Shown here one piece after another: positions 1 through 22,419 of a stretch of 22,419 nucleotides of DNA. The first letter of the stretch is position 1. Every line of letters starts with the position of its first letter. Both the position numbers and the translations under genes were made by a program. Under the pieces are notes generated by a model, which did not search any database, was not told the origin of the DNA, and saw only the letters and a program-made list of their open reading frames with translations. The stretch is from a virus: the IMG/VR virus record IMGVR_UViG_3300032294_000186, positions 1-22,419 of that record. One strand, 5' to 3'.

Positions 1-1701
1 ACCAAATGGTGTGTAACTCGTGACGGTTGAGTGACCTCCACCATCGTTCACAAATTTAAAATTTGTAGTTTGATTTTCGTATTGATATAAAAGAACTGGC
101 TTAGGTACATACGGAGAAAACTCTCCATTCAAAGAATAGCCAAGCTGAATATCATGTGTGTCATTGTATTTGGTTTGCAGTAGGTTCTCAAAAGGCACTT
201 CAATTGTAAACTCGCCACCATCGTAATTGTATTGGTAAGTCGTGTCTCCGTAGGTTCGGTTATATGTTTGCGAAAAGTTCTTATTTAAAAAGCACTCAGA
301 GTCTTCAAATTTAAACTGAATTTTTTTGTATAGTGGCATTCGCTCCATTTCGATAGTGGTAATATCGGTGTGTTGAGTTATATCTACAACTGCGCCTTTG
401 CTATACCAATCGTCTAAAGGTTCAAGCCAATATTCGTTGTCTTTGATAGAGTAAATAGTCATGTTGAACATAAGCATTATTCCCTTTAAGAAATCACCTA
501 CTTTCATTTGAGGAGCGTTTGCTGAGAGGTCTAAAACTAAAGCAGTAGCTAAAGACGAATAAGTAACCGTAAGGTAGTCCGTGTTTACTGAGCCTGATGT
601 AACGTAGTCAACTTCATAAACCAAATTAGAGCCTATCGTGTTAGTTCCTGAAGTTCGTATCTGAAATGTGTATAACGCATCCAATCCGACTACTTGAGCA
701 ATGTTGTCTAAAGTGTAAACTCCAGTTCCTGAGCCTATAATTGTATTGAATAAGTTTCCGTTTTGATAGACGTCAATATAGTAATCAGCAGAGCTTGTAG
801 TTGACGTGACATTGTAAATCAATCGGTGCGTAATTACAGCAGGCAACTCCTCAATGTGTATCGTGTTAGTCGCTGACGTGTAGCTTGATGTCAGGTCGTA
901 ATTTACAAAAGTGGGAACTACCGATGTTGATGTCAAGTCATAGCCGTAGGAAGTTTTTATAAGCGTTTCCTTACCCTTGAACCATAAGAACAATTTAGTA
1001 AATCGCTCATCCGTTAAAAACGTGCCTTGAAAACTGATGCCGTATTTGGATGCAATAGCCTGCAAAATTCGTGTTACCCTAACCGCAGGGAATAATTCGT
1101 CTTTATTTATCGCTCCCGATGTGGTGTGAATATCGTTTTGCGTTAGTGTATTTACAAGCCAGTTCGGAAAAGGTACATTGAAAGGAACTGATTGATACTC
1201 CCAAATGCGATTAGACGTGATTAGAGGGTACTTAACATCGTAAAGGTTAGTTGAGTTAGTGATGCGTGCCAAAACCTCAGCAGAGGTAAAATTGTGAGAT
1301 AATGCCGTATAGTCCAAATCAGACAGCAAGTCTTCTCCAAACAAATCTTTAAGCGTTACACCCTCTCCAAAGAAAGTGATTTTGTATGCGCTTGGTTTTC
1401 CGTTAGAGACTACTGCGCCATCAAGTTGTATCTTGCCCTTACGGAAGGTTACTAAGTCTATCTCTATGTATCCGTCTTTGCGTAGGTTCGGGTCAGTAGT
1501 TGCGTTGACATCCGATTGATACCAATGCTCGAATATTGCATTGTTGTGTGCGCTGGCAGGTACGGTAAATCCCTGAGAGAAGTCCGTGTAAGTTAAGGAT
1601 AAATCTTTAACGTTCTGAATTGATGAGGTGACGTTGATAGTCTCATCGTTGAAGAGTTCAATGCGCTGCCCTTCGATGTATATTGTTACGGCTCTATTCA
1701 T
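1..1701 (-). CDS. Large virion/tail protein, 3' end outside window
   Basis: The reading frame starts at ATG 1701-1699 and stays open to base 1, giving 567 residues without a stop, so the C-terminus lies beyond the left edge. The start overlaps the stop of the preceding gene as TAATG, a coupling used throughout this phage. I see no catalytic motif. The N-terminal 150 residues contain a segment ending in FFGEGVTLKDLFGED, and around residues 200-230 there is a mixed helical/beta stretch (RVTRILQAIASKYGISF). I recall segments of this style from tail or baseplate-type virion proteins of Bacteroidota phages. The rest is rich in Thr, Ser, Tyr and Asn, as expected for a beta-structured particle protein. 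Its place at the end of the late block supports a tail or baseplate role. This is inference from context; no precise function is claimed. Confidence 0.8.
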   Translation of the reverse strand, partial: MNRAVTIYIEGQRIELFNDETINVTSSIQNVKDLSLTYTDFSQGFTVPASAHNNAIFEHWYQSDVNATTDPNLRKDGYIEIDLVTFRKGKIQLDGAVVSNGKPSAYKITFFGEGVTLKDLFGEDLLSDLDYTALSHNFTSAEVLARITNSTNLYDVKYPLITSNRIWEYQSVPFNVPFPNWLVNTLTQNDIHTTSGAINKDELFPAVRVTRILQAIASKYGISFQGTFLTDERFTKLFLWFKGKETLIKTSYGYDLTSTSVVPTFVNYDLTSSYTSATNTIHIEELPAVITHRLIYNVTSTTSSADYYIDVYQNGNLFNTIIGSGTGVYTLDNIAQVVGLDALYTFQIRTSGTNTIGSNLVYEVDYVTSGSVNTDYLTVTYSSLATALVLDLSANAPQMKVGDFLKGIMLMFNMTIYSIKDNEYWLEPLDDWYSKGAVVDITQHTDITTIEMERMPLYKKIQFKFEDSECFLNKNFSQTYNRTYGDTTYQYNYDGGEFTIEVPFENLLQTKYNDTHDIQLGYSLNGEFSPYVPKPVLLYQYENQTTNFKFVNDGGGHSTVTSYTPFG

Positions 1702-2750
1702 TAGGATACTGAGTTGATGGTGTCAAATGCGTATTCAAATTCCATCTCGTAGCTAATCAAAGATGAGTTGATAGATTTCTTGAGGTCTACGGATTTCGTG
1801 TTTAGCTTGGCAGCTTTCTTGTCAATCAGTATGCGCTCGCTTAACATCATTTGTTTAATAACCTCGTTAAAGCTCTCAGAAACCCAATCGGTATTCACTC
1901 GGATAGTTTCCTTTCCGTTAGCATTAAAGACCTTTCTCTGACCTTCTTTTGTATCGTATGCAGGATAGCTTACAGGCATCAAGTTATACTCCGTGTTTTC
2001 AACGTTCAATCCGTTGTACGATGCTTTGAAAAACCACTCACGTTGCCATGCGCCAAACTTGTTTACAAAGTCAATTTGAATAGGTGTGTATTTGCACTCC
2101 TCTTTAGGTACAAACGTAGCCGAATAAAGCACGTTAGCAGAGCCGTCAATGATTTCTAACTTGTTACCTACCGCAGCATAAGTTGAGTATACTCTTGGAA
2201 TGTCTCGCCAAACGTTGTTTGTTAAGCCAGTTGTTTGAGTTGCTGCTGTTGCAAGGTTCGTGTATTTGACTGAGTTGCCTGAACCCGTATATAAAGTCAA
2301 CCATCCGTACTCGCCTGATAGATTGTAATTGTAAGTGTAGGTTGATGAGCTGAGTAGGTAGTTACCTAAAGCAGGATTTGCTCCGTCTAAGTAAAATCCG
2401 TAGCCATCCAAACCAAAGTGCGTTTGCGTTGAGCCTACCTGAACAAATGACGTAGTCACTTTCTTGAATAGCTTTAATCCTACGTTACACCATTGCGCAC
2501 TTGGAGTTGCAGTAATTATCGTTGTGATAGTTTGAAGTGCAGCGTGTGAAATGTACTCTCTAATGTACGGAGATACATCGTAGTATGTTGCAGGATTGTT
2601 TGAAGATGGAATGAGCTTAGAAAGCGTGTATTGAGGTGAGGCAGGCATTGAGCCAGTTCCATTCCAAAGATAGATTTCTAATTTCGTTTCTATTTGCCCT
2701 GTTTCGTTTATCGTTACGATGTATGGACTCCTTGCGTTTATGTTAGCCAT
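1701..2750 (-). CDS. Virion structural protein (probable tail component), 349 aa
   Basis: Starts at ATG 2750 one base after the stop of the HK97 gp10-like gene and ends with a stop overlapping the next start. The N-terminus (residues 5-75) has the pattern ARSPYIVTI, LEIYLWNG, PQYTLSKLIPS and YDVSPYIREYI, which I recognise from tail-region proteins of Flavobacterium-type phages. The middle is rich in Gly, Ser, Thr and Tyr, and the C-terminal third is more charged, with a helix-prone stretch near residues 300-335. No signal peptide or membrane segment is visible. Neighbours are tail-completion and tail proteins, so a tail-tube-distal or baseplate component is plausible. Function is inferred from position and composition only. 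Confidence 0.8.
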   Translation of the reverse strand: MANINARSPYIVTINETGQIETKLEIYLWNGTGSMPASPQYTLSKLIPSSNNPATYYDVSPYIREYISHAALQTITTIITATPSAQWCNVGLKLFKKVTTSFVQVGSTQTHFGLDGYGFYLDGANPALGNYLLSSSTYTYNYNLSGEYGWLTLYTGSGNSVKYTNLATAATQTTGLTNNVWRDIPRVYSTYAAVGNKLEIIDGSANVLYSATFVPKEECKYTPIQIDFVNKFGAWQREWFFKASYNGLNVENTEYNLMPVSYPAYDTKEGQRKVFNANGKETIRVNTDWVSESFNEVIKQMMLSERILIDKKAAKLNTKSVDLKKSINSSLISYEMEFEYAFDTINSVS

Positions 2751-2751
2751 T

Positions 2752-3267
2752 TTATTTAGTGATTTGGTCTATTTGTTGATTGAATAATTTTAAAGCATCT
2801 ACTCCGTATTTTTCTACGAGTTCCTCAGGTAATCTTTTGTACGCTGCCTCAAATGGTTTGGTAAAAAACAAACTCGGCTTGATGCCGTTTCTATACACGC
2901 TGCGAGCAATCAAGAATGCAAGTGATTTACGAGAGGCAAACTGACCGCCTGATTTTCTCGGAGCAATTCCCTTACGCACAATCCATTTGTCAAATGCTTT
3001 TGCAGGAGGCATCTTGGATTTGTATGAGTATGGTGTGTTGTATTTCTTTTTGGTTCCTGACACACCTGCATCTTGAAAGACACCGTAATCTTCCATCGTG
3101 AACTGAATAGAGATAGAGTTAGGCATTGCTTTCACATTGCCTTTGATTGAATTATAAAGCTTCTTAGATGAGTTCTTTTTAAGCCTTGACAAATTGCGTT
3201 TTGATTGGCTAACTACATAGTCTCTAAAGCGTTCTAACTCCTTTTGTATTTCAGCTTTATCACTCAC
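2752..3267 (-). CDS. HK97 gp10-like head-tail/tail completion protein
   Basis: 171 residues starting with GTG at 3267; this start overlaps the stop of the upstream 51-aa gene by 8 bases, which decides the start. Basic N-terminal helices (residues 5-45) are followed by a beta segment with YGVFQDAGVSG (about 62-72), then PPAKAFDKWIVRKG (about 87-100) and an aromatic C-terminal region with GIKPSLFFTKPF. This arrangement, in which an FQDAG/VEYG-like motif precedes a folded alpha/beta core ending in RPF/KPF-type sequence, is typical of the HK97-gp10 fold. Such proteins act at the head-tail joint or as tail completion factors. Assignment is by recalled motif similarity; the exact joint position is unknown. 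Confidence 0.65.
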   Translation of the reverse strand: MSDKAEIQKELERFRDYVVSQSKRNLSRLKKNSSKKLYNSIKGNVKAMPNSISIQFTMEDYGVFQDAGVSGTKKKYNTPYSYKSKMPPAKAFDKWIVRKGIAPRKSGGQFASRKSLAFLIARSVYRNGIKPSLFFTKPFEAAYKRLPEELVEKYGVDALKLFNQQIDQITK

Positions 3268-3415
3268 CTTTTAATCTTTTGAGTTCTTCAAATACGGCTA
3301 ATAACTCAGCTTCCTTTTGGGCAATAAGTTGTTCAGGTGTAGGTTCGTCAACCTCTATGAACTCGACTCTTACAAGTCCATTGTCGTCGTAGTATTCGTT
3401 TCTTACTTGTGGCAT
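3260..3415 (-). CDS. Small hypothetical protein, 51 aa
   Basis: A 51-residue frame from ATG 3415 to TGA 3260, placed exactly in the gap between the fibre gene and the gp10-like gene and overlapping the latter by 8 bases. The N-terminal half is beta-like and acidic (NEYYDDNGLVRVEFIEVD) and the second half is a helix rich in Glu, Leu and Lys (from about residue 28). It ends in KRLKGE. Such short acidic helices often sit between tail genes, but I do not recognise a family. Support is the perfect tiling with neighbours and lack of any competing frame. Confidence 0.65.
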   Translation of the reverse strand: MPQVRNEYYDDNGLVRVEFIEVDEPTPEQLIAQKEAELLAVFEELKRLKGE

Positions 3416-3426
3416 GATTCGTTTTT

Positions 3427-4389
3427 TTAAGGTTGGGTTATACCTATAAACGGCATATTGTTTAGAGACTCAGTAAAACCAGTTAATGGATTTGGAGCTG
3501 AGCCGTAAGTAATTGATGCAAGAACTACGTTTGAAGGCGATGGAGTTGCACCTTGACTTCTTATTGCAATCATATTTGCAGCAGGAATTGTAGATACTTG
3601 TTGCGTTGAATTACCCCAATAAGCTAACCAATATGTCGTGCCTTCCGAAAATGTAAACGAGGTGGTTGCAATTTTATTCCCTATAGTTGAGCAATCAAGA
3701 TTGGCACTTTCATAAAGAAGCGCATCAGGACGTCCGTTTAAATCGGAATAAATTAAAATTTTAGCCAATGAACTTGCAATAGCACCTTGAACTCTAATAA
3801 ACAAGTTCGAAGATGTAAAAGTTTTTGCAGGTATAAACGGATTTACAAGCATTCTATTTGCCGTCATAGCTGATGTACCTAAACCAACAGCCGTTAATTG
3901 TGAGCTAACTACAAATCCTGAACCTTGATTTAATATAGCGTGTATACCACCACCATACTGCGGAATGTTCAAAGTCGCACCACTTAACGTAGCAGCACCG
4001 CTTGTTCCTGTTGTAGTGAGAGTAAGCGCAGGTTGAACTGCCACATCTCCGCTGCCAAGTAATGAAGTTGAGTTTATAGTCTTAATGCTTGTACCTGACA
4101 CCAATGTGTTTTGCTTTGCAGATAGTGCCGTGTTTAAGTCCGTTTGGTCGGATAGTGTTCCCGTGATATCTCCCCATGAAGCACCACCACCACCACCACC
4201 ACCTTTTGAAAGGCTACCCATTGCACCCCAAATATCTACCTCAGCACTACCGATGTCAAAATAATTTACATCGTATCTATACGCTTTGTTTTGGCTTGCA
4301 TCTATGTAAATGGTGTCAACGTCTCCTGTTGTAGGGAAGTCCGTTTTTTTGTCATAGACCGCTTTGCTGTAATTGAACTTCTTTGCCAT
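3427..4389 (-). CDS. Tail fibre / receptor-binding-type protein, 320 aa
   Basis: Starts at ATG 4389, overlapping the upstream stop as TAATG. Residues 1-60 form a small conserved head (KKFNYSKAVY, GDVDTIYIDA). A pure glycine linker follows at about residues 63-69, encoded by tandem GGT codons, and then the fibre motif ASWGDITGTLSDQTDLNTAL, TLVSGTSIKTINSTSLLGSGD. That WGDITGTL...SLLGSG series is a hallmark of phage fibre shafts in many Bacteroidota and other phages. The C-terminal 160 residues are beta-rich with WLAYWG and repeated Ser/Thr/Asn, probably a receptor-binding head. It probably forms trimers at the tail tip. It is one of two fibre-like genes in the window. Confidence 0.75.
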   Translation of the reverse strand: MAKKFNYSKAVYDKKTDFPTTGDVDTIYIDASQNKAYRYDVNYFDIGSAEVDIWGAMGSLSKGGGGGGGASWGDITGTLSDQTDLNTALSAKQNTLVSGTSIKTINSTSLLGSGDVAVQPALTLTTTGTSGAATLSGATLNIPQYGGGIHAILNQGSGFVVSSQLTAVGLGTSAMTANRMLVNPFIPAKTFTSSNLFIRVQGAIASSLAKILIYSDLNGRPDALLYESANLDCSTIGNKIATTSFTFSEGTTYWLAYWGNSTQQVSTIPAANMIAIRSQGATPSPSNVVLASITYGSAPNPLTGFTESLNNMPFIGITQP

Positions 4390-4844
4390 TAGCAGATAGT
4401 TACTTCGTTAGGAATTAACAAATCAAATGTCATAGTCCACCCTGCAAGGTAGTTCTCAAATCGCTCAGTAAACGGCTCACATACAGGATTGCCGTCAACG
4501 ACATACTTGTCATCCCACAAATTCCCGTGCAACATCAGAGCATAAACTCGGTTTAACACCTCTAATTGAGTGTTGAGGACGTCCTGCTCGTTTGAGTTGC
4601 CGATGAAAATATCAGTAGTTGGTTTCTTGCTGATGTCAACGATGTCCATTGCAATCAGGCTAATGTTAAACCTGACTACGTTGGTTTCAAACGATGCGTT
4701 ATTTACCATCATGTGTACAAGCGGAAAGATTGTTTGCTTGCTTAAATCGACCTCAAATATATCGCCTTCAGTTATCGTGTTTACAATAGCATCTGCAAGG
4801 AAATGGTTTTTAAGCTTTGTAGTTATATCGTAAAATCCTTTCAT
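4389..4844 (-). CDS. Tail terminator-like / minor tail protein, 151 aa
   Basis: ATG at 4844 overlaps the stop of the -1 frame of the chaperone gene (ATGA) and the stop overlaps the fibre start. The protein contains TEGDIFEVDLSKQTIFPL (about 24-41), an ASF..NVVRFNISLIAMDIVD beta segment, then a helix with LNTQLEVLNRVYALML and a closing PFTERFENYLAGWTMTFDL segment. This order (ligand-like beta strand, central helix counting LNR, terminal GWT strand) is what I recall from tail terminator-like proteins of Bacteroidota siphophages. Alternative: another tail completion protein. No enzymatic motif is visible. Confidence 0.6.
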   Translation of the reverse strand: MKGFYDITTKLKNHFLADAIVNTITEGDIFEVDLSKQTIFPLVHMMVNNASFETNVVRFNISLIAMDIVDISKKPTTDIFIGNSNEQDVLNTQLEVLNRVYALMLHGNLWDDKYVVDGNPVCEPFTERFENYLAGWTMTFDLLIPNEVTIC

Positions 4845-5604
4845 CGTCTTAGTTGTCTTTGGAGTTGTCTTTGTTCAATTTCGTTTTTTTGCTTCTCAAA
4901 CGTGAGATAGGTGAGACACCGAGTAAGTCTTGATTTGGCAACCTCGTCAAATTTTGTGATGTCTCCTTTAGCGATTGCATAAAGTGACTGATACCATCCC
5001 CATCGTTTGGCAAATTGAGTTGTTTCGCTAAAGTCTGCGATAGGTTCGTCTGCTTCTTCATTTCCTTCTCCAAATAGTTCAGGGTAGCTTGAAGTAAGTC
5101 GCTTTCTAAAGTCCAAAAAAAAAGCGATGCTGCAATACAAACGTCTAATGGTGCAAACTTCATCAAGTCCTGCGCTCCTATGTTAGGGTCGTAGTCATGT
5201 ATCTCGTACTTTTCTTTCTTTCGTGTTTTGATAGGGCGGTAAAGCACAGCCATTGCCTTGTGGAAGTTATCCCAACTCTGCAAATGAGAGTCCAAATCTA
5301 CATACTCCCCAAAGCTGATTTCTTCCAACTCAGGAATAAACCCGAATTCAACGTCTTTAATCTTGAATGTAGGTTGGAATTTAGGAGTGGTACTGAAAAG
5401 CGTAGTGAAATGCACTATCAATTCATTCAAGGAAGTTAGCTTTATCTTAGCCACCTCAGTTAATCGTATTCCACAAAATATCTCCACCATCTTTTGAGCT
5501 ACAAACTCCTCGTCAGTTGACGATTGCTGCACCCTCAAAAAGTCTTGATAGTGCTTTAGAGGTATCTCGTTTAAGTTTGATGGTACGTTGATTTGTACTT
5601 CCAT
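4841..5604 (-). CDS. Tail assembly chaperone GT-type product by -1 frameshift, about 254 aa
   Basis: The same start as the G-type product, with a shift into the -1 frame at the T9 run (5123-5115), where T TTT TTT fits an X XXY YYZ slippery heptamer. Shifted reading gives 163 shared residues plus 91 new ones beginning LDFRKRLTSS and including QFAKRWGWYQSLYAIAKGDI and LTRCLTYLTFEK. The -1 frame is open down to TGA 4841, which overlaps the next ATG as ATGA. It has no ATG of its own near its beginning. The WGWY...GDI...KCLTYLxFEK pattern is one I recall as the T-like partner in related phages. About 268 bases are therefore read in two frames. Transcriptional slippage on the T run is an alternative mechanism. 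Confidence 0.6.
4849..5604 (-). CDS. Tail assembly chaperone, G-type zero-frame product, 251 aa
   Basis: Starts at ATG 5604, three bases after the preceding stop. Residues 1-160 carry the conserved series LNEIPLKHYQDFL, FCGIRLTEV, FGFIPELEEISFGEYVDLD and KAMAVLYRPI, which I recognise from chaperone-type proteins of Bacteroidota phages. At codons 161-163 the gene reads CTT TTT TTT, part of a run of nine T (minus strand 5123-5115). The zero frame continues as FFWTLESDLLQATLNYLEK and DGDGISHFMQSLKE, also typical of the family, and stops at 4849. Like lambda gpG, it should bind the tape-measure protein during tail assembly. The run of T provides a second product, listed separately. Confidence 0.75.
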   Translation of the reverse strand: MEVQINVPSNLNEIPLKHYQDFLRVQQSSTDEEFVAQKMVEIFCGIRLTEVAKIKLTSLNELIVHFTTLFSTTPKFQPTFKIKDVEFGFIPELEEISFGEYVDLDSHLQSWDNFHKAMAVLYRPIKTRKKEKYEIHDYDPNIGAQDLMKFAPLDVCIAASLFFWTLESDLLQATLNYLEKEMKKQTNLSQTLAKQLNLPNDGDGISHFMQSLKETSQNLTRLPNQDLLGVSPISRLRSKKTKLNKDNSKDN

Positions 5605-5606
5605 AT

Positions 5607-5792
5607 TTATTTAACTTTTTGTTCGTCTTTTTGTAACACATGAGCATAAGCCTGAGCTAACATTTGAGTATGCCTTCTCACGTTGAACACATCGTTGAAA
5701 ACAATGCGTACTTTTTTGCCAGTTGTATCTTGTATGTACTGCTCTACTACCCTAATCATCTTAGGCAGCTCATCGGATGTTGTACTGTCCAT
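5607..5792 (-). CDS. Small hypothetical protein, 61 aa
   Basis: Starts at ATG 5792, overlapping the end of the terminase gene by 23 bases, and stops three bases before the chaperone start. It reads as a short helix (MIRVVEQYIQDTTGKK), a strand (VRIVFNDVFNV) and a second helix (RRHTQMLAQAYAHVLQKDE). No family recognised and no membrane segment. Its position between the large terminase and chaperone is where portal genes usually lie in other phages, but it is far too short to be a portal. Confidence 0.6.
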   Translation of the reverse strand: MDSTTSDELPKMIRVVEQYIQDTTGKKVRIVFNDVFNVRRHTQMLAQAYAHVLQKDEQKVK

Positions 5793-6930
5793 AGTTTGAT
5801 TTTATTCCGAGTGCTTCCATCTCGTGGTATCTTAGCGCATCAATAGCGTGGTTGTAGTGGTCTATCGGCTTTCTCATGCGTTGTCCTTGTTTATCTACAT
5901 CCCAGCAGTAGGAGCGGAGTTCTTTAATGAGGTTCGTGCTTTGCTTGGTCACTAAATAATCCTGCCTTTGCATTACGTCAATCCCGTAGTTGATTGAGTC
6001 AGCTCCTTTGGTAACCCCTTTGATGGTTTTGCCCTGACGTCTTATTTCTTCGATTGATTTAGGCTCTGAGCTATCAGCGTAAATGATAACGTTTGACGGA
6101 AGTATCTTAGCGATGTCTGAGTTAACCATGCCTGTGCGGTAAACAAGTTCGTTTATTATCCGTGTTCCATTATAATTGTAAATCTCAATCGCTGCCGTAG
6201 GGTCATTCGTGTATCCAAAGTCAAGCCCTATGCCTATTAGCTTCGCCTCTTTTGGTATCGTGTCTATCTCTTTCCAATTATTGAACACCACTCCTTCAAG
6301 ACTACCTACCTCACCAAGACCATACACTCGCCACCAATTTGCCCAATAAGAACTCGTAGCTGCCTTGTCACGGTTCTTTTCAATTTGTGTGACTATAGAC
6401 TCATCTAAAGCCTCGTTGTCTTTGTAGGTTAAGATTATAAAGTCCGTGTCAGGTTCGTCTTTTAGTTCCTTGTGAACCCAAAACTCATTAGCAGGGTTAA
6501 AGTCCAAATAAACCTCACGCTTGGTACGGATGGCAAGCTCATTGTAAGACTCAAACGTAACGTTATTACACTCATTGATGTACAAGATGTCACGTCTCGC
6601 ACCACGCAATTTAGAAGCATCGTCTGCGGAGAAGAACTCTATTGATGAGCCGTTAGCAAATTCGTACCTCAGCAGGGTCTTGTTAAACCTATCGTCAAAG
6701 TAGCGATTTGTCCATCGCATTATTTTCAAGAAGTCTTTAAGCGCACCCCTACGGAGATGAGGTATCGTCTCAGCTACTACGGAGACTTCTAAGCCCTTTT
6801 CTTTAGCGCACTTGTCTATCAGTATAGGTAGGATGCCGAACGTCTTTCCTGCGGAAGTTCCACCCTGAATGATTTTTATCCTACTTTTTAGAGATAGGAT
6901 TTTATTTATCGAGGTAGTTCGTTTGAACAT
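5770..6930 (-). CDS. terL: Terminase large subunit
   Basis: Motor and nuclease that packages DNA into the prohead. I place the start at ATG 6930 (386 aa); a TTG nine bases further upstream is possible. The ATPase domain has Walker A GGTSAGKT (residues 23-30) and Walker B DILYINEC (114-121). The C-terminal RNase H-like nuclease shows the acidic series in LDFGYTNDPTA (about 236-246), IYADSSEP (D286) and DHYNHAIDALRY (D364 region). Length is somewhat short but within the range for phage large terminases. The 5' end overlaps the small subunit gene, as expected for a terS-terL pair. All domains appear intact. Confidence 0.93.
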   Translation of the reverse strand: MFKRTTSINKILSLKSRIKIIQGGTSAGKTFGILPILIDKCAKEKGLEVSVVAETIPHLRRGALKDFLKIMRWTNRYFDDRFNKTLLRYEFANGSSIEFFSADDASKLRGARRDILYINECNNVTFESYNELAIRTKREVYLDFNPANEFWVHKELKDEPDTDFIILTYKDNEALDESIVTQIEKNRDKAATSSYWANWWRVYGLGEVGSLEGVVFNNWKEIDTIPKEAKLIGIGLDFGYTNDPTAAIEIYNYNGTRIINELVYRTGMVNSDIAKILPSNVIIYADSSEPKSIEEIRRQGKTIKGVTKGADSINYGIDVMQRQDYLVTKQSTNLIKELRSYCWDVDKQGQRMRKPIDHYNHAIDALRYHEMEALGIKSNYGQYNIR

Positions 6931-7360
6931 CAGCGTCAATTACTTTGGTTTCTTCAGGGAATAGCGGCATCTCCATTGTTACGGTTGTCTCAGTCTTTTC
7001 AGTTAGTCCGTTTAAACGTGCCGTGAGGTTTGCATTGTACTGACCTACTAAGCCTCCATTGATTTGGTCTTGACGTATCTGCTGCTTTATATGTGATGAG
7101 ATAGCATAAAATTCATCGTAAGCCTTGTTTTGATTTTGAATGTAATTCGATACAGTCAGGTCATGTTTCTCAAAGCAGTAGACCTCAAACCCCTCCATTG
7201 TTAGTGGGCATTCAAGAGGCTCTGCTACCATCTCTCCGCTTCTTTGGTTGAGTGTATACTTGTAGCGTGGGTTGTCTTTTACCCATGTTTTGTATTCTCT
7301 AAATAGGTTTAGGAGAGTTTCGGGACTATCTATTTTTCTTGGTCTTCCTACTTTTGCCAT
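6902..7360 (-). CDS. terS: Terminase small subunit (probable)
   Basis: 152 residues from ATG 7360. The N-terminus (AKVGRPRKI) is the basic GRPRK-type beginning seen in many small terminases and DNA-recognition proteins. Helices follow (TLLNLFREYKTWVKDN), then a segment with LTMEGFEVYCFE and KHDLTVSNYI, consistent with the helix-turn-helix DNA-binding region, and the C-terminus is acidic. It overlaps the large subunit gene directly downstream and should recognise the packaging site. The call rests mainly on position, size and the N-terminal motif. Confidence 0.8.
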   Translation of the reverse strand: MAKVGRPRKIDSPETLLNLFREYKTWVKDNPRYKYTLNQRSGEMVAEPLECPLTMEGFEVYCFEKHDLTVSNYIQNQNKAYDEFYAISSHIKQQIRQDQINGGLVGQYNANLTARLNGLTEKTETTVTMEMPLFPEETKVIDADVQTNYLDK

Positions 7361-7508
7361 TTGTTAGTTCGTGTTTTGTTAGTTGTTCTCTGCATATTGC
7401 GTAACGTTGGTCAATGTCTTTGTACTCTATTGACATTGTGTCATCCATCATACACCTTTGAATGAACTCGTTTGTTTGCTCTTTAGGTAGTGGGGTTGGT
7501 ATTGGCAT
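7326..7508 (-). CDS. Small conserved phage protein, 60 aa
   Basis: Starts at ATG 7508 and overlaps the small terminase start by 35 bases. It has the pattern P-x-P at residues 3-7, NEFIQRCMMDDTMSIEY and QRYAICREQL. A P.P..NE.F..RCM.D..M..E....QR.A.C pattern occurs in short proteins found near head and packaging genes of many tailed phages. I recall the pattern but know of no assigned function. The two Cys could bind metal with partners in another chain. The C-terminus is very basic (KSRKTKKNR). Confidence 0.7.
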   Translation of the reverse strand: MPIPTPLPKEQTNEFIQRCMMDDTMSIEYKDIDQRYAICREQLTKHELTNGKSRKTKKNR

Positions 7509-7523
7509 AACTGGTTTCCGTGT

Positions 7524-7898
7524 TTAGTTAGTTTCGTATGCTTGGTAAATCTTTCTCAGGTTAAATACTATCTCCCTGAAGCAGGAAGCACATGAGCTTG
7601 GCTCTAAACGTACTTTCATTACTCGTGAGTAGATTTCTCTTACTCTTGTTACTTCGCTTGGTTTGAATGTGTCCTTTTCGAGAATTCGTGTTTCCGTTAG
7701 CCAGTTGTATTCCTCTTCAGTTAGACACTCAGGTTTGCGGTATGGAAACCACTCGTTGAGTTTCTGCTTACGCTCTTCGCATCCGCAGTCTTCTCCTGCT
7801 ATAAATTCTACGAGTTTCTTGATACCTGTAGCTTCAGTTATTTGCTCTATGGTATCTCCTAAGCCTTGTGCTTTTCTTGGTGTTCGTGTTTTTGCCAT
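7524..7898 (-). CDS. Conserved Bacteroidota-phage protein with Cys motifs, 124 aa
   Basis: From ATG 7898 to a stop at 7524. Residues 11-48 read GLGDTIEQITEATGIKKL and EFIAGEDCGCEERKQKLN, a series I recall from genes next to terminases in Flavobacteria-type phages. CxC (about residues 38-40), C58 and a second pair CASC (about 103-106) suggest a bound metal ion. It sits in a run of short genes between the sigma factor and terminase. Function is not known to me. A DNA- or packaging-associated role is an inference from location. Confidence 0.75.
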   Translation of the reverse strand: MAKTRTPRKAQGLGDTIEQITEATGIKKLVEFIAGEDCGCEERKQKLNEWFPYRKPECLTEEEYNWLTETRILEKDTFKPSEVTRVREIYSRVMKVRLEPSSCASCFREIVFNLRKIYQAYETN

Positions 7899-7901
7899 TG
7901 T

Positions 7902-8102
7902 TTATTTTTTAGTTATGTACCACCATCGTGGCTCTATTATAGTATTCAAATCTTTGCACTCTTTATCTTCTTCTCCGCTCCAAACAATTTTTAGTAGCTT
8001 GTACTTGGTTACTTCGTTTTTTTCTATCTCGGTTACCTGACCTTCAAAATAACAATCACCATCTTCAACATCTCTGATTATATCTCCAACACTAAAGGTC
8101 AT
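7902..8102 (-). CDS. Small hypothetical protein, 66 aa
   Basis: ATG 8102 overlaps the sigma-factor stop as ATGA, so the two are probably translationally coupled. The protein is short, acidic and beta-rich: FSVGDIIRDVEDGDCYFEGQ, VTKYKLLKIVW, and a terminal RWWYITKK. The pattern suggests a small SH3/Tudor-like barrel. No family recognised. Its coupling to the sigma factor raises the possibility that it modulates that factor, but this is speculation from context only. Confidence 0.7.
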   Translation of the reverse strand: MTFSVGDIIRDVEDGDCYFEGQVTEIEKNEVTKYKLLKIVWSGEEDKECKDLNTIIEPRWWYITKK

Positions 8103-8626
8103 ATTAAATCAAAATCTTGGTTTGTATAATCTTGGTAGTCCTCGCCTACCTCCTCTTTCAATCTTTCTTTGCAGTTCTTTAGCGTGTTAAATATCGAAGT
8201 GAGTGAGATGCCTGAGTCTTTAGCAATGTCTCTCATTGATGCGTTGCCTTCCTTGTAGACTTTAAATAGCATGGAGTCGTACCAATGCCAGTTGTCCATC
8301 TCTTCATGTATCCTTATATGCAATCTTTCAAGTGCTTCGTGTTTATCTAACTCGGACTCATCGTCTGCTACTCCTCTTACTTCGTCTAATGATAAAAACT
8401 GAACGCTACCAGTTTTGTTTATTTCGAATGCTCGGTTGCGAAGCATCATCCACATTAAAGCAATGTTTGGTCGTCCGTCTTTTAGTATCTTCTCCTCGTA
8501 GTTATATTTGACTATTCTCAGGTAAACATCCTGCACAACGTCTTCTGCGAGGTCTTGCTCTCCAAATGAACGGACTATCTTTACCCATTCCTTATGGTGG
8601 TCTACTAATATTTTGAGTGCATCCAT
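8099..8626 (-). CDS. RNA polymerase sigma-70-family factor (ECF-like), phage-encoded
   Basis: 175 residues from ATG 8626. Residues 9-45 match sigma region 2 (HHKEWVKIV, DLAEDVVQDVYLRIVKY), the part that binds core polymerase and the -10 element. Residues about 116-160 match region 4 (ASMRDIAKDSGISLTSIFN, then a KERLKEEV helix), a helix-turn-helix for the -35 side. It is the first gene after a strong terminator and has its own promoter about 11-40 bases upstream. It heads the packaging and tail block, so it is probably an early- or middle-made factor that directs host polymerase to later phage promoters. Family call is firm; the timing role is inferred. Confidence 0.82.
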   Translation of the reverse strand: MDALKILVDHHKEWVKIVRSFGEQDLAEDVVQDVYLRIVKYNYEEKILKDGRPNIALMWMMLRNRAFEINKTGSVQFLSLDEVRGVADDESELDKHEALERLHIRIHEEMDNWHWYDSMLFKVYKEGNASMRDIAKDSGISLTSIFNTLKNCKERLKEEVGEDYQDYTNQDFDLI

Positions 8627-8641
8627 TGGTTAAATTCTAAA

Positions 8642-8671
8642 CAAATATAAGACTATATTTTAATCACGCAA
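8642..8671 (-). promoter_or_regulatory. Bacteroidota-type promoter for the sigma-factor/late operon
   Basis: Minus strand carries TTG at 8671-8669, a 19-base spacer, then TATATTTG at 8649-8642. This fits the Bacteroidota consensus (TTTG around -33, TAnnTTTG around -7). The predicted transcript would start near 8637, about ten bases before the ATG at 8626. It is placed immediately after a terminator, giving the late block its own transcription unit. Confidence 0.75.
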
Positions 8672-8672
8672 T

Positions 8673-8701
8673 AAAATTAAAAAAGCCACTTTAAAGTGGC
8701 T
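8673..8701 (-). terminator. Rho-independent terminator ending the early block
   Basis: Perfect inverted repeat AGCCACTTT/AAAGTGGCT at 8701-8684 on the minus strand, forming about seven base pairs with a TTAA loop, followed by six T (8684-8679), two A and four more T. The stop codon of the upstream HTH gene lies inside the hairpin. Confidence 0.85.
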
Positions 8702-8912
8702 CTAAATTGTTTAAGTAAATCTCTCTGCTGACATAGTTATCTATCTTGTGTAAGGTTGATAAGGTTACGTCTTTGCCTTGTAGGAAGTTGTTTAACTGAA
8801 ACTGGTGCATCTTTAGTCCTTTGGCTTTTATGTCTTGGACTATTTGGTTTCGTGTTTTCACAAGCAATATTCTACAAAGCTGCTTTCGGAGTGTTAAATC
8901 GTCAATGTACAT
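8691..8912 (-). CDS. Small HTH (Cro/CI-like) protein, 73 aa
   Basis: ATG 8912 follows the preceding stop by one base. A longer frame upstream would need a TTG inside the neighbouring gene, so I prefer the 73-aa form. Residues 22-62 read RNQIVQDIKAKGLKMHQFQL, NNFLQGKDVTLSTLHKIDNY. This resembles the helix-turn-helix core of Cro/CI-type regulators, in which a recognition helix is followed by FLxGKxxxSLxTLxKI. The helix 2 region is short compared with full-length repressors. It is the last gene before the early terminator. A DNA-binding regulator is likely; its operator is unknown, and the TACCC dyads at 16891-16945 are one candidate. Confidence 0.65.
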   Translation of the reverse strand: MYIDDLTLRKQLCRILLVKTRNQIVQDIKAKGLKMHQFQLNNFLQGKDVTLSTLHKIDNYVSREIYLNNLEPL

Positions 8913-8913
8913 A

Positions 8914-9147
8914 TTAAAAAGGAAGGTCGTTATCAATACTATCTCCGATTGGCGCACGTTCAATTGGTGCTACATACGGCTCGCTGAATGATGCTGAGAA
9001 GAAACTTCCGTTTTTACCTTGCTTTACCCAAAGAGCTACTTCCATTTCTTTGCCGTTTACGTTTACCTTTCCTTTGTAGTCAGGTTGTTTGTCGCTCGTC
9101 TTTTTGTCGTTTTTAAAGATTGCTCCTGTGTTTGTTTTGTTTTCCAT
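8914..9147 (-). CDS. Small protein with SSB-like acidic C-terminal tail, 77 aa
   Basis: ATG 9147 overlaps the upstream stop as TAATG. The core (NTGAIFKNDKK, DYKGKVNVNGKEMEVALWVK, FFSASFSEPY) resembles a family of short phage proteins, sometimes described as ssDNA-binding or DUF736-like, that I recall from replication regions. The chain ends IDNDLPF, very close to the acidic DDIPF tail by which SSB recruits partners. It lies in the same operon as an ERF annealing protein and a YqaJ-like exonuclease. A role as a small ssDNA-binding or recruiting protein is a reasoned inference; an OB fold is not proven from sequence alone. Confidence 0.7.
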   Translation of the reverse strand: MENKTNTGAIFKNDKKTSDKQPDYKGKVNVNGKEMEVALWVKQGKNGSFFSASFSEPYVAPIERAPIGDSIDNDLPF

Positions 9148-9245
9148 TATAAATTAAAAATTAAATTGATTACTAAGATAATTGCTATTGTGGCTACCAG
9201 TATCATTGTGCCTACTGCTGCCATGTATTCGTGTTCGGGTTTCAT
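9147..9245 (-). CDS. Predicted single-span membrane microprotein, 32 aa
   Basis: ATG 9245 overlaps the upstream stop (ATGA) and its own stop overlaps the next ATG (TAATG), so the frame tiles the gap exactly. After a short polar N-terminus (MKPEHEYM) almost the whole chain is hydrophobic (about residues 9-31, GTMILVATIAIILVINLIF), enough for one membrane helix. No family recognised. Tiling and composition make a real gene likely, but at this length chance cannot be excluded. Confidence 0.55.
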   Translation of the reverse strand: MKPEHEYMAAVGTMILVATIAIILVINLIFNL

Positions 9246-9397
9246 TCGTCTTTTACTATTTCTAATTTTCCAGCAAAATCGTAGCCAGTTAATCTAATCA
9301 ACTGCTCAATGTGGTAAAGTAAGTCTTCAAGCGTTGCGTCTTCGTGGTCGAATTCATAGCTTGCTTTGTTGCCATAGTGTGTGATTTCTATTTTCAT
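9242..9397 (-). CDS. Small hypothetical protein, 51 aa
   Basis: ATG 9397 overlaps the stop of the MazG-like gene as ATGA and the stop at 9242 overlaps the next start. The sequence has a beta start (MKIEITHYGN), a charged turn with EFDHEDATLEDLLYHIEQL and a closing strand (FAGKLEIVKDE). Highly acidic and probably cytosolic. I recall similar short sequences in phage early operons but no function. Confidence 0.6.
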   Translation of the reverse strand: MKIEITHYGNKASYEFDHEDATLEDLLYHIEQLIRLTGYDFAGKLEIVKDE

Positions 9398-9660
9398 TGT
9401 TCGTCTTGTTTTCGTGTTTTACTTGCTTCTCGGTAACCTTCGCTGAAGCTCTTAACTTTTTCAAGGCTTATCTCTTTACGGATGCGCTCTAAATACAACG
9501 TGAAGTCCATAGCTTCTTCCTGAGCGTGGTTTATCCAATCAAAGATAGTCAGGTCTTCTCGGTCTAATGTTACTCCGTATTTTCGTAGTCCTGTTGCAGA
9601 GCGTTCAGCGTACTTTGCCATCACGGATAAAACTACTTGGTCTTTTACTTCTTGGTTCAT
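9394..9660 (-). CDS. MazG-like/all-alpha NTP pyrophosphohydrolase-type small protein, 88 aa
   Basis: ATG 9660 overlaps the upstream stop as ATGA. The central region reads RSATGLRKYGVTLDREDL and then FDWINHAQEEAMDFTLYLER. An RS..GL.KYG.TL motif followed by a helix with E48, E49 and D52 is typical of small phage proteins in the MazG-like or dATP/dGTP diphosphohydrolase group, where the acidic residues bind magnesium. It is all-helical, without membrane segments. Such enzymes clean up or adjust nucleotide pools during phage replication. I see only one of the two acidic helices clearly, so activity is uncertain. Confidence 0.65.
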   Translation of the reverse strand: MNQEVKDQVVLSVMAKYAERSATGLRKYGVTLDREDLTIFDWINHAQEEAMDFTLYLERIRKEISLEKVKSFSEGYREASKTRKQDEQ

Positions 9661-9848
9661 TGTTCCGTGTTTTTAAGTTCGTCAATCTTTGCTTCAAGCA
9701 AATGAATATTTACTTTGAGTTGTTGGCTTTCTCGGTTAGCAACTCTCAGTTGTTGTTCGTGATTTTCTACTCTTCTTTTGTAATATGATAGTTCATTAAT
9801 AGCTTTCTCATATCTATCAAGAATTTCTTTGATTATATATTCTTTCAT
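9657..9848 (-). CDS. Small coiled-coil protein, 63 aa
   Basis: ATG 9848 overlaps the exonuclease stop as ATGA and the stop overlaps the next ATG. From about residue 10 the chain is one long charged helix (RYEKAINELSYYKRRVENH through LLEAKIDELKN) with heptad-like spacing of Leu, Ile and Val, so a coiled coil is likely. No catalytic motif. It may pair with the exonuclease or annealing protein encoded next to it, but this is context only. Confidence 0.65.
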   Translation of the reverse strand: MKEYIIKEILDRYEKAINELSYYKRRVENHEQQLRVANRESQQLKVNIHLLEAKIDELKNTEQ

Positions 9849-10525
9849 AGCATTTCGATTAAGGCATTGTAATACAATCGGCAGTCTTCTATGCGAGCTT
9901 TTATCTGCTCGATTACTTGTTCGTCTTTTTGTACGTAGAATACTTTGACTCTGCGGTTCTTTGGTATGTGTGAAAACTGATGCTTACTTTCAACCTCTTC
10001 ACGCAAATCTAAGTCCTCATCAATCTTGTGCAGTTTCCAATGCGCTCTGCGGATTTCGTCCTCTACCATTTCGATAGGAGTGTCAACAAGGCAGTAACAA
10101 AGCATTGCCTGCTGCTTTCCAGTCAGCCACATATAACCCTGTAGCTGATAAAAATAGTCTTTGTTAGGAATATCGGTATCGAAAAACGGAAAGGTAGTAG
10201 CATCCCAAGAGCTTTTTACGTCAAGCAATACATCTTCCGTGTTTACGTCAGGTGTTCCCTTTATCCAATCATTCTCAAAATACTCCTCATTCTTGTAGAT
10301 AAATTTGACGTCTAAGACATCGTTTACAAGTGAGATAGACTCATCTTCAACTGCGTTGCCTTTGTCCGTGTAACGGCTTGAAAACTCCTTGCGGATGCCG
10401 TATTTCTCTTGCAGTACGAGTTCGTGGATGTAAGTTTTGGCAGTTTGGCTAAGTAGTTCGCTTTTAGAGCGTGGTGTTGCCATGATTTTACCTATGGCAG
10501 AACACCGAATTTTGAGAGCTTTCAT
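9845..10525 (-). CDS. YqaJ-like viral recombinase / PD-(D/E)XK exonuclease
   Basis: 226 residues from ATG 10525, which overlaps the ERF stop as ATGA. Core motifs of the YqaJ/lambda-exonuclease fold are present: RCSAIGKIM near the N-terminus, E60 in KGNAVEDESI, GTPD at 90-93, LLDVKSS at 100-106 (D102, K104) and the helix YQLQGYMWL near 126-134. These residues coordinate metal and cut DNA 5' to 3', producing single-stranded tails that the adjacent annealing protein uses. Pairing of exonuclease and annealer in consecutive overlapping genes is the classic phage recombination module. No missing residue noted. Confidence 0.85.
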   Translation of the reverse strand: MKALKIRCSAIGKIMATPRSKSELLSQTAKTYIHELVLQEKYGIRKEFSSRYTDKGNAVEDESISLVNDVLDVKFIYKNEEYFENDWIKGTPDVNTEDVLLDVKSSWDATTFPFFDTDIPNKDYFYQLQGYMWLTGKQQAMLCYCLVDTPIEMVEDEIRRAHWKLHKIDEDLDLREEVESKHQFSHIPKNRRVKVFYVQKDEQVIEQIKARIEDCRLYYNALIEML

Positions 10526-11049
10526 AATGCGTTGAGCATATCGGTTTGACCTTCAGTTAAAGCAAACGATGCTTCCAGCTTTTCACGAGTATATTCACCT
10601 TTGGCAATAGCTTGTACTGCTGCGCTAAAACGCTTTTGGTCAATGGCAGGTAGTTTCTTCTCAGTTTTAACTTGCTCACCTGATGCGTCCGTGTCTTTGT
10701 CAGTTACTAAACCAAGTGCAGAGCTGAGTGCATATCTGCGGTAGTAGGTCACACCTGAACCAAACGATTGAAAGTCATTCATGCCTTTGAGTTGAACGTA
10801 AGGAATAGCAACAAGGCTTTCTAAGCTCTCTCCTGATTCAACATGGAATACCATCGTAGCAATGTAGTTAACATCGTCTTTGGTGTGTAGGGTTTGAGTA
10901 AATCCAAGTCCGTGTTTTTTTAGCAACGGATTTATTACCTCAAAGATTTTCGGAAGGTCAGCGTAAGAGTATCCGTAACCTTGTGTTGCCTTGTGAATGA
11001 CAGGCACTTCTTGTTGGAACATTGCCAACGATTTAAATAAATTCTTCAT
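10522..11049 (-). CDS. erf: ERF-family single-strand annealing protein
   Basis: 175 residues from ATG 11049. The ERF core is seen as YSYADLPKIFEVINPLLKKH (about 28-47), GLGFTQTL, VFHVESGESLES and the signature GMNDFQSFGSGVTYYRRYAL (about 89-108), followed by SSALGLVTDKDTDAS. ERF proteins form rings that anneal complementary single strands in phage recombination and genome circularisation. It is the first gene behind an internal promoter-like TATATTTG (11080-11073), and the following gene is its exonuclease partner. The C-terminal part is short and helical, possibly for protein contacts. Confidence 0.88.
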   Translation of the reverse strand: MKNLFKSLAMFQQEVPVIHKATQGYGYSYADLPKIFEVINPLLKKHGLGFTQTLHTKDDVNYIATMVFHVESGESLESLVAIPYVQLKGMNDFQSFGSGVTYYRRYALSSALGLVTDKDTDASGEQVKTEKKLPAIDQKRFSAAVQAIAKGEYTREKLEASFALTEGQTDMLNAL

Positions 11050-11072
11050 AGCGTAAAAATTAATTATTTATA

Positions 11073-11080
11073 CAAATATA
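11073..11080 (-). promoter_or_regulatory. Promoter -7 box before the recombination genes
   Basis: Exact TATATTTG on the minus strand, directly after the NinG stop codon, in a 35-base gap in an otherwise overlapping gene chain. I found no good TTG at the expected -33 distance, so only the -7 element is supported. It would start a transcript near 11068, about 20 bases before the ERF ATG. Confidence 0.5.
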
Positions 11081-11084
11081 TAGA

Positions 11085-11600
11085 TTATTTCAATTGGTTG
11101 TACTTTTCTTTATATTTTTTTATCAGTTCTTTCAGTTCGTCTACTGACCATCGCTTTTCTAAATGCGCTCTACCTTGTAATTCAATCAATCTTTGCGCTC
11201 CTATTCGTTTTTCTATACCGATTTGATAGTTTAGTAGGTTTCCGCTTAAATAAGTGTTGCAATGCTCGCATTGTAGGTGGCAGTTATCTTCGTCAAACCT
11301 TACATTTGAGTGACCACCTTGAGAGTAGTAGTGTCCGCAGTTTTTTTTGAGCGGTGGTTTTTTGCAGCTTATGCAGTTCAATCCTTTGTCACGCTCTCTT
11401 ATGTACTTGTTGAACACTATCTGTGCTTCTTTCAACCAGTCCGATGTTGTTTTCAAATTGGCTTTCATTCGTGTTTTAGTCTGCTTCCATTGCTTCTCTT
11501 TGGCTTCAGCTACAAAAGCACGGACGCACTCGTCTTTCAGGCAGTATTTTGCATTGAATCGCACAGGTTCAAACTTCTCCTTGCAGTTCTTGCATCTCAT
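11085..11600 (-). CDS. ninG: NinG/Rap-family recombination protein
   Basis: 171 residues from ATG 11600, overlapping the methyltransferase end by 32 bases. The N-terminus carries a Cys cluster (C3, C6, C20, C25), followed by a basic helix. A second zinc site has CISCKKPP, then CGHYYSQGGHSNVRFDEDN and HLQCEHCN, which is the NinG core with its HNH-like Cys/His arrangement. Lambda NinG (Rap) is a structure-specific endonuclease that acts on branched DNA during recombination. It stands next to ERF and YqaJ genes, so the operon encodes annealing, resection and branch cleavage. Confidence 0.85.
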   Translation of the reverse strand: MRCKNCKEKFEPVRFNAKYCLKDECVRAFVAEAKEKQWKQTKTRMKANLKTTSDWLKEAQIVFNKYIRERDKGLNCISCKKPPLKKNCGHYYSQGGHSNVRFDEDNCHLQCEHCNTYLSGNLLNYQIGIEKRIGAQRLIELQGRAHLEKRWSVDELKELIKKYKEKYNQLK

Positions 11601-12267
11601 CGAATATAGATATTTGATTTGTATTTAATTTCTTAACTATGTTTAAAGCAGTTTCGAGTATGGTTTTGCCTGCTTCATAGTCTACCAGGTTACGAGCCAT
11701 TTTAACTACGCTTTGTTCGCCTTTATACTGTTTAAAATCGTAATCGTGAAACTCACACAATCCTTTTAATTCGTTTTTAGCTGCGCTTATTGCAAATCTT
11801 CTATCTTGTAAATCATTAGGTAAAACAAAATTAGTCCAATACAAATGACGTCCTCTTTTTTGAGCAGGAATTAACGGCTCGTAATATGGGATGACATTTT
11901 CAACCACAAACTTGCCTGTCTTAAAATAGTGCTGCAAGAATAGGATTTCTTCATATAGTTTTAAATCCGGATAAATTGCATCTACTGAAGTATCGTAGTT
12001 TGAACTATTCCAATACCTGGCTCGGCTATGGCTTGGACAAGGAGGCGAACTCCAAATAATATCAAACTCTTTAAAGTGGTCTAACAAGTATTGGTGTGCA
12101 TCTGCGACTATAACAATGTCGTTTGGAAATCTTTCTTGATAAAGTCTTGCAGCTTCCTGGTCAAGCTCTACGGCAGTAACTTCTATTTCTATGTTTGCTT
12201 CTTTAGCGACATCATCCCACTTGTATCGGTTACCACCTAAGCAAGCATATAAGTTTAAAATTTTCAT
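11569..12267 (-). CDS. DNA cytosine-5 methyltransferase (phage type)
   Basis: 232 residues from ATG 12267. The SAM-binding start is NLYACLGGNRYKW (residues 5-17), a phage variant of motif I. TAVELD (31-36) is the motif II acidic residue. The catalytic motif IV is SSPPCPSHSRAR (73-84, with C77), motif VI is VVENVIPYY (121-129), and QKRGRHLYW is motif VIII-like. A full target-recognition domain is not obvious and the chain is short compared with bacterial C5 enzymes, but phage members of this size are common. It probably protects phage DNA against host restriction. Site specificity cannot be read from sequence. Confidence 0.82.
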   Translation of the reverse strand: MKILNLYACLGGNRYKWDDVAKEANIEIEVTAVELDQEAARLYQERFPNDIVIVADAHQYLLDHFKEFDIIWSSPPCPSHSRARYWNSSNYDTSVDAIYPDLKLYEEILFLQHYFKTGKFVVENVIPYYEPLIPAQKRGRHLYWTNFVLPNDLQDRRFAISAAKNELKGLCEFHDYDFKQYKGEQSVVKMARNLVDYEAGKTILETALNIVKKLNTNQISIFDEMQELQGEV

Positions 12268-12278
12268 AGCGTGTTTTT

Positions 12279-12536
12279 TTAGTCTAATTCAATTACTTCC
12301 TCAATCCATTGGCGAAACAAAATCTGCAACTGAATCTGCTCGTCAAATATCTTACTTGCGTTCTCTCCGTCTATTCGTAAAACGGCTCTATCTACCTTTT
12401 CAATCTCTTTCATTAGCATAGTCGCTTTATTCTTTAGACCTTGACGAAATACTCTATTATCGTTTAAGTCCTCAATAAAATCTGCTAAGACTGGTAATAC
12501 GGCACAAAGTGCCACTAATTTTTGCTCTTTTTTCAT
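12279..12536 (-). CDS. Small helical hypothetical protein, 85 aa
   Basis: ATG 12536 overlaps the upstream stop as ATGA. Predominantly alpha-helical and charged: LVALCAVLPVLADFIEDLND, then a basic stretch (FRQGLKNKATMLMKEIEKV) and an acidic helix at the end (FRQWIEEVIELD). The first helix is amphipathic rather than clearly membrane-spanning. No family recognised. It lies between the coiled-coil gene and the methyltransferase. Confidence 0.65.
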   Translation of the reverse strand: MKKEQKLVALCAVLPVLADFIEDLNDNRVFRQGLKNKATMLMKEIEKVDRAVLRIDGENASKIFDEQIQLQILFRQWIEEVIELD

Positions 12537-12835
12537 AACTCGTTTTGTATTTGGTTAAATTTAATTTGGTTTTCTAATTCTTTGATTATTCGTGTTTGCT
12601 CCATGTTTCGGTTAGCGAGAATTGTATTTTCTCGGCTTATCGCTACTGCGTGTTCGTATAGGTTTGTAAGAAAGCTGATTGCCTCTAATAACTCTTCTTC
12701 GCTTTGCTCTGCGCCTTTGATGTAGTCGATTGCTTCAGGTCTTGTTTTTAGTATTTGCTCACGAGCGTTTTGAATTCGTTTTTTTATACTCCACAGGTTT
12801 GCTCCCGTCTTTATTTTTTGTAGTCCGATGTCCAT
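12533..12835 (-). CDS. Coiled-coil hypothetical protein, 100 aa
   Basis: ATG 12835 to TGA 12533, overlapping the next ATG. A basic N-terminal part (LQKIKTGANLWSIKKRIQNA) is followed by long helices (EELLEAISFLTNLYEHAVAI and ENTILANRNMEQTRIIKELE) with coiled-coil spacing. No motif for an enzyme. It may work with the neighbouring PAPS-reductase-like gene or methyltransferase, but I have no direct evidence. Confidence 0.65.
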   Translation of the reverse strand: MDIGLQKIKTGANLWSIKKRIQNAREQILKTRPEAIDYIKGAEQSEEELLEAISFLTNLYEHAVAISRENTILANRNMEQTRIIKELENQIKFNQIQNEL

Positions 12836-12844
12836 AGTTTAAAT

Positions 12845-13693
12845 TTAAAGTCCACAATATCCTGAATCGCAATCGTTGAAGTCATCGTCAAATAAGTCCA
12901 ACTGCAATTTATGGTTTTTAATCTTTTCATAAGTTATTCCGCTTTTAAAAGTGCATCCGTTTTTTTGTTCCATTCGCACAAACCAATCAAACTGCTTCTC
13001 GTCTCGTTGGCTCATATGCTTTAAAAATATCTCGGAGCGGTGAAAACATCCAACACAATTGTTTTTGTAAGCAAAGCGCACAGGTTTATCTTGCCAATAA
13101 TTCTCAACCGTATCTTTAAATATACCGTCTTCAATTAGCGGAAAGCGTGTCATTCTATACGGCAGTTCTTTCCATTTGTTACGTCCGTTTTTATGACCTA
13201 CCTTAAACTTAAAGTTTTCTACTCCGTCAACTGCTCGCTCAATCATCGTTTTAGCACGGCTCATTTCATTGGCTCGGAAACCTATTCTCATTTCTACAGG
13301 CAGCTCCGTGTTTTCGTAGCACCATTGAGCAATTGGTTTTACTTTCATATCCGTAGTGCAAAAGCGTGTCATTTGATTAGGTAGGTAATTTGTGCCGTTA
13401 GCCATCTTGTAGGATGCTATTACCTCATCGAATGTTTTATCGCTTAACCAAATAATTTCTTGCCCGATGTACTGCTCAAGGTCAAGCATTGTATAAATGA
13501 TTGTGTCCTCTTCAAGCGTACCGATAAACTCCTTGCCTATTCTATCGCTTACCATTTGACGAACCTTAGCATCAGGAAACAACACATTAATATCATCAGT
13601 TCTAACCAATGAAAACACGTTGTAGTCAGCAGGGTAGTTAGCTGCTATATAGCTTGAAGTTTTACCTCCGCTTAGTGAGTTTACCGTTTTCAT
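12845..13693 (-). CDS. PAPS reductase-like PP-loop protein (DndC/CysH superfamily)
   Basis: 282 residues from ATG 13693, two bases after the helicase stop. The PP-loop SGGKTSSY (residues 8-15) is the ATP-pyrophosphatase signature. RFCTTDMKVKPI (110-121, C112) is the RxCTxxxKxxP motif of phosphoadenosine phosphosulfate reductase-type proteins. CVGC at 213-216 and a C-terminal C275/C280 pair could bind an iron-sulfur cluster. Members of this superfamily reduce sulfate adducts or, as DndC, add sulfur to DNA. In phage genomes they are frequent, but their role is unsettled. The gene stands next to a DNA methyltransferase, so a link to DNA modification is possible. Substrate unknown. Confidence 0.78.
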   Translation of the reverse strand: MKTVNSLSGGKTSSYIAANYPADYNVFSLVRTDDINVLFPDAKVRQMVSDRIGKEFIGTLEEDTIIYTMLDLEQYIGQEIIWLSDKTFDEVIASYKMANGTNYLPNQMTRFCTTDMKVKPIAQWCYENTELPVEMRIGFRANEMSRAKTMIERAVDGVENFKFKVGHKNGRNKWKELPYRMTRFPLIEDGIFKDTVENYWQDKPVRFAYKNNCVGCFHRSEIFLKHMSQRDEKQFDWFVRMEQKNGCTFKSGITYEKIKNHKLQLDLFDDDFNDCDSGYCGL

Positions 13694-13694
13694 T

Positions 13695-14636
13695 TTAGAA
13701 AGGTGTTTGGTTTGCTAAATTACGGAGTTTCTCCGATGTTGATAATATTCCGTCTTTTGGTAATGCCATTTGCTTTTCAGTTGGGCGAAATGGTGTTAAA
13801 GGGTCTACTCCGTTTATTTGGAAGCCGATGCCTGAATTAAAGTTGCAATAAATTGGCTCATTCAATGACGTGTGCTTACCGCCAGTTTCCGTGTCCTTAA
13901 CTTTCTCTACTCCAACCCAAGTTACGAGCTTCATTGTTTCGTGTTTAATTAGGCGGTGTATCACGAACATATCATCGCATCTGTTCAAAAATGCCTTACC
14001 ACCTTCAATATGGTCTTTAAGAGGAGGCTTCAAATGACCTTTCCAATCACCTTCTTGGTATAGGTTGCCAGTTCTACCTGACTCAGTATTAGGGTGCGTG
14101 TTTATGTAGATGGTCATTCCCGTTTGGTTGACAAACTGCCTTGCTCGGTTCATAAATTCGTAGTTTCCTGCAAAGCTCATCTCTCTATCCAATCCTGTGA
14201 ACGGGTCAATCAATCCTACATTGCATCCGCTCTTCTTGAATAGTTCGAGAACCTCATCAGGTTTGTAGAGTTTCGAGTTGTCCACGAATGTAAAGAACTG
14301 CTCTAAGTATGCAAGGTCTCCGCTGATTTGTGAGTGGCTCAGTTTACTGAAGTGCTTGCCTCTGTACATTTGTATCATGTCTCTAAGGATTTGACCTTTT
14401 TGATTTTCGCCTGACCAAATGCAAAACGTGAGTCCGTGTTTTAGTGCGAGAGTAAGAAAGTACCAGTTTATCCAATACGTTTTACCTACGTTGTCATGTC
14501 CTAAAATGATGTTTAATTGCTTAGGCTTAAATCTTAAATGCTCATCTAAGAAGCAGTCAAGTCCAAGTCCTTGTTTGATTTTACCATCTCTTACATCCAA
14601 GAGGTATTGTAGTGTATCTCCTTGCTTACTTAACAT
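13695..14636 (-). CDS. RecA/DnaB-like replicative ATPase (helicase)
   Basis: 313 residues from ATG 14636. Walker A is GHDNVGKT (46-53), a SGENQK segment (75-80) is the H1a-like motif, Walker B is VGLIDPFTGLD (140-150), and TIYINTHPNT near 175-184 is the sensor-type motif with His181. The remaining C-terminal part includes a GGKAFLNRCDDMFVI segment typical of DnaB/RAD55-like ATPases. No N-terminal DnaB domain is present, so it is a compact one-domain form. It follows the DUF6291 initiator-like gene with a 7-base overlap, matching an initiator/helicase pair. DNA unwinding is inferred from this pairing. Confidence 0.78.
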   Translation of the reverse strand: MLSKQGDTLQYLLDVRDGKIKQGLGLDCFLDEHLRFKPKQLNIILGHDNVGKTYWINWYFLTLALKHGLTFCIWSGENQKGQILRDMIQMYRGKHFSKLSHSQISGDLAYLEQFFTFVDNSKLYKPDEVLELFKKSGCNVGLIDPFTGLDREMSFAGNYEFMNRARQFVNQTGMTIYINTHPNTESGRTGNLYQEGDWKGHLKPPLKDHIEGGKAFLNRCDDMFVIHRLIKHETMKLVTWVGVEKVKDTETGGKHTSLNEPIYCNFNSGIGFQINGVDPLTPFRPTEKQMALPKDGILSTSEKLRNLANQTPF

Positions 14637-15208
14637 AGTCCTAATTTTCGTGCTAATAACAATTCTTTAGGCTCTTCAACTTCAGTAGATTTCTTGTTTT
14701 TAGATAGCCATTTGTTAGCCGTCAAATATAGTGAAGTATATTTCTTGTTGCCTTTGAAGTTTTCTATGGAGTCTAACACCTCATCAATTTCGTTTATAGA
14801 GTATTTATCCAATAGCTTCTCAACATCAGCATTAGTTATAGACAAGTGAGCGAAGCTCCTATATATATCTTTAGATATAACATTAACATTATCATTAACA
14901 GCTATTTTTGCCATAGCATTTATGCGTTTGCTATCGGTTGCTATCGGTTGCCATCGTTTGTTAGCTCCTGCTAAACCTGCTTCACTTCGCTTAACACGCT
15001 TTTCTTCAAATAGTTTAAGATCACGTTTCAATTGTTGTTTGATTGGCTCGAAAGCAATGTTCACTATCAAGTCCTCACTTTCAGGGTTCTCATCACTAAC
15101 GTATGAATAAATGTGTTTGATTAACTTACCTGCAATCTCATCAGGTAGTTTGCTCCATAAGTCCTTTTGATCAACGTAAAGGATAAACGATTTTTTGTCT
15201 TTTGCCAT
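14630..15208 (-). CDS. DUF6291-type replication initiator/helicase loader-like protein
   Basis: 192 residues from ATG 15208. The N-terminus KKSFILYVDQKDLWSKLPDE followed by AGKLIKHIYSYVSDENPE matches the DUF6291 domain found in phage replication genes. A central basic segment (EEKRVKRSEAGLAGANKRWQ) can bind DNA. The C-terminus has YTSLYLTANKWLSKN, a DnaD/initiator-like ending. It is followed by the DnaB-like ATPase, and its gene contains 10-bp iterons and an AT-rich stretch (14862-14964), as lambda O does. It is preceded by an unusually long leader holding a structured RNA. The initiation role is inferred from domain and context, not proven. Confidence 0.7.
   Translation of the reverse strand: MAKDKKSFILYVDQKDLWSKLPDEIAGKLIKHIYSYVSDENPESEDLIVNIAFEPIKQQLKRDLKLFEEKRVKRSEAGLAGANKRWQPIATDSKRINAMAKIAVNDNVNVISKDIYRSFAHLSITNADVEKLLDKYSINEIDEVLDSIENFKGNKKYTSLYLTANKWLSKNKKSTEVEEPKELLLARKLGLC
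14862..14964. other. Candidate replication origin: iterons plus AT-rich tract inside the initiator gene
   Basis: On the plus strand, four consecutive 10-bp units CGTTTGCTAT, CGGTTGCTAT, CGGTTGCCAT and CGTTTGTTAG run from 14925 to 14964, in step with the helical turn. Next to them (14862-14915) lies a very AT-rich stretch with repeated CATTAAC words and a TATATC-TTTA-GATATA dyad. The 10-base period is not a multiple of three, so the repeat does not reflect a repeated protein motif. Lambda and related phages place origin iterons within the initiator gene in the same manner. Confidence 0.5.
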
Positions 15209-15226
15209 TGCAAAAATTTAAGTAAT

Positions 15227-15310
15227 AAAAAACCCTCGTAAATCCATAGGCTCTCACTTCTACTTCATTACAAGGGTCAATAATACCTTAAGGTTCTATG
15301 TTGTGAGAGC
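15227..15310 (-). ncRNA. Structured leader RNA: pseudoknot with terminator-like 3' stem
   Basis: Read on the minus strand, GCTCTCAC (15310-15303) pairs with GTGAGAGC (15257-15250), eight perfect pairs. ACCCTTGTAA (15277-15268) pairs with TTACGAGGGT (15241-15232), ten pairs with one G-U. The two stems interleave, giving an H-type pseudoknot with linkers of 25, 10 and 8 bases. The first linker holds a small ACC-TTAA-GGT hairpin. The second stem is followed by six T (15232-15227), as in an intrinsic terminator. The G-U pair exists only in minus-strand RNA, which fixes the sense. A promoter -7 box ends 11 bases before the first stem. The element could be a small RNA, an attenuator or a ligand-sensing leader for the replication operon. 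Confidence 0.6.
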
Positions 15311-15320
15311 GAACCGTCTA

Positions 15321-15328
15321 CAAATATA
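15321..15328 (-). promoter_or_regulatory. Promoter -7 box before the leader RNA and replication operon
   Basis: Exact TATATTTG on the minus strand, starting just after the stop of the DnaA-like gene. A transcript would begin near 15315, only a few bases before the first pseudoknot strand, leaving a leader of about 107 bases before ATG 15208. No clear TTG is visible at -33. Confidence 0.55.
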
Positions 15329-15333
15329 ATTAT

Positions 15334-15744
15334 TTAACTCGCATTTTGTTCCGTTTGAGTAAAACTTTTTTGATAATCGTATCTACCCTCATTCAACCAA
15401 CGTCTAATTCTTTTCAATTTGGTGTAGTTTGTGGCTTTTGCTACGTCCTCAAATATGTTCCGTTTTTGTCTACTGAACGTCAAAGGCTCTGCCATGAGTT
15501 GTATGCAACTTTCTATTTTCTTTTGATACAATTTGTCAGTCTTTAACTCTTCGTGTTTTCGTATGCAATGCAATACTGTTGAGTGGTCTCGGTTAAACAA
15601 TGCGCCTATCTCGCTCAATGTAAGCTCCTGAGTGCGGTATAAAGCATAGCAAAGGTAATGTCTTCTAAAGACGTAGAACTGCTCTCTGCTGCGTCCGTTT
15701 AAGCCTTCCGACTCAATGTATTCTTTTACTTGTTCTATGTTCAT
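15334..15744 (-). CDS. Stand-alone DnaA domain IV-like DNA-binding protein
   Basis: 136 residues from ATG 15744 (ATGA overlap with the upstream small ORF). Residues 26-64 read FRRHYLCYALYRTQELTLSE, IGALFNRDHSTVLHCIRK. This is the DnaA C-terminal DNA-binding signature, including the helix-turn-helix and DHSTVLH (53-59). The AAA+ domain of DnaA is absent. A C-terminal basic helix region (TNYTKLKRIRRWLNEGRYDY) may add DNA contacts. It is an early gene directly before the replication operon. It could bind DnaA-box-like sites to help start, or block, replication; or it could be a transcription regulator. I saw no exact TTATNCACA box in the gene-free regions nearby. Confidence 0.75.
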   Translation of the reverse strand: MNIEQVKEYIESEGLNGRSREQFYVFRRHYLCYALYRTQELTLSEIGALFNRDHSTVLHCIRKHEELKTDKLYQKKIESCIQLMAEPLTFSRQKRNIFEDVAKATNYTKLKRIRRWLNEGRYDYQKSFTQTEQNAS

Positions 15745-15887
15745 AGCGGTGTTACTTTAAATCGTCCGTCATTATATCTACCTGACTCGAGTAAGTCCAT
15801 TTTCTTCCAATAGGCTAAACTTTGTGAAGTAAATATCCACTCTTGGACTACTACCAGTCCAACGTAATAAGTTAGTTTCCATTTCAT
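15741..15887 (-). CDS. Small hypothetical protein, 48 aa
   Basis: ATG 15887 overlaps the stop of the 24-codon ORF before it, and its own TGA at 15741 overlaps the ATG of the DnaA-like gene, so it is coupled on both sides. The sequence starts MKWKLTYYVGLVVVQEW and ends with a basic stretch (SGRYNDGRFKVTPL). An alternative frame in the same stretch gives 67 codons (15981-15778) but lacks this coupling. No family recognised. I prefer this frame because both ends tile. Confidence 0.5.
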   Translation of the reverse strand: MKWKLTYYVGLVVVQEWIFTSQSLAYWKKMDLLESGRYNDGRFKVTPL

Positions 15888-15958
15888 AGCTCTGAGTATT
15901 TGATTTCGCAGATGCGGTTATATAAATCGTAATTAAAATTTGTCCAAAAATGCTCCAT
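15884..15958 (-). CDS. Possible 24-aa upstream microORF
   Basis: ATG 15958, ten bases after the preceding stop, to TGA 15884, which overlaps the ATG of the 48-aa ORF. Aromatic and acidic (begins MEHFWTNFNYDLYNR). Its main support is filling a gap with a CTATGA coupling like that of its neighbours. It could be a translated leader or simply chance. Confidence 0.35.
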   Translation of the reverse strand: MEHFWTNFNYDLYNRICEIKYSEL

Positions 15959-15968
15959 TTGTTGCCTG

Positions 15969-16277
15969 TTAAATAAACCATTTATCTTCGTTGAACTCCT
16001 CGTACATTGAGCATTCGTAGCAGAACTCGTGAAACTCGTTACTGGCTCTAAATTTAAGTTCTTCGATAAGCTCGGTGATTTCTTTGATAGTTGGGTTGGT
16101 ATGGAATTTACTTTGTTCCACTTTCCATTCTTCGTCGTATTCATCGTAAATATATTTTAGTTCGATTGTAGCTACTTTTTCATCCGTGTTTAGGTCGTAG
16201 CATTCTACCTGTAATAATCGTGAGCCAATGCTTTGAGATAGCTCCTCAAAATAGTATTTATTTTCCGTATTTTTCAT
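15969..16277 (-). CDS. Hypothetical acidic protein, 102 aa
   Basis: The ATG at 16277 overlaps the previous gene by 20 bases; an upstream start that adds 20 hydrophobic residues would run deeper into that gene, so I prefer MKNTENKYYF as the beginning. The protein is strongly acidic, with a beta-like first half (SRLLQVECYDLNTDEKVATI and ELKYIYDEYDEEWKVEQ) and a C-terminal helix region (IKEITELIEELKFRASNEF) closing with a Cys-containing acidic tail. Acidic small early phage proteins sometimes mimic DNA to block host defence, but nothing specific supports that here. Confidence 0.65.
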   Translation of the reverse strand: MKNTENKYYFEELSQSIGSRLLQVECYDLNTDEKVATIELKYIYDEYDEEWKVEQSKFHTNPTIKEITELIEELKFRASNEFHEFCYECSMYEEFNEDKWFI

Positions 16278-16497
16278 TATAAATTCTGTTTGCGTATTTG
16301 TTATAAGAATCAGGCAGTTCGTAATTTTGCTGCTCAACTTGTGTAGTCGCTTTAGTGGTCTTGTAAGTTACTGCCGTAGATGTTAGCCATGTCAACAACA
16401 CCATGCCGAAAAACATTACAACTGCACTACCTAAAATCTGCTTCTCGTCCGTGTTCAAGTCCTTAAACAAAAACGAATATTTCTTAATTAGCTTCAT
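16258..16497 (-). CDS. Small membrane protein, 79 aa
   Basis: ATG 16497 lies just before the stop of the upstream 58-aa gene, overlapping by 14 bases; a TTG nine bases earlier is less likely. A basic N-terminus (MKLIKKYSFLFKD) is followed by a hydrophobic stretch at about residues 22-45 (LGSAVVMFFGMVLLTWLTST), enough for one membrane helix, and a polar Gln/Tyr/Asn-rich C-terminus. Early, membrane-located phage proteins of this kind may act in superinfection exclusion or host takeover; function is unknown. Confidence 0.65.
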   Translation of the reverse strand: MKLIKKYSFLFKDLNTDEKQILGSAVVMFFGMVLLTWLTSTAVTYKTTKATTQVEQQNYELPDSYNKYANRIYNEKYGK

Positions 16498-16660
16498 TGT
16501 TCTCAATTGTTTGTAGTAAGTTTAAAGCTGCACCCCATGCGCCCAATGCGTAGCGTGTGTGTTTATGGTCTACACCATACTCTCTTTTGCAATCTTGCAA
16601 GTCCGCATACAATTCCTGCTCTCTGCTGCGGATAAGTTCTAAAATTTGTTCTTTGTTCAT
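16484..16660 (-). CDS. First early gene: hypothetical protein, 58 aa
   Basis: ATG 16660 is the first start after the strong promoter at 16684-16713. It encodes a helical, charged protein (NKEQILELIRSREQELYADL, then a GAWGAALNLLQTIE helix). No recognised domain, no membrane segment. As the promoter-proximal gene of the early operon it is likely expressed immediately after infection. Confidence 0.65.
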   Translation of the reverse strand: MNKEQILELIRSREQELYADLQDCKREYGVDHKHTRYALGAWGAALNLLQTIENNEAN

Positions 16661-16683
16661 AGCGTTTGTTTAAATGTTATATG

Positions 16684-16713
16684 CAAATATAGATACTCTT
16701 TCGTAATTACCAA
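16684..16713 (-). promoter_or_regulatory. Early promoter, Bacteroidota type
   Basis: TTG at 16713-16711, 19-base spacer, TATATTTG at 16691-16684 on the minus strand; same spacing as the late promoter at 8642-8671. Predicted transcript starts near 16679, about 19 bases before ATG 16660. Confidence 0.75.
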
Positions 16714-16890
16714 CAAAAAAGTTACATTTTTTTAAAAGTTTTTTCAGGTTTCTTTATTTTACAAGGGTTTCAGGCGCAAATTTTTTTCATATTTTAAATT
16801 TTTACCCTTACTCTATTACAAAATTGAAGATTATTTACCCTGATTTTGTGACATTCAAAACACTTAATGTTGGTGAAATACGCTTAATTG

Positions 16891-16904
16891 TACCCTAAAA
16901 GGTG
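16891..16904. promoter_or_regulatory. Operator-like dyad 1 (TACC-N6-GGTG)
   Basis: TACCCTAAAAGGTG, an imperfect 14-bp palindrome, 41 bases from a second very similar site. It is a likely protein-binding site; the binding protein is unknown. Confidence 0.4.
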
Positions 16905-16931
16905 TAATATAATGTGAGTTTAGTCGAAATA

Positions 16932-16945
16932 TACCCGATTAGGTA
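16932..16945. promoter_or_regulatory. Operator-like dyad 2 (TACC-N6-GGTA)
   Basis: TACCCGATTAGGTA with outer TACC/GGTA symmetry, extended by one A/T pair on each side (ATACC/GGTAT). Shares TACCC and AGGT with the site at 16891. Confidence 0.4.
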
Positions 16946-16956
16946 TAATAGATTTA

Positions 16957-16981
16957 ACAAAAAAGCCCCCGAATGGAGGCT
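16957..16981 (-). terminator. Rho-independent terminator after the lysis/phosphoesterase block
   Basis: On the minus strand AGCCTCC (16981-16975), loop ATTC, GGGGGCT (16970-16964): seven pairs with one U-G, followed by six T (16964-16959). It lies about 40 bases after the metallophosphoesterase stop. The U-G wobble shows it is active for minus-strand RNA. Confidence 0.85.
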
Positions 16982-17012
16982 CTTACGCTATGGAGTATTG
17001 GTTAGGATGTCA

Positions 17013-17020
17013 CAAATATA
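17013..17020 (-). promoter_or_regulatory. Promoter-like -7 box immediately upstream of a terminator
   Basis: TATATTTG on the minus strand right after the metallophosphoesterase stop. TTG lies 23 bases upstream (17046-17044), at the long end of known spacing. Any transcript would meet the terminator at 16981-16957 after about 45 bases, so it would make a very short RNA or be a chance match. Confidence 0.4.
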
Positions 17021-18058
17021 CTAAAATATGTGAGTTAAACGTGCAACCTGCCCAAATTCTTTGTGATGCAGGAAGCCTTCAACAGCTTTAGGAACCCCTG
17101 TGTAGCCATTGCGGTGGTGCCAGCTATCAGTTCCTGAGGGTGATCTCAACGACTCAACGGTAACTCCGATGTAATCCTTTGATGTTTTGTGGTGAACGTG
17201 ATGCGTGTAGACGTAGCGATGTTTGGTTTGAGACCACTCAACTGGAAACTCCGTTGCCATCAATAAAGGTAGGTCTTGGTGTTTCGCTCCATCTCCGTGA
17301 GTAGTGCCTATTAGGTTAAGACCATAAATAAAACCTTTACGATGGTTAATACTACAGTCAAAAGTAATATTCTCGCAATCCTTAAACCAAGTTTGTATAA
17401 CATCTGCAAGAAAAAATCCGTGCGTGTAATCGTGGTTGGAAGGGTTAAAAGTAAAGTGAACATCAGCAACTGCCAATAGTGTTTCAAGGATGTCAACATA
17501 GAGTTTTTTAGCGATTAAGAAATTAGAGTACCACATTCCGTCCGTGTCCTGTGGAGTTCCTGACGTTGTAGTCCGTTTTGGAGTATCAATGTGCAGAATA
17601 TCATTGCCGCCTATAAATAGTATCTTGTCAATTTGGAATCCGCTTGCTTTGTCTAAAATGCCTTGCACACCTTCTAAGACACGCTGTACTGCAATTTGGT
17701 TGTTATATACCTCTCCTACCTCGAAAGCATCGCAGAGCTTACCTATGTGAATGTCAGCAGGATCTATTACTAATAAGTGTCCTTCACTTGATGGTGTTCG
17801 TGTAATTGTAGGATAAACTGGCTTGTGATTTTTAATCTCATCCAAAATAGACTCACGAATTCTCTCGTAGTTCTGCTCCTCTTCAGGTTTGTAGTTTGGG
17901 TTCTTAAAGAAAAGCGAAGCCTTCTTAGATTTTAGCCATCCGTGTTTTACGTCAGCATCATTTAAGCCCATTGAATTGGACTCCTCTTTTATCGCTCTAT
18001 ATTGTTCGATGATTTCTATTTCATCGTGCTTCAAGCGATAGCGATTATTTTTCCTCAT
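17021..18058 (-). CDS. Calcineurin-like metallophosphoesterase with N-terminal helical domain
   Basis: 345 residues from ATG 18058, overlapping the spanin gene stop. The first 60 residues are charged helices that may bind DNA or a partner. The catalytic domain shows the standard metal-binding series: DxH in DPADIHIGK (D102, H104), GGND (150-153), NPSNHD (205-210, a variant of GNHD/E), GTTHGD (251-256) and THHVHH near 285-290. Family members hydrolyse phosphoesters in nucleic acids or nucleotides with a two-metal centre. It is the last gene of the lysis block, before a terminator. A substrate cannot be assigned; DNA processing is one possibility. Confidence 0.78.
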   Translation of the reverse strand: MRKNNRYRLKHDEIEIIEQYRAIKEESNSMGLNDADVKHGWLKSKKASLFFKNPNYKPEEEQNYERIRESILDEIKNHKPVYPTITRTPSSEGHLLVIDPADIHIGKLCDAFEVGEVYNNQIAVQRVLEGVQGILDKASGFQIDKILFIGGNDILHIDTPKRTTTSGTPQDTDGMWYSNFLIAKKLYVDILETLLAVADVHFTFNPSNHDYTHGFFLADVIQTWFKDCENITFDCSINHRKGFIYGLNLIGTTHGDGAKHQDLPLLMATEFPVEWSQTKHRYVYTHHVHHKTSKDYIGVTVESLRSPSGTDSWHHRNGYTGVPKAVEGFLHHKEFGQVARLTHIF

Positions 18059-18486
18059 ATTGTAGTTTTAGCGAACTTCATAAGCCACTTGGTCAGGAAT
18101 CCCATTCCAAAGCCTATAATAAACAACCAAAGATTTGGTTTCTTGTTTTTATTCTTCTCCGTTTTCCACTTCACAACCTCTACTTTTTCAATCATTCGCA
18201 GGGTATCTCGTTTTAACTTATACCGAATCTTCTCCTGAAACCTCGTTAAAGGCACTTTAGAGACTTTGTAATGAACTATCGTATCTTTTTGGACTAATAC
18301 CTTTTCCCAATAAATTGAGTCTCTTAAAACGTAAGGAATTGAGTCTATCGAATTTATGACAAATGTATCAGCTACCTCCTCGCAACGGTAGCCTTTCTTG
18401 ATTGCTTTGCGGACATGGTAATTTACCGAGCAAGATGTCGCAAGTATAGTAGATATTAGCGACAAAATAAGTAGCGAACTTCTCAT
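18055..18486 (-). CDS. Probable unimolecular spanin (u-spanin)
   Basis: 143 residues from ATG 18486, two bases after the amidase stop. The N-terminus is a lipoprotein signal: basic MR, hydrophobic LLILSLISTI, then LATSC with Cys19 as probable lipid-attachment residue. A long charged region follows (about 25-115), and a hydrophobic helix near the C-terminus (LWLFIIGFGMGFLTKWLM, about 118-135) ends with basic residues. Outer-membrane lipid anchor plus inner-membrane C-terminal helix is the topology of u-spanins such as T1 gp11, which fuse the two membranes at the end of lysis. The gene comes directly after holin and endolysin, which strongly supports the role. No sequence similarity is claimed. 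Confidence 0.65.
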   Translation of the reverse strand: MRSSLLILSLISTILATSCSVNYHVRKAIKKGYRCEEVADTFVINSIDSIPYVLRDSIYWEKVLVQKDTIVHYKVSKVPLTRFQEKIRYKLKRDTLRMIEKVEVVKWKTEKNKNKKPNLWLFIIGFGMGFLTKWLMKFAKTTI

Positions 18487-18488
18487 TA

Positions 18489-19136
18489 TTACAGGTTTTT
18501 AAGCATTTCAATCATTCTCGGACATGGATAGATGTCGCTTTTGTCTTTACGAACTGAGTTGTGAGTGTAGATACCTTTCGTGTTTTTGAAGGCTTCTTTG
18601 TCTATTCCAAATATCTCAGCTCGGTATGTTTTAGGAATATCGTAAGTCTCACACAAGTACACAAGCAGTTGACGTGTGCTTTCAATTTGTGCATCCGTGT
18701 ATTTGTACCAATGTTTGTAGCCTTTGTATGGTGCATCTAAAGTTGTTACCATAGACTCAGGTACACGAGTTCCAACGTAGTTGTAAAACTTTCCGTCTTT
18801 TTCTTTCAGGTAACCCCAGTTGCAAACCTCTATGCCCACCGAACTTTTGTTTAAGTTAGTGTAAGGTACTTTTTGAGCGTTGAACTCCTTTTGGTCAATC
18901 CCTAAATGCCATGCCCAATGCTTAGAGCTGAAACATTGCACAATCAATCCATCCTGACCGACTACAAATGCCGTTGCTATGCGTTCACTTGTGCCGTTCC
19001 AATATCTACTAACCGCCTCAGCATTTCCGCTTCCTGCGGTGTGATGTAGATAAATTTGAGTTTTATCGGCTTCTTCAGCAAAGAACTGAGTTTCTTTGAG
19101 CCGTGCTTGTTTGATTTTAGAGATGTCTAATTTCAT
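18489..19136 (-). CDS. Endolysin: N-acetylmuramoyl-L-alanine amidase (Amidase_2)
   Basis: 215 residues from ATG 19136, overlapping the holin stop. The amidase_2 fold is shown by YLHHTAG (29-35, zinc-binding His), ATAFVVGQDGLIVQC, the HLGIDQ segment, SVGIEVCNWG (central Glu) and the C-terminal HNSVRKDKSDIYPCP, which carries a second zinc His and the acidic/metal residue. It cleaves the bond between muramic acid and the peptide in peptidoglycan. No signal peptide is seen, so it depends on the holin for access. There is no separate wall-binding domain. Confidence 0.88.
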   Translation of the reverse strand: MKLDISKIKQARLKETQFFAEEADKTQIYLHHTAGSGNAEAVSRYWNGTSERIATAFVVGQDGLIVQCFSSKHWAWHLGIDQKEFNAQKVPYTNLNKSSVGIEVCNWGYLKEKDGKFYNYVGTRVPESMVTTLDAPYKGYKHWYKYTDAQIESTRQLLVYLCETYDIPKTYRAEIFGIDKEAFKNTKGIYTHNSVRKDKSDIYPCPRMIEMLKNL

Positions 19137-19555
19137 TTTAATTCCTCTACTTGTTCTTTACCACGCTTAACAAAGGCAATAAACTTATCCCAAACGTTGA
19201 TGCCAGTTACTGAAAAGTAGCTTTCGTTAATGCTTTTAACTTCCGTGAAAACGCAGAACGCAGTAAATGCTTTTGTCAACACCAAATCAACCGAAATGAA
19301 ATAGCTCAATAAATCGCTCAGGATGTACTTTTCAAGTAGAAAGATAAATACTATCGCTCCGCTATACAAAAGGCTCTTAGAAATCGTATTTGAAAGCCTG
19401 CGAGAACGTATTGAAGCCCATCCGTTTTTCTTTACGCTGCGCCAAATGCCAAAGAACATATCAAGCACGATAGTTGCAATAGCCATTAATACCATCGGTT
19501 TGACGGGTGCTAACACGGATACCATTGAAATGAGTAAGAGTGATTTAGTTTTCAT
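19133..19555 (-). CDS. Holin (phage_holin_4-like), 140 aa
   Basis: ATG 19555 overlaps the previous small membrane gene by 11 bases. It has about three hydrophobic segments: residues 3-36 (SLLLISMVSVLAP, MVLMAIATIVLDMFFGIW), 59-77 (LLYSGAIVFIFLLEKYIL) and about 82-105 (YFISVDLVLTKAFTAFCVF). The motif DMFFGIWRSVKK followed by a basic loop with SRRLSNTISK is characteristic of the toxin secretion/phage lysis holin family. The C-terminal tail is charged. It forms inner-membrane holes that release the endolysin encoded by the next gene. Confidence 0.85.
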   Translation of the reverse strand: MKTKSLLLISMVSVLAPVKPMVLMAIATIVLDMFFGIWRSVKKNGWASIRSRRLSNTISKSLLYSGAIVFIFLLEKYILSDLLSYFISVDLVLTKAFTAFCVFTEVKSINESYFSVTGINVWDKFIAFVKRGKEQVEELK

Positions 19556-19703
19556 ATTGATTTACTATATGCCATGTCAGATAAAATCCATAAGCCGCAG
19601 CGAGTAGCTTGTGATAAACGTGTTCTCCTTCGAATATAAGAGCCATACACGCAGCATAGCCACACACGAAGTACATTGAACCTATTGCATCTTTATGTCT
19701 CAT
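19545..19703 (-). CDS. Small two-span membrane protein before the holin, 52 aa
   Basis: ATG 19703 overlaps the preceding stop (TAATG), and the TAA at 19545 falls inside the holin start region. After a charged start (MRHKDAIG) there are two hydrophobic stretches (MYFVCGYAACMALIF and LLAAAYGFYLTWHIV) separated by the polar turn EGEHVYHK. Size, hairpin topology and position suggest a second holin or an antiholin regulating lysis time, but no family is recognised. Confidence 0.6.
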   Translation of the reverse strand: MRHKDAIGSMYFVCGYAACMALIFEGEHVYHKLLAAAYGFYLTWHIVNQYEN

Positions 19704-19951
19704 TAGAACGGTGATGGAGTTGGTTTCGGTTTGTACTCAATTAAATCAAGTTCTTTAACCCACAAAGTTTCAGGATTGGAAGTGTAAATCATTTCCTCTA
19801 CTGAGATTATCCAGTTATCGTCTATATCTTGAATAGGGTTGTAGATTGAGTCAGCAGAGTAGTAAACTCCGACTAATTCGTCTTTCTGCACCTCAGTCAA
19901 TAGTCCTACTAAGGTTGCAATATCTTCGGTTGTAATGTCTGTTAGTTTCAT
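19703..19951 (-). CDS. Small acidic phage protein, 82 aa
   Basis: ATG 19951 overlaps the fibre stop (TAATG) and its stop overlaps the next start. Mostly helical in the N-terminal part (ITTEDIATLVGLLTEVQKDE) and acidic throughout, with a proline-rich end (KPKPTPSPF). No family recognised. Its position right after the large fibre gene suggests a fibre-assembly helper or attachment protein, a guess from location only. Confidence 0.6.
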   Translation of the reverse strand: MKLTDITTEDIATLVGLLTEVQKDELVGVYYSADSIYNPIQDIDDNWIISVEEMIYTSNPETLWVKELDLIEYKPKPTPSPF

Positions 19952-21309
19952 TATACGTTTCTTGAAAGGGCTGTTTGGAATGCTTGTACTCGTGTGTATA
20001 GGTTAGATACTTGTGTATCATTTAGATATTCACTTGCAAACGCAAAAGCAAGTTGACGATTGTCATAACCACCTGTATCTTGTACATTACCTGACAACAT
20101 TAAATTCAATGAGGCAATAGTTGATGGTGAAGCTAATGTTTGTTTTTTAACTGCGTTTAACCAAGCGTAAGATGTATTTGTTGCATCGTTAAATCCTGAA
20201 AATAAACCAAGTGAAGTACCATTGGAAACAGGTGAACCGCCATTGAATATTCGATAATAAGAACTACTATCAGTAAATCTTGGATAAATATGCAAAGCAG
20301 CATCAACACCATACGCTCCATTTGTTAAAGAGTTTGTTCTTGAATAAATACCAAATCCAAAATTACCTTTGATGATATTCGTGTTGCCTAATAACTTTGT
20401 ATCAGCAAAACCATTTGTACCGTTTGGCAAAGCACCATTACTTGAATGAGTCCATCCACCATTAAACACAAGTCTAAAGGCAGCATCCGTATCAAGCGGA
20501 TTTACGAGGTTGTATTTGAATTGGTTTGCGATGAATGCTTGCTGAGTAGTTGCGATTGGTTGGTAGGTTGTAGCAGCAGACCCGAGTTCGAGTTGCGCTC
20601 CCCAAACTAATACATCAGCAGTTAGGACGGTGCTTAATTGGTCAAACAATCCTACCCATAAACTTTGCGATGTGCTAACAACTCCTGAAAAAGTTGTATC
20701 AAATCGTTTCCATTCATTTGTAACCTCTACTTGAATTGAACCATTATTTGCAGCGGCATTAACTAAAGTTACATACTGAGTAGTTCCGTCAAATGATTTA
20801 AGCCATATTGAACCATTGCTATTTGCTTGTTGTGTTGTGACACTTTGTCTAAATGTCGACCTGCTTGTTGATGTTAATGAAGTTCTTGAAAATTGCACTC
20901 TATCAGCAGTTAAAGTTCCGTTAGGTGCAGTAGCAGCATTAGAAGTTACGGTAGGTGTGTTCCCAAATCCTTGACCTGATTTTGTCCAAGATATATCAGC
21001 GAAATCCTCACTATATCCAAGCAAGTTTCTATTGTCAGTAACAAACGGATACACCGCTTTCATCTTTGACCAAATGCCGTCGTCTTTAAGTCCTCTAATC
21101 AAGTTGTCAATTGCATCCTGCTGAGTAGCTCCTGAAATGCCAGTTGCGTTAAAATAAGAAATCGCTGCACTATCAAAGCCTGCAATGTCCGTAGCTCCTG
21201 CCCAAGATTTTAAATGAGAGTCTCCCCAGCCGATTGCGTTATCTGCACCTTGACCCCAACCGATTAAGTTGTTAGATGCGCCATCTCCCCATCCGTTGCT
21301 ATTTGCCAT
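19951..21309 (-). CDS. Large tail fibre/receptor-binding protein, 452 aa
   Basis: ATG 21309 overlaps the preceding 32-aa ORF. Residues 5-40 contain a WG repeat (NGWGDGASNN, IGWGQGADN, IGWGDSHLK). Then comes FNATGISGATQQDAIDNLIRGLKDDGIW and KAVYPFV (about 53-90), a module common in Flavobacteria-type phage fibres. Residues 95-250 form a carbohydrate-binding-like beta domain (NLLGYSEDFADISWTKSG, LTADRV, GSIWLKSFDG, VLVWGAQLELG). The C-terminal part (about 260-452) is a second beta-rich region with repeated Asn/Gly/Ser. Together they point to a host-surface glycan-binding fibre or spike. No hydrolase motif is clear. It is the second fibre-like gene in the window. Confidence 0.75.
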   Translation of the reverse strand: MANSNGWGDGASNNLIGWGQGADNAIGWGDSHLKSWAGATDIAGFDSAAISYFNATGISGATQQDAIDNLIRGLKDDGIWSKMKAVYPFVTDNRNLLGYSEDFADISWTKSGQGFGNTPTVTSNAATAPNGTLTADRVQFSRTSLTSTSRSTFRQSVTTQQANSNGSIWLKSFDGTTQYVTLVNAAANNGSIQVEVTNEWKRFDTTFSGVVSTSQSLWVGLFDQLSTVLTADVLVWGAQLELGSAATTYQPIATTQQAFIANQFKYNLVNPLDTDAAFRLVFNGGWTHSSNGALPNGTNGFADTKLLGNTNIIKGNFGFGIYSRTNSLTNGAYGVDAALHIYPRFTDSSSYYRIFNGGSPVSNGTSLGLFSGFNDATNTSYAWLNAVKKQTLASPSTIASLNLMLSGNVQDTGGYDNRQLAFAFASEYLNDTQVSNLYTRVQAFQTALSRNV

Positions 21310-21397
21310 CTTTATTTAGTTTAGTTAGAAAAACACGGAGTTTCTCAATGTTTTCTTCTTTTGGTTTGTAAGTTCCTACCTTAGTTCGTGTTCTCAT
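21299..21397 (-). CDS. Small basic ORF, 32 aa
   Basis: ATG 21397 overlaps the stop of the DUF6712 gene (ATGA) and TAG 21299 lies within the fibre start. The sequence is basic (starts MRTRTKVGTYKPKEEN). It fills the gap exactly, but is so short that it may only be a translational relay. It contains one copy of the AACACGAA octamer. Confidence 0.45.
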   Translation of the reverse strand: MRTRTKVGTYKPKEENIEKLRVFLTKLNKDGK

Positions 21398-21894
21398 AGA
21401 TACCAGCTTATTCTATTGTTAGAGCTATCAGGGTACATATCGCCATTTGAATTAGCCGTGTACTCAGGAAACAAGTCGTTTCTAAAGCAGATGTAATCAA
21501 TGAAACGCTCAGTATAGTGCTGAGCAATTTGACGTTCTTTCTCAATCAAGAAGTCTACTTCGTTTTTCTCTACGTTTTCGCTGTTCTCAGACGAATGTTT
21601 ATAGACGCCTTTGTTAGCAATTGTGTAAGCTGCGAAGGGTAAGTATTCAACCATTGCCCAATGTATCAGCATAGGCTTTACATACGTCTCGGTAAGTGTC
21701 TTATAGTTACCTGTAAGCGTACCTGCTACAATCAAAGTTTGTATTTTTTCAAGTAGCTTAGTGCCTAAGTAGTTTTGTATGTGAATGTCCTGAGCGATTT
21801 TAATGAACTGAATGAACTTGTCCGTGTCTACGTTGCCATTCACCGCAGTAAACCTCACCAAATCGTCTCTTGTTATAAGTAGTGCAGTTGCCAT
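21394..21894 (-). CDS. DUF6712-type head-tail connector protein, 166 aa
   Basis: ATG 21894. Recognisable features are LLITRDDLVRFTAVNGNVDT, QFIKIAQDIHIQNYLGTKL (about 28-46), a KPMLIHWAMVEYLPFAAYTI helix and IANKGVYKHSSENSE, then charged helices. This is the DUF6712 family I recall from Bacteroidota phages; it has the all-alpha layout of head completion/connector proteins that dock on the portal. It sits between a head-associated gene and the fibre, consistent with the head-tail joint. Confidence 0.75.
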   Translation of the reverse strand: MATALLITRDDLVRFTAVNGNVDTDKFIQFIKIAQDIHIQNYLGTKLLEKIQTLIVAGTLTGNYKTLTETYVKPMLIHWAMVEYLPFAAYTIANKGVYKHSSENSENVEKNEVDFLIEKERQIAQHYTERFIDYICFRNDLFPEYTANSNGDMYPDSSNNRISWYL

Positions 21895-21896
21895 TA

Positions 21897-22419
21897 TTAA
21901 TCGTTTTTAGGTAAGTAGCCTCTATCAGGCATATCAAAAGGACGTGTAGAAACCAAAGCCTCATTCTTGACAACGTAGCCTAATTTCTCAGCTTTACGGA
22001 CTGCCACTTGCTTTAATTCTTTGCTGCCTATGTTTAATGCCTTACCTGAGAAAGTTGCGTAGACTTGTTTATTCCATCTATGGTAGCAATTAGGACCTCC
22101 CTTGTACAACCAAATGTCATAAGTAGCAGCTCCACGAGGCCCAAATCCTGCGTTCACTTGTTGACCACTCATCTTTTGAATGTCCTCTTTGCGGTAGATT
22201 TTACCTGCTTTCATCATTTCAGCACAAAACTCTCTGCCTTTGCCACTCTTACCGCCCGTCTTACCTTCGTAAACGTAGCGAGTGATAAATTTAATTCCGT
22301 CAATTACCTTGTCTTGTCTTGATGTGATGTTAGGACGTGCATCGCCTGTGCTTACAAGCTCAACTAACTTTGAAAATAAGCTCTTTTTAAGGTCTTTAGA
22401 GAGCATTTCATTCTCCGAG
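21897..22419 (-). CDS. Head-associated protein C-terminal region, 5' end outside window
   Basis: The frame ends at 21897. An ATG at 22406 is available (169 aa), but the frame is also open to the right edge, so this may be the last part of a larger protein. Conserved features are a RFITRYVY-like segment, GREFCAEMMKAGKIYRKEDI, QVNAGFGPRGAATYDIWLYK and GGPNCYHRWNKQVY. I recall this Cys/His-containing module at the C-terminus of head or portal-associated proteins of Bacteroidota phages. The two Cys and one His could bind metal. The exact parent protein cannot be seen here. Confidence 0.6.
   Translation of the reverse strand, partial: SENEMLSKDLKKSLFSKLVELVSTGDARPNITSRQDKVIDGIKFITRYVYEGKTGGKSGKGREFCAEMMKAGKIYRKEDIQKMSGQQVNAGFGPRGAATYDIWLYKGGPNCYHRWNKQVYATFSGKALNIGSKELKQVAVRKAEKLGYVVKNEALVSTRPFDMPDRGYLPKND

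Follow-up and report, generated by a model that had tools for sequence, protein, structure and literature searches.

A covarying kissing-loop RNA precedes replication genes and other genes in phages of Flavobacteriia

A putative RNA of ~90 nt with a kissing-loop fold lies on the minus strand (15328‒15227) of the 22,419-nt viral DNA analyzed here (hereafter the window), between a promoter-like box and a replication operon. The family to which it belongs appears to be uncatalogued and abundant in Flavobacteriia phages. Our preferred reading, held with moderate confidence, is a leader-RNA cassette composed of a promoter, the kissing-loop RNA, an intrinsic-type terminator and the regulated gene. 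In this cassette, the contact between loops L1 and L4 (L1:L4) and the terminator stem P3 would serve as an attenuator, and one branch of the family (type B) would add a second tier in which L4 acts on a start-site copy of L1 (S).

A sequence-only reading of this DNA had placed a promoter box at 15328‒15321, an 8-bp helix, six T and an ATG at 15208, and inspection of the minus strand located each of these, and every other described element, at its coordinates. The box TATATTTG (15328‒15321), which is kept in the homologues, is of a form that we take to be the TAnnTTTG-type promoter −7 element of the Bacteroidota consensus. It is followed by hairpin P1 (GGTTC, 15315‒15311; GAACC, 15296‒15292), whose loop L1 is GCTCTCAC (15310‒15303), and by the single-stranded linker J1/3 (15291‒15279) containing AAGGTATTATT, which is conserved in type A. 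Stem P3, formed by GACCCTTGTAA (15278‒15268) and TTACGAGGGTT (15241‒15231), comprises 11 bp including G-U pairs, and hairpin P4 (GTAG, 15263‒15260; CTAT, 15249‒15246), with the loop L4 GTGAGAGC (15257‒15250), is nested within this terminator stem. The P3/P4 internal loop consists of GA on both sides (15266‒15265 and 15244‒15243), invariant in 23 of 23 sequences and in type A as a whole, for which we propose a tandem G.A arrangement; in type B it is AGTA/GAA, which presumably resembles the loop-E motif. A T6 tail (15232‒15227) gives the RNA an intrinsic-terminator-like end 19 nt 5' of the replisome-organiser start ATG, and the T-run is retained in the homologues. L1 and L4 form an 8-bp helix, which is a loop-loop (kissing) contact because P1 and P4 present its strands as loops. 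The two stems of the earlier reading use separate bases, as it held; the 8 bp of the first are correct and the second has 11 bp, not 10. Its two-stem pseudoknot was right in the crossing helices and incomplete as a fold, since hairpins P1 and P4 were overlooked and the full structure is a kissing-loop RNA of four helices (P1, L1:L4, P3, and P4).

The segment folds better than its shuffles with a z-score of −2.5, which by itself is weak support. The covariation in an alignment of 23 homologues, namely relatives of the downstream protein that carry the RNA at the same place, is strong; many contigs encoding such relatives have the RNA at the equivalent position. Over 28 pairs, 96.1% of the cells are paired, and both sides change in 22 pairs (4/5 in P1, 6/8 in the kissing helix, 8/11 in P3, where 98.4% are paired, and 4/4 in P4). 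The covariation score was 0.770; shuffles scored 0.233, and slid structures did not exceed 0.150. Covariation in homologues was the check proposed with the sequence-only reading, and together with the sequence it bears out a structured RNA that lies close to a promoter and ends in a terminator tail before the replication operon. The type-B alignment backs the same fold more weakly, partly because distant members are misaligned. As a check on the coexistence of the kissing helix and P3, which share no bases, we looked for a positive within-class correlation of linker length with P3 length and found none.

Neither the window nor any of 10 relatives gave a gathering-level match to Rfam, in agreement with the earlier impression that the RNA is not a known riboswitch class; a known riboswitch or another Rfam RNA was rejected as no curated covariance model matches. 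The literature searched, whose reach did not extend to subscription journals and preprints, yielded neither a description of the RNA nor any data on transcripts or termination in these phages. A covariance model and an explicit motif scan were applied to 4.4 million strand-bases (~2.2 Mb, both strands) and the motif scan returned at least 120 distinct RNAs (at least 187 matches), compared with 6‒9 matches in the controls; this density does not represent random phage DNA, as the loci had been chosen for a related protein or a motif pattern. Most of the real motif scores were 28‒33, and the control maximum was ~26. Among cultured phages, the motif or model detected copies in Tenacibaculum phage Gundel_1, Flavobacterium phages hattifnatt9-1 (three copies, near record positions 9358, 13299 and 14340) and 11b, and Olleya phage Harreka_1, and a copy in Cellulophaga phage phi19:3 was identified by eye; the stretch has no annotation in the hattifnatt9-1, phi19:3 and Gundel_1 records. 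As regards lysogenic immunity, the function of the P4 CI-type RNAs, the mumin-, pippi- and tantphages, Baltic isolates including hattifnatt9-1, are described as replicating only lytically (PMC7077304). Model R1 matched 2 of 299 bacterial genomes, all 299 being of one family, and one of the two matches was strong, a scarcity that led us to reject a host-encoded RNA.

Several variants were seen beside the main types. The third copy in hattifnatt9-1 (7632‒7741 of locus L247), before a short gene and a DUF6291-like gene, has swapped purine and pyrimidine loops (L1 GTGAGACG, L4 CGTCTCAC). A GGCACATCTCACAC...TGCC hairpin with a T-run in elemoA_11-9C (~5640‒5760 of locus L248), which precedes a small gene near tRNA-Met, resembles this swapped form and gave no model match. 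A third variant upstream of the DUF6291 gene in four contigs (L069, L071, L076, and L078) has L1 GGTGGC(A) and L4 TGCCACC, with L4 in an AAGC/GCTT hairpin and an AGTA/GAAA internal loop. In two others (L044 and L053), a distinct conserved GGGG...CCCC element and an AACACGA repeat lie just upstream of the DUF6291 gene, and the kissing-loop RNA of these phages is located elsewhere or was not found.

The genes around the RNA that are described here lie on the minus strand. The gene directly downstream (14630‒15208) encodes a DUF6291 (PF19808)/primosomal, replisome-organiser-like protein, and the second gene of the operon (13695‒14636) a DNA primase/helicase-like ATPase, right after which lies a phosphoadenosine phosphosulfate reductase-like gene (12845‒13693). 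The gene immediately upstream of the RNA (15334‒15744) has a DnaA C-terminal HTH (Bac_DnaA_C), and phi19:3 and hattifnatt9-1 likewise have a gene annotated as DnaA upstream of their RNA region. Elsewhere in the window, ~360 bp at 16661‒17020 contain no listed ORF of at least 50 aa, and the motif scan and Rfam returned nothing there.

The position of the RNA relative to the next gene is tightly constrained. The start codon lies 12‒28 nt past the T-run in nearly all RNAs, and among the matches listed, 91 of 113 RNAs end 5‒35 nt from an ORF start, compared with 33 of 241 generic terminators. A promoter in this gap is rare; TAnnTTTG occurs within 30 nt after P3 in 15 of the 187 matches listed. The downstream proteins, again among the matches listed, form 21‒23 unrelated clusters, the largest being replication initiators, whose share is biased upward because a search for replication genes, along with RNA patterns, seeded the surveys. 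Other downstream families are HNH and GIY-YIG endonucleases, a helicase, and a methyltransferase. The RNA is a reusable cassette placed before many genes; it does lie before the initiator and helicase operon that it had been proposed to control, and it is not specific to that operon. The diversity of more than 20 unrelated downstream clusters also disfavors a replication primer or origin.

In type B, the L1 sequence appears again where the next gene has its start codon, so that L4 can pair with either copy. The L1 classes copied at the start are AAGCAG, AGGCAG, ATGCAG, GAGCAG, GGGCAG, GTTGCAG, and GTCGCAG; in the GTGCAG class, the copy is found at a distal gene start 1.8‒1.9 kb away and is adjacent in two contigs. 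Within type A, the CTTCGAC class alone (L005, L024, and L027; L163 and L174) has a start-site copy. Across type B, the loop, its complement and the start site change in concert. The adjacent start site is matched by 8 L1 classes, against a permutation mean of 0.5 and a maximum of 4 (n = 3000); the observed number was reached by none of these 3000 loop-class permutations and, in a second test that missed the GTTGCAG class by taking an upstream in-frame ATG as the start, by none of 5000. Loop classes were used here in place of automatic A/B labels, which wrongly assigned to type B some type-A RNAs whose P4 is GTAG.

In the hexamer-loop classes, S coincides exactly with the loop of P5, a weak hairpin (approximately −0.4 to −2.1 kcal/mol) that extends into the AUG; some of these leaders were found by a pattern presupposing P5, and the independent cases are those found without it. 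S lies outside any P5 hairpin in the GTTGCAG, GTCGCAG and CTTCGAC classes. When the scan was run with nothing but the target hairpin (TTTTANNGCAGTAAAATG), it returned 49 loci; 33 of them precede an ORF of 60 aa or longer, and 30 of these 33 have an upstream same-strand RNA with an exactly complementary loop (of the other three, one has no upstream sequence and two have no RNA). The start-site-complementary loop of these relatives points to a putative antisense-type switch, which the earlier reading did not include.

The window RNA has the upstream copy L1 only; S is absent, and the window start site does not match the window L4. The MFE fold places the AUG in the loop of a hairpin, TTTTGC[AATG]GCAAAA (15215‒15200, minus strand), at the position that the L1 copy S occupies in L005, L024 and L027. 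A similar TTTGC-AAAATG-GCAAA is seen at the replication-gene start in L055 and other relatives. No convincing other L4 target was found among the type-A contigs examined, where a search for a start-site regulon came up empty. The sole candidate for a second L4 target within the window, GCTCTCA at codons 3‒5 of the exonuclease gene (10513‒10519), was rejected, motif matches being no commoner than chance.

In the leader-RNA cassette that we favor, transcription would start at the TAnnTTTG box, and transcripts ending at P3-T6 would yield a ~90-nt small RNA; read-through would be the on state, in which the replication gene is expressed. L1:L4 kissing and P3 formation would constitute the attenuator, and we infer from the sequence that kissing may control termination. 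Several observations speak against the cassette: the MFE fold revealed no antiterminator helix competing with P3, the kissing helix and P3 occupy separate bases, the window start site has no match to L4, and S is outside P5 in three loop classes. In type B, L1 and S would compete for L4, since L4 is complementary to both, and L4 bound to S would block translation, either in cis or in trans from the terminated small RNA. For the window RNA, which has a promoter-like box, a leader and an intrinsic-type terminator ahead of the gene, a cis transcription attenuator seems the best-supported role, and the attenuator tier alone is supported because S is absent and the AUG lies in the hairpin described above instead. 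The "attenuator or ~90-nt phage RNA" of the sequence-only reading fits this evidence. More tentatively, and with distinctly less confidence than in the cassette itself, the family may form a class of competitive kissing-loop riboregulators, in which P1 and the start-codon hairpin P5, having identical loops, compete for the P4 loop and provide a private, orthogonal on/off address per phage gene for the replication initiator.

A possible, though not probable, alternative is that the RNA stands on its own as an antisense small RNA that targets start sites in trans in the style of P4 CI or P1 c4, where the terminator would set the 3' end only and the placement before genes would be inherited. Its own promoter and terminator, the start sites matched by L4 in 8‒9 loop classes, and the different loops of RNAs in one phage (in every two-RNA case seen) are in keeping with such a molecule, and the GTGCAG RNA favors trans action because its matching start site is 1.8‒1.9 kb away. 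However, most type-A RNAs, including that of the window, lack a match to any start site of their contig, and the near-fixed distance to the next ATG, with no room for another promoter, favors a cis leader.

A leader that binds a protein or ligand, including a put- or nut-like RNA acting on RNA polymerase, is rather unlikely. Here, kissing would shape the fold and the conserved single strands would bind the factor, as could be expected from the conservation of the linker ATTATT (also present in type B alignments, which were built without selecting for it) and of the internal-loop GA/GA in type A and AGTA/GAA in type B while the helix sequences drift. This view leaves the L1 copies at type B start sites unexplained, and the ligand sensing suggested by the sequence-only reading found no support. 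It is very improbable that the RNA is an insulated promoter-terminator element without switching whose structure protects RNA ends; its compact position between co-directional genes would suit such an element, but the kissing loops covary and loop, complement and start site match three ways. Fortuitous pairing, or a structure at the DNA level such as an origin of replication, suggested by the adjoining replication genes, deserves almost no credence given that all helices covary and the downstream gene clusters are so many and unrelated.

The cassette combines a modular promoter-RNA-terminator design with strong covariation, and in one branch the loop sequence predicts the target start site. 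An RNA switch over phage replication initiators would be directly testable in cultured hattifnatt9-1, 11b, Harreka_1 and Gundel_1, would offer natural sets of orthogonal loop-loop regulators, and would extend P4/c4-style RNA control to Bacteroidota phages.

The CI RNA of satellite phage P4, which is processed from a longer transcript, pairs with the flanking seqA and seqC and causes premature termination of replication-gene transcription (PMC4825925). The type B order L1-L4-S likewise sets an antisense segment between two complementary copies in a replication-gene leader; these flanking copies occur in type-B relatives, whereas the window has the upstream copy alone, together with a terminator-like end at the sequence level. 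Unlike CI, the present RNA has its own promoter and intrinsic-type terminator, its L1 and L4 kiss within one small RNA, and copies precede many genes. The c4 antisense RNA of phages P1 and P7 has loops complementary to the ribosome-binding region of ant (PMC12197685). Type B RNAs and the five CTTCGAC-class relatives, but not the window RNA, share with c4 the character of a small phage RNA with a loop complementary to the ribosome-binding region of its target. They differ from it in the fold, the lack of an Rfam match (window and 10 relatives), the Flavobacteriia hosts, and the targets, which are replication initiators and homing endonucleases here and an antirepressor for c4. Plasmid copy-control systems such as ColE1 RNA I/RNA II also use perfect loop-loop helices of 6‒8 bp and variable sequence in replication control, a likeness qualified by the loops here residing in one molecule, not on opposite strands, and by an initiator gene taking the place of a primer RNA as the target. 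IsrK of prophage Gifsy-1 lies between a phage promoter and a gene, functions both as a small RNA and within an mRNA, and has a Rho-independent terminator (PMC4825925). By description, the present RNA shares this promoter-to-gene position and, putatively, the double role; IsrK activates anrP translation via orf45. We do not claim membership in the P4 CI or c4 families because their defining features are not all observed and the window member is without a start-site copy. By analogy, type B would work like P4 CI or P1 c4, and the kissing-loop RNA is a family distinct from the seqA/CI/seqC and c4 RNAs that resembles them in arrangement.
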